The notes under the pieces: model-generated
Seen by the model: only the letters and a program-made list of their open reading frames with translations
The model's database searches: none
Told to the model about the DNA's origin: nothing
Source: Granulicella paludicola
Lineage (GTDB): Bacteria > Acidobacteriota > Terriglobia > Terriglobales > Acidobacteriaceae
Reading direction: 5' to 3'
DNA length: 64,000 bases
NCBI RefSeq assembly: GCF_025685545.1
Contig: NZ_JAGSYC010000026.1
Coordinates: forward strand, 372,001-436,000
Position numbers and translations under genes: made by a program
Part shown: positions 1-64,000 of the stretch, piece after piece
How the letters are laid out: each line of letters starts with the position of its first letter
How positions within the stretch are numbered: the first letter of the stretch is position 1

Positions 1-368
1 TGGCCGCCTCGCTGTTACCCCGCAGCATCGTCTACAAGGAGTCCCTGCGCTACACCCTGCAAGCCCTCGCCCTCTACATCATCTTCAGCTTCATCCTTCC
101 TAACATTGGCCGTACTTCCCTTCGCTGGCTGGAGTGGAAGCCGCTGCGGTACCTCGGCTGGATCTCCTACGTCCTCTACCTCAGCCACGACTTCATCCTG
201 AACGTGCTTACGCGCCGCTGGCCGGACCGCTTCACCTTCACCGGTCCCCTGGCCTTCGTCCTCAGCCTCGCCTTCGCCACGGCTCTCCGGTACACCCTCG
301 AACTTCCCTTGCAGCGCGTCCGGGCCCGGTTGCGTCCGTCTTCACTTCCCGCGCCACAGTCCCAATAA
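1..368 (+). CDS. acyltransferase 3 family membrane protein, C-terminal end (partial)
   Basis: The reading frame is open from the window edge (codons in phase from base 3) to a TAA at 366-368, so only about the last 121 residues are present. They contain a hydrophobic helix (ALYIIFSFILPNI), the segment LGWISYVLYLSHDFIL and a final hydrophobic helix, followed by an Arg/Pro tail. The Y-x-LYLSH segment is typical of the last helices of acyltransferase-3 (OafA/YrhL-like) integral membrane enzymes, which transfer acyl groups to surface sugars. Two complete members of the same family lie at 21.3 and 29.7 kb. The family call is inferred from the C-terminus only; the catalytic N-terminal histidine lies outside the window. 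Confidence 0.7.
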   Translation, partial: AASLLPRSIVYKESLRYTLQALALYIIFSFILPNIGRTSLRWLEWKPLRYLGWISYVLYLSHDFILNVLTRRWPDRFTFTGPLAFVLSLAFATALRYTLELPLQRVRARLRPSSLPAPQSQ

Positions 369-468
369 TCTCCCGAATCCTGTAGACTTAGTGAGTCGAA
401 GAGCGGCCGGTCCGTTCCAGCAGCTGCCGTGATTTTCACTGTTATTGAGTCAGGAAAAGCCCTCCCCC

Positions 469-1521
469 ATGGTCAAGTTTCGTCGTAACACCTCGCTCCT
501 GTTTCTCTCCTCCTTCGTCCTGCTCAGCGGTTGCCACAAGGGCCCGCAGGATGGCGTCGTCGCTACTGTGAACGGTCGCCCCATTCAGCAGACTGAAGTC
601 GATAAGGTCTACGCGCAGCAGCTGGCATCCAACCCGCAGCAGCAGTCGCCCTCGCCCGATCAGTCCGACTCGCTGAAGCTGAACATCCTCAAGGAGCTGA
701 TCGGCGAAGAGATCGTCGAGCAGCGCGCGGCCAAGCAGAACCTTGTCGCCTCCGATGCCGATGTCGACGCGAAGATCGCCGAGATGAAGGCTCCCTACAC
801 CGAGGAGCAGTTCCAGGCGCGCCTCAAGGCCTCGAACCTCACCATCGACGAGCTCCGCCGCGACCTACGCCGCTCGCTCACCCAGACCAAGCTGCTCAAC
901 AAGGAGATCAACTCCAAGATCAGCGTCACCGACAGCGACGTGACCAACTACTACAACGCGCACAAGGCCGAGTTCAATCTTCGCGAGCCGCAGTATCACC
1001 TAGCCCAGATCCAGGTCACCGATCAAGGCTCTGCTCCCTCCGGCAACCTCCAGAACAACAAGGCCAACGGCGACGAAGATGCGCATAAGAAGATCCAGGC
1101 TCTGAAGAACCGCATCGATGCCGGCGAAGACTTCGGCCAGCTCGCAGCCATGTTCTCCGAACGCCAGGACACCGCTCCGAACCAGGGCGATATGGGCTTT
1201 GTGGCTGAGTCGCAGATGAAGGGCGACCCCGCAACCTACGAAGCTATCGTCAAGCTCAAGCCAGGTGAGACCACCGAAATCCTGCCACTGCTCGATGCCA
1301 ATACGCATAAGACTGCGGGTTATTCGATCTACAAACTCATCAGCAAGGACGCCGCCGGACAACGCGACCTCTCCGATCCCCGCGTCCAGCAGGCCATTCG
1401 CCAGCAGCTCCACGACAGCCGCTCCCAGCTGCTGACCGGCGCCTACTACGAGATGTTGCACGATCAGGCCAAGATCGAAAACTACCTCGCTGAAAAAATC
1501 TTCAAGGACGTAGCGAAGTAA
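469..1521 (+). CDS. SurA/PpiC-type peptidyl-prolyl cis-trans isomerase lipoprotein
   Basis: A 350-residue protein with a short basic N-terminus, a hydrophobic stretch and the lipobox LLSGC around residue 21, so it is probably a periplasm-facing lipoprotein. Residues about 30-160 look like a SurA N-terminal chaperone domain. Residues about 170-290 are a parvulin rotamase domain, with the segments LAQIQV, GEDFGQLAAMFSER and GDMGFV. Such foldases assist outer-membrane protein maturation. I prefer ATG 469 (AGGAAAA about 10 bases upstream); an in-frame TTG at 445 would add eight residues. Its TAA overlaps the next gene's ATG by one base (TAATG), suggesting translational coupling to the cytochrome gene. 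Confidence 0.85.
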   Translation: MVKFRRNTSLLFLSSFVLLSGCHKGPQDGVVATVNGRPIQQTEVDKVYAQQLASNPQQQSPSPDQSDSLKLNILKELIGEEIVEQRAAKQNLVASDADVDAKIAEMKAPYTEEQFQARLKASNLTIDELRRDLRRSLTQTKLLNKEINSKISVTDSDVTNYYNAHKAEFNLREPQYHLAQIQVTDQGSAPSGNLQNNKANGDEDAHKKIQALKNRIDAGEDFGQLAAMFSERQDTAPNQGDMGFVAESQMKGDPATYEAIVKLKPGETTEILPLLDANTHKTAGYSIYKLISKDAAGQRDLSDPRVQQAIRQQLHDSRSQLLTGAYYEMLHDQAKIENYLAEKIFKDVAK

Positions 1522-1922
1522 TGCAGGGGACAAGGGAGAGAGGAGTGAGGAAAGGTGCCTACTGCCGAACTCGTAGCGGCTTCGCCTTTGCTTTTCTCCT
1601 CTCTCCCCTAGCCTCCCTCCTCTGTAGTTGCCACTCCTACCCTCCGCCTACGCCGCTCAATCAGCTCACCACGCAGGAGAGCCGCGGCCACGAGGTCTTC
1701 GAGCAGCGCTGCTCGCTTTGCCACTATGATCGCCGCGACGACTCCCTGCATGGCCCGCCGCTGATCAGCGTCTTCAAGAAGCCGTATCTGCACTCCGGTG
1801 CGCCTGCCAACGACGCCCGCGTGACCGACACCATTCTGCGTGGCCACGGCATGATGCCCGCACAGCCCAACATCGAGTCGGACGACATCACCGATCTGCT
1901 CGCCTATCTGCACACGTTGTAA
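1521..1922 (+). CDS. small class I-type cytochrome c, exported
   Basis: A 133-residue protein with a basic N-terminus (several Arg/Lys), a hydrophobic segment FAFAFLLSPLASLLC that may end in a lipobox-like LLCSC, and one haem motif CSLCH near residue 68. The C-terminus has GMMPAQPNIESDDITDLLAYL, where a methionine in MMP is the likely sixth haem ligand, as in monohaem cytochrome c domains. It is presumably a periplasmic or membrane-anchored electron carrier. It starts inside the stop codon of the upstream foldase gene and is followed 12 bases later by a membrane protein gene, so the three look like one operon. The electron partner is unknown. Confidence 0.8.
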   Translation: MQGTRERGVRKGAYCRTRSGFAFAFLLSPLASLLCSCHSYPPPTPLNQLTTQESRGHEVFEQRCSLCHYDRRDDSLHGPPLISVFKKPYLHSGAPANDARVTDTILRGHGMMPAQPNIESDDITDLLAYLHTL

Positions 1923-1934
1923 GGAACCATCCGC

Positions 1935-2309
1935 ATGTCCGACACACCCCAGATTCCGCCCGTACGTCAGCCGCTGCTCCCCGGCATGGCGATGATCTGC
2001 GTCTTCCTTCTCTTGATTGCTATGATCAACGCCTTCGCAGCGCTGCGTGGACAGTTCGCTGGAGGGGTTGCCACCCGCTATAGCCTCTTCGGCGTCTGCA
2101 CCCTGATGATCATCGGCGTCTTCGGTCTGCTGCGCCTTAAGCGCTGGGGATGGTCGATCGTCACCGCAGGCTGTGCGCTCATGGCTGCGGGATACTTCTT
2201 TCTGTTTGTCCGCACGCATGCAGGTCCGTACATCGTGCAGGGCTTGTTCGATCTGCTGTTCTTCCTCTACCTCAGCCGGGAAGAAGTCCGCGAACGCCTC
2301 CGCAGCTAG
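1935..2309 (+). CDS. small integral membrane protein, unknown function
   Basis: A 124-residue protein preceded by AAGGA at a good distance from ATG 1935. It has about four hydrophobic segments: MAMICVFLLLIAMINAFAAL, a second near TRYSLFGVCTLMIIGVFGLL, WSIVTAGCALMAAGYFFLF, and a C-terminal one around IVQGLFDLLFFLYL. No catalytic motif or named family is recognised. It is the last gene of the foldase-cytochrome operon. Its TAG stop (2307-2309) is supplied by the left end of the palindromic repeat element described next. Confidence 0.7.
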   Translation: MSDTPQIPPVRQPLLPGMAMICVFLLLIAMINAFAALRGQFAGGVATRYSLFGVCTLMIIGVFGLLRLKRWGWSIVTAGCALMAAGYFFLFVRTHAGPYIVQGLFDLLFFLYLSREEVRERLRS

Positions 2310-2422
2310 AGCACTTCTCCCGAAGGTGTAGAGCAGGGATTTGGCTCTCAGCGGCGTTTTCCCCGATGAAAACGCCGCTGAACAACTCTTTCAAGATACC
2401 GATCATCGGGAGAAATGCTCTA
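2307..2422. repeat. palindromic MITE/REP-like element between converging genes
   Basis: Terminal inverted repeats of 17 bases (2307-2323 and 2406-2422) match except at one base (TAGAGCACTTCTCCCGA against its complement). In the middle is a perfect 12-bp hairpin, CAGCGGCGTTTT, with an 8-base loop (2349-2380). The element fills the whole gap between two converging genes. The TAG at its left edge ends the forward gene, and the complementary CTA at its right edge (2420-2422) ends the reverse gene. It carries no ORF. It probably acts as a two-way terminator, and its shape suggests a non-autonomous mobile repeat. No second copy was seen in this window. Confidence 0.8.
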
Positions 2423-2890
2423 GCCTGCCTTCCGAACCTTCGCAGCAGCCGCTTTCTTCGCCGCCTCCCGCTCCGCCAGCAACCGTCGCCGCTCCACGAT
2501 CAGCCGCTTCTGCTCCCGTTGAGGAAGCAGTAGCGCCCTACGCACCTTCGGCGGCAACTTGCCCAGCGTGATCGCATGAGCCGCCGTCAGTACCTTTTCC
2601 CACTCTGCATTCCGCAGCACGCCCCAGTGCTCCGCCGCGACCCAGTGGATGCGCGCCATGTACGGCGCAGGAATTGCCCCTTCCAGCTCCAGCAATTCAT
2701 TGAAGCGCTCCGGTCCAGCAGAGAAGGAAACCACGCCCTTCGACAGCCCCGAGCCAAGATCGAGCAGCACAAACATCTTGCCGCCAATCGCCTTGTCTCC
2801 CACCCAGAAGACGAGGTTATCCCCCCACTGCTGCGTCTCCACCACATGCGGCAGCGTCAGCAGAAAAGCCCGCGCTCGTTCGGCATCCAT
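2420..2890 (-). CDS. MmcQ/YjbR family protein
   Basis: A 156-residue protein matching the YjbR/MmcQ (CyaY-like fold) family: the N-terminal LTLPHVVETQQWGDNLVFWVGDK, then a GGKMFVLLDL strand, and AAEHWGVLRNAEW in the second half. Members adopt a double-wing DNA-binding-like fold, but their role is not settled. The last 45 residues are an unusual Arg/Lys/Ala-rich helix (VRRALLLPQREQKRLIVERR onward, ending KKAAAAKVRKAG), which may bind nucleic acid. The stop codon lies inside the neighbouring palindromic element. Confidence 0.8.
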   Translation of the reverse strand: MDAERARAFLLTLPHVVETQQWGDNLVFWVGDKAIGGKMFVLLDLGSGLSKGVVSFSAGPERFNELLELEGAIPAPYMARIHWVAAEHWGVLRNAEWEKVLTAAHAITLGKLPPKVRRALLLPQREQKRLIVERRRLLAEREAAKKAAAAKVRKAG

Positions 2891-2935
2891 GCGCCCGAGT
2901 ATATCGCTCGCTCCTGACAGAAACTGTCAGGAACC

Positions 2936-3151
2936 TTAGTCGTGCCCCGTCTTCTCGCGCTTGCTCGCCGCAGCCGCCTTGCTGTCTGCACGTTTCTCCG
3001 TGGCCGTCTGCTTCGCCTTCGGTTCACAGCTACCCTTGGCTCCGGCCTTCGTGCCCGGAACCCGCTTGAAGCCCGGCCAGCAAGCCTGACCACCACTCTT
3101 CTTCGCTGAGCTCTTCTTAGAGCTTTTCTTTGCTGCCTTCTTCGTCGCCAT
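2936..3151 (-). CDS. small lysine-rich protein with CWPGFKRVPGTKAGAKGSC motif
   Basis: About 71 residues. The N-terminus is a Lys/Ser-rich run (MATKKAAKKSSKKSSAKK), the centre carries CWPGFKRVPGTKAGAKGSC with two cysteines 18 positions apart, and the C-terminus is again Lys/Ala/Arg rich. The central motif resembles one I have seen in short hypothetical proteins of unrelated bacteria. Its function is unknown; basic flanks make nucleic-acid binding plausible. ATG 3151 is preferred; an in-frame GTG at 3157 would add two residues. Confidence 0.6.
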   Translation of the reverse strand: MATKKAAKKSSKKSSAKKSGGQACWPGFKRVPGTKAGAKGSCEPKAKQTATEKRADSKAAAASKREKTGHD

Positions 3152-3205
3152 CCCCACTTAGACAGCAACATCCCGATCGACAGCCATCACCACGCGAACT
3201 CCGTT

Positions 3206-3616
3206 TCATCGCAGTCGTAAACGGATGGGTCCTTTTGCAGTAGAACCATCGACGACCCGCCCACCCTGCACGATCACCAGCTTTCCCTCCGCGACCAGCC
3301 TTCGCGCAGCCGACCGTGCTGGCTCCATTAACGGCTCCCAGGCGGCTCTCTCCTCACCTGGAGCCACCGCCCGCGCCGCTTCACTCGGGCAGATTGTCTT
3401 GCCCGCCCCTCGCTCCACCAGCAATCGCAGGATCGTCTGCTCCAGCTCACGATCCTGCTCGGACACCTTGGCCCCGCGACACCTGTCGCTGCAATACTTC
3501 ACGGCGTCCCAGTTCTTCGCCCAACTCTTGCGCCACTCCATCGTGCGGCCACATGCAGCGCACACCTTGGGCTCGCGTCCCGCCTCCACCTCGCGTTTGT
3601 GAACCTTATCCGGCAA
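3206..3616 (-). CDS. DUF2256-DUF3253 fusion protein
   Basis: A 136-residue protein. Residues about 15-50 are a DUF2256 zinc-ribbon-like segment: [20 protein letters not shown] followed by VKYCSDRCR, giving two Cys pairs that could bind zinc. Residues about 58-136 match DUF3253, a small winged-helix-like domain: [20 protein letters not shown], then [20 protein letters not shown]. The two domains are often separate proteins and here are joined. The function is unknown; a nucleic-acid or cofactor-related role is only a guess. The gene is divergent from tyrS. Confidence 0.75.
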
Positions 3617-3712
3617 GCAGGCACCTCAGCCTTTCAAGCATCCATCAGAATCCCCGCCAGGCCGAATCTCAGCCGAGCCGAGCATCTATACTTTTCTTTG
3701 ACGCTATCCATC

Positions 3713-5026
3713 ATGCCCACAGACACGCAAACCGCTTCCCTCCCAGTACCCTTTCTTTCGGTGCCATTTCTTCCGGTGAAAGACCAGCTCGACCTCATCA
3801 CCAAGGGCGCAGCCGAGATTATTCCCCCTGCCGCCGCCTCCGCGCCTGAGGCCCTCGCCGCTCGCCTCGAAGAATCCCGCAAGTCCGGCAAGCCCCTGCG
3901 CATCAAGGCAGGCTTCGATCCCACCGCGCCCGATCTCCACCTCGGCCACACGGTGCTGATGCGCAAACTGAAGCATTTTCAGCAGCTCGGCCACACCGTC
4001 ATCTTCCTCATCGGCGATTCCACCGCGCTCATCGGCGACCCCACCGGCAAGAATGTCACGCGCAAGCCACTGACCCGCGCCGAGATCGACGCCAATGCCG
4101 AGACCTACAAGGAACAGGTCTTCAAGATCCTCGACCGCGACAAGACCGAGGTCCGTTACAACTCCGAGTGGCTCGACAAGCTTGGCTTCGAGGGCATGAT
4201 CCGTCTCGCTGCCAAATTCACCGTCTCGCAGATGCTCGAACGGGAAGACTTCCATAAGCGCTTCCAGGACGAGCAGCCCATCAGCGTCCACGAGCTCCTC
4301 TACCCGATGGCGCAGGGCTACGACTCCGTCGCCCTCGAGTGCGACGTCGAGCTCGGCGGCACCGACCAGAAGTTCAACCTGATGCGCGGCCGCGACCTGC
4401 AGCGCGACGCAGGCCAGAAGCCGCAGATCATTCTCATGACGCCCATCCTCGAAGGTCTCGACGGCGTACAGAAGATGTCCAAATCGCTCGGCAACGCCAT
4501 CGGCATCAAGGAGCCGCCGACCGAGATGTACGGCAAGCTGATGAGCATCAACGACGAGCTGATGTGGAAGTACTGGACCTACCTTACCGATCTCCCGCAG
4601 AGCGAAATCGACGCTATGAAGTCCCGCGTCGCCAACGGAGAACTGCACCCCATGCAGGCCAAGAAAGATCTGGCCCACAGCATCACGGCAGACTTCCACT
4701 CCAAGGCAGACGCCGACCAAGCCGCAGAAAACTGGGCGACGCAGTTCCAGCAAAAAGGCGTAGCCGAAGACCTTCCCGAGGTGTCTGTAGCGCTCGCAGC
4801 AGAAGGTCTCGCTGCCGTCGACGGCGCTGGCCTACGCATCGCCAAGCTCCTGCAGCTAGCCGGGCTCGCAGCCTCCGCTGGCGAGGCCACCCGCAAGCTC
4901 GCTGAAAACGCCGTCTCCGTCAACGGAGACAAGTTCAGCGGCAAGACCCTCACACGAGCGGAGCTGGGCGAGTCGCCGACGCTGCGTCTCGGCAAGAAGC
5001 AAGTAAGAATAAAGTGGACTGAGTAG
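3713..5026 (+). CDS. tyrS: tyrosyl-tRNA synthetase
   Basis: Cytoplasmic enzyme charging tRNA-Tyr with tyrosine and ATP. The 437 residues contain the class I signature [17 protein letters not shown] (HIGH region, residues about 75-90), a tyrosine/ATP pocket with [17 protein letters not shown], the KMSKSLGN loop near residue 260, and a C-terminal S4 RNA-binding domain ([16 protein letters not shown]). The HLGH/KMSKS arrangement fits the TyrZ-like subgroup. ATG 3713 is chosen because the longer upstream frame (TTG at 3599) would overlap the start of the divergent gene and adds a non-conserved leader. The REP/RAYT unit begins five bases after its stop. Confidence 0.95.
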
Positions 5027-5030
5027 TCAT

Positions 5031-5608
5031 GCTTTGAAGGGGCGGGGCTTCAGCCCCGCCGTTAGCTGCCCAAGAAAAGAAAGGGGCTTCAGCCCCAGAG
5101 GGAACGGATGCGCCCCAGCAGAGAACTCTTCCGGCAAGCCGACCAGACCTACTTCGTTACCTTCCAGACTTCTGGTCGCCAATGCTTCTTTAGAAATGAG
5201 CGATGGTCTACGCTCTTCCTAGGCACCTTAGCGCGCTACGAAGAACAGACTCACCTGCATGACTTCGTCATCATGCCTGACCACATTCATCTGCTCCTCA
5301 GTCAAACAGTCCCGCTTGAAAAAGCTGTCCAGCTGGTCAAAGTTGGTTTTTCCTTTGAGGCTCGCTGCGCCTTTGAGTGGAAGGGAGACATCTGGCAAGC
5401 AGGCTTCTCAGACCATAGAGTTCGCGACCTCGTCGATTGGGATCATCACTGCGAATACATACGCAAGAACGCTCTGTCGGCTCGTCCTGAAGGGCGCGCC
5501 ATCTGCGGGAAAGATTCGAGCCTTAACTTACAGCCGCTCCCTCAGTGGCTAAAGCCACAATTCAACCTGGGGGTGAATGGCGGGGCTGAAGCCCCGCCCC
5601 TTCAAAGC
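5031..5608. mobile_element. REP/RAYT unit with 30-bp perfect inverted ends
   Basis: The 30 bases at 5031-5060 are the exact reverse complement of 5579-5608. Each end contains a REP hairpin built on GGGGCTTCAGCCCC. A second REP hairpin lies inside each end: 5082-5096 (GGGGCTTCAGCCCC) and 5545-5558 (GTGGCTAAAGCCAC). Between them is a REP-associated tyrosine transposase gene. This is the usual layout of a RAYT-REP unit, which IS200-like enzymes are thought to move. A copy of the same end (GCTTTGAAGGG plus hairpin) without a transposase lies at 25641. Confidence 0.9.
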
Positions 5609-5683
5609 TGCTCGAATAAAGTGAGCGGTCACAACCAAAGTCTTTCCATCCAGCATCCACAACAAGACGGTGCCGGTTCCTGA
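5108..5683 (+). CDS. REP-associated tyrosine transposase (Y1/HUH type)
   Basis: A 191-residue protein of the Transposase IS200-like (Y1_Tnp) fold. The HUH metal site is visible as MPDHIHLLL around residue 60. IWQAGFSDHRVRD follows, and the candidate catalytic tyrosine is in HHCEYIRKNAL near residue 118. The N-terminal YFVTFQTSGRQCFF is typical of RAYT proteins. The C-terminal 50 residues are read through the right-hand REP (GGAEAPP), so the end of the protein is encoded by repeat DNA and may not be functional. All motifs of an active enzyme seem present. The family acts on single-stranded REP DNA. The next gene starts three bases after its stop. Confidence 0.88.
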   Translation: MRPSRELFRQADQTYFVTFQTSGRQCFFRNERWSTLFLGTLARYEEQTHLHDFVIMPDHIHLLLSQTVPLEKAVQLVKVGFSFEARCAFEWKGDIWQAGFSDHRVRDLVDWDHHCEYIRKNALSARPEGRAICGKDSSLNLQPLPQWLKPQFNLGVNGGAEAPPLQSCSNKVSGHNQSLSIQHPQQDGAGS

Positions 5684-5685
5684 CG

Positions 5686-7107
5686 ATGCCCCTGCGCACC
5701 GCGAACATCATCGGCTCCGGACCCAACGGCCTCGCCGCCGCTATCACCCTCGCCCAGCAGGGCGTCGCCGTCACGCTCTACGAGCGCAATCACCGCCTCG
5801 GCGGCGCCTGCTCCACCGCCGAGCTCACGCTCCCCGGCTTCCATCACGACCTCGGCTCCTCCGCCTACCCGCTCGGCATAGCCAGCCCGTTCTTCCGCAC
5901 ACTTCCGCTGGAACAGTACGGCCTGCGCTGGATACAGCCGGATGCCCCCGTCGCCCATCCGCTCGATGGTGGCGATGCAGTCGTGCAGGAGCAGAATCTT
6001 GCCGAGATGGCCACGCAGCTCTCCCGGCACGATGCCCGCGCCTGGCACACCCTCTTCGCCTCCACGGCCCACAACCTCCCCGCGCTTCTCGAAGATGTCA
6101 CCGGCCCACTCCTGCGCTTCCCTCACCACCCGTTTCTCACCGCACGCTTCGGTCTCCCCGCTCTGCTGCCCGCGCAAGCCCTTGCCAACCTCGCCTTCCA
6201 AGATGAGCGCAGCAAAGCGCTCTTCGCTGGCCTCGCCGCGCACTCGGTCCTGCCGCTGACGAACCTGTCCAGCGCCGCCGCCGCCCTGCTGCTCGGTGCC
6301 GCCGCCCACGCCAGCGGCTGGCCCATCCTCGCCGGAGGCGGCCAGTCGCTCACCAACGCTCTCGCCCAGCATCTGCAATCCCTTGGCGGCCAGATCGTCA
6401 CCGGCGTCGACGTCGAGCAACTGAGCCAACTCCCGCCCGCCGACGCTACCTTCTTCGATACCAGCGTCGAAGCCCTGATCCGCATCGCAGGCGACTCCCT
6501 GGTTCCCAGCTACGTGCAACGTCTCCGCAGCTTTCAACCCGGCCCCGGCATCTTCAAGGTCGACTACGCGCTCAGCCAGCCAATCCCCTGGGCCAACGCC
6601 GCCTGCGCACGGGCCGCCACCGTCCACCTCGGCGGCACCCTGGCCGAACTCGCCGCCTCGGAAGATGCCGCCTTCCATGGCCGCCACACCGACAAACCGT
6701 ACGTCCTCCTCGTCCAGCCCAGCCTCTTCGACGCCACACGCGCCCCAGCAGGCAAACACACAGCCTGGGCCTACTGCCACGTCCCCTGCGGCAGCAACGA
6801 CGACCGCACCCACATCATCGACTCCCAGATCGAGCGCTTCGCCCCCGGCTTCCGCGACTGCGTCCTCGCGCGTCACGCCAGCAACGCCGCCAGCCTCGCC
6901 CAGTGGAACCCCAACCTCATCGGCGGTGACATCTCCGGTGGTGCACTCACCCTGCCGCAACTGATCGCCCGCCCCACCATGAGCACCTACCGCACCAGCA
7001 ACCCCAGCCTCTACCTCTGCAGCGCCTCCACGCCACCCGGCGGAGGCGTCCACGGCATGTGCGGCCATAACGCTGCCAAAGCAGCACTGCAATCTTTGCG
7101 CCACTGA
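5686..7107 (+). CDS. phytoene-desaturase-like FAD-dependent oxidoreductase
   Basis: A 473-residue protein with an N-terminal dinucleotide-binding motif (NIIGSGPNGLAAAITLAQQG), an acidic strand end (LYERNHRLGGACSTAEL) and a C-terminal FAD-contact region LYLCSASTPPGGGVHGMCG. This pattern fits the CrtI/PYROXD2-like group of NAD(P)/FAD oxidoreductases. The substrate cannot be told from sequence, and no carotenoid genes are adjacent. No clear Shine-Dalgarno precedes ATG 5686. The RAYT unit just upstream may have separated the gene from its original promoter. Confidence 0.8.
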   Translation: MPLRTANIIGSGPNGLAAAITLAQQGVAVTLYERNHRLGGACSTAELTLPGFHHDLGSSAYPLGIASPFFRTLPLEQYGLRWIQPDAPVAHPLDGGDAVVQEQNLAEMATQLSRHDARAWHTLFASTAHNLPALLEDVTGPLLRFPHHPFLTARFGLPALLPAQALANLAFQDERSKALFAGLAAHSVLPLTNLSSAAAALLLGAAAHASGWPILAGGGQSLTNALAQHLQSLGGQIVTGVDVEQLSQLPPADATFFDTSVEALIRIAGDSLVPSYVQRLRSFQPGPGIFKVDYALSQPIPWANAACARAATVHLGGTLAELAASEDAAFHGRHTDKPYVLLVQPSLFDATRAPAGKHTAWAYCHVPCGSNDDRTHIIDSQIERFAPGFRDCVLARHASNAASLAQWNPNLIGGDISGGALTLPQLIARPTMSTYRTSNPSLYLCSASTPPGGGVHGMCGHNAAKAALQSLRH

Positions 7108-7132
7108 TAGCCCGATCGCGAACAAAATCGGG

Positions 7133-7161
7133 TTGACGCTCGTATATCGGATCATCAGAAT
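7133..7161 (+). promoter_or_regulatory. candidate sigma-70 promoter
   Basis: TTGACG at 7133-7138, a 17-base spacer, then CAGAAT at 7156-7161. The -35 box matches five of six consensus bases and the -10 box four of six. It sits in the short gap before the DoxX-like gene and just after the oxidoreductase stop. Prediction by eye only. Confidence 0.4.
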
Positions 7162-7200
7162 CAAGCCAAACCTCATCTCTCAGTGAAAGGTTCTTCCCCC

Positions 7201-8574
7201 GTGCCTGAACTGCCTCCCGGCCCCGCGACTCTAGCCATCGCCGACGACGCCACCTTCGTCGACACTCCCCGCTGGAATGTTCCCACCCGCATCGCCTTTC
7301 GCTTCGCCTTCTGCTACTTCGTGCTCTACGCCCTCTGCTGCGGCAATGCGACTCTGTGGGAGGTCATCCCGTTCCACATCGGCGAGCACATCGAAAACTG
7401 GCTCGTGTGGCCGTTCAAGCACGGCGCTCAATGGCTCGTGCAGCATCACTCGCACATCCACGGCATCGGCGCGAAGCTCCATGACACCGGCTCAGGCGAC
7501 ACCGTCATCGACTGGACCGCCGCCGGCCTCATGCTCTCCCTCGCGATCACGGCAGCGCTGCTGTGGACGCTGCTCGACCGCCGCAGCCTTGCCTACCCTC
7601 GACTCTTCGGCTGGTTCCGCTTCATCCTGCGGCTCACGCTCGCGGTCGCCATGATGGGTTACGGCTTCGCCAAGCTCTATCCCTTCCAGATGGCCCCACC
7701 CTCGCTCGCCGTGCTGAACGAGCCCTTCGGCAACCTTTCGCCCATGACCCTCCTCTGGACCATGATTGGCCTCAACCCGCTTTACGAGATGATCTGCGGC
7801 GCGGTCGAGGTCGTCTCCGGCCTGCTGATCCTGTTCCGCCGCACCGCTCTCCTCGGCGCTCTGCTCACGGCCTTCGTCGTCTCGAATGTCGTGCTCTACA
7901 ACTTCTTCTTCGACGTCCCCGTAAAGCTTTACGCCAGCCACCTGTTGCTGATGGCGATAGTCCTCGTGATCCCCGACCTCCGTCCGCTCTTCCAGTTCTT
8001 CTGGCAGCACCGGCCAGCTGCACCCACGCTACCGTGGTCGCCCTGGCCCCTTGGCACGACCGGCAAAAAGCGCTTCATCGAGCCCGCCATCCTCGCCCTC
8101 GTCCTTTTCTCCGGCGCCATCCTCCCGCTGGTGCAAGGCTGGGGACAATACAAACACATGCGCGCCAACATAAATAAGCCAGCCGACATCACCGGCCAGT
8201 GGCACGTCGATTCAGCCACCTTCGCAGGCCAGCCCAAGCCGTTCCTCACCGGCGATGGCCTGCCGCTCACCGACCTCTACTTTGAGCCCAGCGGTCGAGT
8301 GATGGCCCGCGCCGCCGACAACGCCCTGTGGCGTGGCGGAGCCGACATCAACGACAAGAAAAAGACCTTCACCCTCTACGTGCAGGCGCACGGCGACGAT
8401 GGCGTGAACTACTCCTTCACCAAACCCGACTCCACCCATCTGATATTGACGCCCATCAAAGACAGCGCCAAGACCGAGCCCACCCTCAACCTCTCCCGCG
8501 TGCCGCTGCCGCAGCACTATCCCCTGCTCGACCGCGGCTTCCATCTTGTCAACGAGTGGGGCCTGGAGCGCTAG
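7201..8574 (+). CDS. DoxX-like integral membrane protein
   Basis: About 457 residues with several transmembrane helices: one near residues 40-60 (RFAFCYFVLYALCC), LMLSLAITAALLWTLL, a DoxX-like set covering LRLTLAVAMMGYGFAKLYPFQM, EMICGAVEVVSGLLILF, LLTAFVVSNVVLYNFFF and LLLMAIVLVIPDLRPL, and a late helix LALVLFSGAILPLV. A soluble C-terminal region of about 140 residues follows. DoxX-like proteins are linked to quinone or thiol redox chemistry in membranes, but this one's role is unknown. GTG 7201 is preferred because GAAAGG lies about 10 bases upstream; GTG 7183 in the same frame is possible. A promoter candidate lies at 7133. Confidence 0.7.
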   Translation: MPELPPGPATLAIADDATFVDTPRWNVPTRIAFRFAFCYFVLYALCCGNATLWEVIPFHIGEHIENWLVWPFKHGAQWLVQHHSHIHGIGAKLHDTGSGDTVIDWTAAGLMLSLAITAALLWTLLDRRSLAYPRLFGWFRFILRLTLAVAMMGYGFAKLYPFQMAPPSLAVLNEPFGNLSPMTLLWTMIGLNPLYEMICGAVEVVSGLLILFRRTALLGALLTAFVVSNVVLYNFFFDVPVKLYASHLLLMAIVLVIPDLRPLFQFFWQHRPAAPTLPWSPWPLGTTGKKRFIEPAILALVLFSGAILPLVQGWGQYKHMRANINKPADITGQWHVDSATFAGQPKPFLTGDGLPLTDLYFEPSGRVMARAADNALWRGGADINDKKKTFTLYVQAHGDDGVNYSFTKPDSTHLILTPIKDSAKTEPTLNLSRVPLPQHYPLLDRGFHLVNEWGLER

Positions 8575-8592
8575 ATCTCGCCTCAGACAGCA

Positions 8593-8623
8593 CAACGCCC
8601 GCGAGAGATTATCGCGGGCGTTG
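8593..8623. terminator. bidirectional hairpin terminator
   Basis: A perfect 12-bp stem, CAACGCCCGCGA with its complement, and a 7-base loop, between the converging DoxX-like gene and infC. No long T-run follows on either side, so termination is likely but unproved. Confidence 0.6.
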
Positions 8624-8640
8624 CGCGTTCGATTGAATCG

Positions 8641-9303
8641 TTACTTCGTCGCGGGCTCAGCAGCGACAGGCGCATCGGTAGCAGCCGGGGCCGGAGTCGC
8701 TGCAGCAGCGGCAGGAGCCTCAACCACCGGGCGTGGCGGACGCGGCGGAGCCGGTGCCTGCACTTCAGCCTTCTTCGTCGGCGCAATGATCGCGTGCAAC
8801 GTGGTGCCTTCCATGCGCGGCATAAACTCCACCGTGCCGGCATCGCCAATGTCCATGATCAGGCGGTTGATGATCTTGTAACCGAGATCGCGGTGAGCCA
8901 TCTGGCGGCCTTTGAAGCGCAGGCTCGCCTTCACCTTGTCGCCATCGTTCAGGAAGCGCACAGCCTGGTTCTTCTTGGTCTGATAGTCGTGCTCATCTAC
9001 CGTGACCGAGAACTTCACTTCCTTGATAACGATGACCTTCTGCTTCTTACGGGCAGCGCGATCGCTCTTGTCCTTCTCATACAGGAACTTGCCGTAGTCC
9101 TGGATCTTGCAGACCGGCGGTACGGCATTCGGCGAGATCTCGACTAGGTCAAGCGACTTCTCGCGCGCCATCTTCAGCGCCTCGAAAGGCGCCATGACGC
9201 CGAGCTGTTCACCGTTCTCGTCGATCACGCGGACTTCGCGTGCGCGGATACGTTCGTTGGTGCGAATAAAGGACTTAGCGGAGCGTTTATCTAACGGTGG
9301 AAT
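8641..9303 (-). CDS. infC: translation initiation factor IF-3, AUU start
   Basis: IF-3 binds the 30S subunit, keeps 50S away and checks the start codon. The N-domain (FIRTNERIRAREVRVIDENG) and C-domain (VKFSVTVDEHDYQTKKNQA, then KASLRFKGRQMAHRDLG and MEFMPRMEG-like FMPRMEG) are complete. A tail of about 40 Ala/Pro/Thr-rich residues follows. The start chosen is ATT at 9303-9301, exactly six bases after GGAGG (9314-9310). IF-3 genes classically start with AUU, which lets the factor limit its own synthesis. An in-frame ATG at 9342 exists, but the leader it would add is unlike IF-3. A hairpin (9362-9379) and an extended -10 candidate lie upstream. Confidence 0.93.
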   Translation of the reverse strand: MPPLDKRSAKSFIRTNERIRAREVRVIDENGEQLGVMAPFEALKMAREKSLDLVEISPNAVPPVCKIQDYGKFLYEKDKSDRAARKKQKVIVIKEVKFSVTVDEHDYQTKKNQAVRFLNDGDKVKASLRFKGRQMAHRDLGYKIINRLIMDIGDAGTVEFMPRMEGTTLHAIIAPTKKAEVQAPAPPRPPRPVVEAPAAAAATPAPAATDAPVAAEPATK

Positions 9304-9314
9304 AAGCAGCCTCC
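9301..9314 (-). promoter_or_regulatory. infC ribosome binding site and AUU start codon
   Basis: Read on the reverse strand: GGAGG, six bases (CTGCTT), then ATT CCA CCG TTA. The strong, well-spaced Shine-Dalgarno decides the start at ATT rather than the ATG 39 bases upstream. This matches the known infC autoregulation by discrimination against AUU. Confidence 0.8.
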
Positions 9315-9361
9315 ACGGCTCGCCTCCATGGCGGCCATGCATTTCTCAAAATTTGGAGCCC

Positions 9362-9404
9362 TTGGCGACGCATCGCCAAAACCTGAGCAATCGCGAGTAT
9401 AGCA
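9362..9404 (-). promoter_or_regulatory. infC leader hairpin and extended -10 promoter candidate
   Basis: On the reverse strand TGCTATACT (9404-9396) is a good extended -10 element; no convincing -35 is seen. Just downstream the leader contains a hairpin with arms TTGGCGA/TCGCCAA (9362-9379) before the infC ribosome site. Both are predictions by eye. Confidence 0.45.
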
Positions 9405-9599
9405 TTTTCAGGAAAATCAGGACTGACTGCTCTCAAATTGGCCTTAGACGAATCTTTCCCTGCCGCGTCAACTCCCCGCGTTTGGTTACATAAATGTCGT
9501 CACCCGGTGAGAATTAACCTCCGGTTCAACGACCGTTCATAGGCCTCGCTTATTCAGTGAGAGGTACTTCCACTCACTTTGCCTCGAGGACGAAACATC

Positions 9600-11297
9600 A
9601 TGTTCCGCAAATACTGCGCTGCCACATCCCTAGCTGCCCTCGTTCTCACCGGTTGCGGAGGCACAGGTGTGCTCTCCACGCCCGGCACCGTCACCACCCC
9701 GGCCACCGCCGTCGCCGTTGCGCCCTCCACTGCCATCAAGCACGTCGTCGTCATCTACGGTGAGAACATCTCCTTCGACCACTACTTCGGCACCTATCCG
9801 AACGCGGCCAACACCGGCGGCACCACCTTCACCGCCGCGGCCGGTACGACGACCCCGAACAACTACATCTCGAACCCCGGCCTGCTGACGGCGAACCCCA
9901 ACCTCGCCTCGTCCAACGGCAACTCCGCATCGAATCCGTTCCGGTTGACCCCGCAGCAGGCAGCCACGGCCGACCAGGACCACAACTACAACCCTGAGCA
10001 GGTTGCGTTCGACAACGGCAAGATGGACATGTTCCCGCTCTCCGTTGGAACAGCTGATACAGCTGCCCTGGCCACCCAGACCGGCTCTTCCAGCAACGCA
10101 AGCACGACGGCCCTCACCATGGGCTACTACGACGGCAACACCGTCAGCGCCCTCTGGAACTACGCCCAGCACTACGCGATGAACGACCACTCCTTCGGCG
10201 GTACCTTCGGCCCCTCGACCCCCGGCGCTCTCGAACTCGCTGCCGGTCAGACTAACGGCGTCACCTACACCGTCCCCTACGCGAACATCGCCTCCGGCGT
10301 CATCCCCGACGGTCAGGGCAGCTACACCGACATCAACGACGAAGACCCTGCTGGCGACGTCTGCTCCTCGGCTACGGCCAACTTCAGCATGACTGGCAAG
10401 AACGTCGGCGATCTCATGACCGCTGCCGGCGTCACCTGGGGCTTCTTCGAAGGTGGCTTCAACCTGAGCACCACCAACGCCAACGGCACCACCAACTGCG
10501 CGCGAACCACAGCTGCCGTCAACATCCCTGGCAACCCCCTCAAGGCTGACTACATCCCCCACCACCAGCCCTTCCAGTACTGGCCCAGCACCGCCAATCC
10601 GCTCCACAACCGTCCCACGGCGGGTGTAGTGGTCGGCGCGAACGATGCCACCGGCGCGAACCACGAGTACGACACCGCCGACTTCAACGCAGCTCTCACC
10701 GCGTCCACCCCGACCATGGCCTCCGTCTCGTTCCTCAAGGCACCCGGCTACCAGGATGCCCACGCTGGCTACTCTGACCCCTTGGACGAGCAGACCTTCA
10801 TCGTGAACGAGATCAACCTCATTCAGAACTCGCCCTTCTGGCAGAACACCGCCATCATCATCGCCTATGACGATTCCGACGGCTGGTATGACCACCTCAC
10901 CGACATCGTGAATGGCTCCACCAGCAGCTCTGACGCCGCCATCTGCAACAGCACCGTCGCGGGCAGCACAGCTCCGGCAGCCACCTTCGCCGGCCCCAAC
11001 TCCAACGGCAACCCGGTTCTCGGTCGCTGCGGCAAAGGTCCCCGCCTGCCGCTGCTCGTGATCAGCCCCTACGCCAAGAAGAACTATGTAGACACCACCC
11101 TCACCGAGCAGGCGTCGATCACCCGCTTCATCGAGGACATCTTCCTCAGCAGCCAGCGCATCGGTACCGGCTCGTTCGACTCCTCCGCCGGGTCGCTGAT
11201 GAACATGTTCAACTTCACGCAGACCAACGGCGTTGCCCCCAACCCGAACGTGGTTCTGCTCAACCCCACCACCGGCGCAGTCACGACCGGCAACTAG
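9600..11297 (+). CDS. phosphoesterase family lipoprotein (acid phosphatase/phospholipase C type)
   Basis: A 565-residue protein with a signal peptide ending in the lipobox LTGCGG (residues about 13-18), so it is probably an outer-surface or periplasmic lipoprotein. The phosphoesterase (PF04185) signature is clear: IKHVVVIYGENISFDHYFGTYP near residue 50 and later IIIAYDDSDGWYDH and GPRLPLLVISPYAKKNYVD, which carry the metal-binding Asp/His residues. Family members cleave phosphate esters or phospholipid head groups. ATG 9600 is chosen since GAGGA lies nine bases upstream. Extracellular phosphate release is a likely role; the substrate is unknown. A T-tailed hairpin at 11361 ends the transcript. 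Confidence 0.85.
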   Translation: MFRKYCAATSLAALVLTGCGGTGVLSTPGTVTTPATAVAVAPSTAIKHVVVIYGENISFDHYFGTYPNAANTGGTTFTAAAGTTTPNNYISNPGLLTANPNLASSNGNSASNPFRLTPQQAATADQDHNYNPEQVAFDNGKMDMFPLSVGTADTAALATQTGSSSNASTTALTMGYYDGNTVSALWNYAQHYAMNDHSFGGTFGPSTPGALELAAGQTNGVTYTVPYANIASGVIPDGQGSYTDINDEDPAGDVCSSATANFSMTGKNVGDLMTAAGVTWGFFEGGFNLSTTNANGTTNCARTTAAVNIPGNPLKADYIPHHQPFQYWPSTANPLHNRPTAGVVVGANDATGANHEYDTADFNAALTASTPTMASVSFLKAPGYQDAHAGYSDPLDEQTFIVNEINLIQNSPFWQNTAIIIAYDDSDGWYDHLTDIVNGSTSSSDAAICNSTVAGSTAPAATFAGPNSNGNPVLGRCGKGPRLPLLVISPYAKKNYVDTTLTEQASITRFIEDIFLSSQRIGTGSFDSSAGSLMNMFNFTQTNGVAPNPNVVLLNPTTGAVTTGN

Positions 11298-11360
11298 CTC
11301 CACGGGGCGGCCCGCTCGGCGCCCCATTCACAATCGCTTCATCTTCACCACGTAGCCTGA

Positions 11361-11396
11361 AGGCACGCGCTCTCAACCCAGAGTGCGTGCCTTTTT
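11361..11396 (+). terminator. intrinsic terminator after phosphoesterase gene
   Basis: A 13-bp stem AGGCACGCGCTCT paired with AGAGTGCGTGCCT (one G-U), loop of about six bases, followed directly by TTTTG. It lies 40 bases before the multicopper oxidase start and separates the two transcripts. Confidence 0.8.
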
Positions 11397-11432
11397 GCTG
11401 CCGCCGAGCCGCCGGAAACGAGACCCACCGCC

Positions 11433-13034
11433 TTGTCCCCAACCCGCAGACAATTCCTGCTGCAGGTCTCCGCCACCGGAGTCACCGCGCTCGCCGCTCG
11501 CAAGCTCCCTGCCAGCACTCTCGCCACGCAGATGACCATGCCTATGGGTGCAGCCGCTCCCAAGGTCCCCATGCTGCACTCGCTCGAGCTCACTCCCTTC
11601 GTCGACGAGCTGCCCTTGCCTCAGAAGGCCGTCGCCTCCTCTGGCAAGAGCGGCCAGCACATTCGCATCACCATGCGCGAGATCCACGTCAAGGTGCATC
11701 GCGACGTGCCGCCCACCCGCATGTGGAGCTACGGCGACACCGCCCTCGCTCCCCTCATCGAGGCCCGCTCCAACCAGCCCCTGCGCGTCGAGTGGATCAA
11801 CCATCTGCCCACCAAACACTTCCTGCCCGTCGATTTCAGCCTGCATGGCTGCGGCCACGATGTTCCCGAGGTCCGCGCCTGCGTTCACATGCACGGCGGC
11901 AAGAATCCATCGTCTGAAGATGGCTACCCCGAGGACTGGTACGTCCCCGGCAAATCCCGCGTGCAGAACTATCCCTTCCAGCAGGACGCCACCGCTCTTT
12001 GGTATCACGACCATGCGATGGGCCTCAACCGCCTCAACGTCTACGCAGGCCTCGTCGGGATGTGCCTGGTGCGCGACGCAGTCGAAGAGACGTTACAGCT
12101 CCCCACAGGAAAGTACGAGTTACCTCTCACGCTCTACGATCGCAACTTCACCCGCGACGGCCAGCTGCTTTACCTCGACTCCGGCGATCCGGAGCACCCT
12201 TGGGTGCCCGAGTTCTACGGCGATGCCATCCTCATCAACGGCAAGATCCGGCCCTTCGTCCACGTCGAGCCTCGCGTCTACCGCCTCCGCCTTCTCAACG
12301 CCGCCAACAGCCGCTTCTTCGCGCTCTCCTTCAGCGAAGGCGTCACCGGCCATCAGATCGGTAGCGACCAGGGCCTGCTCGCCGCCCCTGTGCCGATGCA
12401 CCAGCTCAACCTCGCTCCCGCCGAGCGCGCCGATATCCTCGTCGACTTTTCGCAGTCCGCTGGTAAGACCGTACACCTCAAGAACGCGGCGCTCGAAGTC
12501 CTGCAATTCCGCGTCGCTGCCAAAGCGGAGGCCGGGACATCCTTCGCCTTGCCGAAGACACTGCGCCCTATGGAACGCACGCCCGTCACCTCCGCAACCG
12601 TTACGCGCCAAATCACGCTGAACGAGTATGTCGATAAGATTGGCAACTCCATGCTCATGCTGCTGAACCGCAAGCACTGGCACGAGCCCGTCACCGAGAC
12701 GCCAAAGCTGAACTCGACCGAGATCTGGGAGTTCCTCAACCTCACCGAAGACACGCACCCGATGCACCTGCATCTCGTCCGCTTTCAGGTGCTCGACCGC
12801 CAGCTCTTCGACGTCTTCGCCTACCGCAACGACAAAGGCATGCACCCCATCCGCGAGCCGCTACAGCCCGAGCCGAACGAGATGGGCTGGAAGGACGTCG
12901 TCCAGTGCCCTCCCGGCATGATCACCCGCATCATCGTCCGCTTCGAGGGCTACCCCGGCAAGTACCTCTACCACTGCCACGTCCTCGAGCACGAAGCCAA
13001 CGACATGATGCGCCCCTTCGAAGTCATCGCCTGA
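11433..13034 (+). CDS. Tat-exported multicopper oxidase (CotA/bilirubin-oxidase-like)
   Basis: A 533-residue protein. The N-terminus carries a twin-arginine signal (PTRRQFLLQVSATGVTALAA), so it is folded before export to the periplasm. Copper ligand motifs are in the right order: HMHGG near residue 155, WYHDHAMG near 190, HPMHLHLVRFQVL near 445, and YHCHVLEHEANDMM near 515, giving type 1 and trinuclear sites. Members oxidise phenols, bilirubin or metal ions and reduce oxygen to water. The start is TTG at 11433. Other Tat-exported redox enzymes occur at 49.5 and 53.5 kb. The substrate is unknown. Confidence 0.9.
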   Translation: MSPTRRQFLLQVSATGVTALAARKLPASTLATQMTMPMGAAAPKVPMLHSLELTPFVDELPLPQKAVASSGKSGQHIRITMREIHVKVHRDVPPTRMWSYGDTALAPLIEARSNQPLRVEWINHLPTKHFLPVDFSLHGCGHDVPEVRACVHMHGGKNPSSEDGYPEDWYVPGKSRVQNYPFQQDATALWYHDHAMGLNRLNVYAGLVGMCLVRDAVEETLQLPTGKYELPLTLYDRNFTRDGQLLYLDSGDPEHPWVPEFYGDAILINGKIRPFVHVEPRVYRLRLLNAANSRFFALSFSEGVTGHQIGSDQGLLAAPVPMHQLNLAPAERADILVDFSQSAGKTVHLKNAALEVLQFRVAAKAEAGTSFALPKTLRPMERTPVTSATVTRQITLNEYVDKIGNSMLMLLNRKHWHEPVTETPKLNSTEIWEFLNLTEDTHPMHLHLVRFQVLDRQLFDVFAYRNDKGMHPIREPLQPEPNEMGWKDVVQCPPGMITRIIVRFEGYPGKYLYHCHVLEHEANDMMRPFEVIA

Positions 13035-13041
13035 AAGTCGG

Positions 13042-13443
13042 CTACACCGTCGGCGTCGCCTTCGTCGTCCAGATCCCCGCAAAGCTCCCTCGATACCCAT
13101 AGAACAGCACCAGTTCCAGAGCGGTCACGACCAGCCCCGGAATCGCCGCCTTGCCACCGCCCGCGATCAGGTAGCTGACAGCCAGAATGTTCACCGTGAT
13201 GGGGGCCAGCAGAGCTAGCGCGAACGGTACGGTGCCGCTGTAGAGCACGAGCAGGCCGCCAATGAGCTCCGCGACGCCGATGACCTTGATCCAACCACTG
13301 GTAAAGAGCAGAGTAAAGAGGATGGTCTGGGGATCTCCCGGCACCATGACCGGATGCGGAAACAGGCGAAAGAGCTTGTCTGCTCCGGAAGCGATGAACA
13401 CAACGGCCAGCAGGATACGACAGACGAGGTAGAGATACTTCAT
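13042..13443 (-). CDS. DoxX family membrane protein
   Basis: A 133-residue protein with four hydrophobic helices: LYLVCRILLAVVFIASGADKL, ILFTLLFTSGWIKVIGVAELIGGLLVLY, FALALLAPITVNILAVSYLI and IPGLVVTALELVLFYGY. The small size and the GADKL...G-E-GGLL pattern fit the DoxX family of inner-membrane proteins, linked in other bacteria to thiol stress. GGGAG about eight bases upstream supports ATG 13443. Longer upstream frames on this strand overlap the divergent SDR gene and look like shadows. It converges on the multicopper oxidase with only seven bases between stops. Confidence 0.82.
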   Translation of the reverse strand: MKYLYLVCRILLAVVFIASGADKLFRLFPHPVMVPGDPQTILFTLLFTSGWIKVIGVAELIGGLLVLYSGTVPFALALLAPITVNILAVSYLIAGGGKAAIPGLVVTALELVLFYGYRGSFAGIWTTKATPTV

Positions 13444-13581
13444 GGCGCGACACTCCCAAAGTGTTTGAAGTGGACTTGCTGAAGCGTGCCTAAGACTACC
13501 AGCGCTCCTCGCTCCCGTGACAGCAATATCTATGTCGTGCTCCGGCTTGCAAACGCCTCCTCCAGCCGATAGCTTCGACCT

Positions 13582-14388
13582 ATGCAAATCGAAACATCCG
13601 CGCCGGGACTCTCCCTGTCGCTCGCTGGCAAAGTCGTCCTCGTCACCGGCGGTTCGCGCGGCATCGGAGCCGCCACCGTCCGCCTCTTCCGTCGCGCAGG
13701 CGCACGCGTCGTCTTCAGCTATCGCAGCGCCGCGCAGCAAGCCAACGATCTTGTAGCCGAGTGCGGCGGCACCGACCTCTGCCGCGCCCTCCAGCAGGAA
13801 CTCGCCAGCGTAGAAGATGGTCAGGCCCTCGTCGCTGCGGCCATCGCCCAGTTCGGCCAGCTCGACGCCCTCATCGTCAACCACGGCATCTGGCCGCCGC
13901 ACGATCAATCCATCGCCACCATGAGCCTCGACCAGTGGCGCGTCACCCTCGGCATCAACCTCGACAGCGTTTTCGGCCTCGTCCAGGCAGCCACAGGTCA
14001 CATGCTGAAGCAGCCTGTGACCTCCGGCACGCGCGGCCACATCATCCTCGTCGCCAGCACCGCCGCGCAGCGCGGCGAGGCCTTCCACGCTGACTACGCC
14101 GCCAGCAAAGGCGCTCTGCTCTCCTTCACCAAATCCCTCTCCAGCGAACTCGCCCCGCAGGGCATCCTGTGCAACTGCGTCGCCCCCGGCTGGGTCGTCA
14201 CCGAAATGTCCGCTGGAACCCTCAGCGACCCGATCGCGTCCAAGAAAGCACTGGGACTGATCCCGCTGGGCCGCGCGGCCGACCCCGACGAGATCGCCGG
14301 TCCCATCGTCTTTCTCTGCACCCCGTGGGCCGGCTTCATCTCCGGCGAGATCTTCAACGTGAACGGCGGCGCAGTGCTCGTCGGCTAG
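13582..14388 (+). CDS. short-chain dehydrogenase/reductase
   Basis: A 268-residue cytoplasmic NAD(P)-dependent oxidoreductase of the classical SDR family. The cofactor motif is VLVTGGSRGIGAATV (TGxxxGIG, residues about 20-35), NHG follows near residue 98, and the catalytic Ser and Tyr-x-x-x-Lys are in VASTAAQ and DYAASKGALL. The C-terminus FISGEIFNVNGGAVLVG is typical of FabG-like members. The substrate is unknown. It is the first gene of a forward run continuing with an exported protein, fabZ, lpxA and lpxI, though a direct role in lipid A synthesis is not implied. Confidence 0.88.
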   Translation: MQIETSAPGLSLSLAGKVVLVTGGSRGIGAATVRLFRRAGARVVFSYRSAAQQANDLVAECGGTDLCRALQQELASVEDGQALVAAAIAQFGQLDALIVNHGIWPPHDQSIATMSLDQWRVTLGINLDSVFGLVQAATGHMLKQPVTSGTRGHIILVASTAAQRGEAFHADYAASKGALLSFTKSLSSELAPQGILCNCVAPGWVVTEMSAGTLSDPIASKKALGLIPLGRAADPDEIAGPIVFLCTPWAGFISGEIFNVNGGAVLVG

Positions 14389-14400
14389 TCAGGACTTTCC

Positions 14401-15264
14401 ATGCGATTCTCAACCCGTCTCTCCCTCTCCGCCATCGTTGCCGCAACGCTCCTTGCGCCCTTGCAGCAGACACACGCCCAGGCCTCCGCCATCCCCAGCG
14501 CCCAGGCCGGCCCCGAATCCCAGCCCGCCAGCGGAGAGACCAGCAAAGGCCGCAAGAAGCTCGACGAGATGGTGCAGGCACTCGGCGGCGACGCGTGGCT
14601 CAATCGAGAGGACTGGGCCTTCGAAGGCCGCGCCGCCACCTTCTACAAGGGCTTACCCCACCAGGACGCCCCCCAGTTCGAGGAATACTACCGTGCCAAC
14701 CCTGTCGGCGAGCGCGTCATCATCATCACCCACTCCGGCCTCTTCATCGCCACCAACCACAAGGACCTCGCCGAGGTCTGGACCAAGGACAACGGCTACG
14801 AGATCACGTACCGTGGCTCCCATCCTCTGCCCGAAAAGGACGTCGCCGACTACATGCGCCGTCGCGCCCACTCGCTCGAAACCGTCGTCCACGACTGGCT
14901 GAAACGCCCAGACACCCTCATCACCTACGAGGGCACAAATATGGTCGAGCGCCGTCTCGCCGAGCAGGTCAGCGTCGTCACCGCCGACAACGACGCCGTC
15001 ACCATCGAGCTAGAAGAAGCCACTCATCTCCCTCTCAGCATCAGCTTCCAGTGGCACGATCCCATCTACAAAGACCTCAACCACGACGAGCAGCAGCTCG
15101 ACGACTACCACCTCGTCCAGGGCATCCAGACGCCCTACTCCATCACCTATCTGCACAACGGCGACATGACGCAGCAGCGCTTCTTCACCAAGATCACCTA
15201 CAATCAGCACCTTCCTGCCGACCTCTTCGATCCCAACCGACCCCTCATGAAGAGGGTCAAATAA
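14401..15264 (+). CDS. exported protein of unknown function (LolA-like fold possible)
   Basis: A 287-residue protein with a clear Sec signal peptide (LSLSAIVAATLLAPLQQTHAQA, cleavage near residue 27). A short low-complexity linker follows, then a domain beginning GRKKLDEMVQALGGDAWLNREDWAFEGRAATFYKG. This opening resembles outer-membrane lipoprotein-sorting-type beta-sheet proteins, but no diagnostic motif is present. It starts 12 bases after the SDR stop and precedes fabZ by 39 bases, so it is probably co-transcribed with the lipid A genes. Function not known. Confidence 0.6.
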   Translation: MRFSTRLSLSAIVAATLLAPLQQTHAQASAIPSAQAGPESQPASGETSKGRKKLDEMVQALGGDAWLNREDWAFEGRAATFYKGLPHQDAPQFEEYYRANPVGERVIIITHSGLFIATNHKDLAEVWTKDNGYEITYRGSHPLPEKDVADYMRRRAHSLETVVHDWLKRPDTLITYEGTNMVERRLAEQVSVVTADNDAVTIELEEATHLPLSISFQWHDPIYKDLNHDEQQLDDYHLVQGIQTPYSITYLHNGDMTQQRFFTKITYNQHLPADLFDPNRPLMKRVK

Positions 15265-15303
15265 CCCGGAGCGATGCGCCAGAGTGATATTCTGAGCCAC
15301 GCT

Positions 15304-15840
15304 ATGAGTGATCTGTCTCCAGAAGTATCTGCCACACCGCCTCCCTCAAAAACGATGGACATCGTCGAGATCATGTCCATCCTCCCGCACCGCTACCCCT
15401 TCCTCCTCATCGACCGCGTCATCGAGATCGAGCGCCATACCCGCGTCGTCGCCATCAAGAACGTCACCATGAACGAGCCGCACTTCACCGGTCACTTCCC
15501 CGACTACCCGATCATGCCCGGCGTGCTCCAGGTGGAGGCCATGGCTCAGGCCGGCGGCGCTCTGCTGCTCACCGAGTTCTCCGCCGCCGAGCGCGAAGAA
15601 AAACTCATGGTCTTCACCGGCATCGAGTCCGCACGATTCCGCCGCCCCGTCACCCCCGGCGATCAGTTGCGCATCGAGGTCACCGTCCTCAACTGGCGCA
15701 CCACCATGGTCAAGCTCAAGGGCTCGATCACCGTCGACGGCAAGCTCGTCTCCGACGCCACCTTCACCGCCGCGCTGGTTCCACGCGTGCGTACCCCTAA
15801 GTCCGAACCACAGCCCGAACCACAGCCCGAGGCCAAGTAA
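15304..15840 (+). CDS. fabZ: 3-hydroxyacyl-ACP dehydratase
   Basis: Dehydrates (3R)-hydroxyacyl-ACP to trans-2-enoyl-ACP in fatty acid elongation; the same hydroxyacyl-ACP pool feeds lipid A. The 178 residues have the hot-dog fold signatures LPHRYPFLLIDRV and GHFPDYPIMPGVLQVEAMAQAGG, with the catalytic His and Glu in the second block. ATG 15304 is preferred over the upstream ATG 15274. N-terminal residues 1-18 and the C-terminal Pro/Glu repeat (PKSEPQPEPQPEAK) are extra to the core. It is immediately followed by lpxA with two bases between stop and GTG, a conserved pairing. Confidence 0.94.
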   Translation: MSDLSPEVSATPPPSKTMDIVEIMSILPHRYPFLLIDRVIEIERHTRVVAIKNVTMNEPHFTGHFPDYPIMPGVLQVEAMAQAGGALLLTEFSAAEREEKLMVFTGIESARFRRPVTPGDQLRIEVTVLNWRTTMVKLKGSITVDGKLVSDATFTAALVPRVRTPKSEPQPEPQPEAK

Positions 15841-15842
15841 GC

Positions 15843-16628
15843 GTGAGCATCCACCCCACCGCCATCATCGCTGAAGGTGCTGTCATTCCGGCGAGCTGCA
15901 CCGTTGGGCCGTTCTGCACCATCGGTACGAACGTGGTGCTCGGCGAAGACTGCGAGCTCGTCTCGCACGTCGTCCTCGACGGCCACACCACCTTCGGCAA
16001 GGGCAACAAGGTCTACTCCTTCACCTGCATCGGCATCTCCCCGCAGGACCTCAAGTACGCAGGCGAACCGACCCGCGTACAGATCGGCGATAACAACTCC
16101 ATCCGCGAGTACGTCACCATCTCACGCGGCACCACCGGCGGCGGAGGCCTTACAAAGATCGGCTCCGACAACCTCATCATGGCCTACGTCCACATCGGCC
16201 ACGACTCGGTCATCGGCAGCGGTTGCATCCTGCCCAACGGTGCCACCCTCGCCGGCCACGTCACCGTCGAGGACTTCGCCACGCTGAGCGCCAATGCTCC
16301 CGTGCATCAGTTCTGCACCATCGGCAGGTACGCCTACATCGGCGGAGGCACCACAATCACGCAAGACGTGCTGCCCTACTCGCTCACATCCATCGAGCGC
16401 AACAACCATGCCTACGGCATCAACAAGGTCGGCCTCGCGCGCAAGGGCTTCACCCCGGAAGAACTCCGCGAGCTCGCAACCGCGATGCGCCTGCTCACCA
16501 GCGGCAAGCGCAACACCACCCAGGCCCTCGCCGAAATCAACGACATGCTCGCATCCGGCGACGCAGGCGACCACGTCCGCTACCTCGCGGACTTCGTAGC
16601 CAAAAGCGAACGCGGCGTGATCAAATAA
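15843..16628 (+). CDS. lpxA: UDP-N-acetylglucosamine acyltransferase
   Basis: First committed step of lipid A synthesis: transfers a 3-hydroxyacyl chain from ACP to UDP-GlcNAc in the cytoplasm. The 261 residues start with hexapeptide repeats (IHPTAIIAEGAVIPASCTVG), forming a left-handed beta helix. The region MAYVHIGHDSVIGSGCILPNGATLAGHV includes the catalytic histidine, and the helical C-terminus has INKVGLARKGFTPEELREL. The start is GTG 15843, with GAGG inside the end of fabZ as ribosome site. Length is as usual for LpxA. Confidence 0.95.
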   Translation: MSIHPTAIIAEGAVIPASCTVGPFCTIGTNVVLGEDCELVSHVVLDGHTTFGKGNKVYSFTCIGISPQDLKYAGEPTRVQIGDNNSIREYVTISRGTTGGGGLTKIGSDNLIMAYVHIGHDSVIGSGCILPNGATLAGHVTVEDFATLSANAPVHQFCTIGRYAYIGGGTTITQDVLPYSLTSIERNNHAYGINKVGLARKGFTPEELRELATAMRLLTSGKRNTTQALAEINDMLASGDAGDHVRYLADFVAKSERGVIK

Positions 16629-16630
16629 CG

Positions 16631-17545
16631 ATGGTCGACAGCGCGCGTATCCTCGGCCTCATCGCAGGCAACGGCCGCTTCCCGTTCCTGCTCCTCGACG
16701 CCGCGCGCGCTCACGGCCTCCGCGTCGTCGTCGCCGCCATCAAGGAAGAGACCTCACCCGAGATCGACACCCTCGCCTCCGCCGACCCCGAACATATCCG
16801 CGTTCACTGGCTCTCTCTCGGTGAACTCTCCCGCCTCATCGAAACCTTTCAGCGCGAAGGCGTTACCCGTGCCGTGATGGCGGGTCAGGTCAAGCACAAG
16901 CAGATCTTCTCCAGCATCCGTCCCGACTGGCGCCTCGCCAAGCTGCTCCTCAACCTTCGCACCCGCAACACCGACATGCTGCTCGGCGCCGTCGCCAAGG
17001 TCCTCGAAGACGAAGGCATCACCCTGCTCTCGTCCACTGCCTTCCTCGAGCCCATGCTCGCCCCCGCTGGCACGCTCACTGCACGGCCGCCCGACGCCAC
17101 CGAGCTCGCCGACATCGACTACGGCCTCCGCGTCGCCCGCTGCATCGCTGGCTTCGACCTCGGCCAGACCGTCGTCATCGCCGCAGGTGCTTGCGTCGCC
17201 GTCGAAGCCATGGAAGGCACCGACGCCACGATCTTGAGAGCGGGTGAACTGCTGCGAGCTGGCGAACTCTTCCGCACACTCGATGTTCCCGGAGAAGCAG
17301 CCGACGCCAGCACCCTCGCCCGCCGCCTCACCGTCGTCAAGGTCGCCAAGCCCAAGCAGGACATGCGCTTCGATGTCCCCGTCGTCGGCGTTCCCACCAT
17401 CGAAACCATGCGCTCCGCCGGAGCTACCTGCCTCTGCATCGAAGCCGGACGAACCCTGCTCTTCGACCGCGAAGCGATGATTGAAGCCGCAGACGCAGCA
17501 GGCATTGCCATCGTTGGCGACACCACAATTCCCGCCTCCACATAG
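16631..17545 (+). CDS. lpxI: UDP-2,3-diacylglucosamine pyrophosphatase, LpxI type
   Basis: Hydrolyses UDP-2,3-diacylglucosamine to lipid X and UMP, the step done by LpxH in enterobacteria; LpxI is an unrelated, alternative enzyme. The 304 residues begin LGLIAGNGRFPFLLLDAARAHG and continue with VMAGQVKHKQIFSS, NTDMLLGAVAKVLEDEG and TVVIAAGACVAVEAMEGTD; the C-terminal catalytic domain includes KPKQDMRFDVPVVGVPTIETM with its conserved Asp. It starts two bases after the lpxA stop, forming fabZ-lpxA-lpxI. No lpxB or lpxD is in the window. Confidence 0.92.
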   Translation: MVDSARILGLIAGNGRFPFLLLDAARAHGLRVVVAAIKEETSPEIDTLASADPEHIRVHWLSLGELSRLIETFQREGVTRAVMAGQVKHKQIFSSIRPDWRLAKLLLNLRTRNTDMLLGAVAKVLEDEGITLLSSTAFLEPMLAPAGTLTARPPDATELADIDYGLRVARCIAGFDLGQTVVIAAGACVAVEAMEGTDATILRAGELLRAGELFRTLDVPGEAADASTLARRLTVVKVAKPKQDMRFDVPVVGVPTIETMRSAGATCLCIEAGRTLLFDREAMIEAADAAGIAIVGDTTIPAST

Positions 17546-17677
17546 CACTTCCCTCTGCCCAACCTCACAATCCCGGCGTAGGATTAGAGTCGGCGACGCG
17601 GCCTTCGCGAATCTGCCTCCGGCATTCGCCGACAGTTTTCCCACCAGCAGCACCCAACAGATCCGACGGAGACTTCG

Positions 17678-18241
17678 ATGACACGTAACAAACTCTTTGC
17701 GTTCAGCCTCACCGGTGCGCTTGTCTGCGCGCTCGGCCTCGCCACCGCCCACATCGCCCGCGCCGCGGCTCCGGCTGCCGATATGCCCATCCTCGGCTCC
17801 GCCGCGCCCAACTTCACCCTGCCCTCGCAGGAAGACAAGATGGTCTCGCTCTCTGACTACAAAGGCAAATGGGTCGTCCTCTACTTCTACCCCAAGGACA
17901 TGACCTCCGGCTGCACCATCGAAGCCCACAACTTCCAGCGCGATCTTCCTAAGTACGACGCCGCCAACGCCGTCGTCCTCGGCGTCTCGTTCGATACCGT
18001 CGAGAGCCACAAGACCTTCTGCACTAAGGACTCCCTCACCTTCAAGCTGCTCGCCGATCCTGACCACAAGGCTATCGATGCCTACGGCGTTCCCTTTAAG
18101 GGCATGGGCGACATGCACTACGCCGCTCGCACCACCTTCCTCATCTCCCCTAGTGGCAAGGTCGTCAAGGAGTGGGACGTGAAGGACATCCCCAACCACA
18201 GCACCGAAGTCCTCGCCACCATCGACTCCATGAAGAAGTAA
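17678..18241 (+). CDS. exported Bcp-like peroxiredoxin
   Basis: A 187-residue thioredoxin-fold peroxidase with a Sec signal (FSLTGALVCALGLATAHIARAA), so it is likely periplasmic. The peroxidatic cysteine is in DMTSGCTIEAHNF near residue 83. In most Bcp/PrxQ proteins a resolving cysteine sits five residues later; here that place is His. Another Cys (KTFCTKDSLTFKLLADPD, near residue 112) might take the role. Reduces hydrogen or organic peroxides with a thiol donor that cannot be identified here. It has its own leader of 130 bases after lpxI and a strong terminator downstream. Confidence 0.87.
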   Translation: MTRNKLFAFSLTGALVCALGLATAHIARAAAPAADMPILGSAAPNFTLPSQEDKMVSLSDYKGKWVVLYFYPKDMTSGCTIEAHNFQRDLPKYDAANAVVLGVSFDTVESHKTFCTKDSLTFKLLADPDHKAIDAYGVPFKGMGDMHYAARTTFLISPSGKVVKEWDVKDIPNHSTEVLATIDSMKK

Positions 18242-18246
18242 TCAAT

Positions 18247-18315
18247 CTGCCGAGACCTCATCGGCAGACGCAAAAATGCCCGGACCTCCTAGGAGGCTCG
18301 GGCATTTTTGCTTGC
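18247..18315. terminator. double hairpin terminator between converging genes
   Basis: First hairpin 18247-18267 (CTGCCGA/TCGGCAG). Second 18270-18311 with a 13-base arm GCAAAAATGCCCG and its exact complement, carrying A-run and T-run on the outside so that it works in both directions, for the peroxiredoxin gene and for the histone-like gene. Confidence 0.85.
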
Positions 18316-18339
18316 CTTGGTTGTGGTTAGAAAGAAGAA

Positions 18340-19119
18340 CTACTTCTTAGCAGGAGCCTTCTTGACGGCCTTCTTAACAGCCTTCTTGACGGCCTTCTTC
18401 GCAGGAGCCTTCTTGGCAACTGCCTTCTTGGCGGGTGCCTTCTTGGCAACTACCTTCTTCGCAACTGCCTTCTTCACTGCCTTCTTTGCGGGAGCCTTCT
18501 TTACTGCCTTCTTAGTTGCCACGGTCGTACCTCTCATAGTTGATTTTTTACTGCTGGTGCCCTTGTTGCCGACCACCTTCTTAGGGGCAGTCTTACCGCC
18601 GCGCAGAGCACCGGACTTCTTCGCGGCAGAACTTGAAATCTTTTTACCCGCAGCTTTCTTGACGGCCTTCTTTGCCAAGGCCTTCTTCGCGGGTGCCTTC
18701 TTTGCCACAGCCTTCACTGCCTTCTTCGCTACCGCCTTCTTCGCGGGAGCCTTCTTGGCAGGCGCTGCCTTCTTCGCAACAACTTTCTTTGCGACAACCT
18801 TCTTCGCAACAGCCTTCTTCGCCGGTGCCTTCTTCGTTGCAGCCTTCTTCACAGCCGCAGGAGCCACAGGCTCGGGCGCCACAGCTGGCTCCGGAACAGA
18901 AGAAAGATGCGTCGGCGGCTCGTACGGCTCCACCGGCGTCGACGGAGCAGCGTACACTTCAGCCTCTTCCGCATGAGTATCCGGGGCTACCGAAGACTCC
19001 TCTTCTTCCTCGTCCTCATCGTCGAGGTCTTCGTCGTCCACATCGTTGGCGTCGTCATCGAACGCATCGTCGTCGAAACCAGCAGCGTACATCTTGATCG
19101 TCTCTTCGTCGTGAAACAT
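18340..19119 (-). CDS. histone-H1-like Lys/Ala-repeat protein with acidic N-terminus
   Basis: A 259-residue low-complexity protein in two halves. Residues about 5-50 are strongly acidic (DDEDLDDEDEEEEESS). A Pro/Glu linker (SSVPEPAVAPEPVAP) follows. Residues 90-259 are Lys/Ala repeats such as KKAPAKKAVAKKVVAKK, broken near the middle by a Ser/Gly/Thr segment. The basic half resembles eukaryotic H1 tails and bacterial H1-like nucleoid proteins, so DNA binding is likely. The acidic half could mask the basic one. GGAGAG before ATG 19119 supports the start. The repeats are encoded by near-repeated DNA and may vary in number between strains. Confidence 0.75.
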   Translation of the reverse strand: MFHDEETIKMYAAGFDDDAFDDDANDVDDEDLDDEDEEEEESSVAPDTHAEEAEVYAAPSTPVEPYEPPTHLSSVPEPAVAPEPVAPAAVKKAATKKAPAKKAVAKKVVAKKVVAKKAAPAKKAPAKKAVAKKAVKAVAKKAPAKKALAKKAVKKAAGKKISSSAAKKSGALRGGKTAPKKVVGNKGTSSKKSTMRGTTVATKKAVKKAPAKKAVKKAVAKKVVAKKAPAKKAVAKKAPAKKAVKKAVKKAVKKAPAKK

Positions 19120-19355
19120 GAATGATCTCTCCGAACTTGCTAGCGTTTCAATCCTGCGCTTCGTTGATGTGGAACTCTTACTCTCTCATCTGTGTGATGC
19201 GTTGCTTGGACAACACGCAGATCACACATGGACGATAGTGACAGAATTACGCTCCACAGGTGGAAATAGCAAGCATCTTTTTTGGTGCAACACGAAAATT
19301 TTGCAGTAGTGAACTTTGCCTCACGATCTCTTCGTCACTCTCTTCGCAAAACACT

Positions 19356-21221
19356 TCAGCGTCTTCTCTTCTTTGTAGGTGCGCTCGACCTCTTCGCCGG
19401 TGCATTCTTGCCGTGAACAGCATGCGCACTTGCATGCGATTCACGCGTGCTGCGACCACCGCGTGCCGATGCATAGCCCTTCGTGTGACCATGCTTGCCA
19501 CGGGCTGCGCGACTTGTCGGAGCCAGTCGAATCGGCTCGGCCACATACAGCGATCGACCCGGTGCCACGCGGCTCGAACTCAACTTGTTCCACTCGCGCA
19601 GCTGCTCTACCGTCACACCAAAACGGTCCGCCACCGTGACCAGCGTATCGCTGCGACGCATCGTGTAACGTACCTGTCCATGCGACGAAGAAGCCGCGGC
19701 CACCGGGATCACCAGCTCGTCACCCTCTTCAATCGGATGCTCCGCCTTCAACTCGTTGAACTCTGAAATCTCGCTCGGTCGCGAATGCATCGCAGCCGCG
19801 ATCTCATCCAGCGTCTCGCCAGGCTTCACCACATGGAAACGCCAGCTCGCACGATTGCGCTCCGGAATGTTCTGCAGCCGATCCAGATACTCCGCCTTCG
19901 TGCCGGTCGGAATGTGGAGGTCGAAGCTCATGTCCGTCGGCGTCGCCAGCCGCAGTAGCGCAGGATTCAACGCCACCACGTCCGCGACCGTCGAATCCGT
20001 CAGGTCTGCCACCAGTCGCAGATCTATCGAGTATTCCGTCGTCACCGTGTCGAACTTCACCGGCGCATCGTAGTTCAAATCCGTCAGCCCATACTGCTTC
20101 GGGTTCTTCGCCATGATGATTGCCGCGATCACGCTCGGGATATACGCCTTCGTCTCCGCAGGTAACCCGCCATGCCGATAGATCTCCCAGTAGTCCGCAT
20201 ACCCCGTGCGGCTCACGATATGCTGCACCCGTCCCGGACCCCAGTCATACGCCGCCATCGCCAGGTACCAGTCTCCAAAGAGCTCGTACAACGTCTTCAT
20301 GTACTTCGCATACGCAATTGTCGACTTCTCCGGATCGAACCGCTCGTCGAAGTACCCGTTCTTCGACAGGCCGTAGCTCTGCACAAACGGCATGAACTGC
20401 CACATGCCACCCGCTCCGCTGCCACGGTTCAACGCCTGCGGCTGGAATCCCGACTCCGTCACCGCCTGGTAGATCAAATCCTGCGGTACCCCGTTATCGC
20501 GCAGGATCTTCGAGATCATGTCTTTATACTTGCCCGCGCGCTCCAGCGAATGCACCAGGTGAGCTCGCAGTGCCGGCTTGTTGCTGTACGCATCGATCCA
20601 GCCTGCAACGTAGTCGTTCACCACCAGTGGAAGATCCGACGTCGTCGTCTTCAATTCCGCTGTCACCTTGCCGAGCAGCGCCGGGTCGGGCGCAAACGTC
20701 ACCTCGTCCGCAGCGTCGACAGGCGCCGCTTCAAGCGCGGGCGAGAATCCGTTCCCCTGCCGCAGCGCCAGCAGCTCCAGCGAGTTGATGCTCGACAGCA
20801 GTCGCTCAAACTCATCCGATAGCTGCGGGTCGCTCTTCAGATCGAAGCCGCTCGACAGCATCATGTCCACGGCAGCATCAAAATCCTGCCGCGCTGCCTC
20901 CAGATGATTGGCGTTGTAGTTGTCCAGGCCCGACCGATAGCTCGCCTCGGCCTTCGTAATCAGGTCCTGCACCTTCTGCGCGTACTGCGCCGCAGCTTCT
21001 TGCTGGGCAGCTTCACTGCTCGCAGCCACCCCATTCGCAGCCGCACCACTCTTCGCCCCGATGCTCTGCTGCGGCCGTGCGGAAAGATCGCTATAAAAAC
21101 GTTCTGCGCGCGCCGCCGTCGACCACAACGGAGCACAGATCGCCGCGGCAAAAACCATTGCCGCGACTCCCGGCCGGGGCCCGCTATGCTGCTCAGAAAA
21201 ACTTGGTTTGCGTCTCGACAT
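19356..21221 (-). CDS. MltD-like lytic transglycosylase with two LysM domains
   Basis: About 621 residues, exported: MSRRKPSFSEQ then a hydrophobic segment VAAMVFAAAICAPLWSTAARAE. The catalytic SLT domain lies at about residues 215-360, with glutamate in YQAVTESGFQPQALN and the motifs GAGGMWQFMPF and AMAAYDWGPGRV. Two LysM repeats follow: HVVKPGETLDEIAAAM near 450 and YTMRRSDTLVTVADRFGV near 515. The Ser/Arg/His-rich tail is basic. It cleaves murein strands to anhydromuropeptides in the periplasm. ATG 21221 is preferred because of GAGAGGG just before it; ATG 21233 is in the same frame. Confidence 0.88.
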   Translation of the reverse strand: MSRRKPSFSEQHSGPRPGVAAMVFAAAICAPLWSTAARAERFYSDLSARPQQSIGAKSGAAANGVAASSEAAQQEAAAQYAQKVQDLITKAEASYRSGLDNYNANHLEAARQDFDAAVDMMLSSGFDLKSDPQLSDEFERLLSSINSLELLALRQGNGFSPALEAAPVDAADEVTFAPDPALLGKVTAELKTTTSDLPLVVNDYVAGWIDAYSNKPALRAHLVHSLERAGKYKDMISKILRDNGVPQDLIYQAVTESGFQPQALNRGSGAGGMWQFMPFVQSYGLSKNGYFDERFDPEKSTIAYAKYMKTLYELFGDWYLAMAAYDWGPGRVQHIVSRTGYADYWEIYRHGGLPAETKAYIPSVIAAIIMAKNPKQYGLTDLNYDAPVKFDTVTTEYSIDLRLVADLTDSTVADVVALNPALLRLATPTDMSFDLHIPTGTKAEYLDRLQNIPERNRASWRFHVVKPGETLDEIAAAMHSRPSEISEFNELKAEHPIEEGDELVIPVAAASSSHGQVRYTMRRSDTLVTVADRFGVTVEQLREWNKLSSSRVAPGRSLYVAEPIRLAPTSRAARGKHGHTKGYASARGGRSTRESHASAHAVHGKNAPAKRSSAPTKKRRR

Positions 21222-21312
21222 CAACCCTCTCATTGTACGGGCTGATCGTCGTTAACCCGCATCGCGCTGCTTTGATTCGCAATCGATTCACGAACCATGC
21301 GCGGCTCCTGCT

Positions 21313-22572
21313 TCACGTCGTTCCATCGATCGCGGCCCCGTTCTGGAACAGCATCTCGGTCTCACGCGCAGCCATCGTGCCTCGCTCCTCGCTGTAGCGG
21401 AAGCGTCCCTTCCTGCGCAGAAATCGCCTCTCAACAAACTCGTAGCACAGCACCGACACACCGAAGCACCACGCCACATAGCCGACAAACATCGCCACGC
21501 TCACCACGTCATACGCCAACGCTCCACTGCATCGCCCCTGCAGCCGCGCCACTGTCTCCAGGTACCACGGTCGCGCGATCAGATGAATCAGGTACAGCCC
21601 GTAGCTATACCTGCCCAGCGTCCGCAACATCTGCTGATTGCATCCGCGTGCCACCAGCGTCTCGCTCCTCGCAGCCAGCCCCACGACTGCCGCGAACAGT
21701 ACCGCTGCCGATCCATACCCGTACTTCACCATCGGCGCACTAAACATCGACCCATGCCCCGCAACCGCAAAGCTCGTCACCACACCCAAAGCCCCTGCAG
21801 CCATCGCCGCATACAGCCACGCAGCGCTCAGCCGTGCAACTCCCTCCCGACTGCGCAGCACCACCGCCACCGCTCCGCCCAGCAGCAACCCATCCAGCCG
21901 CATCGGCAGCTCAAAATACGGAGTCCCCAACGCAAAGCTGCCCGCATGCGCCACGGCAACAAACCTGAGCCCTACCGAAAGCATCACCCCGGCTCCACAT
22001 AGCCACAGCACCCGCGCTCTCGTTCGCGCCAGAAACATCGCCAGCGGCCACAGCAGATAAAACTGTTCCTCTACCGCCAGCGACCACAGATGCGACACAT
22101 CCAGCCTCGGTACGACCCCGATCGGAAGCCCCATATCGCGCACGATATTGCTGGCATACACGAAGTACGGCACCGCCCACACCGTCAGCCGCCCACCCAT
22201 CGCAGCATTCAGCGCAATCACCATCGCCACCACCACTCCATAGAGAGGGATCAGCCGCAACGCTCGCCTTGCATAGAAGACGCGAAAGAATCCTTTTTGC
22301 CCCAGGGTGTCATATAAAACACCTGTAATCAGGAACCCCGAAAGCACGAAGAACAGGTCCACCCCAAGCCACAGCGTCGCGCACACCATCGCCACCGGAT
22401 GCCCGCCAGGAAACGGGCACAGATGGTGACACAACACCATCAGCGCGGCAAGACCGCGCAGGCCATCCAGGCTGCCGAGGCGACGCCTGTGGTTCAACGT
22501 TCGTCCACTTCCAGGCCCGTCCTCAATGGTTGCCACGCGCACCTTCTTCTCTACGTACTCAGTACAGCGCAT
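21313..22572 (-). CDS. acyltransferase 3 family membrane protein
   Basis: A 419-residue integral membrane enzyme of the OafA/YrhL acyltransferase-3 family. Residues about 33-45 hold [20 protein letters not shown], with the R-G-x-A and His typical of the active site. The segments [33 protein letters not shown] and [18 protein letters not shown] are all diagnostic. About ten hydrophobic helices are present. It would O-acylate a surface polysaccharide or lipid; the target is unknown. It is divergent from lepA with a 99-base gap. Confidence 0.9.
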
Positions 22573-22671
22573 CGGCAGAGTAGCACGTCCGCATTAGCCC
22601 GTCCCTGCCTCCTTAGCGGTGTTAGCCTAAGAGTTCAAGGATTTTTCCCTCCGGACCCAAGAAAACAAAGC

Positions 22672-24474
22672 ATGGACCCCAAGTACATCCGCAACTTCGC
22701 GATCATCGCGCACATCGATCACGGCAAATCCACCCTCTCCGATCGTCTCCTCGAGATAACCGGCTCACTCACCCAGCGCGAGATGCAGGCCCAGGTCCTC
22801 GACGCCATGGACCTCGAGCGCGAGCGTGGCATCACCATCAAGGCCCACACCGTCCGCATGATGTACAAGGCCTCCGACGGCCACAACTATCAGCTGAACC
22901 TCATCGACACCCCCGGCCACGTCGACTTCAGCTACGAAGTCTCCCGCTCCCTCGCCTCCTGCGAAGGCGCTCTCCTCGTCGTCGATGCCAGCCAGGGCGT
23001 GGAGGCCCAGACCCTCGCCAACGCCTACCTCGCCATCTCCAACGGCCTCGAAATCATCCCCGTCATCAACAAAATCGATCTTCCCTCCGCGGACATCGAG
23101 CGCACCAAGGCGATGATCGAAAAATCCGTGGGTCTACCCGCCGACGACGCCGTCTGCGTCTCCGCCAAGACCGGCCTCAACGTCGCCGACATCCTCGAAG
23201 CCGTCGTGCATCTCGTGCCGCAGCCCAAGGGCGACCCCGAAGCTCCTCTCCAGGCCCTCATCTTCGATAGCTGGTTCGACGCCTACAAGGGCGTCATCAT
23301 CCTCGCCCGCATCATCAATGGCCGCCTGCGCAGAGGCGACAAGATCAAGGTGATGTCCAACAATCGCCAGTTCGAAGTCGACAGCCTCGGCGTCATGACG
23401 CCCAAGCCCATCGTCCTCGAGGAGCTCTCCGCCGGCGAAGTCGGCTTCTTCGTCGCCACCATCAAGAACGTGGCCGACACCAAGGTCGGCGACACCATCA
23501 CCCACGTGGACCGCCCCTGCGCCGACGCGCTCCCCGGCTTCGAAGACATCAAGTCCATGGTCTTCGCCGGGCTCTACACCGTCGATTCGCACGCCCACGG
23601 CATGTTGCGCGACGCTCTCGAAAAGCTGCGCCTCAACGACGCCAGCTTCAACTTCGAGCCCGAATCCTCGGTCGCCCTCGGCTTCGGCTTCCGCTGCGGC
23701 TTCCTCGGCCTGCTTCACCTCGAAATCATCCAGGAACGCCTCGAGCGCGAATACGATCTCGACCTCATCATCACCGCCCCCGGCGTGCAGTACAACATCA
23801 CCATGACCGACGGCACCGTCCTCACCGTCGACAATCCCTCGCGCTGGCCCGACCCCACCGAAATCGAAGCCATCGAAGAGCCCGTCATCATCGCCAAGAT
23901 CCTCACCAACGAGGAGTACGTCGGCAACATCCTCAAGCTCGTCGAAGACAAGCGCGGCCGCCAGCAGAACATCGAATACGTCTCCGAGACCCGCGTCATG
24001 CTCACCTACGAGCTCCCGCTGAACGAGATCGTCCTCGACTTCTATGACCGCCTCAAGTCCGTCAGCCGCGGCTACGCCTCGCTCGACTACCACCTCTCCG
24101 GCACCTGGATCTCGCCCATGGTGAAGATGGACATCCTCATCGGCGGCGACCCCGTCGACGCGCTCTCCCTCATCGTTCACCGCGACTCCGCCTACGATCG
24201 CGGCAAGGTCCTCGTTGAAAAGATGCGCGAACTCATCCCCCGCCAGATGTTCGAGGTTGCCATCCAGGCCGCCATCGGCTCCAAGATCATCGCTCGCTCG
24301 ACCGTCACGGCCATCCGCAAGAACGTCATCGCCAAGTGCTACGGCGGCGACATCTCGCGTAAGAAGAAGCTGCTCGACAAGCAAAAAGAAGGCAAGAAGC
24401 GGATGAAGCGCATCGGCAAGGTCGACATCCCGCAGGAAGCCTTCCTCGCCGTCCTCAAGGTCGGCGAAGAGTAG
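22672..24474 (+). CDS. lepA: elongation factor 4 (LepA)
   Basis: A 600-residue ribosome-binding GTPase. G motifs: [10 protein letters not shown] (G1), [10 protein letters not shown] (G2), [12 protein letters not shown] (G3), NKIDLPSA (G4) and SAKTGLNV (G5). The EF-Tu-like domain II, EF-G-like domains III and V ([16 protein letters not shown], then [12 protein letters not shown]) and the LepA-specific C-terminal domain ending [33 protein letters not shown] are complete. EF4 affects ribosome assembly or translocation under stress. ATG 22672 is chosen; the long upstream extension in this frame is antisense to the acyltransferase gene. Confidence 0.97.
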
Positions 24475-24479
24475 TCAAC

Positions 24480-24537
24480 GAACGCCAGCTGAAAGTCGAC
24501 CACCCGCAAAATCACGGTGCAACTTAAGCTGGCGTTC
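24480..24537 (+). terminator. inverted repeat after lepA
   Basis: Eleven-base arms GAACGCCAGCT (24480-24490) and AGCTGGCGTTC (24527-24537) are perfect complements around a 36-base loop. It may terminate lepA transcription; there is no T-run. Confidence 0.4.
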
Positions 24538-24562
24538 ATGTCCATAAGTGCATAATCCGTTC

Positions 24563-25588
24563 ATGCGCCTAGCCCTCACTCTCGCCGCCCTGTCGTGCCT
24601 CGCCGTCTCCGCGTCCGCCCAAAGCGGCCCGTACAAGATCCTTCAGACCGTCAAGGTTGGCGGCGAAGGTGGCTGGGACTACGTCGCAGCCGACTCCACC
24701 GATCGCCGCCTCTTCATAGCCCGCTCTGGCCCCGCAGGCAGCATTCACGCCTACGATCTCGACAGCCTCAAGGAAGTCGGTGTTATCCCCGGCATCAGCG
24801 CGCACGGCGTCGCCGTAGACGTCGCCACTCATCACGGCTTCGCCACCTCCAAGGGTGTCGCCATGTTCGACCTCAAGACCCTTGCCGTCCTCAAGCCCTC
24901 ACTCAATGTCCAGGGCAATCCCGATGGCTATCTCGACGACCCCGCCACCAGCCGCGTCTACATCCTCAGCCACTCCGCGCCGAACGTCACCGTGCTCGAT
25001 GCCAAAGACGGCGCGATCCTCGGCACCATCGATCTCGGCGGCGCACCCGAACAGGCCCAGCTCGACGGCAAGGGACATCTCTTCATCGACCTCGAAGATA
25101 AAGACGCCATCGCCGTCGTCGACACCAAGACGATGAAGATGACCGGCAAGTACGACATCTCCAGCAAGGGCGGCGGCTGCGCTGGCCTCGCCATCGACGC
25201 CAAAAACTTCGTTCTCTTCGCCGCATGCCGCGATAAGAAGAACATGATCATCCTGAGTGCGACCGACGGCAAAATCCTCGACGCCCTGCCCATCGGCACC
25301 GGCTCGGACGGCGCGGTCTTCAATCCCAAAACCAGCGAAGTCTTCAGCTCTCAGGGCGATGGCACGCTGACCATCATCAAGGAAAGCTCTCCCACCTCCT
25401 TCTCCGTAGAGCAGACCGTCACCACCCCAGTCCGCGCCAAGACGCTCACCCTCGACACGAAGACCGACCACATCATCACCGCGACAGGAGAATTCGGCCC
25501 GGCCCCCGAACCCGCCACCCCCGGTGCTCGTCCCGCACGCCCACCCATGCTTCCCGGCACCTTCTCCATCATCGTGGTCGGCAAGTAG
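24563..25588 (+). CDS. exported YncE-like beta-propeller protein
   Basis: A 341-residue protein with a Sec signal (LALTLAALSCLAVSASAQS). Repeats of about 45 residues follow, with blade-like strands ending in patterns such as GGWDYVAADSTDRRLFIARSG, ATSKGVAMFDLKTLAVL, SRVYILSHSAPNVTVLDAKDG and FVLFAACRDKKNMIILSATDG. This matches the YncE/quinohaemoprotein-amine-dehydrogenase-like seven-bladed propellers found in periplasms. No catalytic residues are recognised. ATG 24563 is preferred over GTG 24548 because it fits the signal peptide. A Pro/Ala-rich insert (EPATPGARPARPPML) sits before the last strand. Confidence 0.72.
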   Translation: MRLALTLAALSCLAVSASAQSGPYKILQTVKVGGEGGWDYVAADSTDRRLFIARSGPAGSIHAYDLDSLKEVGVIPGISAHGVAVDVATHHGFATSKGVAMFDLKTLAVLKPSLNVQGNPDGYLDDPATSRVYILSHSAPNVTVLDAKDGAILGTIDLGGAPEQAQLDGKGHLFIDLEDKDAIAVVDTKTMKMTGKYDISSKGGGCAGLAIDAKNFVLFAACRDKKNMIILSATDGKILDALPIGTGSDGAVFNPKTSEVFSSQGDGTLTIIKESSPTSFSVEQTVTTPVRAKTLTLDTKTDHIITATGEFGPAPEPATPGARPARPPMLPGTFSIIVVGK

Positions 25589-25640
25589 CTCGTCCCAAAG
25601 CAGTCATCACCCTGTGCTACGGGAAGTTCTGCACCAACCC

Positions 25641-25716
25641 GCTTTGAAGGGTACGGGCTTCAGCCCGTACATAAAAAGACGTTAGAAAATTCGGGGCTTT
25701 AGCCCCGGAGGGTGCG
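25641..25716. repeat. REP pair of the same family as the RAYT unit
   Basis: GCTTTGAAGGG plus a hairpin TACGGGCTTCAGCCCGTA (25641-25670), then a second hairpin CGGGGCTTTAGCCCCG near 25692-25707. The first 11 bases equal the outer end of the 5031 unit, but there is no transposase nearby. Confidence 0.75.
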
Positions 25717-25777
25717 GGTGTTTGATCCTGACTGAACGTAGTCAGAGCCTCCCTGGAACAGCACGCAGCAACATCAC

Positions 25778-25814
25778 GCGGCGATCTCAACTCCTGAGAT
25801 CGCCGCTTTCCTTT
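25778..25814 (+). terminator. intrinsic terminator
   Basis: A 12-bp perfect stem, GCGGCGATCTCA and its complement, with a 5-base loop (25778-25806), followed by TTTCCTTT. With the REP pair it fills the 313-base gap between the propeller gene and the TIGR03435 gene; the remainder shows nothing recognisable. Confidence 0.65.
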
Positions 25815-25901
25815 CGGACATCGACTTCCAACCGATCTTCCCTCAGCGCAGCCATCTCTGCTCGATAGTGCGCGATCTGTCCTCGCGCGTACGATGCCTA
25901 C

Positions 25902-26729
25902 ATGCGGCACAAACCTCTCCTGTCGTTCACCCTGTTTCTTCTCGCTGCAGCTCTGCACGCGCAAACACCGACCAAGGCCCCGCCACTCGATGTACTCTCC
26001 GTAAAGCCCGACACCAGCGACTCCCACGACGGCAGTATCAGCCTCCGCGCCGACGGCATCTATGTCCAGCACGCACCCTTCCGCTTCCTGCTTCTCGCCG
26101 CCTTCGGCAACGACTTCGCCGAAGACCACATCGTCAACATGCCCTCGTGGGCTGGTGACCAGTTCAACGTGGTTGGCAAGGTCTCAGATGCCGACCTGTC
26201 GAAGCTGCACAATCTCAATCGCGAGCAGTACATCGAGATGCGCAGCCAGCTTCTGCAGGCCGTTCTCGCAGAGCGCTTCCAACTCAAAACCCACACCGAA
26301 GTCCGCCAGGGCCGCGTCTACGCGCTGGTCCCCGCAAAGAGCGGCCCAAAGCTCAAACTCTCCGGCGACAACCCACCCGCTGAGTACATCTCCCCGCAGG
26401 GCCAGCACGTCCAGCTTGGAACCATGGCCACTACAGGGCAGATCGCCGGTCATGTCGCGCCCGTCGCCATGCTCATTCGCTCGTTGAACAGCGCCGGTCA
26501 GCTCGATCGCGTCGTCATCGATCGCACCGGCCTCACCGGAAACTTCGACTACGCTCTGAACTGGAAACCAGACTCTCCCGCACCCACTACAGACAACGGT
26601 GCAGACGACACCGCTCTGCCCTCGCTCCTCACAGCCATCCAGGAGCAGCTCGGCCTGCGCCTCGAACCCGCCACCGGCCCCATCAACACCCTCGTGATCG
26701 ACCACATCGAAAAGCCATCGAGCAACTAG
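25902..26729 (+). CDS. TIGR03435 family exported protein
   Basis: A 275-residue protein with a Sec signal (LLSFTLFLLAAALHAQT). It fits the TIGR03435 family, greatly expanded in Acidobacteria: FDVLSVKP-like DVLSVKPDTS near residue 28, ADGIYVQHAPFRFLLLAAFG, WAGDQFNVVGKV, MRSQLLQAVLAERFQLKTHTEVRQGRVYALVPAKSGP split over residues 110-150, VVIDRTGLTGNFDYALNW, and a C-terminal SLLTAIQEQLGLRLEPATGPI. The molecular function is unknown; some are linked to sensor or regulatory operons. Its stop codon overlaps that of the converging cyclase gene in the palindrome CTAG. Confidence 0.88.
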   Translation: MRHKPLLSFTLFLLAAALHAQTPTKAPPLDVLSVKPDTSDSHDGSISLRADGIYVQHAPFRFLLLAAFGNDFAEDHIVNMPSWAGDQFNVVGKVSDADLSKLHNLNREQYIEMRSQLLQAVLAERFQLKTHTEVRQGRVYALVPAKSGPKLKLSGDNPPAEYISPQGQHVQLGTMATTGQIAGHVAPVAMLIRSLNSAGQLDRVVIDRTGLTGNFDYALNWKPDSPAPTTDNGADDTALPSLLTAIQEQLGLRLEPATGPINTLVIDHIEKPSSN

Positions 26730-27508
26730 CGAGCCGCGCTCTTCGGCACCAGCTTGATCTCGAAGATCGTCGGCCACTGCTTCCCCGTCACAAACAGCCG
26801 ATCGTGCTCGGCGTCATACGCAATCCCGTTCAGCACCGCCTCGCTGTCCAGCTGGATCATCGACGATAGAATCCCCGTCAGATCGATCCATCCCAGCACC
26901 CGTCCATCCTTCGGCGAGATGCGCGCAATCCTGTCCGTGTGCCACACGTTCGCATAGATCTCGCCCTTCACATACTCCAGCTCATTCAACTCCTGTACCT
27001 CTATCCCTTCGTCCTTCACTACGATGTGCCGCACCTCGTGAAAGTCCTTCGGGTTGCGAAACGTCAGCGTGCTCGTGCCATCGCTCGTGATTAGTTCCTT
27101 GTCCGTCCGCGTCATGCCCCAGCCTTCGCCGCTGTACGTAAACTGGCTCAGCACCTTCAGCGTCGCGCGGTCGCGCACAAACCCCACATGCGACTGCCAC
27201 GTCCATTCATACAGATTCGGCCCCCAGTCCACGATCCCCTCGCCGAAGTACTGTGGCGGCAGATCCACCACCTGCTTCACCACGCCCGTCTTCGGCTCCA
27301 CCGCCACCACCTGCGAGTGCCCCTTCAATCCCGTGCCCTCATAAAACAGCCCGTTCAGATAGAAGAACCCCTCGGTATAACTCCCCGTCGCATGAGGATA
27401 CGTCGCCATCACCCTGTACCCATACACCGGTGTCGCCGCACCAGCAGTCGCCGTCAGCAGAGCTGCCAATACCATCACCCACATCTTCACTACCCGTTCA
27501 CCGCTCAT
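26726..27508 (-). CDS. glutaminyl-peptide cyclotransferase, exported
   Basis: About 260 residues with a Sec signal (MWVMVLAALLTATAGAATPV). It matches the bacterial/plant-type glutamine cyclotransferase family (beta-propeller): YTEGFFYLNGLFYEGTGLKGHSQV, FGEGIVDWGPNLYEWTWQSH, YSGEGWGMTRTDKELITSDG, NELEYVKGEIYANVWHTDRIARI and LNGIAYDAEHDRLFVTGKQWP. It converts N-terminal Gln of secreted peptides to pyroglutamate with loss of ammonia. ATG 27508 is preferred; the same frame also has TTG at 27514. Confidence 0.9.
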   Translation of the reverse strand: MSGERVVKMWVMVLAALLTATAGAATPVYGYRVMATYPHATGSYTEGFFYLNGLFYEGTGLKGHSQVVAVEPKTGVVKQVVDLPPQYFGEGIVDWGPNLYEWTWQSHVGFVRDRATLKVLSQFTYSGEGWGMTRTDKELITSDGTSTLTFRNPKDFHEVRHIVVKDEGIEVQELNELEYVKGEIYANVWHTDRIARISPKDGRVLGWIDLTGILSSMIQLDSEAVLNGIAYDAEHDRLFVTGKQWPTIFEIKLVPKSAAR

Positions 27509-27680
27509 ACTCAAAACGATAACGCAGCCACCTCCCTCACTCCAGGCTCAAGCACTCTCCGCTCTAAGCTAAACAGAAACCTCTTACCGATATCCGCTTC
27601 GTCATCGCAACCTCACCTCAGCGTTGCTCTCATCAAAGCCCGCGCTTGTCATCCCTCCCCCGCTCGCGTGTCATAACCTC

Positions 27681-29396
27681 ATGGCCGCCTTCTTCGAACA
27701 GATCGCAACACAAGAGCCCTCTGCCGCTGAGGCGCGCTCCCGTCGCTGGATCTACATTCCCTACGATCGCCTCCACGACGCCGTCGGCCCGCTCGCCGAC
27801 GCCGACCCGCAACACACCGTCCTCGTCTTCATGGAGTCCCTCGCCAAAGGCACGCGCCGTCCATATCACAAGAAGAAGCTCACCCTCGTCCTCAGCGCCA
27901 TGCGTCACTTCGCGCTCGAGCAGGCCCAGCGCGGCTGCCGCATCGTCTACGGAGCCTCGCCTACCAGCTTCAGCCACGGACTCCTCGAACTCCAGAACAA
28001 GTGGCAGTGGCAGGATCTCACCACCAACCGCCCCGCCGAGCGCGAACTCCGCACAGAGCTCCAGTCCGCCCAGGCCGAAGGCCTCCGCATCACCTTCGCT
28101 CCCGACACCGCCTGGCTAAGCACCTCCGCCGACTTCACCACTGCCTTCCCCAACGCCGCCACCAAACCCCTGCGACAGCGCTACCTCATGGACACCTTCT
28201 ATCGCCACATGCGCCAGAAGACCGGCCTCCTGATGGAGCGCGCCCACTCCACCTCCGCTCCAAAACCCGTCGGCGGCAAGTATTCACTCGACGCCGAAAA
28301 TCGCAAGCCCTGGCGCAACGAGATCGCCGTTCCCATCCGTCCGACCTTCGCACCCGACGACCTCACCCGCGAGGTCATCGCCATGATCCTCGAACGCCAT
28401 CCCGACACCTTCGGCTCCCTCGACAACTTCGATCTCGCCGTCACCCGCGCCGACGCCGAAACCGCCTGGCGCTTCGCCCTCGAGCGACTCCTCCCCTGGT
28501 TCGGCCCGTGGGAGGACGCCATGTCGACCCAGCATCCCGACCTCTTCCACTCCCTCACCTCGCCGCTGTTAAACCTGACCCTGCTCCGTCCGCAGCAGCT
28601 CGTCGAAGATGTGGCTGCCGCCCACGCCGAAGGCCTCATTCCGCTCGCCAGCGCCGAAGGCTTCATCCGCCAGGTCCTCGGCTGGCGCGAGTTCATGCGT
28701 CACCTCCACGAAGCCACCGACGGCTTCCGCACTCTCGACCCCCTCCCTCAAGATTGTCATCCTGAGCAGAGCGAAGGACCTGCTTTTCGCATGGACCAGA
28801 ACGATCACGATTCCGAGACCTGGGTGGGAGCCTCACCAAACCATCTCAACGCCAACCTCTCACTCCCGCCCGTCTACTGGGGCAAGCCCAGCGGCATGAA
28901 CTGCATGGACACCGTCGTCTCGGGCGTCATCGCCAACGGCTGGTCGCACCACATCACCCGCCTCATGGTCCTCTCCAACCTCGCCACCCTCTGCGGCTTT
29001 TCTCCGCGCGAACTCACCGACTGGTTTTGGTTCGCCTACATCGACGCCTACGACTGGGTCGTCGAGCCGAACGTCCTCGGCATGGCCACCTTCTCCGACG
29101 GAGGCCTCACCGCGACCAAGCCCTACATCTCCGGTGCCGCCTACATCAACAAGATGTCCGACTTCTGCGGGCGCTGTAGCCTCAACCCCAAGCAGTCCCT
29201 CGGCCCCGGCTCCTGCCCCTTCACCGCACTCTACTGGAGCTTCCTCGAGCGCCACGAAGCATTACTCGCCCCACTGAACCGCATGTCCATGCCTCTCGCT
29301 ACCTTGCGCAAGAAATTATCCGCAGAACGCGAAGCCCTCCGCAAGCGCGCCCAATTAGCCATCGATCAACTCGGACGCGGCGACATCGTCACCTAA
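27681..29396 (+). CDS. FeS-type cryptochrome/photolyase-related protein
   Basis: A 571-residue protein of the deoxyribodipyrimidine photolyase-related (PhrB/FeS-BCP) class, which repair (6-4) lesions or act as light sensors using FAD and a 4Fe-4S cluster. Residues 15-200 are the DPRP Rossmann domain (IYIPYDRLHDAVGPL, VFMESLAKGTRRPYHKKKL). The FAD domain includes GWREFMRHLHEA, NLATLCGFSPRELTDWFWFAYIDAYDWVVEPNVLGMATFSDGG and YISGAAYINKMSDFCGRCSLN. Cluster cysteines are in MNCMDTVVSG, FCGRC and GSCPF. Oddly, about 25 residues (DCHPEQSEGPAFRMDQNDHD) are coded partly by a dispersed repeat. ATG 27681 is preferred over the frame's first ATG at 27624. Confidence 0.9.
   Translation: MAAFFEQIATQEPSAAEARSRRWIYIPYDRLHDAVGPLADADPQHTVLVFMESLAKGTRRPYHKKKLTLVLSAMRHFALEQAQRGCRIVYGASPTSFSHGLLELQNKWQWQDLTTNRPAERELRTELQSAQAEGLRITFAPDTAWLSTSADFTTAFPNAATKPLRQRYLMDTFYRHMRQKTGLLMERAHSTSAPKPVGGKYSLDAENRKPWRNEIAVPIRPTFAPDDLTREVIAMILERHPDTFGSLDNFDLAVTRADAETAWRFALERLLPWFGPWEDAMSTQHPDLFHSLTSPLLNLTLLRPQQLVEDVAAAHAEGLIPLASAEGFIRQVLGWREFMRHLHEATDGFRTLDPLPQDCHPEQSEGPAFRMDQNDHDSETWVGASPNHLNANLSLPPVYWGKPSGMNCMDTVVSGVIANGWSHHITRLMVLSNLATLCGFSPRELTDWFWFAYIDAYDWVVEPNVLGMATFSDGGLTATKPYISGAAYINKMSDFCGRCSLNPKQSLGPGSCPFTALYWSFLERHEALLAPLNRMSMPLATLRKKLSAEREALRKRAQLAIDQLGRGDIVT
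28755..28783 (+). repeat. dispersed GTCATCCTGAGC-type repeat inside the photolyase gene
   Basis: TGTCATCCTGAGCAGAGCGA and the following AGGACCTGC match a short repeat seen between genes in many soil bacteria. It is in frame and translates to CHPEQSEGP. A related copy lies at 29511. Confidence 0.7.
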
Positions 29397-29730
29397 GTCA
29401 AAGTCATCTCTTAAGAGAAGGCTGACCCCAAAAGACTGACCGCACGCAGTCGCTCTCGTCGCTGCCTCCCTTGTCTCGCCGCATATCCTTCTTGCCTTTG
29501 CCTCTTTTGTTGTCATTCCGCAGCGCAGCGGAGGAAACTGCATCACCCGAACCAGCACCCCTGCAAAACGGAGACGTTCGATCTGCCCTTCCTGCAAGAC
29601 AATCTGGTTTCGAGGGCTGAAGGCCCGACCCATAACAGCCCAGGCCGAAGGCCTGGGTAAGCCATCTACCACGCAGAGAGCGCTGAAGGCGCGATCTATC
29701 GTGCCGCAACAACGCACTCATGCGCCGACT
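29397..29730. repeat. intergenic stretch with dispersed repeats
   Basis: A 334-base gap between converging genes. It holds a GTCATTCCG-type repeat at 29511-29543, related to the one inside the photolyase gene, and an array of three short palindromes at 29612-29692: GGGCTGAAGGCCC, CCCAGGCCGAAGGCCTGGG and GCGCTGAAGGCGC. These are REP-like but of a different type from the RAYT ends. No gene is seen. Confidence 0.7.
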
Positions 29731-30894
29731 TTACGCCGGCCTCGCCCCACGCAGCCACCGGTTCATCGGCTCACTAAACCACCTCGCCAGAGCCCATCCC
29801 ACCGGCAGCGTCGCCAGCACAATCCCCACCACGAAGCTTGCAAGAACGCCGCGCGAGTCACTCTTTCCAAACCATCGCACGAACAACTCGACACCAGCGA
29901 TCACCACAAACTCATGCGCCAGATACAGCTCATAACTGTGGCGGCCCATCCAGCGCAGCGGTGCGCCCCATCGCCCACCATGCTGCCCACGCAAAGCCAC
30001 GCCAAACATCACGAGGCACGCCACCAGCGCCACGAACGTATCATCGGTACCGCTCTTGCCAAGCACCTTCAGCACATGCCACTTCGGCCAGATCGCCACC
30101 ATCACCAGCCCGAGCCAGCCACAGATCTCGACCGCCAGCAGCACAGATCTCCGCAGCCTGCGCGCACGTAGCTCATTCACAATCAACGCGGTCAGGCATC
30201 CCAGCGCGATGCTCGCCATGCCCGCAAGGTAGGAGTTCTCCGCCTGCAGATCGTTATGCGGCCACACCACCCGCGCCCACGGGCCCACCGCAACGAACGC
30301 CAGCGCCAGCACTATCCATGCAGTTCGCCCAAACCGTCCGCCACGAAACAGCGCCACGCTCACCAGCGGGAAAAAGAGATAGAACATCTCTTCGATCGAC
30401 AGCGACCACAGCACCGTCCACACTGCGGGCAGCCAAGCATCGCGCGAGGCCTCAAGCCAGTTCAGATGAAAGGTCAACGCCGCCAGCAGAGCTCTTGGCA
30501 GCGTGAAGTGCTTCTCATTAATCACGTAGCCATCGACATGCGCCAGATGCAGCACGCTCAGCACCGTCAGCAGCAATAGGAGCAGAGGCATGATCCGCGC
30601 AAACCGTATTCGATAAAACACCGCCGGCTTTAGCCTGTCGAGCGAGCCGAAGCGTCGCAGCGAGGTCAGCGTGATAAGAAAGCCGGAGACGGCGAAGAAC
30701 ACCGTCACTCCATTGCCTCCGTTGAAGAACAGTCGCTGCCCATACCGTGACCAGCCCTTGCCCAGAGCAACATCGACACCACGGAAGCGTATCCAGATGT
30801 GCAGCAGTATCACCGCAAGAATCGACAGCCCACGCAGTGCGTCGACGCCATCCATCCGCGCTACGGAAGCTTTCAGCTCGCCCTCTTGAACCAT
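29731..30894 (-). CDS. acyltransferase 3 family membrane protein
   Basis: A 387-residue OafA/YrhL-like membrane acyltransferase: MDGVDALRGLSILAVILLHIW near residue 15 carries the R-G and His of the active site. VTVFFAVSGFLITLTSLRRF, FYRIRFARIMPLLLLLLTVL and VLWSLSIEEMFYLFFPLVSV follow. About ten hydrophobic helices are seen. It would modify a cell-surface glycan; the substrate is unknown. It lies downstream of skp on the same strand but is separated from it by a strong terminator. Confidence 0.9.
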   Translation of the reverse strand: MVQEGELKASVARMDGVDALRGLSILAVILLHIWIRFRGVDVALGKGWSRYGQRLFFNGGNGVTVFFAVSGFLITLTSLRRFGSLDRLKPAVFYRIRFARIMPLLLLLLTVLSVLHLAHVDGYVINEKHFTLPRALLAALTFHLNWLEASRDAWLPAVWTVLWSLSIEEMFYLFFPLVSVALFRGGRFGRTAWIVLALAFVAVGPWARVVWPHNDLQAENSYLAGMASIALGCLTALIVNELRARRLRRSVLLAVEICGWLGLVMVAIWPKWHVLKVLGKSGTDDTFVALVACLVMFGVALRGQHGGRWGAPLRWMGRHSYELYLAHEFVVIAGVELFVRWFGKSDSRGVLASFVVGIVLATLPVGWALARWFSEPMNRWLRGARPA

Positions 30895-30922
30895 GGAACT
30901 GATGCTACCAAGCTCGCTCTAA

Positions 30923-30956
30923 ACAACAATGGAGGCCCGAAGGCCTCCATTGTTGT
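30923..30956 (-). terminator. hairpin terminator after skp
   Basis: A 15-bp perfect stem, ACAACAATGGAGGCC with its complement, and a CGAA tetraloop, 19 bases beyond the skp stop on the reverse strand and just before the acyltransferase start. Confidence 0.75.
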
Positions 30957-30974
30957 AATTACCTTGCGCCATTC

Positions 30975-31616
30975 TTACTTGGCGGGAGGCGTGGCCCGGC
31001 GAGCCGGAGCCGGTGCTGCCGGCGGCGGAGCCGCAACGCCAGACACCTTGTTGTAATCGTTGATCACAGCCTGCGTCACATCGGTCGGTTCAGCAAACCA
31101 AAGAACCGGGCTCGCCTGCTGTCCGCCGCCAACGTTCAGCAGCAGCGTGAAGCCGTTGTCCTTCACATACTTCACAGCGGTCGAACCGACCTTCTGTGCA
31201 ACCTTGCCGTAGGCTTCCTGCAGGTCGCTCTGGTAAGAGTTCTGTGCATCCTCAGCATCGCGCTGCAGCAGCTTTTCCTTGCTGTCGATGCTCTTCACCA
31301 GGTTCCCGCGCTGCTCGTCGGAAGCGTTTGCGGGCAGAGCCTGCAGCTGCTTCTTCAGGCTCTCCACTTCGGCGCCCTGCGTGTCGAGTGCGGCCTTCTT
31401 CGGCTCGTACTTCTTCTGGATGTCGGCAACGGTCTTCTGGCCTTCGTTCGTCGCAACAACAGCCTGTTCAAAGGCGATGATCGCAACCTTCGCGGGGATG
31501 GCCTGGGGAGCAGCAGCGGCAGCAGGTGCTGCAGCAGCGGCCGGAGCCTGGGCAACGAGGGTGGACGTAGCGAGGCTTGCGGCCAACGCCGTAGCAATTA
31601 CAAGGGTGCGCTTCAT
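30975..31616 (-). CDS. skp: OmpH/Skp family periplasmic chaperone
   Basis: A 213-residue exported protein: Sec signal MKRTLVIATALAASLATSTLVAQA split by its Ala-rich end, then an Ala/Pro spacer (AAAAAPAAAAAPQAIP). The core is VAIIAFEQAVVATNEGQKTV, a coiled coil around residues 70-150 (YEPKKAALDTQGAEVESLKK and NLVKSIDSKEKLLQRDAEDA), and VGSTAVKYVKDNGFTLLLNV. Skp-like trimers hold unfolded outer-membrane proteins in the periplasm. The C-terminal Pro/Ala tail (PPPAAPAPARRATPPAK) is extra to the family core. BamA, its frequent neighbour, is not in the window. Confidence 0.87.
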   Translation of the reverse strand: MKRTLVIATALAASLATSTLVAQAPAAAAAPAAAAAPQAIPAKVAIIAFEQAVVATNEGQKTVADIQKKYEPKKAALDTQGAEVESLKKQLQALPANASDEQRGNLVKSIDSKEKLLQRDAEDAQNSYQSDLQEAYGKVAQKVGSTAVKYVKDNGFTLLLNVGGGQQASPVLWFAEPTDVTQAVINDYNKVSGVAAPPPAAPAPARRATPPAK

Positions 31617-32912
31617 TAGGTCTTTGAAACTCCTTACAGATATCCGGCTTTGCGGACAAAAAGATGTTTTGGCTGGGTCACTTCCTGCACAGCTGTATCA
31701 ACCATACGCTTACGCAGGAAGTTAAATCTGCCACCTTCCTCCGCCCGTGTGCGCATCGTCATATTGATGCTGCCTGCTCGTCTCTTCACCCTTACGTTTC
31801 TCTAAGTAGAGGGTAAGAGGGTCGAGCCTTCGCGGGCGCGAGAGGACAGTCGGCTTGCAGCGATTATAGAAAGCCCATAACCACTGGTCAATGTGCCTCG
31901 GGTCGCGAGCCACCCTATATTTCGCGCCTCTGCCAACTCTCGTCATCCCTACCATTCTTCAAAAAACAGGAGCCGCGGCCCTACGATCCTCCATATTTTG
32001 GTGTATCCCGTCACCGTTTCCGGGGGTTTTTGTTGAAAACAAAGGGCCCTACATTTGGTACGACGATTGCTCTATGTAAAAGTGTTCGAGCTTGAGCCTG
32101 CCGTACAGGCTTCCTCCGGCGAGAATCCTCGGTTCTGAGGGCGTCAGCGAATCTTTCTCAGAAAGTCGCAACAGACGCAGGGTATAGACGTAGCCCTAAG
32201 AGGCACGCACCCTTTCAGACTGAGTCAAAACTCAGGAGGCCAGTGACTGGCCATTCAAGCTGCTGAAGGCCATCTTCCGGGGAGGGGAGATGGCCATCGG
32301 CCTTTCTGGGGACTTCTTTCTTGTCCCATTCCCCGTTTTTATTCCCTTGCGCTTCCTGCTCTCCCAGCGTACTATCAGGGTGTTCGGAAGCCGTACGCTT
32401 CGCTCAAGCCGTGATTCGCCCGGCGATACCAGCGAAGCTCAGGGACCCCCGCAACATTCGCTTTCAGCTTCAGCCTTAGAAAGTAGTTCGAACTACGGCA
32501 GTTGAAGCAACGAGTCTCCGCTGTTCCTGTTTACAGTTTTTCCGAGAGCGAGAGTAGAAGTTCGCCGTCAGGGGTAATCGACCGCCCCGCACGCGAGCAG
32601 CACGAACAAGCAAGTCGACTGGCTGTCACGGGGTGAATCCGACAGGCCCGCCGATAAAACGATCCCTTCCGAAGTGCATGGAAAGCTATTTACCTTCTCC
32701 AGCGCAGCTTCCAGAATGGGTTCCCAGATCATGAGCAGACAACTGCCACGATCGCGATGGATACACACAACTTTGAGTCAACGCTTGAGAGTGCAACTGA
32801 CTGATTCGTTCCAGGGAACACACCGTACGCGACCCCTCACCGGCGCGAAGCGGCAGCCCCTCCTCGGTCTTCCGGCCACAAGCGCCCAATTGCAAGGGGA
32901 AATCACAGCACC
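31617..32912 (+). other. 1.3-kb gene-free region with hairpin-rich leader or ncRNA candidate
   Basis: No credible ORF covers this stretch; the short frames show no protein-like composition. From 32094 to 32300 there is a run of local hairpins: AGCCTG/CAGGCT (32095-32111), CTGAGT/ACTCAG (32220-32235), GGCCAG/CTGGCC (32238-32252) and GGCCATCT/AGATGGCC (32268-32295, purine-rich loop). The palindrome GTAGTTCGAACTAC lies at 32483-32496. No rRNA, tmRNA, RNase P, SRP or named riboswitch core was recognised. It may be a long 5' leader of the gene at 32913 or an independent RNA; the strand is assumed from that gene. Confidence 0.4.
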
Positions 32913-34079
32913 ATGTCAGAGCAGAATGCAGTAGAAACTCCGTCCTACAATGCGGCGGACGATTTTGACGGCGATTTTAACAACGCAGACTTCGACTCCA
33001 GCGATGGCGAAGGTCAGCCCGCACCCGGCACCGGACAGAGCAAGAGCAGTCGTCGCCGCCGTCGCAAGCGTAAGAACAAACTCGCCGGTGACGCCCCCGA
33101 AGGCGCCCCCAACAGCTCCGCCGCACCCGCTCCCGCTCCCTTTGTGATGGAAGGCGAAAGCATCGCCGCCGCAGCCGCTCCGGCAGCCGCCCCGCAAGCT
33201 CCTCGCGAACCCCGACGCCAGTCCAACAACAACGGCGGCGCCCCGCAGCAGAACAGCAATCAAAATGGACAGGGACAGGGACAGAACGGGAAGCGCTGGA
33301 AGAAGAAGTTCCGCGACCGTGAGCGCACGCCCCGCAGCGGCGGTGGCCGCAGCGAAAACCCCGGCAACGACTTCCGCGCCGACAGCAACAATAACAGCGG
33401 CAGTGGCAGCAGCTTCTCCAACGGCTATCGCAGCTCCGTCCCCGACAACTTCGGCAACTCCACCAACGGCTTCAAGCGCAAGGGTAAGGGCGGCCAGCAG
33501 AAGGAACGCGGCTTCGTCGGTCCCATGGACCACAGCTACCGCGAGGCTGGCTCCGGCTTCGGCGACGGTCCCCCGTCCACCATCCAGCTCGGTCGTCGCG
33601 GCGGCGGGCATCGCCATCACGGCGATTCGCAGCCCATCGACCACTCCATGCCGCGTCCCGTGCCGATTCCCGAAGGTGCGCAGACCCACATCTACTTCTT
33701 CATCGAAGAGCTCTTCTTCCAGGCCAAGATCCAGGAGTCCGCGAAGAAGCTCGGCGTCAAGGTCGCCTTCATCAAGAACGAGAAGGAAGCCATAGCCAGC
33801 CTCACCGACGGCGATCAGGACAAGCCCGCGCTCATCGTCTTCGATCTTAACAATGCCAACGCCAAGCCCCTCACGTTGATTCCCAAGCTGAAGACAAAGC
33901 TCAAGCGCTCGGCCTCCATCATCGGCTTCCTCTCGCACCTGCAGGGAGACCTCAAGGCAAAGGCCGTCGAAGCCGGTTGCGACGTCGTCATGCCCCGCGC
34001 CGCCTTCAGCCAGAACCTCCCCAACCTCCTCCGTCGCTACGGCGTCGAAGAAGCCGAGGAAGTCAACTACAACTACTAA
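32913..34079 (+). CDS. disordered Arg/Gly/Asn-rich protein with C-terminal receiver-like domain
   Basis: A 388-residue protein. Residues 1-35 are acidic (DDFDGDFNNADFDSSDGEG). Residues 44-58 are a basic patch (KSSRRRRRKRKNK). Residues 60-240 are low complexity, rich in Gly, Asn, Gln, Ser and Arg. Residues about 250-385 look like a compact alpha/beta domain resembling a CheY receiver: THIYFFIEELFFQAKI, GVKVAFIKNEKEAIASL, ALIVFDLNNANAKPLTLIPKL, ASIIGFLSHLQGDLKAKA and AGCDVVMPRAAFSQNL. The Asp in VFDLN is at the phospho-acceptor place, but other receiver residues are not clear. RNA binding through the basic part is possible. Function unknown. Confidence 0.6.
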   Translation: MSEQNAVETPSYNAADDFDGDFNNADFDSSDGEGQPAPGTGQSKSSRRRRRKRKNKLAGDAPEGAPNSSAAPAPAPFVMEGESIAAAAAPAAAPQAPREPRRQSNNNGGAPQQNSNQNGQGQGQNGKRWKKKFRDRERTPRSGGGRSENPGNDFRADSNNNSGSGSSFSNGYRSSVPDNFGNSTNGFKRKGKGGQQKERGFVGPMDHSYREAGSGFGDGPPSTIQLGRRGGGHRHHGDSQPIDHSMPRPVPIPEGAQTHIYFFIEELFFQAKIQESAKKLGVKVAFIKNEKEAIASLTDGDQDKPALIVFDLNNANAKPLTLIPKLKTKLKRSASIIGFLSHLQGDLKAKAVEAGCDVVMPRAAFSQNLPNLLRRYGVEEAEEVNYNY

Positions 34080-34103
34080 GCACCATCACTTCGCAACAAC
34101 CAG

Positions 34104-34132
34104 GGCGCCACCTCGAAAGAGGTGGCGCCTTT
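34104..34132 (+). terminator. intrinsic terminator
   Basis: An 11-bp perfect stem, GGCGCCACCTC and complement, GAAA tetraloop, followed by TTTG, 24 bases after the stop of the gene at 32913. Confidence 0.85.
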
Positions 34133-34204
34133 GCCGTTCACTCTCCTCCCTCCTCTATCCCCTCTCCTCTGTTTTCTGCATCCAACCACCCAGAGGAACA
34201 AGCT

Positions 34205-34402
34205 ATGCCCATGACAGACTCTGTCCACGCTGCCGAGATTCACCGTCTCGCGGCCCATGCCCACGAAGCCGCAGCCGCTTCCCACAGCATGAACGATCAT
34301 CTCCGCGCCCACGAGCAGTCCCGCCTGGCGCACGAGCGCTCCGTCGAAGCCCACCACGCCTCCGAAGCTCTCGCAGCCGAACACAACACCACCAAAAAGT
34401 AA
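34205..34402 (+). CDS. small histidine/alanine-rich helical protein
   Basis: A 65-residue protein starting MPMTDSVHAAEIHRLAAHAH. Eleven of 65 residues are His and about a quarter are Ala, spaced as in an amphipathic helix (AHAHEAAAASHSMNDHLRAHEQ). GAGGAA seven bases before ATG 34205 supports translation, and a strong terminator follows. It could bind metal ions, but no known family is recognised. The longer frame running back into the upstream gene and its terminator is not used. Confidence 0.6.
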   Translation: MPMTDSVHAAEIHRLAAHAHEAAAASHSMNDHLRAHEQSRLAHERSVEAHHASEALAAEHNTTKK

Positions 34403-34422
34403 TCGGCCCGCACCAAAGAAGC

Positions 34423-34452
34423 GAGGGAGCAGCATCAGCTGCTCCCTCATTT
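34423..34452. terminator. bidirectional hairpin terminator
   Basis: An 11-bp perfect stem, GAGGGAGCAGC and complement, loop ATCA, followed by ATTT, between the converging His-rich gene and the outer-membrane protein gene. Confidence 0.75.
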
Positions 34453-34469
34453 CCGTTTCCACTCCCTAC

Positions 34470-35867
34470 TCAAAAATGAACCACCACATCCGTGGCCGCC
34501 GTGAACTGGCTCGTTCGTCTCCCCTGGTCATACGATCGCCTGTCCCACGCATGATCGAACCGTATCTCCGGCCGTATCTGCACCGTCGTTCCAATCCAGT
34601 GGTTATACGACAGCGTCGCCTCCGAGTACCGCCCCGCATATCCCGTCCGCTGCCCCTTCTTGTCATTCAAAAAGTCATTTCGCAGCGACACGTAATCATG
34701 CGCTGAAAGCTCTTTGTTGATGTAGTTCACCGCCGCCCACTCCGGCGCAAGACACCGCAGCTCGCCCACGCGGCAGTTCGCTCCATTCGTTCCCTTCTCA
34801 ATCGCCACCGGCCCGTTCACACTCGGCACCTCGCGCTGATACATCCCATACATCTCCGTCGCGATATGCCACGTCTTGTTTACCCGGTGATACCATGTCG
34901 CGTCATACATCTGGATATTGTTGAATGCATATGTCCCATCGTTGATCCCGTTCGCGCACACATAGAAGTTTTCGTTCACGCTCTTCGTCGTCGCACTCAC
35001 ACACCCCATAAACGATGGCTTCGCATCCGCCGTCCACGGAGCCACATCGTGGCTCGCCGAAACCCCCGCCTGCACCACCAATCCGTCCTTCACCTGGATC
35101 GTCGCCAGCACGCCCGTATCTGTAAACGGATCCACCGCATACAGCAGCGAGTGGCTGAACATGTAATTGTTCGGCGTCAGCTGCGCCTCGATCCCCGGAA
35201 TCGAAATGAACCTTCCCGCCCGCACATTCATCCCCTGCGCCACATGCGGAAAGTACACATCCACATACTCCAGCACCGGATCGAATCCATACTGCCGGTT
35301 GTGATCTTCCAGCTGCGAGCTGAGATACCCCTTGTTCGTTGTCGACCTGTAGTCCGTCCCGAAGAACGCCGTTAGGTGGTAGCCCCAGTCCACATGATCG
35401 CGCTGCACCTCATCCGGCAGCCGCTCCACATACACCACCACCTGCCCCAACTCCACGCGGTTCGAATAGATATCATTCGTCTCCGGATAGTTCCGGTCGC
35501 GCGACGTCGAAAGGTTCGCCGTCGGCTCAATCCACCCGTAAACTTTCGTCCGGCTCTTCACTCCATTCATAGCGGTCTGCAGCGGATACACATTCCCATC
35601 CGCCTCCCCGATCGTCGGCGACCCGCCATAGCCCCAATCCGCACCCGGAAACGGCGGCGAATCCAGCGGCTGCGCCAGACCTCGCCGCACCGCCGGCGCA
35701 CTCGCCGCCGCCGTCCCCCACCAGTCATCGTGATAGAACCGGAACAGCCGGGAAAACACATTCCCGTCCCGAGGCACATCCTGCGCCCCGGCTACCGCAC
35801 ACAACGACAGCAAGCCTGCGAGCAACACGCAACCCTGCATCCAACGGGAATCGACTTTCAGGCTCAT
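34470..35867 (-). CDS. outer-membrane beta-barrel protein (BBP2-like porin)
   Basis: A 465-residue protein with a Sec signal (WMQGCVLLAGLLSLCAVAGAQ). It is rich in alternating beta strands with aromatic girdle residues: KVYGWIEPTANLSTSR, NRVELGQVVVYVERLPDE, HLTAFFGTDYRSTTNKGYL, LEYVDVYFPHVAQGMNVRAGRF and ATLSYNHWIGTTVQIRPEIRFDHAWD. The last residue is Phe (ATDVVVHF), the usual outer-membrane insertion signal. The GWIEP...DV..P.....GRF pattern fits the putative beta-barrel porin-2 family. The transported solute is unknown. It is 22 bases downstream of the SPFH gene on the same strand, so the two may be co-transcribed. Confidence 0.78.
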   Translation of the reverse strand: MSLKVDSRWMQGCVLLAGLLSLCAVAGAQDVPRDGNVFSRLFRFYHDDWWGTAAASAPAVRRGLAQPLDSPPFPGADWGYGGSPTIGEADGNVYPLQTAMNGVKSRTKVYGWIEPTANLSTSRDRNYPETNDIYSNRVELGQVVVYVERLPDEVQRDHVDWGYHLTAFFGTDYRSTTNKGYLSSQLEDHNRQYGFDPVLEYVDVYFPHVAQGMNVRAGRFISIPGIEAQLTPNNYMFSHSLLYAVDPFTDTGVLATIQVKDGLVVQAGVSASHDVAPWTADAKPSFMGCVSATTKSVNENFYVCANGINDGTYAFNNIQMYDATWYHRVNKTWHIATEMYGMYQREVPSVNGPVAIEKGTNGANCRVGELRCLAPEWAAVNYINKELSAHDYVSLRNDFLNDKKGQRTGYAGRYSEATLSYNHWIGTTVQIRPEIRFDHAWDRRSYDQGRRTSQFTAATDVVVHF

Positions 35868-35889
35868 CGAACCTTGAGATGCAACTTTG

Positions 35890-36897
35890 CTACCGCCCGG
35901 TATAAGGATCAGGCATTCCCGTCGTCCCCACCGGCGGCGCTGGCGGGTTATACGGCCGCTCCGGCTCCACTACTCGCGGCTTGTTCGGCCCTGGTGCCTG
36001 CGGCAGCGGAGCTCCCCGCAGCCCAGCCAGTATCTGTGTCTGGAAGTCCCCCGCAGCTCCTGGGCTGTTCGGCAGAAAGAGCGTGTTCGTTCCGCCGCGC
36101 GTTCCGATGTCGCGCAGCGTATCGAAGTACTGCGTCAGCAGCACCAGCGCCATCACCTCTTCGGCCGTCGCTCCCGGGACTCCCTGCTGGAAGTGCTCAA
36201 TCGAAGCCGACAGACCATCGATGATCGCTTGCCGCTCACGAGCAATACCGTTGCCCTGCAGCGCCTTCGACTCCGCCTCAGCCTCCGCCTGCTTCACCTT
36301 CAAAATCTTCTCGGCCTCACCGCGTGCCTGCGCGGCCACCTGCGCCCGCTGCGCCGCGTTGATGTCGTTCATCGCGGCCTTCACCTTCTCATCCGGAATG
36401 ATGTCCGTCACCAGCGCCGTCAGGATGTTGAACCCAAAGTTCGACATGATCTGGTCCAGTTCCACCTTCACCGCCACCGAGATACCCGACTGCTGCTCGA
36501 ACGTCTCATCCAGCGTCAGCTTCGGCACATGCCCCAGGATCGAGTTGAAGACAAACGACTCGATCTGTTTCTGCGGCGAGCTCAGCTTGTAAAACGCATC
36601 CGCAATCTTGTCGTCCAGCACCTGGTACTGCACGCTTACCGGAATCTGCACGAACACGTTATCGCGTGTCTTGGTCTCCACCGAAAACTGCGCCTGCTTC
36701 ACCTGCAGATCGACGAAGTACACCCGCTCCGCAAACGGAATCAGGAAGTGCAGCCCCGGTCGCGTAATCCGGTCGAACTTCCCGAACTTCTCCACCACAC
36801 CCGCCGTCGCCGTCCGCACCGTGTAGTACGTCTTGGCAATCATAATCAGCAAAAACAAACCCACCACAAACACGAGCATCAGCACAGCTGGCATCAT
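35890..36897 (-). CDS. SPFH/stomatin-like (QmcA-type) membrane protein
   Basis: A 335-residue protein. One N-terminal transmembrane helix (MLVFVVGLFLLIMIAKTYY) is followed by the band-7 domain: VVEKFGKFDRITRPGLHFLIPF, VYFVDLQVKQAQFSVETKTRDNV split over residues 58-82, VSVQYQVLDDKIADAFYKL and LTLDETFEQQSGISVAVK. A coiled coil follows (AAQARGEAEKILKVKQAEAEAE, residues about 190-212), and the tail is Pro-rich. Such proteins form large membrane scaffolds and often modulate proteases. No NfeD partner gene is adjacent. Length is close to that of QmcA. Confidence 0.88.
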   Translation of the reverse strand: MMPAVLMLVFVVGLFLLIMIAKTYYTVRTATAGVVEKFGKFDRITRPGLHFLIPFAERVYFVDLQVKQAQFSVETKTRDNVFVQIPVSVQYQVLDDKIADAFYKLSSPQKQIESFVFNSILGHVPKLTLDETFEQQSGISVAVKVELDQIMSNFGFNILTALVTDIIPDEKVKAAMNDINAAQRAQVAAQARGEAEKILKVKQAEAEAESKALQGNGIARERQAIIDGLSASIEHFQQGVPGATAEEVMALVLLTQYFDTLRDIGTRGGTNTLFLPNSPGAAGDFQTQILAGLRGAPLPQAPGPNKPRVVEPERPYNPPAPPVGTTGMPDPYTGR

Positions 36898-37418
36898 CGT
36901 TAAGACCTCTCAATATCCGAGCTAAGCATATACCCGCCCCCGTCAAGCTTTCGTAAGCCGACGGGTGCCCCGTTCATTGCGATGCGTTGCCGTCGATGCG
37001 AGAAATTTGAAAACTCCACCAAAGAGGTCCCTCATTTGAACCGAAGCCTCACGCCTCCATCGCGATGCGCAGCGGAGAAACCCCGCATTTGCAGTAGCGA
37101 TGTGCGAAGCGCGGGCCAGTTCACACTCCTGCTCACTCGGACCTAAAGAGCTTCCCCATCTCCTATTGGCTGCGCTCCGCCGCAAATCCTTGTCAAGCCC
37201 CCAACCCCCTTATCTCGTTCATTGCAAAGGGAATAAATCTTGCATGTTTGCTCATCGCCACTTGATAAAATAGAAATAGAGATCAAAAGAAACGCTCGTG
37301 GGTCATTTGATCTCGCATGTACCAGCATCCCTATTGCTTGCAATACTTTTACGCTAGACTTCAGCCTAAGTTGCTCGTTATGAATACTTTAGGCCAAAAT
37401 TAGGGGTGGGGGGGTACC
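36898..37418. other. 521-base gene-free stretch, partly AT-rich
   Basis: It lies between two reverse-strand genes. 37066-37094 is a degenerate match to the GTCATTCCG/GCAGCGGAGGAA repeat seen at 29511. 37195-37400 is markedly AT-richer than the surroundings, with a run TTGATAAAATAGAAATAGAG near 37262, and a G tract (GGGGTGGGGGGG) lies at 37401-37414. Short frames here look like noise. It may carry the promoter of the SPFH-porin pair on the reverse strand; none could be fixed. Confidence 0.4.
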
Positions 37419-39869
37419 TCACCATCGCAAGGTGACGACCTGCGTCTGATATCCCCTTCCCGGAAACTTCACTCGCAACTCATCTCCTGTTAGCGCCGCT
37501 CCCTCAGCGCGCACAGAAACAGCGTCATTCTTCCTCACCCGCAATACGTTTTCAGTTCCGCCAACACCTTCCAACTCCAGCCGCAGTTCGTGCGCCTCAT
37601 ACGTCGTCTGCAGCACCTTCATCTGCGACGTCCGCGCTCCTCGCGCTGGCTCCGCATGCGTCAAAGAGAGCTCAACCGCAGGCAACGGAACCCGCAGCAT
37701 CGTTCCGCCACCGGCGAGCGTCACCTTCGGCCCCGCAATCTGCGTCAGCGACACGACCATCGCTCGCGGCTCGCGCTTGTAACTCACATCAACAACCGCG
37801 TCGCCCACGCGCAGACGTCGCACCGCCGCTTCGTTCCAGTCCGCAGGCAAACGCGGTTCCACCTTCACCGTATGCTTCAACGCATCCACGCCCAGTCCAA
37901 ACATCCCGCGCAGCACCGGCGTAATCACCATCGCCGACGACCACAGTTGATGACTCGTACTGCGCCCAAACGGCTCGTAGAAGGCCCCCGAAAGCAGCTC
38001 CGTCACCGCCCCAAGGTCCTGCGCTCGCGTCAACGACGCGTTTTGCATCAACATCTCGTAACCCGCCAACGGCTGTCCGCCACGATACTCCGCCAGCGAC
38101 GCCCAGCCCGTAAACAATGGCCACACCGAACCTTGGTGATAACTCGTCGGGTCATACACCGAAGCGGTCTCATCCACATCGCGCGTACCCCAGTCCGTAT
38201 CGATGCGATGTGACGCCCACGCGCGCAGACTTGCCTTCGGATGTTCGAGGCCCGCATCGCTGTTCCACCACGCCACCGCAGGAAACACCGTTGCCGTCAT
38301 GTCCGCCTTGCCGTTGTCCCAGCTGAACGCGTATCTGCCTTCGCGAAAGTACTCGCGCTCGATCGTCTTACCGACAGCCTCGGCCCTCGCTGCTGCCTTG
38401 TCCGCAGTCGCTGCATCGCCGAGCAACGTACTTAGCTGCGCCATCGCCAGCGAGGCCTGCTGATCCAGCAGCGCAAGATACACCTCCTGCTTCGGCATGC
38501 CTCCAGGCCAGCTTTCCACCCAGCCTGTTCCCTGCGTGTTGTCGTAGATGCCATCGCCGTCCGCATCATGCGTCGTCTCGAACTGCCAGGCCTTCATAAC
38601 AGCCTCGCGATTCGCCTTCACATACGCAACATCGCCGCTGCTCTTCACGTAGTCCAGGAGCGTCGTCAGAAACAACGGAGTCGCATCGGCAGCCGCATAC
38701 TCATACGGAAACTGCGCCCAGTCCAGCGTTCCCGCCGTCTGCGAATACTCATGCATCATCTTGCCGTCAGCCCGCTGCCGTTTTAGCAGAAAAGACAGTT
38801 CGGTCTTGCTCAGGTCGAAGTCGCCATAGCTGTTCAGCGCATAGATCGTATACAGCGCATCACGCCCGAAGTACCAGCCGAAGCCCGGTCGCGCCGAATC
38901 ACCGGACGCGTAATAGCCCGCTACCAGCGCTGTCTCTCCGTCGGTGCTCTTCGCCCGCAGCTGTCCAATCGAGGTCTCGGCCCAGCCAAAGTTTTCGTTC
39001 AACTCCGTGTCCGGCGTCTGGATACTCGTTCGCTCAGCCTCCTGCTTCGCATAATTCGCTGCACTTGCCGCATAAATCTCCGGCAGCTGCTGATCTAGCT
39101 CAAGCAGCTTCGCATGCAGCGCCTCATTCGTCGCCGTCGCCTTCGTCTCACCTACGGCCATCAGCAGCGGGTACATCTGGTCTCCATCGACCTTCGGGTC
39201 GTAGCGCAGTTTTAACTCCAGCGGATGCACCTTCGGCCGCTCCTGGTAAGGAGCCATCACGCCATCGACGGCACCGGGTAAAGCGATCGCTCCCGCAAAC
39301 TCGGGATAGTCCGTATGCAGCACGTAGTAGCCGCTCTTGCCCTCATGGATCCATTCAGGCGAGACGCTGCCAAAGCCTCGCTCCGGCCACATCGGCCGCA
39401 TCTCCGGCGTAAAGCTGAGCTGCAGATTCAGCGGACTAACCGAGTCGAGCTGAAGCAGCACCACCGCTCCCGTTCCATCCGGTGCTTTGTCCGGTGCGAA
39501 GATCGTCATCTTCAACGTCATCGCAATGTGCGAAAACGTGATCGTCGTGCGGTCAGGTCGCACCTCGATCTGTCGCGCCATCGAGGTGATGTCCAACGGC
39601 ACCGCGTAGTTGTCCACGTGGGCTTCGATCTGCAGATGGCTCATCAGCTTAACCGGCAGAATCCAGCTCTCGAACTCGCCCTGCTGCTGGCCCACGATCA
39701 CACCCTGCGGCCCAGCCACGGTGAACGGCACGCCTGTCTGCACAGCTTCACTCAACATCGGCCCATCGAGCCGCATCGGGAACGACTTCAACGGTTGCAA
39801 CGCGGTGCTTTGACCCAACACTGCAGCATTTACCAGAAGGCATAACCAACCCAAACTACGACTCGTCAT
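37419..39869 (-). CDS. secreted six-hairpin glycoside hydrolase (glycogen-debranching-like)
   Basis: An 816-residue protein with a Sec signal (LGWLCLLVNAAVLGQS). Residues about 30-260 are a beta-rich N-terminal domain. Residues about 300-680 form an (alpha/alpha)6-type domain with GFGWYFGRDALYTIYALNSYG, FLLKRQRADGKMMHEYSQTAGTLDW in two parts, DADGDGIYDNTQGTGWVESW and SYHQGSVWPLFTGWASLAEYRGG. The WYFGRD motif and YHQGSVWP are typical of the amylo-alpha-1,6-glucosidase/GH63-like clan. The C-terminal 130 residues are a beta domain. It probably hydrolyses an alpha-glucan outside the cytoplasm; the exact linkage is unknown. AAAGGG precedes ATG 39869. Confidence 0.75.
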   Translation of the reverse strand: MTSRSLGWLCLLVNAAVLGQSTALQPLKSFPMRLDGPMLSEAVQTGVPFTVAGPQGVIVGQQQGEFESWILPVKLMSHLQIEAHVDNYAVPLDITSMARQIEVRPDRTTITFSHIAMTLKMTIFAPDKAPDGTGAVVLLQLDSVSPLNLQLSFTPEMRPMWPERGFGSVSPEWIHEGKSGYYVLHTDYPEFAGAIALPGAVDGVMAPYQERPKVHPLELKLRYDPKVDGDQMYPLLMAVGETKATATNEALHAKLLELDQQLPEIYAASAANYAKQEAERTSIQTPDTELNENFGWAETSIGQLRAKSTDGETALVAGYYASGDSARPGFGWYFGRDALYTIYALNSYGDFDLSKTELSFLLKRQRADGKMMHEYSQTAGTLDWAQFPYEYAAADATPLFLTTLLDYVKSSGDVAYVKANREAVMKAWQFETTHDADGDGIYDNTQGTGWVESWPGGMPKQEVYLALLDQQASLAMAQLSTLLGDAATADKAAARAEAVGKTIEREYFREGRYAFSWDNGKADMTATVFPAVAWWNSDAGLEHPKASLRAWASHRIDTDWGTRDVDETASVYDPTSYHQGSVWPLFTGWASLAEYRGGQPLAGYEMLMQNASLTRAQDLGAVTELLSGAFYEPFGRSTSHQLWSSAMVITPVLRGMFGLGVDALKHTVKVEPRLPADWNEAAVRRLRVGDAVVDVSYKREPRAMVVSLTQIAGPKVTLAGGGTMLRVPLPAVELSLTHAEPARGARTSQMKVLQTTYEAHELRLELEGVGGTENVLRVRKNDAVSVRAEGAALTGDELRVKFPGRGYQTQVVTLRW

Positions 39870-39930
39870 CGATAGACCCTTTCAAGACGGCTACATTCTA
39901 TCTTGCAAGCTGTGCCTCCGGTTCCGTAGG

Positions 39931-40482
39931 ATGACCCGTATCATGAATCGCTGCCTGAACGTCCTGCGCCACGCCCTAATCGCCTTCCTGTTCGTGGGAG
40001 CTGTCGCCGCCAGCGCTCAGGCTGCGCCCGCTACTCCAGCACCCGGCATCGTCAATCGCACCGAAGCGACCGCCATTCTTCCAGACAAGGTCTTCTATCG
40101 CGGCCAGTCAGCCACGATTCAGGGCCGCAACTCCGGCGGCATTCGTGTCGCCGACGGCAAGCTCGTTCTCTTCGCGATCGTCGACACCTCTGGATATTCA
40201 AGCTCTGTGCAGGAGACCTATCAGGCGTATCTGATCACTGAGGTCAAGCTCCACATCGGCGATCAGACGCTCGCCCCCGGCGCGTATGGTTTCGGCTTCG
40301 TCGCCAACGACAAGATGGTCGTCATGGATCTTGGAGCCAATGAACTCGCACGCGTCGCGACCCTGAAAGATCCGGCGATGGCTCGCCCGACACCGCTTCA
40401 GGTTCTCGCCGATGCGGCAGCAAACCACTATCGTCTGTACCTCGGCCGCAGCTATGTCGTCGTTTCGCCTGAAGCTAAGTAA
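39931..40482 (+). CDS. exported hypothetical protein
   Basis: A 183-residue protein with a Sec signal (ALIAFLFVGAVAASAQAAP), then one small beta-rich domain: ILPDKVFYRGQSATIQGRN, GIRVADGKLVLFAIVDTSGY, YLITEVKLHIGDQTLAPGAYGFGF and MVVMDLGANELARV, ending NHYRLYLGRSYVVVSPEAK. I do not recognise the family. It is divergent from the glycosidase gene and five bases before the TPR gene, suggesting an operon with the TPR and haem proteins. ATG 39943 in the same frame is an alternative start. Confidence 0.65.
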   Translation: MTRIMNRCLNVLRHALIAFLFVGAVAASAQAAPATPAPGIVNRTEATAILPDKVFYRGQSATIQGRNSGGIRVADGKLVLFAIVDTSGYSSSVQETYQAYLITEVKLHIGDQTLAPGAYGFGFVANDKMVVMDLGANELARVATLKDPAMARPTPLQVLADAAANHYRLYLGRSYVVVSPEAK

Positions 40483-40487
40483 TCGCC

Positions 40488-42281
40488 ATGACAATGCAGC
40501 GCCATTCCAGTTGGCAGAGCCGCCTGACCCTTCTGCTTGCAGGCGTTGCCGTCCCTTGTTTCGCCTTCGCACAGCAGGACAACGCCACGCTTGATCAGGC
40601 GAAAGCAGCCATGGCCTCGGGCATCACCGCAGCTCAGAAGGGTGATCTCGCCGCAGCGCAGAATGCATTTTCAAATGCCGTCTCACTGGCACCGCAGGTA
40701 TCGGCGACTCACGCAGCGCTGGGCTCCGTACTTCTCGAAGAAGGTGAGATCGACCGCGCGGACAAAGAGCTCACCACCGCTCATGCCCTGGCGCCCAGCG
40801 ACCTTGCTACCGATCTCAACCTCGCAAGAGCCGAGGTGGCAAAGGCGCGTTACATCACTGCGGTGGCTCTCTTTCAGCTGGCGCTCTCGGACAGCTCCAA
40901 ACCCGAACTTTCACCCGCCGAAGCCATCTCCTACGCAACCGCGCTGGACGCCACAGGCGATGCTTCGACGGCGCAGACTGCGCTAACCAACGCTCTTGCT
41001 GCCGCGCCTAACTCGGCGCAGCTTCACGATGCGCTCGGCACACTTTACGCGAAGCAGACGGATCTGACGAACGCTTTGCCACATTTCAAGCAAGCAGTCA
41101 CCCTCGATCCCGCCAACTCTATGGCGCAATACCATTTGGGCGCGACGCTGCTTGCCTTGAACCAGCCCGATGCTGCTATCGCTCCTTTACAGCTTGCGGC
41201 CAAGACCAACCCGAATAGCTTTGACTTCCAACTACAACTAGGCCGCACGCTTTCTTCGTTAGGTCGCGACGAAGAGGCCCTTATGGAGCTTCATCGCGCC
41301 ACGCAACTGAGCGCCTCGGTCACGAACGTGCAATCGCTCTATGCGCTCGCGCTCGCCCTGCAAGCCAGTGGAGACGCGTCTGCAGCCCTGCCTCTCTTCG
41401 CCGCAGCTACGTCTGATCCTAAGGCTTGGAAACCCGCGGAATACGGCTCCGCGCTGATCAACGTCGCCCTTGCGCACGTGCAAACAGGCGATGCTAAAGG
41501 CGCCGTGCAGCTTTACGAAAAGGCGCTCGCTGTCGGCCCCGATTCGCCCACGCTGCGTGAGGATTTTGGAGCTGCGTATCTGCAGCGGCAGGAGCTCGAC
41601 CACGCGATTACACAGTTTCAAGCAGGGCTTGACCTCGATGCCAGCAGCGCGCATTTGCATTACGATCTCGGACTTGCCCTGAAGTTGAAGGACAATCTGG
41701 CCGCTGCGATTCCTGAGTTTGAACGCGCTGCTGCGCTCGATCCCTCCCTGCCCGATCCGGCGTTCACACTGGGCGTGATTTATATGCAGCAGGGCAAGTT
41801 CGCAGAGTCAGCTGCACAATTGAAGCGCGCCGTTGAACTCCAGCCCGCCAACGGAGACGCATGGGCTCTGCTTGGCAGCACGCTGCGCGACTCTGGCGAT
41901 CCCGCAGGCGCCATGGACGCGCTGAAGCATGCAGTCATGCTTCAACCCGGACAGCCGAACCTGCACATCGAAATCGCGGCCCTTGAGTCGCAGGCGGGAC
42001 ATAAAGAAGAAGCAGCAGTCGAACGCAAGCTCGCTGCTGATCTTAGCCGCGCTGTCGTGAGCCATCAACGCGCCAGCTTCGCCTTGAAGAGCGGTAAGGC
42101 GCTGCTTGCGCAGAACAAGCTCGACGATGCGCTCGTGCAACTGAACACCGCGACGCAGGCCGACCCGAAATCAGCGGACGCGCACCAGCTACTCGCGGAG
42201 GTGTACGCTCGTCAGGGCAAGGCTGCGGACGCCGCCTTGGAACGCAGTCGCGCGGCAGAGCTCGCCGCACCCGTGAAGTAG
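40488..42281 (+). CDS. exported tetratricopeptide-repeat protein
   Basis: A 597-residue protein with a Sec signal (RLTLLLAGVAVPCFAFAQQ) and about fourteen TPR-like 34-residue helix pairs along its whole length. Examples are AALGSVLLEEGEIDRADKEL near 75, LGATLLALNQPDAAIAPLQL near 220, FTLGVIYMQQGKFAESAAQL near 425 and QLLAEVYARQGKAADAALER at the end. TPR solenoids bind protein partners and this one should act in the periplasm. Directly downstream is a multihaem cytochrome that itself ends in TPRs, so the two probably work together. Start ATG 40488 or 40494. Confidence 0.85.
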   Translation: MTMQRHSSWQSRLTLLLAGVAVPCFAFAQQDNATLDQAKAAMASGITAAQKGDLAAAQNAFSNAVSLAPQVSATHAALGSVLLEEGEIDRADKELTTAHALAPSDLATDLNLARAEVAKARYITAVALFQLALSDSSKPELSPAEAISYATALDATGDASTAQTALTNALAAAPNSAQLHDALGTLYAKQTDLTNALPHFKQAVTLDPANSMAQYHLGATLLALNQPDAAIAPLQLAAKTNPNSFDFQLQLGRTLSSLGRDEEALMELHRATQLSASVTNVQSLYALALALQASGDASAALPLFAAATSDPKAWKPAEYGSALINVALAHVQTGDAKGAVQLYEKALAVGPDSPTLREDFGAAYLQRQELDHAITQFQAGLDLDASSAHLHYDLGLALKLKDNLAAAIPEFERAAALDPSLPDPAFTLGVIYMQQGKFAESAAQLKRAVELQPANGDAWALLGSTLRDSGDPAGAMDALKHAVMLQPGQPNLHIEIAALESQAGHKEEAAVERKLAADLSRAVVSHQRASFALKSGKALLAQNKLDDALVQLNTATQADPKSADAHQLLAEVYARQGKAADAALERSRAAELAAPVK

Positions 42282-42303
42282 CTCTGTCCTGTTCACAACA
42301 CCT

Positions 42304-44013
42304 ATGCGCCGTTACGCTCCAACCCGAAGAAGTATCCTCGCCGCGTTTTGCAGCCTGTCCATCGCTGCGGCGATACTCTGCGGAACGCGTGCGACGCGGG
42401 TGCACGCTGCCTCACAACCAGCGACAGTTGTGCCTCTCGCGAATCCTGATAAGGTCTGCGCAAGCTGTCATAAGGTCATCTACGATCGCTACGAGCAGAC
42501 AGCCATGGCGCGCGGCAGCGGTGTCGCAACGGACGGACTTCTTCCGGGCAGCTTTCACGACAAGACCTCCGGTATCGACTACAGCGTCTTCAAGCGCGAT
42601 GGCGCAGCCTGGATGACCTACACCCGCGCTGCCACCAGTAAGCAGGGCGAACTCTCCGGCGAGCAGCAGCTTCTCTACTACATAGGCTCAGGGCATCGCG
42701 GCCGCACGTATCTCATGCAGCAGCGCGGCCAATGGTTCGAGCTGCCCATCAACTACTACACGCGCCAAAGCGCCTGGGCAATGGCTCCGGCCTTCGACAA
42801 CCGCGCCACGATGCCCGCTCCGCTACCTGTTGATCCGAACTGCCTGCATTGCCACGCAACCGACATCCAGCCGAACCTGTCCACCGCGCGAAGCCGCTTC
42901 GCCACCGTGCCTTTCCGGCAGGGAGGCATTGGCTGCAGTTCGTGTCATGGCGATCCGACACAGCACCTCGCGACACATGGCCACGGCGCGATCGTGAACC
43001 CCGCGAAGCTCAGCGTCGCGCGGCGCGACAGCTCCTGTATCCAGTGCCATCTTGAAGGCAACGCGATCGTCTATCGACCGGGCAAGTCGCTCGCCCAGTT
43101 CAAAGCAGGCGATGACCTTGCCGACTTCGCTGTGTACTTCGTTCGCTCGCATGAGGAAGGCGATGGTCGTCGTGCTACGAGCCAGTACGAAGCTTTGCTG
43201 CGCAGCGCCTGCAAGCGCTCCAGCGGCGATAAGCTCACTTGCACGACATGCCACGATCCACACTTTGACCCGTCACCTGCGGAGCGCGTGCAGTACTTCC
43301 GCGCGAAGTGCCTTGCGTGCCACACGGCTCCGGCGATGAAGACACACCACAGTGAAGAGCAGGATTGCGCGAAGTGTCACATGCTCTCACGCAATACCAC
43401 CGACATCTCGCACGAGCAGGTAACGGATCATGACATCGAAGCGCGCCCGACAACTAGCGCGTCCGCACATTTTCTCGAAGCCGCTTCTGATGAGCTGGTT
43501 CCCGTTGGCGGCTTCCCTGCCGGAGACCGCGAGTATGGTTTGGCCTATGCGCAGGAAGCCCAGCAAGGGGATCGCCACGCAGCCGAACTCGCACTGACGC
43601 TGCTCACAGAGGCCGCTGCTGCCGGCGCGTCCGATCCTGAGCTGAACACGCGGCTCGGCTATCTGCAACAGATCAGTGGACAGCCAGAAAAGGCCCGCGC
43701 CTCTTATACGGTGGTGCTCAATGCGGACCCTTACGAGCCAAGCGCACTGGCGAATCTTGCCGTGCTGGATGCAGCCGCAGGACGTCTCAACGAAGCGACT
43801 CGTCTTCTCGAGCGCCTCGTCGCAAGCGACCCCACGCAGACAGCCGCAGGGTTGAACCTTGTATACATCGACTGCAAACTCGGTCGTAGCGTGCAGGGCC
43901 TCACCGTCTTGCATCAGCTGGAAACAGCAAGCCCGGATGACCCTCAGCTCCGCACCTACGAGCGCACGGGGAACTTAGGCCAGCAACACTGTTCGCTAGC
44001 TGGCACACAGTGA
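42304..44013 (+). CDS. seven-haem cytochrome c with C-terminal TPR domain
   Basis: A 569-residue exported protein (signal SILAAFCSLSIAAAILCGT). Seven CXXCH haem sites are visible in order: CASCH, CLHCH, CSSCH, CIQCH, CTTCH, CLACH and CAKCH, all within residues about 55-355. The spacing and the segment GIGCSSCHGDPTQH resemble cytochrome c554/nitrite-reductase-like multihaem folds. Residues about 400-560 are TPRs (LNTRLGYLQQISGQPEKARASY, then ALANLAVLDAAAGRLNEATRLL). It is likely a periplasmic electron-transfer protein; the redox partner is unknown. It follows the TPR gene by 22 bases. Confidence 0.88.
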   Translation: MRRYAPTRRSILAAFCSLSIAAAILCGTRATRVHAASQPATVVPLANPDKVCASCHKVIYDRYEQTAMARGSGVATDGLLPGSFHDKTSGIDYSVFKRDGAAWMTYTRAATSKQGELSGEQQLLYYIGSGHRGRTYLMQQRGQWFELPINYYTRQSAWAMAPAFDNRATMPAPLPVDPNCLHCHATDIQPNLSTARSRFATVPFRQGGIGCSSCHGDPTQHLATHGHGAIVNPAKLSVARRDSSCIQCHLEGNAIVYRPGKSLAQFKAGDDLADFAVYFVRSHEEGDGRRATSQYEALLRSACKRSSGDKLTCTTCHDPHFDPSPAERVQYFRAKCLACHTAPAMKTHHSEEQDCAKCHMLSRNTTDISHEQVTDHDIEARPTTSASAHFLEAASDELVPVGGFPAGDREYGLAYAQEAQQGDRHAAELALTLLTEAAAAGASDPELNTRLGYLQQISGQPEKARASYTVVLNADPYEPSALANLAVLDAAAGRLNEATRLLERLVASDPTQTAAGLNLVYIDCKLGRSVQGLTVLHQLETASPDDPQLRTYERTGNLGQQHCSLAGTQ

Positions 44014-44030
44014 CTTACCTCTTGCGCAAA

Positions 44031-44061
44031 GCAAAGGCGCACCGAAGTGCGCCTTTGCTTT
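44031..44061. terminator. bidirectional terminator
   Basis: A 12-bp perfect stem, GCAAAGGCGCAC and complement, loop CGAA, followed by TTT on the forward side, between the converging cytochrome and TonB-receptor genes. Confidence 0.85.
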
Positions 44062-44080
44062 GTTGCGATGCATGCCGAGC

Positions 44081-47000
44081 TTAGAAACTAAGCCTGCCGC
44101 CAAGTTGCAGGATTCGACCGAAGCCGATCTGCGAATTGAGCAGACCGAACGACTGGCCTGACGTTGCAATGGCGGGCGTCGCTGTCGTGGAGGCCTGCGA
44201 GGTGGTGAGGGTCGTTGTGGGGTAACCGAACTGAGGTGTGTTGTACAGGTTGAGCGCCTCGGCACGGAACTGGAAGTTGAAAGCACCGTAGATGTGGAAT
44301 GTCTTGTTGATCGATGCTGTGGTGGTGTTCGAACCCGGAGCGCGGCAAGGGAGCGAACGAGAGGTATTGCCGTAGGTGAACGCAGGTGCAGGAGTAAATG
44401 CAGCTGAGTTCACGTAAGCCTTACCTGCCGCCAGACGTGCCTGCGGGCTTCCGGAGACGCATGCGTTGTGCGGGTCGCCAACAAGGTTAGGACGTTGATA
44501 CGAACCACCGATGCCTGTCGTGCCGTAGTTGGTCGATTGATCTGTCTGGATCACCGAGAGGGGTACACCATTCTGGTCTACGACCTCATAGTTAATCGTC
44601 CATCCGCCTACAGCAGCATCGCGCAAATGACCGCCAAAACCGCTTGCCGTGCCCATGTACTTGCGGCCTTTTCCGAAGGGCAGATCGTAAACGACAGCAG
44701 CCGTCACACGGTTGGGAATGCTGTTGATCGAACGAGCATACTCGGCACCGATGTTGTAGTTATCCTGCGCGCCGTAGGTGGAGAAGACCTGCGAACCGGT
44801 TCCGTACAGATTGTCCCAGTTAGAAGACCAGGTGTACGTACCCAGAATCGTGAGGCCCTTAGCCATGCGCTTCTCCGCCTTGAAGGCCAGAGAGTTATAC
44901 CAGGAGTAGCCATCCGACACCGAGGCGGTGATAGAGGTGAACTGCGGGTATGGAAGCAGAAGCTGTCCCTGCGCGATCGTCTTGTTCGACGCTGAGGCGG
45001 TACCTGTTGCCGGGATGCCACCGATCGTTGTCGCCGAATAAGGATTCGTGACCTTCGTCGCAAGGCTCTGACCGTAATTCGCTCCGCCCGGTGCATACGT
45101 TGCAAGGACCGAGTCCGGAATCTGATTGATGTTCACAGAGTTGTAGAAGTTATTGCCGTGCGCTCCAACATACGCGATCTTGACAATAACGTCCTTGGGT
45201 AGCTGACGCTGAATGTCGAGCGAATACTGCTCCACGTAGGAGACTTGGCGCTTTGTATCCTGCACGGCAAGAGAGCCGCCAACCCCTGTCAGCGGTCCAA
45301 GCGTATTGCCTGTCGGCTGTAGGAGGACGCTTGCGCCGCCACTGCTGAACGGATTCGACAGATACGCGTTCGTACCTACGGCGGCCGGACCCGTAGCGTT
45401 GCCGGGCGCGTAGCTGGTGACCTGCGAATAGCCCGCTGTTTCAGGGGCGATTCCTACCGGAGCGTAGAACAGACCAAAGCCGGCATGGACAACGGTGTCC
45501 TTCATCGGCGAGTAGGAGACACCGATGCGAGGCGAAAACTTCGCATGGCTCGGCTGGCAGCAGTGGATGGGTGCACCATTGACGCCAGCAAACTCCAAGC
45601 CGCCTTTGAGATTTACCGTCGCGCCCGCTCCGTTGGTATAAGAAGCCGTCGAGTTCGGGTTGAAGCCAACGTTGTACTTGTTGTGGGCTTCGAACTGGCC
45701 AAGCTCGTACTCGTAACGAATACCAGCATTGATGGTCAGCTTATCGTTTACGCGGATATCGTCCTGAAGGAAAACCGAGTTGTAGGTTTCCTTGTTGTAG
45801 AAAGGACCTGCGTTGAGCTGCATAGTCGCGCTGCTGGGCAGGCCCATCTGTGCATCGGCAAAGCCTGCAGGACCGTTCGATGATAGCGATCCGCCGCCGG
45901 CCACCGAGTATTGTCCGTCAAAGTTGAAAATGCCTGCTGAGCCGGTTGTGGGAGACGTGCGGTAGTTGAAGGCGCGGAAGACATACCCCGCCTTGAAGGT
46001 ATTGCGTCCGAGTGTTTTGGTGATCACGGCTACGAAGTTATTCGAAGCCTGAACAGTGGGACCGCTGCTCGCGCTGCCAAGCAGCGTGCCAGTAAAGTTA
46101 GTCACGTTCGTGAAGGCAAACGCCGGGAAGGTCTGCGACTGTTGCTGGCTAGTAAAGCTGGTTGGAAAGCCAGAACCGTTGAAACCCGTCGCCGAGTTGA
46201 AGCCGGTGGAATATTGTGGAGCTGAGCTGTAGTAACGATTGAATCCGTAGCCCACTGTGAGCAGCGTGCTGGAGTTCAACGTGAAGCTGTTGTTCCAGAT
46301 CGTGGAATCGAAATAGCGGATTAGCTTGGTGCAATTGCAGTAATTGGTAACGAGGAAGAGGAGACCAGGTTCCTGGATCGCGTCGTGAAGGTACGAGGCT
46401 GAAGAGGTCCACCAGGGCGCGAAGGTATGCTCCAGCTTGCCCACGTACTCGTCCGAGCGAGTCTTGAAACTTTGTGTGGCGAGGACGTAGTTCGGTGCCT
46501 GAGCTCCGGAGGCTGTAGTTGTGCCGTAGACATTGGTGTTTGTCGGCTTCGGAATCACGCTGAGGACGAAATTGCCGATCGGGTTGATGTAGCTCGATGG
46601 GATGACGTTCAGGGGGTCGGCTGCGCCGCCTGCCACACCACAGTCGCCAAGCTTGCTAAGGCGGCAAGTATCCGTTCCGTTCGCTGCACGTTGCGTGGGA
46701 TCGTAGAGTGCCACGGCATCCGCCGAATAATCACCCGTGCGCTCGGCCGCAGTCGGCACGTAGAAAGAGTTCGTACCTGTGTTGGGCTGTCCTTGGCGGT
46801 AACCCTCTTCCGTCACCCAGAAGAAGGTGTTGTCCAGCCAGTGAGGCTTCTTGATCCAGTTCGGAGCGAGCGGACCGCCAACAGCACCGGAGTATAGGTA
46901 GGTTGTATCGCTCGGGGTTGCGAGATGATTCGGATTGAACCATACGTTCGCGGACCACGGAGTCTGACGCGTTTCGCCGTAGAGTTCGCCGTGATACTGC

Positions 47001-47758
47001 GAGGTGCCAACCTTCAGCGAGTTTGCAAACACACCACCACCGGTACGACCGACTTCAGCGTCGTACGTGTTGGTCTGGACCTTGGCCTCAGAGGTTGCAT
47101 CCGGGGAAACGATGTAGGTCTCACCGCCCGAGGAGGTCGAGACCGGAATGCCGTCAACCGCGTAGCTGTTCGTGCCGCTGGGTGCGCCAGCGAGGGAGAC
47201 CTGCGAGCTGCCTGTGGAATCCTCAGCGCGCACATAGCGCGGATCGCCGAGGGTCACAACGTTCGCATCGAGAGAGGCCAACAGGAAGGGGTTGCGTCCC
47301 AGGCTTGGGAGCTCCTGAATCTGTGTTTCGCTAAAGAGTTGTCCGCCCGAGGCGCTCGCAGTGTTCAAGGTCAGAGTATTGCTGGTGACTTCAACAGTCT
47401 CGGAGGTTTCGCCGATGGCAAGCGCTGCATCCACAGTGCTCGTATTACCGAGCGTCACAGTATTTCCGGTGGTCTCATATGTCTTGAAGCCAGCGACCGT
47501 CACCGTTACCGTGTACGTTCCTGGATCGACGCCACCGAAGAGATAGCTGCCGGAGGAGTTCGACATCACTGACCGCGAGACCTTCGTATCCTGGTTCGTC
47601 AGTGTGACCTTCGCACTTGCGATCAGACCGCCCTGCACATCCTTGACCTCTCCACGGAGGGAACCGTAGTTCGTCTGCGCCATCAAGTTGGAAACGCTAG
47701 CCAAAAATACGAATACGAGTGCGAGCCACGTGTACGGCTTTGCTGCGGACCTGTGCAT
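44081..47758 (-). CDS. Oar-like TonB-dependent outer-membrane receptor
   Basis: About 1225 residues. Sec signal (YTWLALVFVFLASVSNLMAQ), then a carboxypeptidase-regulatory-like domain (GSLRGEVKDVQGGLIASAKVTLT to TVTVAGFKTYETTGNTVTLG, residues about 28-115), a plug region, and a long barrel ending FGRILQLGGRLSF with terminal Phe. This architecture is the large Oar-like receptor class abundant in Acidobacteria. It would import or bind large ligands such as glycans, driven by TonB. No SusD partner is present. GGAGG eight bases before ATG 47758 fixes the start against the upstream TTG at 47773. The leader of over 500 bases suggests separate control. Confidence 0.92.
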   Translation of the reverse strand: MHRSAAKPYTWLALVFVFLASVSNLMAQTNYGSLRGEVKDVQGGLIASAKVTLTNQDTKVSRSVMSNSSGSYLFGGVDPGTYTVTVTVAGFKTYETTGNTVTLGNTSTVDAALAIGETSETVEVTSNTLTLNTASASGGQLFSETQIQELPSLGRNPFLLASLDANVVTLGDPRYVRAEDSTGSSQVSLAGAPSGTNSYAVDGIPVSTSSGGETYIVSPDATSEAKVQTNTYDAEVGRTGGGVFANSLKVGTSQYHGELYGETRQTPWSANVWFNPNHLATPSDTTYLYSGAVGGPLAPNWIKKPHWLDNTFFWVTEEGYRQGQPNTGTNSFYVPTAAERTGDYSADAVALYDPTQRAANGTDTCRLSKLGDCGVAGGAADPLNVIPSSYINPIGNFVLSVIPKPTNTNVYGTTTASGAQAPNYVLATQSFKTRSDEYVGKLEHTFAPWWTSSASYLHDAIQEPGLLFLVTNYCNCTKLIRYFDSTIWNNSFTLNSSTLLTVGYGFNRYYSSAPQYSTGFNSATGFNGSGFPTSFTSQQQSQTFPAFAFTNVTNFTGTLLGSASSGPTVQASNNFVAVITKTLGRNTFKAGYVFRAFNYRTSPTTGSAGIFNFDGQYSVAGGGSLSSNGPAGFADAQMGLPSSATMQLNAGPFYNKETYNSVFLQDDIRVNDKLTINAGIRYEYELGQFEAHNKYNVGFNPNSTASYTNGAGATVNLKGGLEFAGVNGAPIHCCQPSHAKFSPRIGVSYSPMKDTVVHAGFGLFYAPVGIAPETAGYSQVTSYAPGNATGPAAVGTNAYLSNPFSSGGASVLLQPTGNTLGPLTGVGGSLAVQDTKRQVSYVEQYSLDIQRQLPKDVIVKIAYVGAHGNNFYNSVNINQIPDSVLATYAPGGANYGQSLATKVTNPYSATTIGGIPATGTASASNKTIAQGQLLLPYPQFTSITASVSDGYSWYNSLAFKAEKRMAKGLTILGTYTWSSNWDNLYGTGSQVFSTYGAQDNYNIGAEYARSINSIPNRVTAAVVYDLPFGKGRKYMGTASGFGGHLRDAAVGGWTINYEVVDQNGVPLSVIQTDQSTNYGTTGIGGSYQRPNLVGDPHNACVSGSPQARLAAGKAYVNSAAFTPAPAFTYGNTSRSLPCRAPGSNTTTASINKTFHIYGAFNFQFRAEALNLYNTPQFGYPTTTLTTSQASTTATPAIATSGQSFGLLNSQIGFGRILQLGGRLSF

Positions 47759-48293
47759 GTTGCATGCCTCCAAGAAGTAGGTGAAGCAATGTGTGGATCT
47801 TTCACGAATCTGCTGCTGACAACGGACAGTGGCAGTTCGAGTAAGTAGCAGTCGGTGGTGGCCTGCGGCTGCAGGTTATGAAGAATGCCCTTACCGCAAG
47901 AGACAGAGCAGCAAGAGCGCGAGAAGACCCGCACCAGGTAGAAACTTATTTTTCGGAAAATTCTGAAGCTTCTGAGGAAGCTGCTGACTCAGCGTCGTCT
48001 TCGAGGACTGCGCTTGAATCGGATATACCCACTACGGTAGTGCCGATATTGTTTTTGAAAACGTCGGGCCGATGAGGAATCGCTGACCGTGAAGATTCAC
48101 TGACAGAGCTGAGCGAAACTTAGGGATTCCCTTGACATTGCCAGCTTGTGAATGAGAAGTCAATAGAGTTGTTGCATCGGATATCGATCTTTCACTAGCA
48201 ATAAGGACTCTTGCGTCTCCAGCGAATCCGCCTAAGTGTAATAACCTCATGGCGCTTACAGCTGCATTTCTCCTCGCGACAGGCAGCGAATGA
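47759..48293. other. 535-base gene-free leader region
   Basis: It lies between the TonB-receptor start and the end of the DAO-type oxidase gene, both on the reverse strand, so it should contain the receptor promoter and leader. A near-palindrome ACTACGGTAGT at 48031-48041 could be an operator. No gene or known RNA is seen. Confidence 0.4.
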
Positions 48294-49571
48294 TTAGGCA
48301 GGTTTCTTCTTTTGCATCGCCGCCATGCGGTCGTATAACTCCGCCATTACGCCAATGCCCTCTTCTGCAAAGGCACGATCCGGCGTCTCGTTGGTGTCAT
48401 TCCAGCCCTCGTCCTCGCCGCCCTTTGAGTACTGCATCACGATGCCATCACGGCGCGCCAGCATATTGAGTCCCTTGTAGCCGATGCCGTACTCCGCTCC
48501 CTCCTGCGGAATGAGCCATGCAATCTGCCCGCGCACCGGCACGATCGATTCGTCGCTCCACAGCGAGCGTCCGCCGTAGCCGGGGCAATTCACGATCACC
48601 TTCTGCGGCAGCGTAGTCAACTCCTGCGGCGAATGGAACTCCCGCGTCTCAATCTTGCCGCCGTTGATCAGAAAATCGTTCATCAGCTGGCGCGAGTAGT
48701 CCGCCACGTTGAAAGTCATGGAGCTGGAGCGTGCGACATACTTTGTCGGGAAGGGCGTCGAGCCTGCAGGCATCATGATGGGTCGCGGCGTCAGGTCTGC
48801 AATGCGACTGTTGAGATGGATAAAGTCATGCACCGGCGCGGGACGGTCGTCGCGCACGTTTGGATCAGGCGCGCCCGCACGGTTGCGTGGCTCCTCATCG
48901 CTGAGCTGCCAGCGGTCGGTCCACTCTACGGGGCTGCCGGGTGTGCCAAGGTAACTCTGGTAGTAGAAGAACGAGGCACGAGCCATCGCCTCCCAGTCCG
49001 CGCCGAAGCTCGAAGGCACAGCCGACGCAAGGGCTATACGCGAGTCCGGTGTCCAACTCCCTGTGGCCCGTGAACTTCGCGTATACGGAGCGCGTTCCTT
49101 CGCGTAAATCGTCACCTTTGCACCTGCGCGCTGTAGCATCGTCGCCGCTGTCAGACCCAGCGCCCCTGCGCCGAGGACTGCGATGTCCTGTGAGCCATCG
49201 GCAGCAACCATCGCGCTCTTGGTCGCAATCGCAGCTGCTCCCCATGAGAGAGACCAGCCACTGCCGCCATGCCCATAGTTGTGTACGACAGACTTATCGC
49301 CAACCTTCTCGATATCCATGCGCGGCCCCGCAGCGCGGAACGGCCGCAGGCAGACCGTAATGCGGAAGATACGATCGGCGTGGGCGCGAATAGGCACCAG
49401 AGGCTGATACTGGTCGTACAGCGGAAGGTTCGGTGCATAGTACTGTGGCGTCCGCACCTGCTTCTCGCAGCCGCTCAGGCCAAGCGCGCTGACCCCGGCA
49501 AGGGCGCCAGAGCCTTGCAGAAACGAGCGCCGGTTCATCGAATGCGAAAGAGATGCAGAGAAGCGAACCAT
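48294..49571 (-). CDS. Tat-exported FAD-dependent oxidoreductase (DAO family)
   Basis: About 425 residues. The N-terminus carries a Tat-type signal, SMNRRSFLQGSGALAGVSALGLSGC in two parts, the last part looking like a lipobox, so it is probably a periplasmic lipoprotein. The FAD motif AVLGAGALGLTAATMLQRAG is near residue 120, later than usual. KVIVNCPGYGGRSLWSDESIVPVRGQIAW and GIGYKGLNMLARRDGIVMQYSKGG match D-amino-acid-oxidase-type folds. The substrate is likely an amine or amino acid. GAGG eight bases before ATG 49571 supports the start; the longer frame to 49838 overlaps the divergent dipeptidase. Confidence 0.82.
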   Translation of the reverse strand: MVRFSASLSHSMNRRSFLQGSGALAGVSALGLSGCEKQVRTPQYYAPNLPLYDQYQPLVPIRAHADRIFRITVCLRPFRAAGPRMDIEKVGDKSVVHNYGHGGSGWSLSWGAAAIATKSAMVAADGSQDIAVLGAGALGLTAATMLQRAGAKVTIYAKERAPYTRSSRATGSWTPDSRIALASAVPSSFGADWEAMARASFFYYQSYLGTPGSPVEWTDRWQLSDEEPRNRAGAPDPNVRDDRPAPVHDFIHLNSRIADLTPRPIMMPAGSTPFPTKYVARSSSMTFNVADYSRQLMNDFLINGGKIETREFHSPQELTTLPQKVIVNCPGYGGRSLWSDESIVPVRGQIAWLIPQEGAEYGIGYKGLNMLARRDGIVMQYSKGGEDEGWNDTNETPDRAFAEEGIGVMAELYDRMAAMQKKKPA

Positions 49572-49688
49572 CGAAAGACCTCGCGGAATGCAGAAATTTG
49601 GTTTCGGTCTTCGAACTATAACAGGCGGCGTTGCAGCCCTTTGATTTAGAGTAAGCACACACCCTACAGATGAGGAAGTGCTAACGCC

Positions 49689-50960
49689 GTGCGCAAATTC
49701 AGCTCTTTTGTTCTTTCGCCTCTCGCACTTATGCCGATCGCCTTTGCTCTGGTGGCCCAGAACCCCGCGTCCCCGCGACATGTAACGCAGGCAGAGGTAG
49801 ATAAGATTACTCGCGAAGCGATCCTGATCGACACCCACGACGACGTCACCTCACGCACCGTAGACGGCTACAACATCGCGACGCCTAACAAGCGTGGCCA
49901 GACCGATCTCGCTCGCATGAAGGGCTTTCTGGGGGCGGAGTTTTTCGCAGTGTATGTGGATGCTTCTTATGTCGAAGGCAATCACTCCGCCAACCGCGCC
50001 CTGCAAATGATCGACACCGTTCGCACGGATATTGTCGCTGCACACCCAAACGACTTCGTCTTTGCGACTACGGCAGATGACATCGTCCGTGCCCATGCAC
50101 AGCACAAGATCGCCGCGCTCGAAGGCATCGAAGGCGGCCACGCGATTGAAGATTCGCTGCGCCTGCTGCGCGATTACTACGCACTCGGTGTGCGGTACAT
50201 GACGCTCACGCACTTCAACACGAACAATTGGGCTGACTCGCAGGGGGATGCCGAGAATCCGAAGGTGAAACACCATAACGGCCTTACCCCCTTCGGCAAA
50301 GATGTGGTGCGTGAGATGAATCGTCTCGGCATGATGGTCGATATCTCGCACACAGCTGACGCCACGTTTTACGATGCAATCGCGACCTCAACCGCTCCGG
50401 TCATCGCTTCGCACTCGTCCTGCCGCGCTGTCTCGTCCAACACGCGCAACATGACGGACGCGATGATCATGGCGCTCGCCAAGAATGGCGGCACCATGCA
50501 GATCAACTTCGACTGCGGCTATCTGTCGCAACGCTACGACGACGACTCCAAGCCCTTGCAGAAGGAGATGCGCGCCAAGTACCAGGAAGCGATGAAGATT
50601 GCCGATCCTGCGGCGCGCGAGGCAGCCACGGAAGCCCTGATGGCAGAGAGTGCGTCCAAGCTGCCCCCCGCTACGCTCGCCGATGTCGTTGCCAACATCA
50701 ATCACGCCGTCAAAATCGGTGGCATTGACCACGTCGGCATTGGTACAGACTTTGATGGCGTGGGCTGCGTTCCTGCGGAGCTAAGCAGCTACGATAAATT
50801 TCCTGCACTCACACGGGCTCTGCTGGAAAAGGGCTATTCTGCCGAGGACATCAAGAAGATTTACGGTGGAAATCTTCTGCGCGTGATGAGCGCCGTTGAG
50901 CAGCGTGCTCATGATTTGAAGAACGAGCCAGCGATCGAAAGCTCCGTCGATAAGAAGTAG
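49689..50960 (+). CDS. membrane dipeptidase (peptidase M19), exported
   Basis: A 423-residue zinc enzyme with a Sec signal (SFVLSPLALMPIAFALVAQ). Metal ligands: the H-x-D of LIDTHDDVTSRT near residue 55, Glu in ALEGIEGGHAIEDSL near 140, and His residues in MMVDISHTAD and VIASHSSCRAV near 220-245. Asp is in GIGTDFDGVGCVP near 355. Family members cleave dipeptides, including D-amino-acid-containing ones, in the periplasm. It is divergent from a DAO-type oxidase, which could use a released amino acid (inference). The start is GTG 49689 with GAGGAAG upstream. Confidence 0.9.
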   Translation: MRKFSSFVLSPLALMPIAFALVAQNPASPRHVTQAEVDKITREAILIDTHDDVTSRTVDGYNIATPNKRGQTDLARMKGFLGAEFFAVYVDASYVEGNHSANRALQMIDTVRTDIVAAHPNDFVFATTADDIVRAHAQHKIAALEGIEGGHAIEDSLRLLRDYYALGVRYMTLTHFNTNNWADSQGDAENPKVKHHNGLTPFGKDVVREMNRLGMMVDISHTADATFYDAIATSTAPVIASHSSCRAVSSNTRNMTDAMIMALAKNGGTMQINFDCGYLSQRYDDDSKPLQKEMRAKYQEAMKIADPAAREAATEALMAESASKLPPATLADVVANINHAVKIGGIDHVGIGTDFDGVGCVPAELSSYDKFPALTRALLEKGYSAEDIKKIYGGNLLRVMSAVEQRAHDLKNEPAIESSVDKK

Positions 50961-50965
50961 GCGCG

Positions 50966-51403
50966 ATGAATCATCTACCAACGACCGAAGAGGAGATGAC
51001 CAGCTTCCTGGCCGCCTTCGAAACAGGTGCGCTGCCGAAGGAGCGCTGGACGCACGGCGCTCATCTGCTCGGTGGTGCCTGGTATGTGCATCTACTTGGC
51101 GAAGAAGCGGCTCTGAAACACATGCGAGGGTGTGTGCAGCGCTACAACGTTGCAGTGGGCGGCCAGAATACGCCGACCTCCGGGTATAACGAGACGGTCA
51201 CAGCTTTCTGGATCAAGCTGCTCAACGAGTTTCTCAAGAGCAGACAACCGATGGCTCGCTCCGAGTTCGTAAACCTTGCCGTAACGCACTTTGAACCGCA
51301 GCGTGACATCTACGCCCGCTACTACGACTTCGACGTGATCGCTTCTATCGAAGCGCGCGTCCGATGGATTCCGCCCAATCTGGCTGCGCTCAATGGTGAA
51401 TGA
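50966..51403 (+). CDS. conserved hypothetical protein
   Basis: A 145-residue soluble, helix-rich protein. It has an N-terminal FLAAFETGALPKERWTHGAHL, with His residues spaced as in WTHxxHL, then YNVAVGGQNTPTSGYNETVTAFWIKLL. The pattern suggests a small conserved family, perhaps metal binding, but I cannot name it. No signal peptide. It follows the dipeptidase by five bases and so is probably in the same transcript. Its last eight bases lie in a 20-bp terminator stem. Confidence 0.6.
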   Translation: MNHLPTTEEEMTSFLAAFETGALPKERWTHGAHLLGGAWYVHLLGEEAALKHMRGCVQRYNVAVGGQNTPTSGYNETVTAFWIKLLNEFLKSRQPMARSEFVNLAVTHFEPQRDIYARYYDFDVIASIEARVRWIPPNLAALNGE

Positions 51404-51444
51404 AGAAGCGGCGAGACTTTTGGCCTCGCCGCTTCTTCATTCAC
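51396..51444. terminator. 20-bp stem terminator overlapping coding end
   Basis: GTGAATGAAGAAGCGGCGAG (51396-51415) is perfectly complementary to 51425-51444 with a 9-base loop. It contains the stop codon of the forward gene and ends three bases before the stop of the reverse RidA gene. Confidence 0.8.
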
Positions 51445-51447
51445 AAC

Positions 51448-51939
51448 TTACTTGCTCTTTACGGCTACGACCTGAATCTCAACGAGTCCCCAGCTGGTTG
51501 CGAGAGCGGCCACCTGCATTGCGGCACGCACTGGCTTGTTTGGCTGCTCGGGCGTTCCGAAGTAGGTGCTGTAGCCCGCGTTCATTCCAGCAAAATCCAT
51601 CTTCCCTGTTGCAGGATCGGGGGCGAGGAAGACATCCATCTGCACGATGTCACCCATCGTCAGGCCCTGTGCCTTCAGGATCTTCTCGATCATCGACAGC
51701 GCGCTAAGTGTCTGCGTCTTCGTGTCACCATAAACCGCGGGCGTGCCCTTGGCTGCATCAGCAGGTGTGACAGGCTGAGCCATCTGCCCGGCAACGTAGA
51801 GCGTATCGCCAGCCCACACCGCGTTGGCAAATTTCTGCGTCGGCGTGCCGTACATGCGCGTCACTTTGGTCTGTGCCTGCGCTCCGCAACATGAAACAGC
51901 CAGCAAGGCCGCTCCCATCCACATGTTCTTCAGCTTCAT
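51448..51939 (-). CDS. exported RidA/YjgF-family protein
   Basis: A 163-residue Rid-family protein with a Sec signal (NMWMGAALLAVSCCGAQAQT), unusual because classical RidA is cytosolic. The core is VWAGDTLYVAGQMAQPV, TLSALSMIEKILKAQGLTMGDIVQMDVFLA in two parts, and the C-terminal PVRAAMQVAALATSWGLVEIQVVA. The Arg that binds the imine carboxylate is in PVRAAMQV. RidA hydrolyses reactive imine/enamine intermediates. It lies 27 bases after a Tat-exported amine oxidase whose product is an imine, so a working pair is likely. Confidence 0.86.
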   Translation of the reverse strand: MKLKNMWMGAALLAVSCCGAQAQTKVTRMYGTPTQKFANAVWAGDTLYVAGQMAQPVTPADAAKGTPAVYGDTKTQTLSALSMIEKILKAQGLTMGDIVQMDVFLAPDPATGKMDFAGMNAGYSTYFGTPEQPNKPVRAAMQVAALATSWGLVEIQVVAVKSK

Positions 51940-51966
51940 TCCACTCTCCTTCGGTTCGGTTATTGG

Positions 51967-53511
51967 CTACGCGCTCTTTACCTTGTCGTTGATCATCTGC
52001 AGGGCTCGGATGCCGCTCAGGAAAGCACCCTCCTGCCAGCCTACGACATGGCTCATCGCATCACCTGCAAAGTAGATGGGGCCATCGGGCTGGTTCATCA
52101 CATCGTACTCAGCAGCGGGCTGAGCGCCGATCCACGATCCCTCGTACCACTTCATCCGCTTCCAACCCACGAAAATTGGCTTCTCGAGCTTGTCTCCATG
52201 ACCTGGATGCAACCGCTCCACGCTGCCGCGCGAACGAGCAAACATCTGTGGCAACGTCATCGTCTGAAAGCGGTCGATGCTCTCATCCTGATAGCCGGCA
52301 ACGAGAATGCCGCGATCACTGAAGATATCAGCCGACGGATACCAGAGCGGGCTCGGCCCCTGCGAAAGGAACGACAGCCCGCCGTAGATGTTAAAGTCCT
52401 TCTCCCAGAACCGCGGCCCTTCCCACGCGATCTTGTACGATCCGCGATAGCTCGCCTTTGTCACAGCGTCCTGGTGCGCCGGATCCAGGTCTACCTTGAT
52501 CTTCCGCAAGATCGTCAGCGGCATCGCACTCACGCAGTAATCGGCAGTAATGTGGGTTTCCTTGCCTTCCTTTAGATAGGTAACGGTCACACCTTTACCT
52601 GTCTTCGCGATTGCTGTCACGGGCGAGTTCAGATGCAGCACTGGGCCTAGAGCTTTTGCGAAGGCATACGGAATCGCGTCCATGCCGCCCTTCGGCTGGA
52701 ACATCGTCGCCTGCCAGTCCCATGCCTCTTCGTACATCTCATAACCGAGGAAGTTTGCCTTGAGGATCGTATCGAGCGGAATCGTATCTTCGTTTACGAT
52801 CATGTCCTGCGGTCCCGCGCCGGGATACTGCTTCAGGTCCGCGCGGTCTGAGCCCTTGTATTTTCCTGCCTTATCCAGCGGCCCGTAGTAACTGAGGAAA
52901 TCCATCAACCGCTTCTTATCGTCGGTGCTGAACTCCTGGTCGAAACCGCCCCCGGCGACCGCCTTGCTCAGCAATTCACTCACATGTCCGCGCGAGTCGT
53001 TGATCACCTTGCGCTGCGCGTAGGGTTTGCCGCCGTTGATATGGTCGTTCTGCAGAAACGTTGACCGCGAGGTGTTGACCTCGATCTCCATCGGGATGTT
53101 GAACTGCCGCACATATCCCAGAGTGGTGCCGTGGATCGAAGGCAGACGTCCGGCCCCCATGTTTTGATAGAGCCCCTTCGTCCACTCAATGGTCTGCTTA
53201 GTGCCGTCCTCGAACTCGACCACGTCGCCGTTGCGACCGCTCCAGACGCGGCCACCGGGGCGATTGCCGGCTTCCAGCAGCGTCACCTCGTAGCCAAGCT
53301 TCTTCGCCTCGTAGGCGGTACACAGGCCAGCGACACCAGCGCCGACGACCACCAGCTTTGTTCCCTTACCCGAGCCCTGCTCCGCGCGCACATACGCGGG
53401 GTTCTCAGCCTTCATCGGCAGCAGACCAAGCGCCTGCATGGTAGCGAACGTAGCGCCATATCCGCTCATCTGGCCTACTCGTGTAAGAAAATCTCTTCTG
53501 GTCACGCTCAT
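51967..53511 (-). CDS. Tat-exported flavin monoamine/L-amino-acid oxidase
   Basis: About 514 residues. The twin-arginine signal SVTRRDFLTRVGQMSGYG is followed by a hydrophobic stretch. The FAD motif LVVVGAGVAGLCTAYEAKKLG is near residue 52, followed by LLEAGNRPGGRVWS. The C-terminal GPIYFAGDAMSHVVGWQEGAFLSGIRAL is the usual flavin-contact block. Family members oxidise amines or L-amino acids to imines with hydrogen peroxide as by-product. AAAGG eight bases before ATG 53511 supports this start; ATG 53529 is in frame. The RidA gene follows in the same direction. Confidence 0.9.
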   Translation of the reverse strand: MSVTRRDFLTRVGQMSGYGATFATMQALGLLPMKAENPAYVRAEQGSGKGTKLVVVGAGVAGLCTAYEAKKLGYEVTLLEAGNRPGGRVWSGRNGDVVEFEDGTKQTIEWTKGLYQNMGAGRLPSIHGTTLGYVRQFNIPMEIEVNTSRSTFLQNDHINGGKPYAQRKVINDSRGHVSELLSKAVAGGGFDQEFSTDDKKRLMDFLSYYGPLDKAGKYKGSDRADLKQYPGAGPQDMIVNEDTIPLDTILKANFLGYEMYEEAWDWQATMFQPKGGMDAIPYAFAKALGPVLHLNSPVTAIAKTGKGVTVTYLKEGKETHITADYCVSAMPLTILRKIKVDLDPAHQDAVTKASYRGSYKIAWEGPRFWEKDFNIYGGLSFLSQGPSPLWYPSADIFSDRGILVAGYQDESIDRFQTMTLPQMFARSRGSVERLHPGHGDKLEKPIFVGWKRMKWYEGSWIGAQPAAEYDVMNQPDGPIYFAGDAMSHVVGWQEGAFLSGIRALQMINDKVKSA

Positions 53512-53855
53512 CGAAACACCTTTCGTCATGGCTGCGAGGTCCCCGAAGCTAATACGGGGAAGCTTACAAATGCTGGTCTGGATAGGGAATACGAGACAGC
53601 GTCAGCCTTCCGGCATCCTGGCCTGAAAGGGTCTGACAACCTGCGCAGGGGTATCCTGCAGGATTGACTTGATAGCTTCCGTTATACACCGCGCCCCGCC
53701 GCCCCTGTATGTGTTTGCCATCACAATCGCGCTGCCAGAAAGAACTGCTGCCACAGGTATTGGAACCGCGCCCATACCCCAAGCATCCAAATGACTGTTG
53801 CTGCTACGCTTATATTTGCTGCGATTTGCTGCCCGCAGCGAAGACGGAACCTTTC

Positions 53856-55127
53856 ATGCCTACCGCCACTCCAACTCGCGACACCTTCGACAGTACACTG
53901 CGCAGTGCACGCTCCACCGTCGCCTTTCGCGAGACTATAAACCTCGCCATCGATAGCTTCAAGAGCAGCAAAACCCGCTTCCTGCTCACCATGCTCGGCA
54001 TGGTCATCGGCTCGGCGTCGATCGTACTCGTCGTCACGGTCGGCCTCACCGGCAAGCAGTATGCGCTCGACACCATCTCCGGCCTCGGACCGAATAAGGT
54101 CGAGATGCAGTACTCCGGCGGCGAGGTGATGGGACCTGACAACGTCAGCTCCCCTGACTACATGACCCGCGAGGACATGAAAGTTGTCGACGATCAGGTA
54201 CCCGGCATCGTTGCCAGTTCGCCTATGTTGGAGTATCACGATCGCATCGCCATTGGAAACGGCATCAGCAAAGACACCATGCTGCTGGGCGTAAGCCCGG
54301 AGTATAAGCAGGTCCGCAACTTGAAGGTGCTCGCTGGCCGTTTCTTTGACGATCAGGACGCCATCACCCATGCCAAGGTCGCCGTCATCTTCACTACGAT
54401 GGCGAAGGAGCTTTTTGGAACCAACTCGCAGGCTGTCGGCCGTACTGTCTCCATACGCGGTATACCCTTCACAGTCATCGGAGTCTTCAAAGAGAGCATC
54501 GACACCTTCGGACAGTCCGAGATCTCCGAGCACACCATGCTCGTACCCTACGAAGTAGCTCGCTACTTCACCGGCTCCGACACGCTGAAGGAGATCTTCT
54601 TCAGCATGTCCTCTCCGCAGGAAGTTGAGCCCGGTGCCGCGAAGATCACGCAGATCATCCACAGTCGTCACCACAGCACCAGCGTCTATAAAGCCCAGAC
54701 GCTTACCGACATTCTGCAGACGATGAATAAGATCGCGAATATGTTGAACGTTGTGCTGGTGCTCGGCGCGATTATTACACTGGTCGTCTCCGGCGTGGGC
54801 ATCATGAACTCGATGCTGGCGAACGTGCAGTCGCGCATCCGCGAGATCGGTATCCGCAAAGCTCTCGGCGCCACAAGCCGCGAGATCCGCCTGCAATTCC
54901 TCACCGAAGCGGTGTTCCTCTCGCTCTCCGGGGGCCTGATCGGCACGGTCCTTGGCCTGATGCTTCCGCTGAGCGTACGCCTCTTCACCGACTTCGCCAT
55001 TCCGATGTCCTGGCTCAGCGCCATCATCGCACTGCTGACCTCGGTCATCGTAGGCATCATCTTCGGTACCCTGCCCGCCAATCGTGCAGCCCGCCTCGAT
55101 CCCGTGACCACGCTCAAATACGAGTGA
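53856..55127 (+). CDS. MacB/FtsX-type ABC transporter permease
   Basis: A 423-residue membrane protein. One N-terminal helix (TRFLLTMLGMVIGSASIVLVVTVGLTG, in part) is followed by a periplasmic MacB-like domain, residues about 75-300 (LGPNKVEMQYSGG, SPDYMTREDMKVV, LAGRFFDDQD). Three C-terminal helices then carry the FtsX motif VSGVGIMNSMLANVQSRIREIGIRKALGA split across the loop. It would pair with an ATPase and adaptor for export or lipoprotein work, but neither gene is next to it. ATG 53856 is chosen; the ORF continues 49 codons upstream with Cys-rich, non-conserved sequence. Confidence 0.85.
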   Translation: MPTATPTRDTFDSTLRSARSTVAFRETINLAIDSFKSSKTRFLLTMLGMVIGSASIVLVVTVGLTGKQYALDTISGLGPNKVEMQYSGGEVMGPDNVSSPDYMTREDMKVVDDQVPGIVASSPMLEYHDRIAIGNGISKDTMLLGVSPEYKQVRNLKVLAGRFFDDQDAITHAKVAVIFTTMAKELFGTNSQAVGRTVSIRGIPFTVIGVFKESIDTFGQSEISEHTMLVPYEVARYFTGSDTLKEIFFSMSSPQEVEPGAAKITQIIHSRHHSTSVYKAQTLTDILQTMNKIANMLNVVLVLGAIITLVVSGVGIMNSMLANVQSRIREIGIRKALGATSREIRLQFLTEAVFLSLSGGLIGTVLGLMLPLSVRLFTDFAIPMSWLSAIIALLTSVIVGIIFGTLPANRAARLDPVTTLKYE

Positions 55128-55222
55128 TGGATATCTAGAACCGTTTGTCTTTTTAACTCCAACACTGACCCTTTCTCCGCCGTCCGACCGCTGAGATGCT
55201 CCTAACGGATTTGAGAATGCAC

Positions 55223-55264
55223 AACACTCAACACTCAACACTCAACACTCAACACTCAACACTC
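55223..55264 (+). repeat. six tandem AACACTC heptamers
   Basis: Six exact copies of AACACTC in a row. An ATG lies at 55217-55219, with GGAT and GAGA just upstream. With six copies the ATG frame stops at 55283-55285. The long ORF frame differs by one base, and a change to seven or four copies would join them. Heptamer tracts are known sites of replication slippage. Confidence 0.85.
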
Positions 55265-55419
55265 AATCAGAGTTTGAAAGTGTAGGTGGGCTTGCTTCCT
55301 GGCTTACAGGAATTTTTTGCGCTGCTGTTACAACCGTTTGCGCTGCTGTCGCGGTTCTTTACGCATGGCATTGGCCTCTCTTTGGGGACGAAGGAATTTT
55401 TCACTACATTGTCTTTGCG
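55261..55419 (+). other. N-terminal coding part of the glycosyltransferase-like gene, no start codon in frame
   Basis: In the frame of the ORF at 55420 this segment translates to a hydrophobic helix LASWLTGIFCAAVTTVCAAV, then VLYAWHWPLFGDEGIFHYIV. This is the conserved first helix and DEG loop of GT-C-type enzymes. The frame is open from 55195 but has no ATG, GTG or TTG before 55420. Confidence 0.75.
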
Positions 55420-56793
55420 ATGCGGCATGGTGCGAAGCCCTACGTTGACCTGAAGGATTTCAATTTTCCGGGAACCTATTTTCTGGAGTTTGTCGAGGTT
55501 CATTTCGTAGGCGCAGGCGATCAAGCCGCACGGATTTATGATCTGGCCCTTTGTATAGCGGCGGGTCTCGGCATGTGGCTTTGCTCGGAACGGCGCTACT
55601 GGCCCAAGGTGGGTGCGCTATGTGCCGCAGCCCTTTTGACACTGTTTCATCTACAGGACGGACTGGCTCAGGTCGGCCAGCGGGATTTTGCGATAGCGGC
55701 TTTGGCTCTCATCGCCTGCGGTGCGTTTCTCCGTTTGTCTCGCAGCTACCTACTTAGCTTGTTCGTCTTTGAAGCTTTCGTTGGACTAGCAGTCACCATA
55801 AAGCCTACTATCTTCCTACTCTTCTGGCTTCCCGTAATTTTGAGGTACGACGGCGAGCGTACCTCCAGCCGTATAAAGGCAAGCATTACTGGAGTTTGCG
55901 GAGCCCTTCTGGCACCATCACTGGCACTGATCTGGCTTTTTCGCAATCACGCCCTTCTTGGCTTCATGCGAGATATTCAAAAGTTAGGTGCGGTTCATGC
56001 GAGCTTAGGTCGCAAGTCTTTTGTCTTCCTGCTCGTGCATTCGGTTTCCCCCGTAATCAGTTTGGTACTCGTCTGCTCCGCCTTGACTGGCTTGGCAGCA
56101 TATAAACATATCCATATCTGGTCACGTTCGCTTAGAGTGGTTGCATTCGCCGCACTCTCTGGATTCGTTTCCTATCTTTGCCAAGGCAAGGGGCTATCAT
56201 ATCAACGCTATCCTTTGTTGGGACCGCTGCTGCTTTTATGCTGCATTGTCTTGGTAAAGATGATCGAGCAAAAAGACAGATCACGGTATCTGTCACTAGC
56301 TGCACTCACTGTTTTTAGTTTTTGGTTCGCACTGCAGGCCACTAGCAAGACTGCCTCCTATGAGGCTTTAGCTCCGCTGGAGACGGAGCTTCAGACAGAT
56401 CTCGCAGCCGCCCAGCGTCTCGTTCCCGGAAGGGTCCAGTGTCTTGATACCTATAGCGGTTGTTTAGCCACGCTTTACAATATGCGCCAGGTTCAGGACA
56501 CCGGATATTTATACGACTGCTATTTCTTTACGCAGGATTCCCAGGAGCAGAAGGAGTATCGCGCCGATTTCATATCCGCTATAACTGCGTCTTTGCCTGG
56601 TCAGATCGTGATTACTAATCAGGATTGCTTTGCAGAGAACGCTGGCTTTTCGAGGCTCGACCGTTGGCCGCAACTCGCCACTCTTCTGCAAATGCACTAC
56701 AAGCTATACGAGTCATGGCAGGCAGACCGGCAATATAAGTTGTGGAGCAGGTCGCAAAAGCAACCGGAGTTTCGGATTTACATATTGCGCTAG
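55420..56793 (+). CDS. GT-C-type glycosyltransferase-like membrane protein, possibly phase-variable
   Basis: The 457 residues from the first in-frame ATG contain about ten hydrophobic helices. Examples are LALCIAAGLGMWLC, LFVFEAFVGLAVTIKPTIFLL and YPLLGPLLLLCCIVLVKMIE. A soluble C-terminal part of about 130 residues follows (VQCLDTYSGCLATLYNMR). PYVDLKDFNFPGTYFLEF near residue 9 is typical of the second loop in GT39-like lipid-linked sugar transferases. The conserved DEG motif lies upstream of this ATG, so the real protein must begin earlier. Codon use is more AT-rich than in its neighbours, suggesting transfer. Function inferred: surface glycan assembly. Confidence 0.65.
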   Translation: MRHGAKPYVDLKDFNFPGTYFLEFVEVHFVGAGDQAARIYDLALCIAAGLGMWLCSERRYWPKVGALCAAALLTLFHLQDGLAQVGQRDFAIAALALIACGAFLRLSRSYLLSLFVFEAFVGLAVTIKPTIFLLFWLPVILRYDGERTSSRIKASITGVCGALLAPSLALIWLFRNHALLGFMRDIQKLGAVHASLGRKSFVFLLVHSVSPVISLVLVCSALTGLAAYKHIHIWSRSLRVVAFAALSGFVSYLCQGKGLSYQRYPLLGPLLLLCCIVLVKMIEQKDRSRYLSLAALTVFSFWFALQATSKTASYEALAPLETELQTDLAAAQRLVPGRVQCLDTYSGCLATLYNMRQVQDTGYLYDCYFFTQDSQEQKEYRADFISAITASLPGQIVITNQDCFAENAGFSRLDRWPQLATLLQMHYKLYESWQADRQYKLWSRSQKQPEFRIYILR

Positions 56794-56836
56794 CTGGAAA
56801 CACTTAGGAAGCATATCTATAACTAGCCCAAAACAG

Positions 56837-56871
56837 CAACGCCCCACTTCAATGAAGTGGGGCGTTGTTTT
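56837..56871. terminator. bidirectional terminator
   Basis: A 14-bp perfect stem, CAACGCCCCACTTC and complement, 3-base loop, followed by TTTTG and preceded by AAAACAG, between the converging glycosyltransferase-like gene and rplI. Confidence 0.9.
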
Positions 56872-56889
56872 GAGAATTGCCAGTAAAAA

Positions 56890-57423
56890 CTACTCGCGCT
56901 GGAAGTCCACTTCACCCTTGTAGGTGGAGCGGAATGCCGTGTCGTCGTCTTCCGGGGTTGCCGAGATCGGCTTCTCTGGAGCGTCGCTCTTGATCGTCAC
57001 CTGCAGGTGGGCCGAAACCTCACGGTGCAGCTTGATCGGCACATGGAACTCGCCCACGGTGCGGAGTGGGTTTTCGAGGTGGATCTTGCGGCGGTCCACC
57101 TTGTAGCCCTGGTTCTCGAGCTCGTGCGCGATGTCCGACGAGGTGACAGAACCGAACAGCTGATCGCTGTCGCCGGTCTTGCGCTCGAAGGTGAGCACCA
57201 GCTCGTTGAGCTTGGCTGCGAGCTCTTCCGCGCCGCCCTTTTCAGAGGCCGACTTGCGGACGGCCGAAGCCTTCATCTGCTCGATGACTGCTTTATTCGC
57301 AGGCGTGGCCTCGATGGCCAGCTTGCCGGGCAGCAGGTAGTTGCGGCCGTAGCCGGCTGCAACCTTCACGACATCGCCGCGATGGCCCAGCTTGTTTACG
57401 TCTTCTTTGAGAATCACTTCCAT
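56890..57423 (-). CDS. rplI: 50S ribosomal protein L9
   Basis: A 177-residue protein. The N-domain MEVILKEDVNKLGHRGDVVK followed by GYGRNYLLPGKLAIEAT is the L9 signature that binds 23S rRNA. A long helix, residues about 45-80, links to the C-domain (GSVTSSDIAHELENQGYKVD, then VHIKLHREV-like VPIKLHREVSAHLQVTI). The C-terminus is 20-25 residues longer than most L9 proteins (SATPEDDDTAFRSTYKGE). GGAGA six bases before ATG 57423 supports the start. It is the last gene of the rpsF-rpsR-rplI group. Confidence 0.96.
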   Translation of the reverse strand: MEVILKEDVNKLGHRGDVVKVAAGYGRNYLLPGKLAIEATPANKAVIEQMKASAVRKSASEKGGAEELAAKLNELVLTFERKTGDSDQLFGSVTSSDIAHELENQGYKVDRRKIHLENPLRTVGEFHVPIKLHREVSAHLQVTIKSDAPEKPISATPEDDDTAFRSTYKGEVDFQRE

Positions 57424-57486
57424 GACTGTTCTCCAAATACTGCGTGCACAGAGCTCTGTGCGGTAGGAACCTTGGGTCCGCCGGGT

Positions 57487-57867
57487 TTAGTACTTCGCGG
57501 CGTAGGGCAGAAGGGCGATCGCGCGGGCCTGCTTGATGGCGCGCGTCAGCTTGCGCTGGAACGGAGCCGAGGTGCCCGAGAGACGGCGCGGGATGATCTT
57601 GCCGCGGTCCGACACGAACTGCTGAAGCAGGCGCACATCGCGGTAGCTGATCGTGTCGATCTTCTCTACCGTGAACTTGCAGACCTTCTTGCGGCGGAAG
57701 AACTTGCGTCCGCCAGGACCGCCACCAGGACCACCCGCAGGACGCGGAGGACGTGCGCCCGCAGGACGCGTTCCCTGATAACCCGTACGTGCCGCCGGAG
57801 CGGAAGCCGTAGCACCCTCAGCCGGAGCCGCGGGAGTTGCTGCTTGATTCACAATCTCATCAGCCAT
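57487..57867 (-). CDS. rpsR: 30S ribosomal protein S18 with N-terminal extension
   Basis: A 126-residue protein. Residues about 53-126 are a normal S18: [40 protein letters not shown] and [14 protein letters not shown]. The first 50 residues are an Ala/Pro/Gly/Arg-rich extension ([19 protein letters not shown]) absent from the bacterial model protein. S18 sits on the 30S platform with S6 and S11. AAAGGAT eight bases before ATG 57867 supports translation from the long start. Confidence 0.95.
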
Positions 57868-58059
57868 GTTGCTTATCCTTTGTCTGACCGGAATCCTTCA
57901 TCTGAAGTCTCCAGCCCGGTTTTGCTGCGCTTGCTCCGAACCCGCGTTGGGGTTCCTGGACTCGGTCAAACCTTGCTGACCTTGGAAGCACTCTGCAGCG
58001 TTGCTCTCGTCCTCATCAGCCGAACGCGCAACTGCGTGTCCGGCGAAACTCTTGTGTAC

Positions 58060-58536
58060 TTAGACCTGTGCGGCGACGGGCTCAGCAGCTTCAGCAGCGG
58101 GCTCGGCAACCGGCTCGGCTGCAACAGCAGCGGGCGCGGCAACAGGAGCTTCGGTAGCAGCAGCGGCTTCAGCGTTGACCTGCGGCAGAGCGGAGCGCTT
58201 CACGTGCGCATCGCGGTGCTTCTTGATCTTGGCGACGCGCTTGTCTTCCTCATCCGTGCGAACGGTGATGAACTTGATCACCTGCTCCGACACGCGCAGA
58301 CGGCGCTCGAGTTCGGAGATCAGCGACGCGGGCGCTTCAATGATCAGCAGGAGGTAGAAGCCATCGTTGAACTTGTTGACCGTGTAGGCTAGGCGACGAC
58401 GGCCCATCTTCTCGGTCGAACGGATCGTGCCGCCGCCGGTCGTAACATAGCCGGAGAACGTTTCGATCAGCTTGTCGAGCTCAGCCTCATCAACGTCCGG
58501 CCGAACGATAAACATCACTTCATAAGAGCGATTCAT
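58060..58536 (-). CDS. rpsF: 30S ribosomal protein S6 with Ala/Glu/Pro tail
   Basis: A 158-residue protein. The S6 core is MNRSYEVMFIVRPDVDEAEL, TEKMGRRRLAYTVNKFNDGFY in part and RLRVSEQVIKFITVR, about 100 residues, forming the S18 partner on the 30S platform. The last 50-55 residues are Ala/Glu/Val/Pro-rich (AATEAPVAAPAAVAAEPVA), reminiscent of S6 proteins whose C-terminus receives extra glutamates. ATG 58536 is preferred to the upstream in-frame ATG at 58569. A 192-base gap, without the ssb gene often found here, separates it from rpsR. Confidence 0.95.
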   Translation of the reverse strand: MNRSYEVMFIVRPDVDEAELDKLIETFSGYVTTGGGTIRSTEKMGRRRLAYTVNKFNDGFYLLLIIEAPASLISELERRLRVSEQVIKFITVRTDEEDKRVAKIKKHRDAHVKRSALPQVNAEAAAATEAPVAAPAAVAAEPVAEPAAEAAEPVAAQV

Positions 58537-58638
58537 AGTTACTTCTTTCTGCGGGGTTCTGCCCCGCACCGCTTCGGTCTGCTTCCTACCGAAACCGGTG
58601 TGGAAGATTGTTGCTTCCTTGCTGCTTATTACTGCTGC

Positions 58639-59238
58639 TTACGTACTCTCAGGTTCAACCTTGCGATTGAACTCATTCATCGCTGCGCTGACACCCTTCG
58701 TCAGCACAACCTCAACCGCTCGTACAGCCCGGTCGAGCACTTCGTCCAACTCTGCCAACTCCTGCTTGCGCATCGGAGCCAACAGGAAATCCTTGCCGCC
58801 GGCCTTGATCACTCGGCCGGATTCGAGAGGCGGCTTGCCGACTCCGATCCGAACGCGAAACCAATCCTGCGTCCCAAGCTCAGCGGAGATCGACTTCACT
58901 CCGTTATGCCCGGCTGCCGATCCACGCTCTGCCAATCGCAGGGTGCCCAACGGAAATGCAAGCTCGTCATAGAGAACGATCAGGTCCTCGACACCAAGCC
59001 CTAACTCTTTCAGCAGAGCGGCTACCGAGAGCCCGCTCAGGTTCATGAAGGTTCCCGGCTTTGCCAGTAGAACTTCATGTCCCATCAACCTTGTCTTCGC
59101 GGTCATTGCCCGGCCGCGAAAATTGGTGACCTGCACATCGCATAGCCTAGCAATGCGATCGATCGCCATAAAACCAGCATTGTGCGGCGTCGTTGCGTAC
59201 TCCGGACCAGGATTCCCAAGACCGACAATCAACTTCAT
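58639..59238 (-). CDS. pth: peptidyl-tRNA hydrolase
   Basis: A 199-residue enzyme that frees tRNA from stalled peptidyl-tRNA in the cytoplasm. The signature MKLIVGLGNPGPEYATTPHN contains the catalytic His at residue 19-20 and conserved Asn. AKPGTFMNLSGLSVAALL, LIVLYDELAFPLGTLRL and GSAAGHNGVKSISAELGTQD follow as usual. AAAGGAG seven bases before ATG 59238 supports the start. It lies between rplY and rpsF on the reverse strand. Confidence 0.97.
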   Translation of the reverse strand: MKLIVGLGNPGPEYATTPHNAGFMAIDRIARLCDVQVTNFRGRAMTAKTRLMGHEVLLAKPGTFMNLSGLSVAALLKELGLGVEDLIVLYDELAFPLGTLRLAERGSAAGHNGVKSISAELGTQDWFRVRIGVGKPPLESGRVIKAGGKDFLLAPMRKQELAELDEVLDRAVRAVEVVLTKGVSAAMNEFNRKVEPEST

Positions 59239-59262
59239 CGTTCTTCTCCTTTAGAGAAGAAC

Positions 59263-59344
59263 GAGTGATAAGTGCAGAGTGATAAGTGATAAGTCATATT
59301 AGCCATCGTCTTACTTCTCACTTAACACTTGTCACTTACCACTC
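59263..59344. repeat. inverted heptamer-repeat hairpin
   Basis: Two 32-base arms (59263-59294 and 59313-59344) built of ACTTNNC-type heptamers, imperfectly complementary, around an 18-base loop. They fill most of the gap between rplY and pth. A different heptamer tract lies at 55223. Confidence 0.7.
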
Positions 59345-59351
59345 TTCCAAA

Positions 59352-60014
59352 CTACTTCTTCGCAGTGTCGGCAGCAGGAGCATCCTGCTTACCCTTCTTC
59401 GCTACTTCAGGCTCGGCCGGTGCAACCTCTTCAGCTATCTCTTCCTTGATCACAGTTACGTGAGCAACGAGAGCATTCTCTTCGCCGAGGAACTTGATGT
59501 TGTCGCTGTGCGGCAGGTCGGAGATGTGGATCGCGCCGTTGAGCTCCAGGTTCGAAACGTCGATGTCGATGTGGCTTGGGATGTTGTCCGGGAGGCACTC
59601 GATCTCGACCTCGTGCAGAACCTGGCCAAGCAGACCGCCGCTGGTCTTCACGCCCACAGGCGTTCCGACGAGCTGAACGGGAACCGATACGCGCATGGTC
59701 TTGTTCATTGCGATGCGCTTGAGGTCGATGTGCAGCAGCTTGCCCTTGATGGGCTCGTTCTGCCAGTCGACGATCATGACCTTTGTGTTGCCATGACCTT
59801 CGATGGACAGATCAAAAATCGTGTTGTGACCTGACTCCGAGTACAGAATCTTGGTGATCACCTTGGGGTCGACCGTAACGGCGACCGAGTCCTGCCCAGC
59901 GCCGTAAACCACTGCGGGAATCAAGCCCTGAACGCGCACGCGGCGTGCATGGTTCTTGTTGAAGGTGCCCGTGCGGGGCGTTGCGACGACTGCGTCAATC
60001 TTGGTGCTTGCCAT
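59352..60014 (-). CDS. rplY: 50S ribosomal protein L25 (CTC/general stress type)
   Basis: A 220-residue, two-domain L25 (TL5/CTC type) that binds 5S rRNA. N-domain: NKNHARRVRVQGLIPAVVYG and IFDLSIEGHGNTKVMIVDWQ. C-domain: VSVPVQLVGTPVGVKTSGG, LPDNIPSHIDIDVSNLELNG and IHISDLPHSDNIKFL. The tail is Lys/Ala/Glu/Pro-rich (EVAPAEPEVAKKGKQDAPAA). ATG 60014 is chosen because AAAGGA lies eight bases upstream; the frame's earlier start at 60065 adds no conserved sequence. It is located between prs and pth, a conserved order. Confidence 0.94.
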   Translation of the reverse strand: MASTKIDAVVATPRTGTFNKNHARRVRVQGLIPAVVYGAGQDSVAVTVDPKVITKILYSESGHNTIFDLSIEGHGNTKVMIVDWQNEPIKGKLLHIDLKRIAMNKTMRVSVPVQLVGTPVGVKTSGGLLGQVLHEVEIECLPDNIPSHIDIDVSNLELNGAIHISDLPHSDNIKFLGEENALVAHVTVIKEEIAEEVAPAEPEVAKKGKQDAPAADTAKK

Positions 60015-60104
60015 TTTCGTTGTCCTTTCGGGCACGAGGTTGAGCCTCGCTCCCTTTTCTTGCAACTCACAAAACTCTGCAACCTACAAAAACTCTTGTG
60101 GAGA

Positions 60105-61241
60105 CTAGTTGAACAGCGTACTCACGCTGGTCTCCATATGAATGCTCTCGATCGCCCTGCCCAGCAGGCCTGCAATCGTAAGCACCTTGATCTTTCCTTC
60201 AGCCTCAAGCTTCAGGCCTTCGGCGGACAGCGGAATCGTGTCCGTCACTACAAACTGTTCCAATCGCGAGGACCGGATTCTCTCCACCGCGGGCCCTGAG
60301 AGCACCGCATGCGAGGCACATGCATACACCTTGTCCGCACCCTGATCCAACAGGGCTTCTGCGGTCTTCACCAGCGTTCCGGCCGTATCGACGATGTCAT
60401 CAAGAATCAGACAGGTTCGTCCTTTTACATCGCCGATCACGTTCATCACTTCGGTGACGTTGATATCAGTACGGCGCTTGTCGACGATCGCCAACGGCAC
60501 TTCCAGTTTCTTCGCAAAAAATCTTGCTCGTTCCACGCCGCCAGCATCAGGGCTGACCACAGTGAGGTTCGGCAGGTTCAGATCGCGGAAGTAACCCACC
60601 AGCACGGGGCTGGCAAACAGATGGTCGACCGGGATATTGAAGAAGCCTTGAATCTGAGCTGCATGCAGATCAACGAATAGCGCGCGGTTTGCGCCGGCTG
60701 TCGTCAACAGATCTGCCACCAGCTTCGAGGTAATCGCTACACGCGGCCGATCTTTGCGATCCTGACGCGCATAGCCGTAGTACGGAACAACTACCGTGAT
60801 TCGTCCTGCCGAGGCGCGCCGTAGCGCGTCCATCATGATCAGCAGTTCGACCAGGTTCTGGTCGACTGGATGGCAGGTGGGCTGGACCAGGAATACATCC
60901 ACGCCTCGCACGTTTTCAAGGAGCTGAAAATGGGTTTCCCCGTCAGAGAACCGCTGTAAGCGGGTCTCCCCGACGGGGACGCCCAGGAATTTACCGATCG
61001 CCTCCGTCAATGGCCGGTTAGCCGAGCCGGAGAAGATCTTGAAGCGCTTGTCGTCCGAAAGCTTCGAGGAGCGTTTTTTCTCCGTCGCTTTTCCCTCTAC
61101 GGGTGCCTTCGTTCCCAAACCAGAGGCTGTCAAATCAACAGCTTGCTTCGGTTGCTCACCATGCGCGGCCTTGGCCGCTTGATGGGAGCCATCATGTGTA
61201 GAACTCGGGGAAGAGACCGCAGTCGTGTTTTGTTCACTCAC
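60105..61241 (-). CDS. prs: ribose-phosphate pyrophosphokinase with N-terminal extension
   Basis: Makes PRPP from ribose 5-phosphate and ATP for nucleotide, His and Trp synthesis. Core residues about 65-378 carry FKIFSGSANRPLTEAIGKFL, LQRFSDGETHFQL, VVPYYGYARQDRKDRPRVAI, VVSPDAGGVERARFFAKKL and the PRPP loop LILDDIVDTAGTLVKTAEAL. The first 60 residues are a low-complexity leader (SSPSSTHDGSHQAAKAAHGE), not present in standard enzymes. The leader appears real: its GTG start (61241) is nine bases from a perfect GGAGG. Confidence 0.95.
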   Translation of the reverse strand: MSEQNTTAVSSPSSTHDGSHQAAKAAHGEQPKQAVDLTASGLGTKAPVEGKATEKKRSSKLSDDKRFKIFSGSANRPLTEAIGKFLGVPVGETRLQRFSDGETHFQLLENVRGVDVFLVQPTCHPVDQNLVELLIMMDALRRASAGRITVVVPYYGYARQDRKDRPRVAITSKLVADLLTTAGANRALFVDLHAAQIQGFFNIPVDHLFASPVLVGYFRDLNLPNLTVVSPDAGGVERARFFAKKLEVPLAIVDKRRTDINVTEVMNVIGDVKGRTCLILDDIVDTAGTLVKTAEALLDQGADKVYACASHAVLSGPAVERIRSSRLEQFVVTDTIPLSAEGLKLEAEGKIKVLTIAGLLGRAIESIHMETSVSTLFN

Positions 61242-61601
61242 GTTTGAAATCCTCCAGGTTGGTTGACCTTATGGACATTCGTTACTGCTTGTTAGTACCG
61301 CGTTTGCTGCTACTTCGGTCTCTTATCGGTACTGGCCGGGTCGATTGCACCATGCCGTGTACCGCGAACTTCTTGCATCTCCCGCTCTCTCCGGATTCTT
61401 CCGGCACTCGTTGAGCGGGACGTACAAAATCTCTGGCTGGCCTTGTGCCTGCCGAAAATCAAAAGCTCCCTAACTACAACTCTCGGACCTTCGCCTCAAG
61501 AGCTTATAGGAGAGGTAAGTCACACCTTCGCTTCCGCGAAGAACTTCTTACTTCCTGGTTCGAGGAGTTACCACTCAATAACTCAACCGATCGACCTTAG
61601 G
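61242..61601. other. 360-base spacer between prs and tRNA-Gln
   Basis: On the reverse strand this follows tRNA-Gln and leads into prs, with the prs ribosome site GGAGG at 61255-61251. No ORF or known RNA is recognised. It probably holds the prs promoter or a processed leader. Confidence 0.4.
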
Positions 61602-61675
61602 TGGTTGGGCGACTAGGATTCGAACCTAGACAAACTGCGTCAAAGGCAGTTGACCTACCATTAGTCGATCGCCCA
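61602..61675 (-). tRNA. tRNA-Gln (anticodon TTG)
   Basis: Read on the reverse strand: acceptor arms TGGGCGA/TCGCCCA, anticodon stem ACTGC/GCAGT with the seven-base loop CTTTGAC (anticodon TTG, reading CAA/CAG), T-arm CTAGGTTCGAATCCTAG, discriminator A and an encoded CCA (61604-61602). The D-arm (CTAATGGTAG) is normal. It lies between ispE and prs on the same strand. Confidence 0.95.
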
Positions 61676-61711
61676 GTACTGTCGGCGCGCTTCACACATT
61701 TGCCGACACTG

Positions 61712-62782
61712 TCACTCTGCGAACATACCGTGCCAGTACGCTTGGCGAGGCAGGGTCACCGTCAGGATCGCCCGCGTGCCACCGTGCTGCACACGCTGCT
61801 GAGCCGCCTCCGCTGCTGCCTTCGACTCATAGAGTCCAAACAACGCAGAACCTGACCCTGATAACGCTGCGTAGATCGCACCGTCACCCGAACTTCCCAA
61901 CAAATCACGCTTGGTTGAACGCAAGGAGGGATGCTGTGAGAACACGACCTCTTCGAAGTCGTTCTCGATCCCGGTGCGGACAAGCGCGAGAAGAGGATTC
62001 TCGGCCAGATCACCTTGATTGCCTTTGGCGGTTTGGAAACCAGTCTCAGGCCGGGCGATACCGGAGGGGCCAACCTCAGCGCCAACCTGTCCCCCAGGGG
62101 TCCAGACGGCTGCTACGGCATAGCTCAACTCTTTTAGTTTATCCACAGGTGGCCCGGAAGTCAATGAAGCTTCCTCTTCCTCGCGCATTCTCAGGTCCAG
62201 ATCCCGAAAAGCCAGGGCCGTCGAAACTCCTGCACCGGGCACCCCGATGACGCAATGCAGCGCTCCGCCGTTCGGGCCACCCTCCGGCAGCGGAAACACC
62301 TCTTCCCCACGGCCCAGCCCCAGAACCGTCCCCCCCAACAGAAACAGCGGCACATCCGACCCTACCGCAGCCGCCAGTTTCAGCCGTTCCGGCCCGGGGA
62401 GCGCGAAACCAAGCTCCCGCTCCAATCCAACAAGCGCCGCAACAGCATTGGCCGATCCAGCACCCATCCCGCCCTGCACCGGAAGCCGCTTTTCGATATG
62501 AATATCGACTTCAGCCGTCACCCCCATGCGCTTCAGAGCACCGGCCACTATCTTCCATGCCGTGTTGCGCTCCGCCGAACCTGCCTTCGTGGTCGGCACC
62601 CCCGGATGGTCCGAACTCAGCCGAACCGCCGTCTCCGCAGCAGCCCGCGCTTTTACCGTCACCAGATCGTGTAGCGCCAGCGTCTGGTACACCGTCGTCA
62701 GACAGTGAAATCCATCCTCACGCGCAGGTCCCACCGCCAGGCCAAGATTAATCTTCGAGTACGAACGAACAGTGGTCGACAT
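61712..62782 (-). CDS. ispE: 4-diphosphocytidyl-2-C-methyl-D-erythritol kinase
   Basis: GHMP kinase of the MEP isoprenoid pathway; phosphorylates CDP-methylerythritol with ATP. The 356 residues begin VRSYSKINLGLAVGPAREDG, with the conserved SKINL and later FHCLTTVYQTL. The ATP loop is LPVQGGMGAGSANAVAALVG near residue 105. SDVPLFLLGGTVLGLGRGEE and LSGSGSALFGLYESK complete the set. The middle carries an insert of about 50 residues (VWTPGGQVGAEVGPSGIARP region), making it longer than the usual 280-310. It leads the reverse-strand block. Confidence 0.93.
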   Translation of the reverse strand: MSTTVRSYSKINLGLAVGPAREDGFHCLTTVYQTLALHDLVTVKARAAAETAVRLSSDHPGVPTTKAGSAERNTAWKIVAGALKRMGVTAEVDIHIEKRLPVQGGMGAGSANAVAALVGLERELGFALPGPERLKLAAAVGSDVPLFLLGGTVLGLGRGEEVFPLPEGGPNGGALHCVIGVPGAGVSTALAFRDLDLRMREEEEASLTSGPPVDKLKELSYAVAAVWTPGGQVGAEVGPSGIARPETGFQTAKGNQGDLAENPLLALVRTGIENDFEEVVFSQHPSLRSTKRDLLGSSGDGAIYAALSGSGSALFGLYESKAAAEAAQQRVQHGGTRAILTVTLPRQAYWHGMFAE

Positions 62783-62810
62783 CAGACAACAATTCTAACG
62801 GCAGCCGCCG

Positions 62811-64000
62811 TTACGGCTTATTTCCCAGGCTGTTCGACGCAATACCGGTGAACGCAGCCAGCGGCGTCACCACCGGTACACCCAGCCCGATGAATTCCGT
62901 TAGCGTGCTCGTGCTGTTATTCGTCGTCCAAACATTGCCTGAAATATCGACCGCGATCCCCGTCGTGGTTCCGAGCGTCGACTGCGCCGCATACCCGGTT
63001 GTCCCTCCGGTTCCACTCGCCGGCACCGTCACCGCCGCGCCCGCGCTCGTGCCCTCGGACACCGTACCGACTGAATTCGCAGCAAACACATTGTTCGCCC
63101 CGTCGATTGCAACACCCTTTGGACCATTCAGGCCAGCGCCGGTATACGTCGTGCTGGAACCGGTCGAGGTCGTCTTGGTCACCGCATTCGATCCATTCCA
63201 GGTCGTCCATCCGTTGTTCGCTGAATCCAGTGCGACCGCAGTCGGCGCGTTCAGAGATCCCACCGCGCCACGGAAGACCGCCGTGCCTGTCGGGCCGATG
63301 CGTGCGATCTGGTTGGTGGCAGTGAGCGTGGACCAGAAGTAGTCCGCCTGATCCGCAGCCACATATGTCGGCTGTGAGTAGTTGTTCTGGCTAATCGTTC
63401 CTAAAAACAGGTTTGTGGAAGAGAGAGTCGTATAGGTCGGGTTCGTTCCAGACCCGCTGATCTTGATGAAGTTGCCGTTCGGTGCGAAGTTCACGATCGC
63501 GCCGTTGGTTCCGGCAGTGTTGGCCACATACGTATTTCCGGAGCCGTCGGACGTAATCCCTATTGCGGACGCAAACGCGCCGCCATCCGTATACGGCGAG
63601 CCTGCGATCAGCGTGCCGCTGTTCGAATACTCCATCACATTGCTTGTAGTAGTCGCCCAAACATTGCCCGACGTATCGATCTCGTTATAGCTGCTCGCCG
63701 CCGTTCCCACCGGGAAACCCGTCGCCAGCACACCCAGCGGGCTGAACTTCGAGATCGAAGCCGTCTGTCCCGAGCTCGACACAAACGCGTTCCCTGACGC
63801 ATCGATCGAGATTCCGACTGGGCTGCTCAACGCCGTTGACGAGTAGGTGATCCCCACCGAAAAATCGTTCGGCTTCGTCGTCAGCGAATCCGCAAACTGA
63901 ACATAACTCGCCTGCAGCGCATAGAGGTTAGAGATGTTCGCCGCCGGATGCTGCGCAATCCAGATCAGATTGCTCGCCGTGTCCGAATAACCGCCGCCAT
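62811..64000 (-). CDS. NHL/streptogramin-lyase-like beta-propeller protein (partial, 5' end outside)
   Basis: The frame is open from the window edge to a stop at 62811-62813, about 396 residues. It is made of repeated blades with the pattern G-I-A-I-D-x-S-G-N-x-W: SSPVGISIDASGNAFVSSSG, IGITSDGSGNTYVANTAG, APTAVALDSANNGWTTWNGS, GPKGVAIDGANNVFAANSVG and TTGIAVDISGNVWTTNNSTS. This matches NHL/Vgb-like propellers, usually exported and here rich in Ser, Thr and Gly. The in-frame GTG at 63857 is not the true start, because coding sequence (SNLIWIAQHPAANISNLYAL) continues upstream. Role unknown; possibly a large cell-surface protein. Confidence 0.75.
   Translation of the reverse strand, partial: GGGYSDTASNLIWIAQHPAANISNLYALQASYVQFADSLTTKPNDFSVGITYSSTALSSPVGISIDASGNAFVSSSGQTASISKFSPLGVLATGFPVGTAASSYNEIDTSGNVWATTTSNVMEYSNSGTLIAGSPYTDGGAFASAIGITSDGSGNTYVANTAGTNGAIVNFAPNGNFIKISGSGTNPTYTTLSSTNLFLGTISQNNYSQPTYVAADQADYFWSTLTATNQIARIGPTGTAVFRGAVGSLNAPTAVALDSANNGWTTWNGSNAVTKTTSTGSSTTYTGAGLNGPKGVAIDGANNVFAANSVGTVSEGTSAGAAVTVPASGTGGTTGYAAQSTLGTTTGIAVDISGNVWTTNNSTSTLTEFIGLGVPVVTPLAAFTGIASNSLGNKP

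What the first reader, a model, noticed from the sequence alone, without database searches (positions are those of the whole stretch)
55195..56793. Heptamer tract likely switches a membrane glycosyltransferase-like gene on and off
Seen: ATG at 55217, then six exact AACACTC copies (55223-55264), then a coding frame shifted by one base. The large ORF is open back to 55195, yet has no ATG, GTG or TTG before 55420. The segment 55261-55419 still codes for the conserved first helix and the DEG loop. Arithmetic: the distance from the ATG to the ORF frame leaves remainder 2 modulo 3, so seven (or four) copies restore one continuous protein, while six copies stop at 55285. Known: tandem repeats whose unit is not a multiple of three cause phase variation in surface-glycan genes of several pathogens. 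Inferred: this is a contingency locus in an environmental acidobacterium, and the assembly captured the OFF state.
Basis: partly seen in the sequence, partly recalled or inferred. Interest (0 to 1): 0.82.

Follow-up and report, generated by a model that had tools for sequence, protein, structure and literature searches.

The report
Repeat-switched membrane sugar-transferase gene, caught OFF
In a soil bacterium, a six-fold seven-letter DNA repeat directly behind the start codon throws an otherwise intact membrane glycosyltransferase gene out of frame, which looks like a slippage-driven on/off switch of the kind known from pathogens, though switching itself has not been shown.

Summary
Six exact AACACTC copies follow ATG 55217 and put the gene out of frame; that ATG frame stops at 55285. 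The large open frame has no ATG/GTG/TTG before 55420. The part before 55420 is real protein: all 78 homologue loci checked have an in-frame start before the conserved W motif. It holds transmembrane helix 1 and an Asp invariant in both alignments. The model (pLDDT 91) matches GT-C transferases such as PglB and ArnT. None of the 78 has a heptamer run there, so the tract looks lineage-specific. The closest precedent is E. coli neuO: AAGACTC repeats two bases after the start codon, one letter different.

Two findings temper this. In 1.264 Mb sampled (25% of the genome) it is the only frame-shifting exact tandem run at a gene start, so no wider phase-variable repertoire is visible. Heptamer arrays, mostly intergenic, are also widespread in this genome and class, so the run could be an accident that recently killed the gene. 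Copy-number variation, the decisive evidence, could not be tested. Verdict: probable contingency locus in the OFF state; new member of a known kind.

The parts
55217..55219 (+). Most likely start codon (ATG); a GGA lies seven bases upstream (weak ribosome site at best)
   Evidence: Sequence. With one heptamer it would lie about 40 codons before the conserved W (hand count), against 39 in the nearest homologue
55222..55266 (+). Heptamer tract, 6.4 copies; six AACACTC at 55223-55264
   Evidence: unique in the genome as three copies in a row
55217..55285 (+). Short OFF-state frame, ends at TAG 55283-55285
55195..56793 (+). Open frame of the GT-C type membrane transferase; 55195-55216 is probably non-coding
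55282..55419 (+). Segment lost if translation began at ATG 55420: helix 1 (residues 8-37 counted from 55261) and the invariant Asp codon 55387-55389
   Evidence: Alignments A1 and A2, model, coordinates
55420..55422 (+). First standard start codon in the open frame; probably an internal Met
   Evidence: no GGAG-like stretch in the 25 bases before it
56837..56867 (-). Strong terminator-like hairpin (14 pairs) between the convergent transferase gene and rplI
   Evidence: Consensus scan only

Best explanation
The tract is a translational contingency locus. DNA-strand slippage at the heptamer run just after the start codon adds or drops seven-base units. One, four, seven or ten copies put ATG 55217 in frame with the membrane transferase (ON); other counts stop early (OFF). 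The sequenced genome has six copies, OFF. Shown here: the tract, the frame arithmetic, the coding nature of the segment behind it, the intact rest of the gene, and that homologues have ordinary starts. Inferred: that copy number changes often enough to matter, that the ON product is made, and that it modifies a cell-envelope glycan or protein using a polyprenyl-linked sugar.
For: Perfect, uninterrupted run two bases after the start codon with a unit not divisible by three. Frame logic. Conserved protein segment behind it: W, P and D invariant and Y near-invariant in A1 before 55420. A standard in-frame start before the W motif in 26 of 26 genome-search loci and 52 of 52 named loci that include the N-terminus. 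The rest of the frame is intact to the C-terminus, so any inactivation is recent or reversible. The same architecture is a proven switch in neuO. The target is a glycosyltransferase-type enzyme, a common kind of phase-variable gene (recalled).
Against: No copy-number variation was or could be observed: one genome per species, no reads. No homologue carries a tract. Tracts of this kind are rare in the genome: no wider phasome in a 25% sample. Six copies is a short run. No promoter-like site was found near it by consensus scan, and the ribosome site is weak. The gene is accessory (16 of 27 other same-genus genomes) and a paralogue with a normal start exists on contig 25.
Confidence: 0.55

Rival explanations
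1. Accidental inactivation. The genome's general tendency to amplify heptamers produced the run inside a dispensable accessory gene, which is now a fresh pseudogene.
For: Heptamer arrays occur at 15 other places in this genome, and three more exact heptamer runs of another sequence lie in the 1.264-Mb sample, at places where there is no gene start to switch. The gene is absent from 11 of 27 other same-genus genomes, some of them incomplete. Two of 52 named homologues have a frame broken further downstream (L208, L213; metagenome assemblies, so possibly errors).
Against: The remaining 510 codons are open and align to the end; a pure 45-base run shows no decay. The place, two bases after the start codon, is what a switch needs.
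Confidence: 0.3
2. The protein is made constitutively from a non-standard start (for example ATT) or from ATG 55420, or by ribosomal frameshifting in the tract.
For: ATG 55420 gives a 457-residue ORF, the start an automatic annotation would be likely to choose.
Against: The ATT codons lie inside or after helix 1. A start at 55420 loses helix 1 and the invariant Asp and has no ribosome site. Homologues start well before it. No known frameshift signal was seen, but none was systematically sought.
Confidence: 0.07
3. Assembly or sequencing error in the copy number.
For: Tandem runs are prone to collapse, and a mixed population would be assembled as one state (general knowledge).
Against: A 45-base run is shorter than ordinary short reads (recalled), and the genome is rated 100% complete in 26 contigs. 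Even if true, the switch hypothesis would stand.
Confidence: 0.05

Closest known systems
neuO of E. coli K1 (CUS-3 prophage), heptanucleotide AAGACTC contingency locus
   Same: Heptanucleotide run two nucleotides after the start codon; frame restored by every third copy number; glycan-modifying enzyme; the unit differs by one letter, and three units encode KTQDSRL there and NTQHSTL here in the same register.
   Different: NeuO is a soluble left-handed beta-helix O-acetyltransferase, not a GT-C membrane protein; ON needs n = 0 mod 3 there, 1 mod 3 here; variation is proven there (3 to 53 repeats in 64 genomes) and untested here. The likeness is convergence, not kinship.
Haemophilus influenzae heptanucleotide SSRs (hmw1A/hmw2A and others)
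   Same: Heptanucleotide tracts tied to phase-variable surface genes (passages of PMC2651432).
   Different: The hmw tracts lie mostly upstream in promoters and tune transcription; here the run lies in the coding start.
Intergenic heptamer arrays: GGGAATC in Xanthomonas, GGGGATT in Nostoc, TAACTGA in Beggiatoaceae
   Same: Heptamer unit; heptamers reported as over-represented among bacterial SSRs (passages of PMC4692102 and PMC4679880).
   Different: Those are mostly intergenic; this run is in a coding start and shifts its frame.
GT-C glycosyltransferases (PglB, AglB, ArnT, OST, DPY19)
   Same: Fold: all 12 Foldseek matches at E <= 0.001 are of this kind (probability 1.00); an invariant Asp just after helix 1.
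   Different: 9-13% identity and TM-scores (query) 0.46-0.58 in those 12 rows; Pfam PMT_2 below its cut-off (18.6 against 26.1 bits); no PDB chain by sequence profile; substrate unknown.

Membership tests
SSR-mediated translational contingency locus | Perfect tandem run, unit not a multiple of three, in or at the 5' coding end | tested here: met
SSR-mediated translational contingency locus | Frame behind the run is a conserved, otherwise intact gene | tested here: met
SSR-mediated translational contingency locus | Copy number varies between cells or strains | not testable with these tools
SSR-mediated translational contingency locus | Reversible ON/OFF expression | not testable with these tools
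   Needs culture
SSR-mediated translational contingency locus | Usually several such loci in a genome (typical, not defining) | tested here: inconclusive
   No second one at a crude ORF start in a 1.264-Mb sample; three-quarters of the genome not scanned for all units
NeuO family | Left-handed beta-helix O-acetyltransferase | tested here: not met
   GT-C fold predicted and matched
GT-C glycosyltransferase superfamily | Multi-helix GT-C fold with an acidic residue in the loop after helix 1 | tested here: met
   the catalytic role of that residue is recalled from PglB/ArnT
GT-C glycosyltransferase superfamily | Curated family model above its cut-off | tested here: not met
   PMT_2 18.6 of 26.1 bits; LIC_10190_fam 23 of 100 bits
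Terriglobia CACTNNY heptamer arrays (named here) | Unit CACTNNY, intergenic, often with an inverted partner array | tested here: not met
   Third variable base is A here; 49 of 51 units in a hand-picked list of 17 other matches from this genome have C or T. Lies in a coding start; no GAGTGTT partner within 54000-57500

The most novel reading that the evidence does not exclude
Terriglobia carry a heptamer-amplifying process that keeps remaking seven-base arrays with a species-specific unit. In this genome that process has been captured at a coding start as a glycan switch, convergent with neuO in position, unit size and almost in sequence. It would be the first translational contingency locus in an acidobacterium and an example of how such switches are born.
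Probability: 0.2. Interest if true: 0.75.

Novelty: new member of a known kind. Interest (0 to 1): 0.52.

Why it matters
Slippage-based phase variation is described mostly from host-associated bacteria (general knowledge); a 2025 review expects gaps to be filled for ocean and soil bacteria (PMC11868660, passages). A soil acidobacterium with a neuO-like switch on a glycosyltransferase would make it testable whether phage or protist pressure in soil selects the same device. A conventional ORF call (457 residues from 55420) would hide the switch from annotation.

Tried and rejected
Non-standard or internal start: rejected, see rivals. The tract as a member of the CACTNNY hairpin arrays: considered because the unit contains CACT; unit, location and lack of an inverted partner speak against it. 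A recurrent tract in homologues: looked for in 26 genome-search loci and 52 of the 60 named loci (8 dropped because the match lacks the N-terminus: L216, L218-L222, L225, L227). In the 300 bases before the W motif the only non-triplet runs of at least three copies and 12 bases were CGCGC x3.2 in L173 and GC x6 in L176 (for L198, L200, L208, L223 and L226, which that script skipped, the earlier one search found no non-triplet run in L198, L200, L208 and L223 and TTCG x3.2 in L226). One search estimated the motif position from the tblastn start, so its distances are approximate; it first reported L180 and L191 as lacking a start, and inspection showed an in-frame ATG in both. The recount gave 26 of 26 and 47 of 52; the other five had been missed because their motif differs or their frame is short, and each shows a start on inspection.

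Plasmid BLAST: no match. A first named-genome scan with the single protein: 107 pattern stretches, no relative; the scan with alignment A1 gave 60 loci. Single-sequence structure prediction failed (pLDDT 41); with 20 sequences 91. Rfam at gathering thresholds on 54900-60100: no match. Promoter scan on 55000-57000: none.

Literature on Acidobacteria with phase variation, SSRs, heptamers or palindromes; listings and abstract beginnings only, at most 20 papers listed per search of up to 225 holding the terms. No listed title concerns phase variation or heptamer arrays in Acidobacteria; unlisted papers were not seen. PMC13001214, PMC3046976, PMC2651432, PMC4692102, PMC4679880 and PMC11868660 were seen as listings and passages only.

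Full report
Observation. The sequence is as described. ATG 55217 is followed by CA and then a perfect run of period seven (55222-55266, 6.4 copies; six AACACTC at 55223-55264). In that frame TAG comes at 55283-55285. The other frame is open from 55195 to 56793 and has no ATG, GTG or TTG before 55420. Of 1-10 copies, 1, 4, 7 and 10 join ATG and open frame. Three AACACTC in a row occur nowhere else in the 4,960,117-base genome, and a 20-base version of the pattern in 0 of 40 other genomes.

The segment before 55420 is coding. Homologues (E <= 0.001) were found in 16 of 27 other same-genus genomes and, weakly, in 1 of 33 more distant ones, plus a paralogue on contig 25 of this genome. Alignment A1 (16 rows) has W, P and D invariant and Y near-invariant at codons 55372, 55375, 55387 and 55405, all before 55420; in the wider set the P is not fixed. 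All 26 genome-search loci shown and all 52 named loci that include the N-terminus (records titled Granulicella, Edaphobacter, Bryocella, Silvibacterium, Acidipila, Terriglobus and others, and one titled Verrucomicrobia) have an in-frame standard start before the W motif. In the nearest homologue (43%, G007) the ATG lies 39 codons before the W; ATG 55217 with one heptamer would lie 40 codons before it (hand count). The simplest history is an ordinary start followed by one AACACTC-like stretch that later expanded.

The protein. With 20 sequences AlphaFold2 gave mean pLDDT 91.0 and pTM 0.91. Foldseek's 12 matches at E <= 0.001 are all GT-C transferases: PglB, AglB, ArnT, yeast and human OST, DPY19, at 9-13% identity. 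Sequence libraries see little: PMT_2 at 18.6 bits, below its cut-off of 26.1, and in 5 of 16 members at E <= 0.01; LIC_10190_fam at 23 bits, below its cut-off of 100; no PDB chain by profile up to E = 1. Helix 8-37 and the invariant Asp 43 (numbering from 55261) would be missing from a product that starts at 55420, so such a product is unlikely to work; the catalytic role of this Asp is by analogy with PglB and ArnT (recalled).

The locus. In G007 the neighbourhood is conserved (window proteins for a dipeptidase-like, a RidA-like, an amine-oxidase-like and a MacB-like gene, rplI, rpsR, rpsF, pth, rplY, prs; names recalled or from the sequence, not from a family search), and the transferase gene lies in the same interval between the permease and rplI but inverted. 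In the 10 other relatives whose fetched stretch holds both flanks, no transferase match lies in the stretch and the interval is about 0.25 to 4.1 kb; in 8 further relatives the permease was not in the stretch. So the gene is accessory and sits in a variable interval. Its G+C is 51% (G007 homologue 54%; 60% in a 464-kb genome sample).

Background in this genome. I sampled 60 stretches of 20 kb plus the window (1.264 of 4.96 Mb). Exact runs of at least three copies and 16 bases with units of 2-15: five of unit 6, four of unit 7, one of unit 14, no other. By crude ORF calls the other three heptamer runs are intergenic (two) or at the 3' end of an ORF (one), and the 14-mer run is at a 3' end. Homopolymers of nine or more: three C-runs (9, 11, 12), whose relation to genes was not examined. 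So no SSR phasome is visible, but a liking for heptamers is. A whole-genome search for four CACTNNN units finds 39 overlapping matches, which I group into 16 arrays, the tract being one. By crude ORF of the other 15 are intergenic or overlap an ORF end by at most about five bases, and 5 fall inside long, possibly spurious ORFs. Such arrays occur in 16 of 28 same-genus genomes and 77 of 151 genomes drawn from the class (both counts include this genome). The control, the pattern read backwards, also matches: 12 times in this genome, and in some class members more often than the pattern (for example G071, 32 against 2). It may hit the same arrays in another register, which I did not check, so the class-wide count shows heptamer periodicity better than the exact motif. 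The tract is not a typical member: its unit is CACTCAA, whereas 49 of 51 units in a hand-picked list of 17 other matches end in C or T.

Mechanism. Most likely, slippage changes the copy number and so the frame, as in neuO, where AAGACTC repeats start two bases after the start codon, full translation needs a multiple of three, and every three repeats encode RLKTQDS (passages of PMC3046976 and PMC13001214). Three AACACTC encode NTQHSTL against KTQDSRL for neuO in the same register. The folds are unrelated, so the likeness is convergence. A captured OFF state is not unusual: 42 of 64 neuO-bearing genomes had counts that are not a multiple of three.

What weakens it. Nothing here shows that the number varies. 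The gene is dispensable across the genus, a paralogue with a normal start exists, no homologue checked has such a tract, two named homologues look frame-broken further downstream (L208, L213; possibly assembly errors), and heptamer runs arise in this genome where there is nothing to switch. A recent accidental inactivation explains the same sequence; the intact 510 codons only say that it must be recent. I put the switch at 0.55 and accidental inactivation at 0.3.

Novelty. As a device it is a known kind. In Acidobacteria I saw no report in the searches, which cover open-licence PubMed Central only and were read as capped listings.

Noticed in passing
59239-59351 (rplY-pth intergenic) and the same interval in 14 relatives: The interval folds into a long hairpin whose arms are tandem heptamers. 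In 10 of the 14 genomes with an interval of at least 50 bases (this one included; a 15th, G013, was too short) lag 7 is the best of lags 4-12 and the fold is far below shuffles (z -4.4 to -8.7; mononucleotide shuffles). The unit differs between species (about CACTTAT, TAGACAG, CTCTACA, CACTAAC, ACTGACA) while the arms stay complementary; G001, G005, G014 and G004 do not show it. This looks like an element family with concerted turnover, worth its own study.
   Followed up: partly
Own genome (16 arrays), 16 of 28 same-genus and 77 of 151 class genomes: Mostly intergenic CACTNNN heptamer arrays, often as inverted pairs tens of bases apart; some class members have over 200 overlapping matches (G057 232, G065 251). 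The reversed-pattern control also matches in many. Not found in searches.
   Followed up: partly
55128-56889 (permease-rplI interval): The transferase gene lies in this interval in only one other relative seen (G007), in the opposite orientation; in 10 others the interval is 0.25-4.1 kb without it. Possible hot spot for gene gain or inversion.
   Followed up: partly
L108:9379-9435, L118:4785-4820, L166:3124-3155: Other exact heptamer runs in the genome: GGGAGTA x8.1, CTAAGAG x5.1, GGGAGTA x4.6; two intergenic, one at the 3' end of a crude ORF.
   Followed up: no
L118:4284, L145:5478, L151:18058: C-runs of 9-12 in a similar context (CCCT or CCCTA just before the run); possibly another repeated element.
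   Followed up: no
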